The notes beneath the pieces were generated by a model, which was not told the DNA's origin, ran no database searches, and was given only the letters and a program-made list of their open reading frames with translations. The position numbers and the translations under genes were made by a program. From the NCBI GenBank assembly GCA_016839955.1, contig JAEOTI010000314.1:1-6123 (forward strand): 6,123 nucleotides of DNA, written 5' to 3'. This DNA comes from Candidatus Hodarchaeota archaeon (GTDB lineage Archaea; Asgardarchaeota; Heimdallarchaeia; Hodarchaeales; YT1-057). Shown one piece after another: positions 1 to 6,123 of the stretch; position 1 is the stretch's first letter, and each line of letters opens with the position of its first letter.

Positions 1-91
1 AAACACTGCTGGAAATAATTACGTCTATTTTAGTTATACGGCTGCCTTCAATTTCACAAGAACCCTTTCTGTGTGGGAGATCCAAGCTTAA
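1..91 (+). CDS. C-terminal end of a membrane-anchored surface protein, paralog of the next gene (partial)
   Basis: The reading frame starts at base 2, enters from the left edge and stops at TAA 89-91, giving 29 residues that begin NTAGNNYVYF and end LSVWEIQA. Aligned without gaps to the last 29 residues of the protein at 319-894, 21 positions are identical, including the ending FNFTRTLS(V/I)WEIQA. The gene is therefore a tandem paralog of its downstream neighbour. The visible part is beta-strand-like, alternating aromatic and polar residues, and contains the sequon N-F-T, so it probably lies outside the cell like its paralog. The N-terminus, anchor and promoter are outside the window. The function is not recognised. 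Confidence 0.85.
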   Translation, partial: NTAGNNYVYFSYTAAFNFTRTLSVWEIQA

Positions 92-93
92 TC

Positions 94-127
94 TGGTTCT
101 TTATAGAACCAACAACCTCTTTTTTTT
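94..127 (+). terminator. Hairpin plus T-run ending the partial surface-protein gene
   Basis: A 7-bp perfect stem, TGGTTCT (94-100) with AGAACCA (105-111), encloses the loop TTAT. Eight T follow at 120-127, and the whole begins 3 nt after the stop codon. Almost the same element follows the paralog at 319-894, which supports a real role. The T8 run is followed directly by A8, so the reverse strand also carries a T-run. Confidence 0.7.
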
Positions 128-266
128 AAAAAAAACACACCTAGACTTTTATTCAACGTATTAATGAATTCAAGTTCGAGAGATATCAATATTCTTTGAA
201 GGTTTTAAAGTTAATAAACTTGAATTAATACGAAAGTGGTTTGATATTAATTCTCAAAAATCACAA

Positions 267-275
267 TTATATTTT
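267..275 (+). promoter_or_regulatory. Candidate TATA box for the surface-protein gene
   Basis: TTATATTTT lies about 48 nt upstream of the ATG at 319. With archaeal TATA-to-start spacing of about 26 nt, transcription would begin near 297, leaving a short leader that still contains the GAGGT site. The region is generally AT-rich, so the match is weak. The rest of the 92-318 gap holds no gene that I can see. Confidence 0.3.
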
Positions 276-304
276 GGATAAATCAGATTCAAATACGATT
301 TAAT

Positions 305-309
305 GAGGT
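305..309 (+). promoter_or_regulatory. Ribosome binding site GAGGT
   Basis: GAGGT is complementary to the archaeal 16S rRNA 3' end and sits 9 nt before the ATG at 319. It is the clearest ribosome binding site in the window and fixes this start. Confidence 0.65.
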
Positions 310-318
310 TATTTAATA

Positions 319-894
319 ATGTCAACTCAATCTTTTTTCGCTGGTTTTTTCATCGCTGCTATTCTCTGCGGTGGAGTTGTTATTTTTGCATTTCCAGAAA
401 TATTGGAAACTGAATCGTCTGAAGAACAAAAAGGAAATATCCTTCAGAGAAAGATGATTAAAACTAACTCTGAGGCATATATTGAGAATCTTGATATAGC
501 AAATTGGATCGATGTTCCTGATACAAAAACTGTTATAACCACCAAAGGTAACTCCTTCCTCGTATTGGGCTTTTCAACACCATACACACTTCAACTAGGA
601 AGTAGTTTTTCTGGTGTAACTAGGTTTAATATCTCCCTCGAGGTAAAAGGTGTTGGTAATCATCAAGGTCGCATCGGATATTATAGGGCCACAACTTTGG
701 GATCATATACAGAGATGCATGGTACTTTCTATCTGAATTTCGAGACAGAAGTTTTACCCGAAGGTAATTATTCTATCGGAGTGTTGTGGATTTCAGTTAA
801 TGAGAATATAAGTGCAAATAGTTATGTTTTTTTCAGTTATTCAGCTAATTTCAATTTTACAAGAACACTTTCAATTTGGGAGATCCAAGCTTAA
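319..894 (+). CDS. Membrane-anchored exported protein with beta-rich ectodomain, function unknown
   Basis: The protein has 191 residues. Residues 6-26 form a hydrophobic segment (SFFAGFFIAAILCGGVVIFAF) with no charges and no clear cleavage site, best read as an N-terminal membrane anchor or signal sequence. Residues 27-60 are polar and charged, probably a linker. Residues 66-191 look beta-rich, with alternating hydrophobic and aromatic strands, and would form one jelly-roll or Ig-like domain outside the cell. Four N-glycosylation sequons (N104-I-S, N150-Y-S, N163-I-S, N179-F-T) all lie in this part, which fits an archaeal S-layer-side protein. It has no cysteine in the ectodomain and no catalytic motif that I recognise. 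The start is supported by GAGGT 9 nt upstream. Its C-terminus is shared with the truncated gene at 1-91, so the two arose by tandem duplication. It could be an adhesin, a receptor or a cell-envelope structural protein; the sequence does not decide. Confidence 0.85.
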   Translation: MSTQSFFAGFFIAAILCGGVVIFAFPEILETESSEEQKGNILQRKMIKTNSEAYIENLDIANWIDVPDTKTVITTKGNSFLVLGFSTPYTLQLGSSFSGVTRFNISLEVKGVGNHQGRIGYYRATTLGSYTEMHGTFYLNFETEVLPEGNYSIGVLWISVNENISANSYVFFSYSANFNFTRTLSIWEIQA

Positions 895-914
895 TGTTTA
901 TAATTTGATTAGAA

Positions 915-948
915 TTGGTTCTCCTATAGAACCAACACTCTCTTTTTT
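915..948 (+). terminator. Hairpin plus T-run ending the surface-protein gene
   Basis: An 8-bp perfect stem, TTGGTTCT (915-922) with AGAACCAA (928-935), has the loop CCTAT and is followed by CTCT and six T at 943-948. It begins 20 nt after the stop. Stem, spacing and the trailing CTCTTTTTT closely match the element at 94-127, so the terminator was duplicated with the gene. Confidence 0.75.
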
Positions 949-951
949 CAC

Positions 952-986
952 AAAAAAAGTATTTTTAACATTTTACTAATTAAAAT
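952..986 (-). terminator. Weak AT hairpin plus T-run ending TPR protein 1
   Basis: Read on the minus strand, a 6-bp AT stem (ATTTTA 970-975 with TAAAAT 981-986, loop of 5) lies just after the stop of the gene at 995-2374. A run of seven T (A7 at 952-958 on the plus strand) follows. The stem is weak, so the T-run is likely the active part, as is usual in archaea. It sits tail to tail with the plus-strand terminator at 915-948. Confidence 0.5.
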
Positions 987-994
987 AAGGTTAA

Positions 995-2374
995 TTACTT
1001 AAGAAATTGACGAGTTTGTTTCAAATAATCTAAAACAGTTCGTAAATTATCTTGTACATCATCTCGGGAATATCTTTGAACCTTCTCAAGTTTAGTAAAT
1101 TGAGTTTGGAGTTTTTTTAATTCCTTTCGAGCATTTTGAGCGATTAGATTTATTCCTCGCTCGTTAGCTAATAGTTCAGCTTGAAGAAAATATTTCTCAG
1201 CTTGTTTTAAGTCAAACATAGCCCGTTTTAGTAAGCCTTTGATCCATAAAGCTTCAGCGTACGTCCCATAAAGCTGCTCTCTTTTCGATAAATCCTCAAT
1301 ATCGTGCAAAAGATCATCACACACAAGTAAATGGTCCTCATCGTCATCAAAGAAAAAAAGATTAATTTGTACCTGCATTAGAAATATGATTGCTTCTATC
1401 ATTAATCCGAAATGAGGAACACTCTCAGCATGAGTCATTGCCTGATTTCCAAAAAACATCGCTTCATTTAATTCCCCTTGATGAAGTTTCAAATGACCAT
1501 TCAATAAAGAATGTCTAATAATAACATCAGGTAATTTTGATTTTTCCCCTAGTTTCTTTAATTCTTGGGTTTGATTCATTATCTGTTCGAAATTTCTTAG
1601 CATAAGGTGCACTAAAGCTAAATGATAACGTGTTTCACCTAAAAGTCTTGGATTACCAACTTTTTCAATTTTAGAAAGGCTTTGATAAAGGAAATTTTCT
1701 GCTAGATTCAATTCTCCTCGCTGCCAAAAGATAATTCCCAGATTAGTTAATGGAATACCAACCCCTAAAGGATCACCTTGCTCTTTTGAAATATTTAAAC
1801 TACGAAAATAGAGCTCCTCAGCCTTCTTTAGCTCCCCTCGTTGCCAATAAACCACCCCTAAATTATTTATTGCCCCCGCGATCCCTGATGGTCGGCCAAT
1901 TTCTTCCCGTAAGTTAAGACTATGTTGATAGCATTCTAGAGTACGATCGAGTTGTCCTTTTTGGCGATATAAAATACCAAGGTTGTTTACACAATCAGCT
2001 ACTCCTTCAAGATCACTAATCCTCTCTCTTATAGTTTTACTTTGGATAAGGTGTTTTTCAGCTAATTCTAAATCTCCTCTTTCCATTGATATAGCTCCAA
2101 GGTTCCATAATGCTCCAGCTTCTCCTTGAACATTCTTTGGTTCTTTTTCAGATAGTTTTAAAGCCAAATTGGAGTTCATTTCAGCATTATCATACTCACC
2201 TATCCTCCAGGAACAATGACTTATCTCATTCAAACATTTGATTCGTTTATCATATTCAGAAGGTGTTAATGAGGATAATAATTTTTGAAATAAAGAAAGA
2301 GCTTCCTGGACTTTGCCAGATTGACGGAAAGTCTTAGCTGTATTGAATGAAGTATCAAAAATTGTAAAACTCAC
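995..2374 (-). CDS. TPR-repeat protein 1 (kinesin-light-chain/LGN-like repeats), probable scaffold
   Basis: The protein has 459 residues and is soluble, with no signal or membrane segment. After an N-terminal helical pair (residues 15-80) come four TPR units in strict 40-residue phase, with the N-L-G signature at 91, 131, 171 and 211 and a degenerate fifth at 251. The units carry the TPR positions NLG..Y.(R/W)(Q)(R/K)G.L..AE. A C-terminal helical region (about 280-420) contains GLLKRA.FDL and ends in a charged coiled-coil-like tail (about 412-459). Residues 342-347 are acidic (DDDEDH). It aligns along its whole length with TPR protein 2 (2866-4356), which has one more unit. The start is GTG at 2374: no ATG lies between the upstream in-frame stop and residue 66, and the length matches the paralog within a few residues. 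TPR proteins bind other proteins through a concave groove; a link to the nearby Arf-like GTPase is inferred from position only. Confidence 0.9.
   Translation of the reverse strand: MSFTIFDTSFNTAKTFRQSGKVQEALSLFQKLLSSLTPSEYDKRIKCLNEISHCSWRIGEYDNAEMNSNLALKLSEKEPKNVQGEAGALWNLGAISMERGDLELAEKHLIQSKTIRERISDLEGVADCVNNLGILYRQKGQLDRTLECYQHSLNLREEIGRPSGIAGAINNLGVVYWQRGELKKAEELYFRSLNISKEQGDPLGVGIPLTNLGIIFWQRGELNLAENFLYQSLSKIEKVGNPRLLGETRYHLALVHLMLRNFEQIMNQTQELKKLGEKSKLPDVIIRHSLLNGHLKLHQGELNEAMFFGNQAMTHAESVPHFGLMIEAIIFLMQVQINLFFFDDDEDHLLVCDDLLHDIEDLSKREQLYGTYAEALWIKGLLKRAMFDLKQAEKYFLQAELLANERGINLIAQNARKELKKLQTQFTKLEKVQRYSRDDVQDNLRTVLDYLKQTRQFLK
1646..2125 (-). repeat. Four 120-bp TPR-coding units in TPR protein 1
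   Basis: Residues 84-243 consist of four consecutive 40-residue units, each 120 bp with no length variation. Each unit has N-L-G at unit positions 8-10 and an RG or KG at about 16-17. On the plus strand the repeated word resembles CCTCGTTGCCAATAAA. The period is longer than the canonical 34-residue TPR and matches the LGN/Pins-like and kinesin-light-chain-like type. Confidence 0.85.
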
Positions 2375-2420
2375 CTTTTGTGAATTGTTTACTAAAATCT
2401 ACAAAGTACGTACCTTTTTT

Positions 2421-2440
2421 TAATTAATTATATTATTTAA
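2421..2440 (-). promoter_or_regulatory. Candidate TATA region for TPR protein 1
   Basis: Read on the minus strand this is TTAAATAATATAATTAATTA, the most TATA-like stretch in the 164-bp divergent spacer. It lies about 50-65 nt before the GTG at 2374, which would give a leader of roughly 20-40 nt. An 8-bp palindrome GTACGTAC (2406-2413) lies close to the predicted start of transcription. The assignment rests on base composition and spacing alone. Confidence 0.3.
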
Positions 2441-2469
2441 GATTCCTTTGTCATATTAAATTATTTGAG

Positions 2470-2478
2470 TATATTTTT
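2470..2478 (+). promoter_or_regulatory. Candidate TATA box for the small membrane protein gene
   Basis: TATATTTTT lies about 65 nt before the ATG at 2539. A second candidate, AATAAAAG, lies near 2487-2494 and would give a shorter leader. Neither is decisive. Confidence 0.25.
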
Positions 2479-2538
2479 AGGTTGTAATAAAAGATTATCT
2501 TTCGATTTCCTTTGGTTTTTGATTAGGGGATATAAGAG

Positions 2539-2814
2539 ATGGTAAATTTATCATACAAAGAGTTGTCTCTAATTCAAGCAGGTTGCATTATTTTAACCGC
2601 AATTTCAGTATTTGACATGGGTTTCGCTAACCATGACAAACCTTTCAAAACAACAGACAAAGGTCTTTGGTTTAATCATACATTGTTTCATTTAGAGGAA
2701 TTACCATCATTCATCACTGAATCAGCGTTCTGGGGCGAATTCCAATTTTGGGGGTATTGTTTCCTAATTGTTGCTATCTGCCAGGTGTTAAAGGCAATGA
2801 CCCACGAGAACTAA
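2539..2814 (+). CDS. Small predicted two-helix membrane protein, function unknown
   Basis: The protein has 91 residues. A first hydrophobic segment spans about 9-30 (SLIQAGCIILTAISVFDMGF, with an embedded Asp26) and a second about 67-87 (FQFWGYCFLIVAICQVLKAM). They are joined by a loop of about 36 residues that is rich in aromatic residues and His (His32, His47, His51) and has a possible sequon N46-H-T. The C-terminal tail is short and polar. I recognise no family. The start has AGGGG about 9 nt upstream, a modest ribosome site. The gene reads against both flanking TPR genes and separates the two paralogs. It ends 51 nt from the stop of TPR protein 2, tail to tail, with no T-run on its own strand. 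The membrane-protein character supports it as real rather than a chance frame, but no homology backs it here. Confidence 0.65.
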   Translation: MVNLSYKELSLIQAGCIILTAISVFDMGFANHDKPFKTTDKGLWFNHTLFHLEELPSFITESAFWGEFQFWGYCFLIVAICQVLKAMTHEN

Positions 2815-2849
2815 ATCTTTGAACGGATTTTAGAAGTATTAAGATATTC

Positions 2850-2859
2850 AAAAAAAAAA
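2850..2859 (-). terminator. T-run terminator of TPR protein 2
   Basis: Ten consecutive A on the plus strand (2850-2859) give a T10 run on the minus strand, 7-16 nt past the stop codon at 2866-2868. There is no strong hairpin. This matches the archaeal mode of termination by T-tract. Confidence 0.6.
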
Positions 2860-2865
2860 GCTCGA

Positions 2866-4356
2866 TTAAGAGAATTTTCGTACTTGTTGGATATAAGCTA
2901 ACACATCTTTCAATTGCTCATGTTCAAAAACTTGTACCGATTTTTGTTGTAGCTCTTTTAATTTTGATATCTGTTGTTGAATTTTCTTCAATTCTTCCTG
3001 GGCTTTTTGAACCACAAGTTGAATCCCACACTCTTCCGCTAACAGCTCAGTCCTCTGAAATAAAAGAGTAGCTCCTTGAAGATCGAACTTTGCTCGTTTT
3101 AGAAGTCCTTGTATGAAGATTGACTCAATATAGGCACCATGTAGATATTCGCGTTTACAAATCTCTTCCATTGCCGAGAGTAAAATTTCGCATTTGGTCA
3201 TATACTCGTCCTCTTCCCTAAGAAGGTATACCTGGAGTAGGACTTCTAAAAGGAATTGTGTACTCTCTACCACTAATTCAAAGTGAGGAATTTGTTCTGC
3301 TTGAGATTTTGCTTTTTGGCCATATTCTAATGCTTTCCCTAAATCACGATGCACGAGGGACAAACGTCCTGTCGCTAAGTAATATCGTACTGTGATATCA
3401 CGTTCCACATAGTTTTTGGACAACTCTGCTAGATGATCCACATTCTCTATGACACTGTCAATGTGTCCGTGCATTAAGATAACTCGTACTAAGTGATGAC
3501 GAGATTCCGCGATGTGCTGAGGATGACCAAGCTGCTCATTAAGGACGAGGGCTTGTTGAAAAACATCTTCAGCTTGATTCAATTTCCCTTTCTGTAAAAA
3601 AACAACTCCAAGATCATTTTGAATTGTCGCTATTCTTTCCGAATTTCCTATCTTTTTATAGAGAGCTAAACTGTGTTGGTGATACTCTTCAGCTTGATCC
3701 AATTCCCCACGTTGGCGATAAATAATTCCTAGATTATGAAAAGATACAGCGATATCTTGCAGATTGCCTAGTTGTTTAAATATAGTAAGACTACGTTGGT
3801 AATACTCCTCAGATAGAAGCAATTTTCCACGTTGCGAATAAAGAACTCCCAAATTATTCAGGGATGCCGCAATATCCTGCAGATTACCGATTTGCTCACG
3901 TAAACTTAAGCTTCGCTGGTAATAATTCTCTGCTAACTCTAGTTTCCCACGTTGCCGATAAATCATACCTAAATTATTCAGAGAAGCCGACAAATCTTGT
4001 GGGTCACCTAACCTTTCCCTTTGGAGAAGACTCTGTTGGAAGAATTCTTCAGATCTATCTAATTCCCCGCGTTGCCAATAGATTACTCCTAAATTGTTCA
4101 GTGCATCTGCTTCACCCGGTTGATCAAAAGGGGCTTGTTTAGCTAATCTCAAAGATTCCGTTGCTGAATGTTCTGCTTTTACTAAATTACCCAATCGCCA
4201 ATAGCATTGACTTTGTTCATTAAGTCCTATAATCCGTTCTCCACACGGGACTGATTCTGAGTCCTCAAGAAAAGTGTTTAGAAGTGTTAGAGCTTCAGTC
4301 AACTTTCCAGCTTCTCGGTTTTTTCTTGCTTCCTTGACAGGTCCTGGTATAGGCAT
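2866..4356 (-). CDS. TPR-repeat protein 2 (kinesin-light-chain/LGN-like repeats), probable scaffold
   Basis: The protein has 496 residues and is soluble. Residues 10-72 form an N-terminal helical TPR-like pair. Residues 81-280 are five regular 40-residue TPR units, with LNNLG or a variant at 86, 126, 166, 206 and 246, and a degenerate sixth (RHHLV) at 286. The typical unit reads NLG.IY.QRG.L..AE.YYQRSL followed by LGN.QDIA. Residues 318-456 form a helical region shared with TPR protein 1, including PHF at 357-359, GLLKRA.FDL at 417-426 and a QKAQEELKK helix. The tail (450-496) looks like a coiled coil. The ATG at 4356 has only a weak GGGT upstream, but alignment to the paralog supports it. 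The gene lies 151 bp downstream of the Arf-longin gene on the same strand. A role as effector or adaptor of that GTPase is possible but unproven. Other TPR uses, such as regulator or assembly factor, cannot be excluded. Confidence 0.92.
   Translation of the reverse strand: MPIPGPVKEARKNREAGKLTEALTLLNTFLEDSESVPCGERIIGLNEQSQCYWRLGNLVKAEHSATESLRLAKQAPFDQPGEADALNNLGVIYWQRGELDRSEEFFQQSLLQRERLGDPQDLSASLNNLGMIYRQRGKLELAENYYQRSLSLREQIGNLQDIAASLNNLGVLYSQRGKLLLSEEYYQRSLTIFKQLGNLQDIAVSFHNLGIIYRQRGELDQAEEYHQHSLALYKKIGNSERIATIQNDLGVVFLQKGKLNQAEDVFQQALVLNEQLGHPQHIAESRHHLVRVILMHGHIDSVIENVDHLAELSKNYVERDITVRYYLATGRLSLVHRDLGKALEYGQKAKSQAEQIPHFELVVESTQFLLEVLLQVYLLREEDEYMTKCEILLSAMEEICKREYLHGAYIESIFIQGLLKRAKFDLQGATLLFQRTELLAEECGIQLVVQKAQEELKKIQQQISKLKELQQKSVQVFEHEQLKDVLAYIQQVRKFS
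3517..4116 (-). repeat. Five 120-bp TPR-coding units in TPR protein 2
   Basis: The units are 3997-4116, 3877-3996, 3757-3876, 3637-3756 and 3517-3636, in exact 120-bp phase. The plus-strand word CCACGTTG(C/G)C(G/A)ATAAA recurs every 120 bp around 3708, 3828, 3948 and 4068. Units 2 and 3 share YYQRSL and NLQDIA or near variants, so internal duplication is likely, though the copies have since diverged at the DNA level. Confidence 0.88.
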
Positions 4357-4384
4357 ATATTACCCATTCCAAAGAAATTTCTCA

Positions 4385-4408
4385 AAAAAGATTTTCAATA
4401 ATCTTTTT
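4385..4408. other. 9-bp inverted repeat in the leader region of TPR protein 2
   Basis: AAAAAGATT (4385-4393) pairs perfectly with AATCTTTTT (4400-4408) around the 6-nt loop TTCAAT. It ends in five T on either strand. It lies 29-52 nt upstream of the ATG of TPR protein 2 and about 100 nt past the stop of the GTPase gene. It could be a second terminator of the GTPase gene, a leader hairpin, or a regulator site. The stem is mostly A:T pairs. Confidence 0.4.
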
Positions 4409-4466
4409 CATTGAGGTAGGAGATATTTCAAAAATCGATTCTAACATCATTAAAAATTGTACTATG

Positions 4467-4493
4467 AAAAAGAAGATGAGTTTTTTTGCTCAT
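4467..4493 (-). terminator. Hairpin plus T-run ending the Arf-longin gene
   Basis: On the minus strand ATGAG and CTCAT (4489-4493 and 4476-4480) form a 5-bp stem around an A-rich 8-nt loop. CTTCTTTTTC follows, with the T5 at 4467-4471. It begins 14 nt after the stop codon at 4508-4510. If active it would separate the GTPase transcript from TPR protein 2. Confidence 0.45.
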
Positions 4494-4507
4494 TACTTAA
4501 CTGTCAA

Positions 4508-5518
4508 TCAAACACTCAACTGTTCTATGAACGCAGTACGGAGAAAATCAAGTAAATCCTCTTTATCGATTGGGACAACAACGTCTGGAGGACATAAGGG
4601 CAATTTTTCATTTATAACCCATTTAAGGATACCTTCACCCATTTTCGTGACAGTTTGCACGGAATCATGTTGGTCTACAACCATAATACACACTTGGTTT
4701 TGAGATGCAATTTTTATGAGGGAATATTTTTCATTATTTCCTTTTTCTTTTTGAAGCACAATATGGTCAATTCCAGCAATTTTCGAGTCCAATTCTTTAG
4801 CAAATTGGTCAATCGCACTGAAAAGTGGTGTTAATATCTCTGGTTGATCTTCTATTGACCCAATACATGCATTGATTCTTGGTATTCCACTTATTTTATC
4901 ATAAACAAACACATTGTGTAAATTTATTTTAGGTTCTTCAAATCCTTCTCCTGTCATTGACGATGCTAACCAGTCGAAAGCCGTGAAAAATGCTTCTCCT
5001 GTTTTTGTGGAAAGCAAAAAAATGTTTATGGCCTTGAGATCAGTTCTAGTCTGGATTGTATAAAGATCGAATACTTCAAGAACTTCATCATATATATTTT
5101 CCTTAACAAGATCTGATTTATTTGCTAGGAGTAGTAAAGTGCATTTAGGGGGAAGTAAATTTAGAACATTCTGGAGTGCTGTAAAAGATTCTTGAAACAA
5201 GGTGGGATTAGAAGCATCAATGACATAAACTACAGCTGTAGCGAATCTGACATATGCTTTCCAAAGACTGTGAAATGCGATTTGTCCTCCAAGGTCAAAT
5301 GTGTTAAAATTCACTCCCTTATACTCAAATTCATCTGCATTTAGGCCCATCGTCCTTTCAGGCGAAATAAATTCTCCATGAATCAAACGATGAAGAATTG
5401 TTGTCTTCCCAGCTCCGGCTAAACCTATAAAAATAACTTTTCCTTCTGTAAGGATTTTTCTTTTTTCTCTCTTGAATAAACGGCCAAAAATTGACAAAGA
5501 AAAAACAACCAGAAACAT
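4508..5518 (-). CDS. Arf-family small GTPase fused to a C-terminal longin/roadblock-like domain
   Basis: The protein has 336 residues. Residues 25-187 are a complete Arf-type GTPase domain. The P-loop is GLAGAGKTT (32-40, Lys38), switch I is RTMGLN with Thr56 (compare Arf PTIGFN), and switch II is DLGGQ (75-79), keeping the catalytic Gln79. LWKAY (85-89) matches Arf LWRHY, the base motif is NKSD (133-136), and the G5-like motif is STKTG (170-174), before FDWL. Residues 202-336 show strand-strand-helix-three strands-helices: NVFVYD, RINACIG, helix 225-243, HIVLQ, YSLIKI, VCIMVVD, helix 286-303, helix 318-334. This is the longin order. The N-terminus (MFLVVFSLSIFGRLF, then KREKRK) is hydrophobic then basic and may bind membrane; there is no Gly2 for myristoylation. 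The ATG at 5518 lacks a ribosome site, and TTG at codon 8 (MSIFGRLFK) is an alternative start. It probably cycles GTP/GDP at a membrane. The GTPase call is firm and the longin call is by pattern. Confidence 0.92.
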   Translation of the reverse strand: MFLVVFSLSIFGRLFKREKRKILTEGKVIFIGLAGAGKTTILHRLIHGEFISPERTMGLNADEFEYKGVNFNTFDLGGQIAFHSLWKAYVRFATAVVYVIDASNPTLFQESFTALQNVLNLLPPKCTLLLLANKSDLVKENIYDEVLEVFDLYTIQTRTDLKAINIFLLSTKTGEAFFTAFDWLASSMTGEGFEEPKINLHNVFVYDKISGIPRINACIGSIEDQPEILTPLFSAIDQFAKELDSKIAGIDHIVLQKEKGNNEKYSLIKIASQNQVCIMVVDQHDSVQTVTKMGEGILKWVINEKLPLCPPDVVVPIDKEDLLDFLRTAFIEQLSV

Positions 5519-5554
5519 GACTGATAGTAGATTGCTTTCTATTGACCAGAGTAT

Positions 5555-5562
5555 TATTTAAA
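5555..5562 (-). promoter_or_regulatory. Candidate TATA box for the Arf-longin gene
   Basis: Read on the minus strand this is TTTAAATA, a good archaeal TATA match, centred about 40 nt before the ATG at 5518. The predicted transcript would start near 5532 and carry a leader of about 14 nt, consistent with the lack of a ribosome binding site. The TTG start at codon 8 would have a leader of about 35 nt. Confidence 0.4.
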
Positions 5563-5808
5563 CATATAGAGTCAAAGTGGCTTAAAAAAAAAGAGAAAAA
5601 CGTCAAAAGCTTTCGTAAATCTATTTTCTAGAATGATAAGAAAAGCCTCTTCTCACTAAATGCTATTTCAACAGTGGTTTCGCAATTATTATTACCTCAA
5701 TTAATAATAATAACAGTTATTCTTTATCTACAAATGGAACATCATAAAAAAATTAACTCATTCTTTTTACTCAGCGCTAACATCCTTTCTCAATATCGAC
5801 CATTTTTT
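5563..5808. other. AT-rich spacer with no recognisable gene
   Basis: Only short frames interrupted by stops occur on either strand. An imperfect AT inverted repeat, TTATTATTA (5686-5694) with TAATAATAA (5702-5710), lies in the middle. It is simple trinucleotide sequence, and I see no RNA gene or mobile-element end here. Confidence 0.5.
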
Positions 5809-6052
5809 TTATTTGAGGCCCCCAAATGTTACTGGAATATCATTCTTTGAAAATTTCTTTTTAATTCTGTTAATATACTGTTCATCTGGTGTCTTTTGGT
5901 TAACTTTACACTGTTTTCTGACCAATGCATATTTATTGATGCCAAATCTATGGAAAGGAAGTAAATCAATTTGAATTAGTCAATGATCTAAGTTTGTAGA
6001 TTTATCTTTGTGGCATCTATTGAATATTCTGATCTGGGAAATTAGCTTTTTC
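5809..6052 (-). pseudogene. Decayed C-terminal remnant of a glycyl-radical-enzyme activating protein (PflA-like radical SAM)
   Basis: On the minus strand an open stretch from 5979 to the stop at 5809-5811 encodes 56 residues. They begin LIQIDLLPFHRFGINKY, continue to TPDEQYINRIKKKF, and end IPVTFGGLK. The motif LLP(Y/F)H..G..KY followed by a Pro-containing helix and a final beta strand is the standard C-terminus of pyruvate formate-lyase activating enzymes and related activases. These are radical SAM proteins that make the glycyl radical on their partner enzyme. Directly upstream in this frame is TGA (5980-5982). The expected preceding sequence appears in another frame as FPDQNIQ (6020-6040), then two stops mixed with IYKLRSLTN, so at least one frameshift and several stops are needed. 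The CxxxCxxC iron-sulfur motif and the bulk of the enzyme are missing. No glycyl radical enzyme lies nearby. Sequencing error could explain one frame change but not the missing remainder. Confidence 0.62.
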
Positions 6053-6081
6053 TTAGATATATTCCTCATCAAATATTAGTG

Positions 6082-6121
6082 AAAAAAAGAGTCCGGACTT
6101 GTTAAAATATTAAGCAAGTCC
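6082..6121 (-). terminator. Hairpin plus T-run for a gene beyond the right edge
   Basis: CAAGTCC (6115-6121) and GGACTTG (6095-6101) form a perfect 7-bp stem with a 13-nt AT-rich loop. On the minus strand it is followed by GGACTC and seven T (A7 at 6082-6088 on the plus strand). The order hairpin then T-run fits a minus-strand transcript arriving from the right, so the gene it ends is outside the window. It also implies that the remnant at 5809-6052 lies downstream of that gene. Confidence 0.6.
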
Positions 6122-6123
6122 TA

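Follow-up and report, generated by a model that had tools for sequence, protein, structure and literature searches.

Arf proteins are GDP/GTP switches and, like longins, belong to the core machinery of eukaryotic membrane traffic. Within the 6,123-nucleotide stretch of DNA analysed here (the window), an earlier note had read one frame as an Arf-like GTPase carrying its own longin-like domain. We asked whether both domains are present in a conserved protein and, if so, what a longin permanently attached to an Arf switch would do.

The gene and its Arf-type GTPase domain

The 336-residue frame lies exactly where the earlier note had placed it (Table 1). The true start may be the TTG at 5497 rather than the ATG at 5518, because translation from the TTG gives MSIFGRLFKR, in line with the MSFLKRLFGK-like N-termini of the closest relatives. 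Residues 1-19 have low pLDDT in the full-length AlphaFold2 model. Amphipathicity of the Arf-longin N-terminus was not exceptional among shuffled sequences: the hydrophobic moment of MSIFGRLFKRE (0.65) was reached by 12% of shuffles, and for all 12 segments tested the proportion was at least 6.9%.

Table 1. Features of the Arf-longin gene, in window coordinates
Feature	Position	Strand	Basis
Arf-longin gene	4508-5518	minus	336 aa, ATG at 5518; full-length relatives P0002-P0024 at 38-52% identity
Possible alternative TTG start, residue 8	5495-5497	minus	Sequence reading; register with closest relatives' starts (alignment)
Arf-type GTPase domain, residues 24-190	4949-5449	minus	Pfam Arf 5.3e-34; best Foldseek match HodArfR1 8ouk
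G1/P-loop GLAGAGKT, residues 32-39	5402-5425	minus	Alignment and motif reading
G3 DLGGQ, residues 75-79	5282-5296	minus	Alignment and motif reading
G4 NKSD, residues 133-136	5111-5122	minus	Alignment and motif reading
Predicted C-terminal longin domain, residues 197-336	4511-4930	minus	AlphaFold2, fold search, profile chain

The Pfam Arf model matched residues 23-187 (E 5.3e-34) with 117.6 bits (cut-off 22.3), well above Ras (46.1 bits), Gtr1_RagA (30.1) and SRPRB (21.9); Roc scored 49.8. Motifs G1 to G5 are intact and include GGQ. On these scores and motifs, we assign the GTPase to the Arf family. The Gtr1_RagA score argues against a Rag-type G domain. Every motif could be located, as the earlier note had maintained in calling all five G-motifs intact and Arf-like. 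In addition to those in Table 1, these comprise G2 Thr56, LWKAY at 85-89 and the G5 serine at 170, with the G1 stretch extending to GLAGAGKTT (32-40). Across 32 aligned sequences, G32, K38, T39, T56, D75, G78, N133, K134, D136 and S170 were invariant.

The C-terminal domain is predicted to adopt a longin fold

AlphaFold2 modelled the C-terminal part of the full-length chain as strands 200-207 and 213-218, helix 226-244, strands 250-256, 264-271 and 275-282, and helices 287-305 and 319-329. Modelling the domain alone gave the identical order. Both models thus reproduce the strand-strand-helix-three strands-helix-helix arrangement that had been proposed for residues 202-336. This bbabbbaa topology has no N-terminal helix and ends with two helices after the last strand, which is the longin pattern as drawn in PMC10933270 (Fig. 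7 legend).

Fold searches with the domain (Foldseek; VIA) ranked longins at the top, with matches spanning most of its length. SNARE longins (Sec22b, Ykt6) were among the best structural matches, along with TRAPP and AP subunits. Sec22b reached a TMt of up to 0.74 in Foldseek.

A roadblock identity, which would make the protein a plain Rag-like GTPase, drew some support from the same search: by title, 20 of the 50 Foldseek matches listed were Ragulator or roadblock chains, and two ranked among the first five. Their TMt values were only 0.41-0.53, as against up to 0.74 for Sec22b, although many of the other longins listed scored no better. The absence of Ragulator and MglB chains from the 50 VIA matches listed rules nothing out. 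The topology, with no domain helix before strand 1 and two helices after the last strand, argues against a roadblock, as does a GTPase that scores as Arf rather than Rag. We rejected this identity on topology and TM scores and consider it very improbable.

Fold prediction and fold search had been proposed as the check on a longin-or-roadblock reading. The longin half of that reading held, on topology, fold search and the profile chain described below, whereas the roadblock half was abandoned. We conclude that the C-terminal domain has a predicted longin fold.

Sequence links to longin families run through stand-alone relatives

Direct sequence comparisons of the domain revealed no longin family. 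No Pfam family matched the last 142 residues, even at a threshold of E 1, and a search with residues 195-336 returned the window protein as the sole match among 111 candidates. A profile of the domain (A3, 10 sequences) matched no longin in the PDB; its single match was a designed protein (E 1.3).

The earlier note had also called for a profile search with the C-terminal domain alone in Asgards, and this proved productive. At E ≤0.001, A3 matched in 212 of 227 Asgard-phylum genomes. Strong matches (E <1e-15) comprised 27 rows from 20 of the 227 genomes, and all 23 of these rows that were examined carried a GTPase in the same frame; the other four are G050:C67, G048:C45, G049:C11 and G047:C74.

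Among the weaker matches with loci, one (L038) encodes another Arf-longin, while ten frames at L039-L047 carry the domain without a GTPase match. These proteins, in open frames of 171-306 aa, probably start with M(I/L)HN, where the longin-like domain lies. We aligned seven pieces from the ten stand-alone frames (A4: L040 twice, L041-L044 and L047). By hhalign, A4 matched A3 with 98.9% probability (E 3.1e-17). As the pieces had been chosen as A3 matches, this comparison confirms those matches and is not independent of them.

Pfam scans of the seven pieces recovered Fuz_longin_1 in five (best 1.8e-6), Longin in four (best 0.047) and Clat_adaptor_s in three (best 0.0089), together with the unrelated Mating_N in three (best 0.0025). 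Fuz_longin_1 denotes the first longin of FUZ/MON1/HPS1, and Clat_adaptor_s the AP small chains. Against the PDB, the stand-alone profile matched MON1A (0.0019) and AP subunits (from 0.041), as well as unrelated entries such as HTP-2 (0.058). The window domain is thereby linked, as far as profiles go, to longin families indirectly, via stand-alone Asgard relatives.

The Arf-longin fusion is a conserved Asgard family

A whole-protein search of 5.8 billion proteins returned 95 matches, including the window protein itself. The two-domain layout recurs in 31 relatives (P0002-P0024 and P0048-P0055; alignment A1), so a chance open reading frame was rejected. The fusion is conserved with both domains present, the longin fold being that of the predictions above. 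Judged by sequence, Arf-longins form a real, conserved family. Relatives with a named source are assigned to Hodarchaeales, Hodarchaeota, Heimdallarchaeota, Thorarchaeota or Promethearchaeota; judging by these relatives, the window protein is a two-domain Asgard Arf-family GTPase of heimdallarchaeial type. In the three Heimdallarchaeota genomes reached through DNA matches, four, three and two frames cover no fewer than 303 of the 333 model positions.

A quick tree built from 102 GTPase domains, for which the program flagged long branches, groups the window protein with P0002-P0006 (SH-aLRT 97). The wider group around them (57 rows, SH-aLRT 99) also takes in 23 single-domain proteins and 28 Arf-longins of the P0007 type. 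Arf-longins, 66 rows in all, do not form one clade: the tree requires four label changes, at least two of them forced by supported branches. For the branching among three groups (window, P0007-type and the 23 single-domain proteins), the tree draws one sister grouping (support 70). Two alternative groupings were not rejected (AU p 0.69 and 0.76), and the constrained trees had better likelihoods than the free one.

In a tree of 51 C-terminal domains, the fused ones (41 of the 66 rows) separated from ten stand-alone ones with support 99/97, as expected under a single fusion event; here the root was set between the groups, the stand-alone domains are a small sample of top matches, and long branches were again flagged.

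A tandem pair in relatives suggests a Rag-like working mode

In one related lineage, all seven loci (L028, L029, L031-L035) encode an Arf-longin with DLGGH and, next to it in the same orientation, a second GTPase-longin, which follows after 119-149 bases, counted to its first Met. The second member has lost the GGQ motif (e.g. LIDLGKEI) and has kept GxxxxGKTT. In local alignments, these relatives show 24-37% identity. As the seven genomes are closely related in the tree, we read the tandem pair as a single event. These gene sequences suggest a heterodimer of an active GTPase and a pseudo-GTPase. No second Arf-longin gene occurs within the window. In several Arf-longin lineages (L001-L003, L012, L028, L029, L031-L035), histidine replaces the catalytic glutamine (DLGGH), a change that would probably slow intrinsic hydrolysis.

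Longin and roadblock domains are described in PMC10933270 as dimeric platforms that bind small GTPases. Our favoured reading, by analogy with Rag GTPases, is that the Arf-longin combines a nucleotide switch with a permanently attached C-terminal assembly platform, a working mode to which we give about an even chance. The Arf domain, with its intact motifs, would cycle between GDP and GTP, while the longin would pair with another longin or a roadblock domain, as a homodimer or a heterodimer. Such pairing would keep the switch heads together and position them on partners, the role that roadblock domains play at the C-terminus of Rag GTPases. The longin may also recruit the chain to a membrane or partner, and may influence how nucleotide is exchanged or hydrolysed. 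The tandem pair and the Rag analogy provide the main support for the longin as an assembly platform.

The chief rival holds that the longin acts in cis, packing against the switch regions of the Arf domain in its own chain and tuning exchange or hydrolysis or hiding a membrane-binding N-terminus. There is a precedent in the signal recognition particle receptor, where SRX packs on the switch regions of SRbeta-GTP. In that system the two are separate chains, unlike the single chain of the window protein, and among the VIA matches listed SRX ranks only 30th, below SNARE, TRAPP and AP longins. The full-length model, with a pTM of only 0.61, leaves the relative placing of the domains uncertain, for the platform and the cis arrangement alike. 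We regard the cis arrangement as rather unlikely.

Less probable again is a longin that serves as a targeting or cargo-binding module outside the GTPase cycle, like the longins of Ykt6 and Sec22b or AP sigma. The top structural matches would suit this role, but the order in which longins match is a poor guide to what the domain does. In the AlphaFold2 model the chain stops a few residues past the last longin helix, leaving no room for a SNARE helix.

Neighbouring genes

Gene neighbourhoods did not help to choose between these roles. Ten orthologous P0007-type loci share two recurrent gene clusters in their surroundings, one present at all ten and the other at nine. Ten neighbour proteins (eight from L048, two from L052) were scanned and included an FGGY kinase, a class III aminotransferase, a DNA methylase and an MFS transporter, among others; one had no family. 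At both L048 and L052, the two nearest neighbours lie on the opposite strand, and the window's neighbour genes appear in none of the clusters around P0007-type loci. Given this mixed set, its strand arrangement and the window's place outside the recurrent clusters, operon partners were rejected as a functional clue. A scan for bacterial-type promoters gave 7 hits against 5.6 expected, near chance.

Next to the Arf-longin gene lie genes for two TPR paralogues of 459 and 496 aa (995-2374 and 2866-4356, both minus). At lower coordinates, 319-894 (plus) encodes a 191-aa protein whose N-terminus is hydrophobic and for which no Pfam family passed its cut-off. By eye, positions 1-91 (plus) code for the C-terminal end of another copy of this protein; the two products share the C-terminus FNFTRTLS(V/I)WEIQA, likely reflecting a tandem duplication.

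Relation to known systems and significance

A 2016 review counts, among 41 longin domains in Lokiarchaeum, five that are joined to Arf-like small GTPases (PMC4917890, Box 1); the source it cites, its reference 23, is probably Klinger 2016. In MK-D1, 26 of 74 GTPase-related sequences are combined with roadblock or longin domains (PMC10933270, section 7, 2024), and GTPase-longin fusions are included there in a class that is Rag-like by structure with many members annotated as Arf. From eukaryotic examples, the earlier note had treated GTPases and longin or roadblock domains as separate chains and a fusion as remarkable, a premise that fails for Asgards, where fusions of Arf-like and other small GTPases to either domain are already in print. 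Passages of PMC10307638, PMC12993045 and PMC6141808 add nothing further on such fusions.

The window protein resembles the Lokiarchaeum and MK-D1 proteins in joining a small GTPase and a longin in one chain in Asgard archaea. Compared by description only, it differs in belonging, by its relatives' names, to the Hodarchaeales/Heimdallarchaeota group, and its GTPase is Arf by Pfam, unlike the Rag-like MK-D1 class. As such fusions have already been described, what the window contributes is a subfamily together with its clear structural assignment, and not a new kind of protein.

Asgard ArfR GTPases, described in the review PMC12554972 as the origin of eukaryotic Arfs, share the Arf domain (HodArfR1 8ouk/8oul; GerdArfR1 8oum). 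The best Foldseek match of the whole window protein was 8ouk (34% identity, 173 columns). The solved HodArfR1 chains, at 179 and 192 residues, leave no space for a C-terminal longin. LokiRagO (8yl2) and Rag/Gtr proteins are alike in having a GTPase with a further C-terminal part, which in LokiRagO we infer to be a roadblock. At rank 2, 8yl2 aligned over 301 columns with an rmsd of 13 A, indicating a different domain arrangement. Its depositors named it Rag-like, and the alignment of its relative P0073 (8.2e-89) covers no more than 35% of the window protein.

We consider it doubtful that the Arf-longin is ancestral in its heimdallarchaeial part of the Arf family, that the nearest single-domain ArfRs (P0025-type) descend from it in stripped-down form, and that in one lineage it works as an obligate pair with a pseudo-GTPase-longin encoded next door. 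If true, a Rag-like two-headed switch would have been assembled from Arf and longin parts. Hodarchaeales are the proposed sister lineage of eukaryotes, according to the abstract of PMC12077186. The Arf-longin family thus offers single proteins in which the GTPase-longin relation could be tested biochemically, in archaea near this proposed sister lineage.
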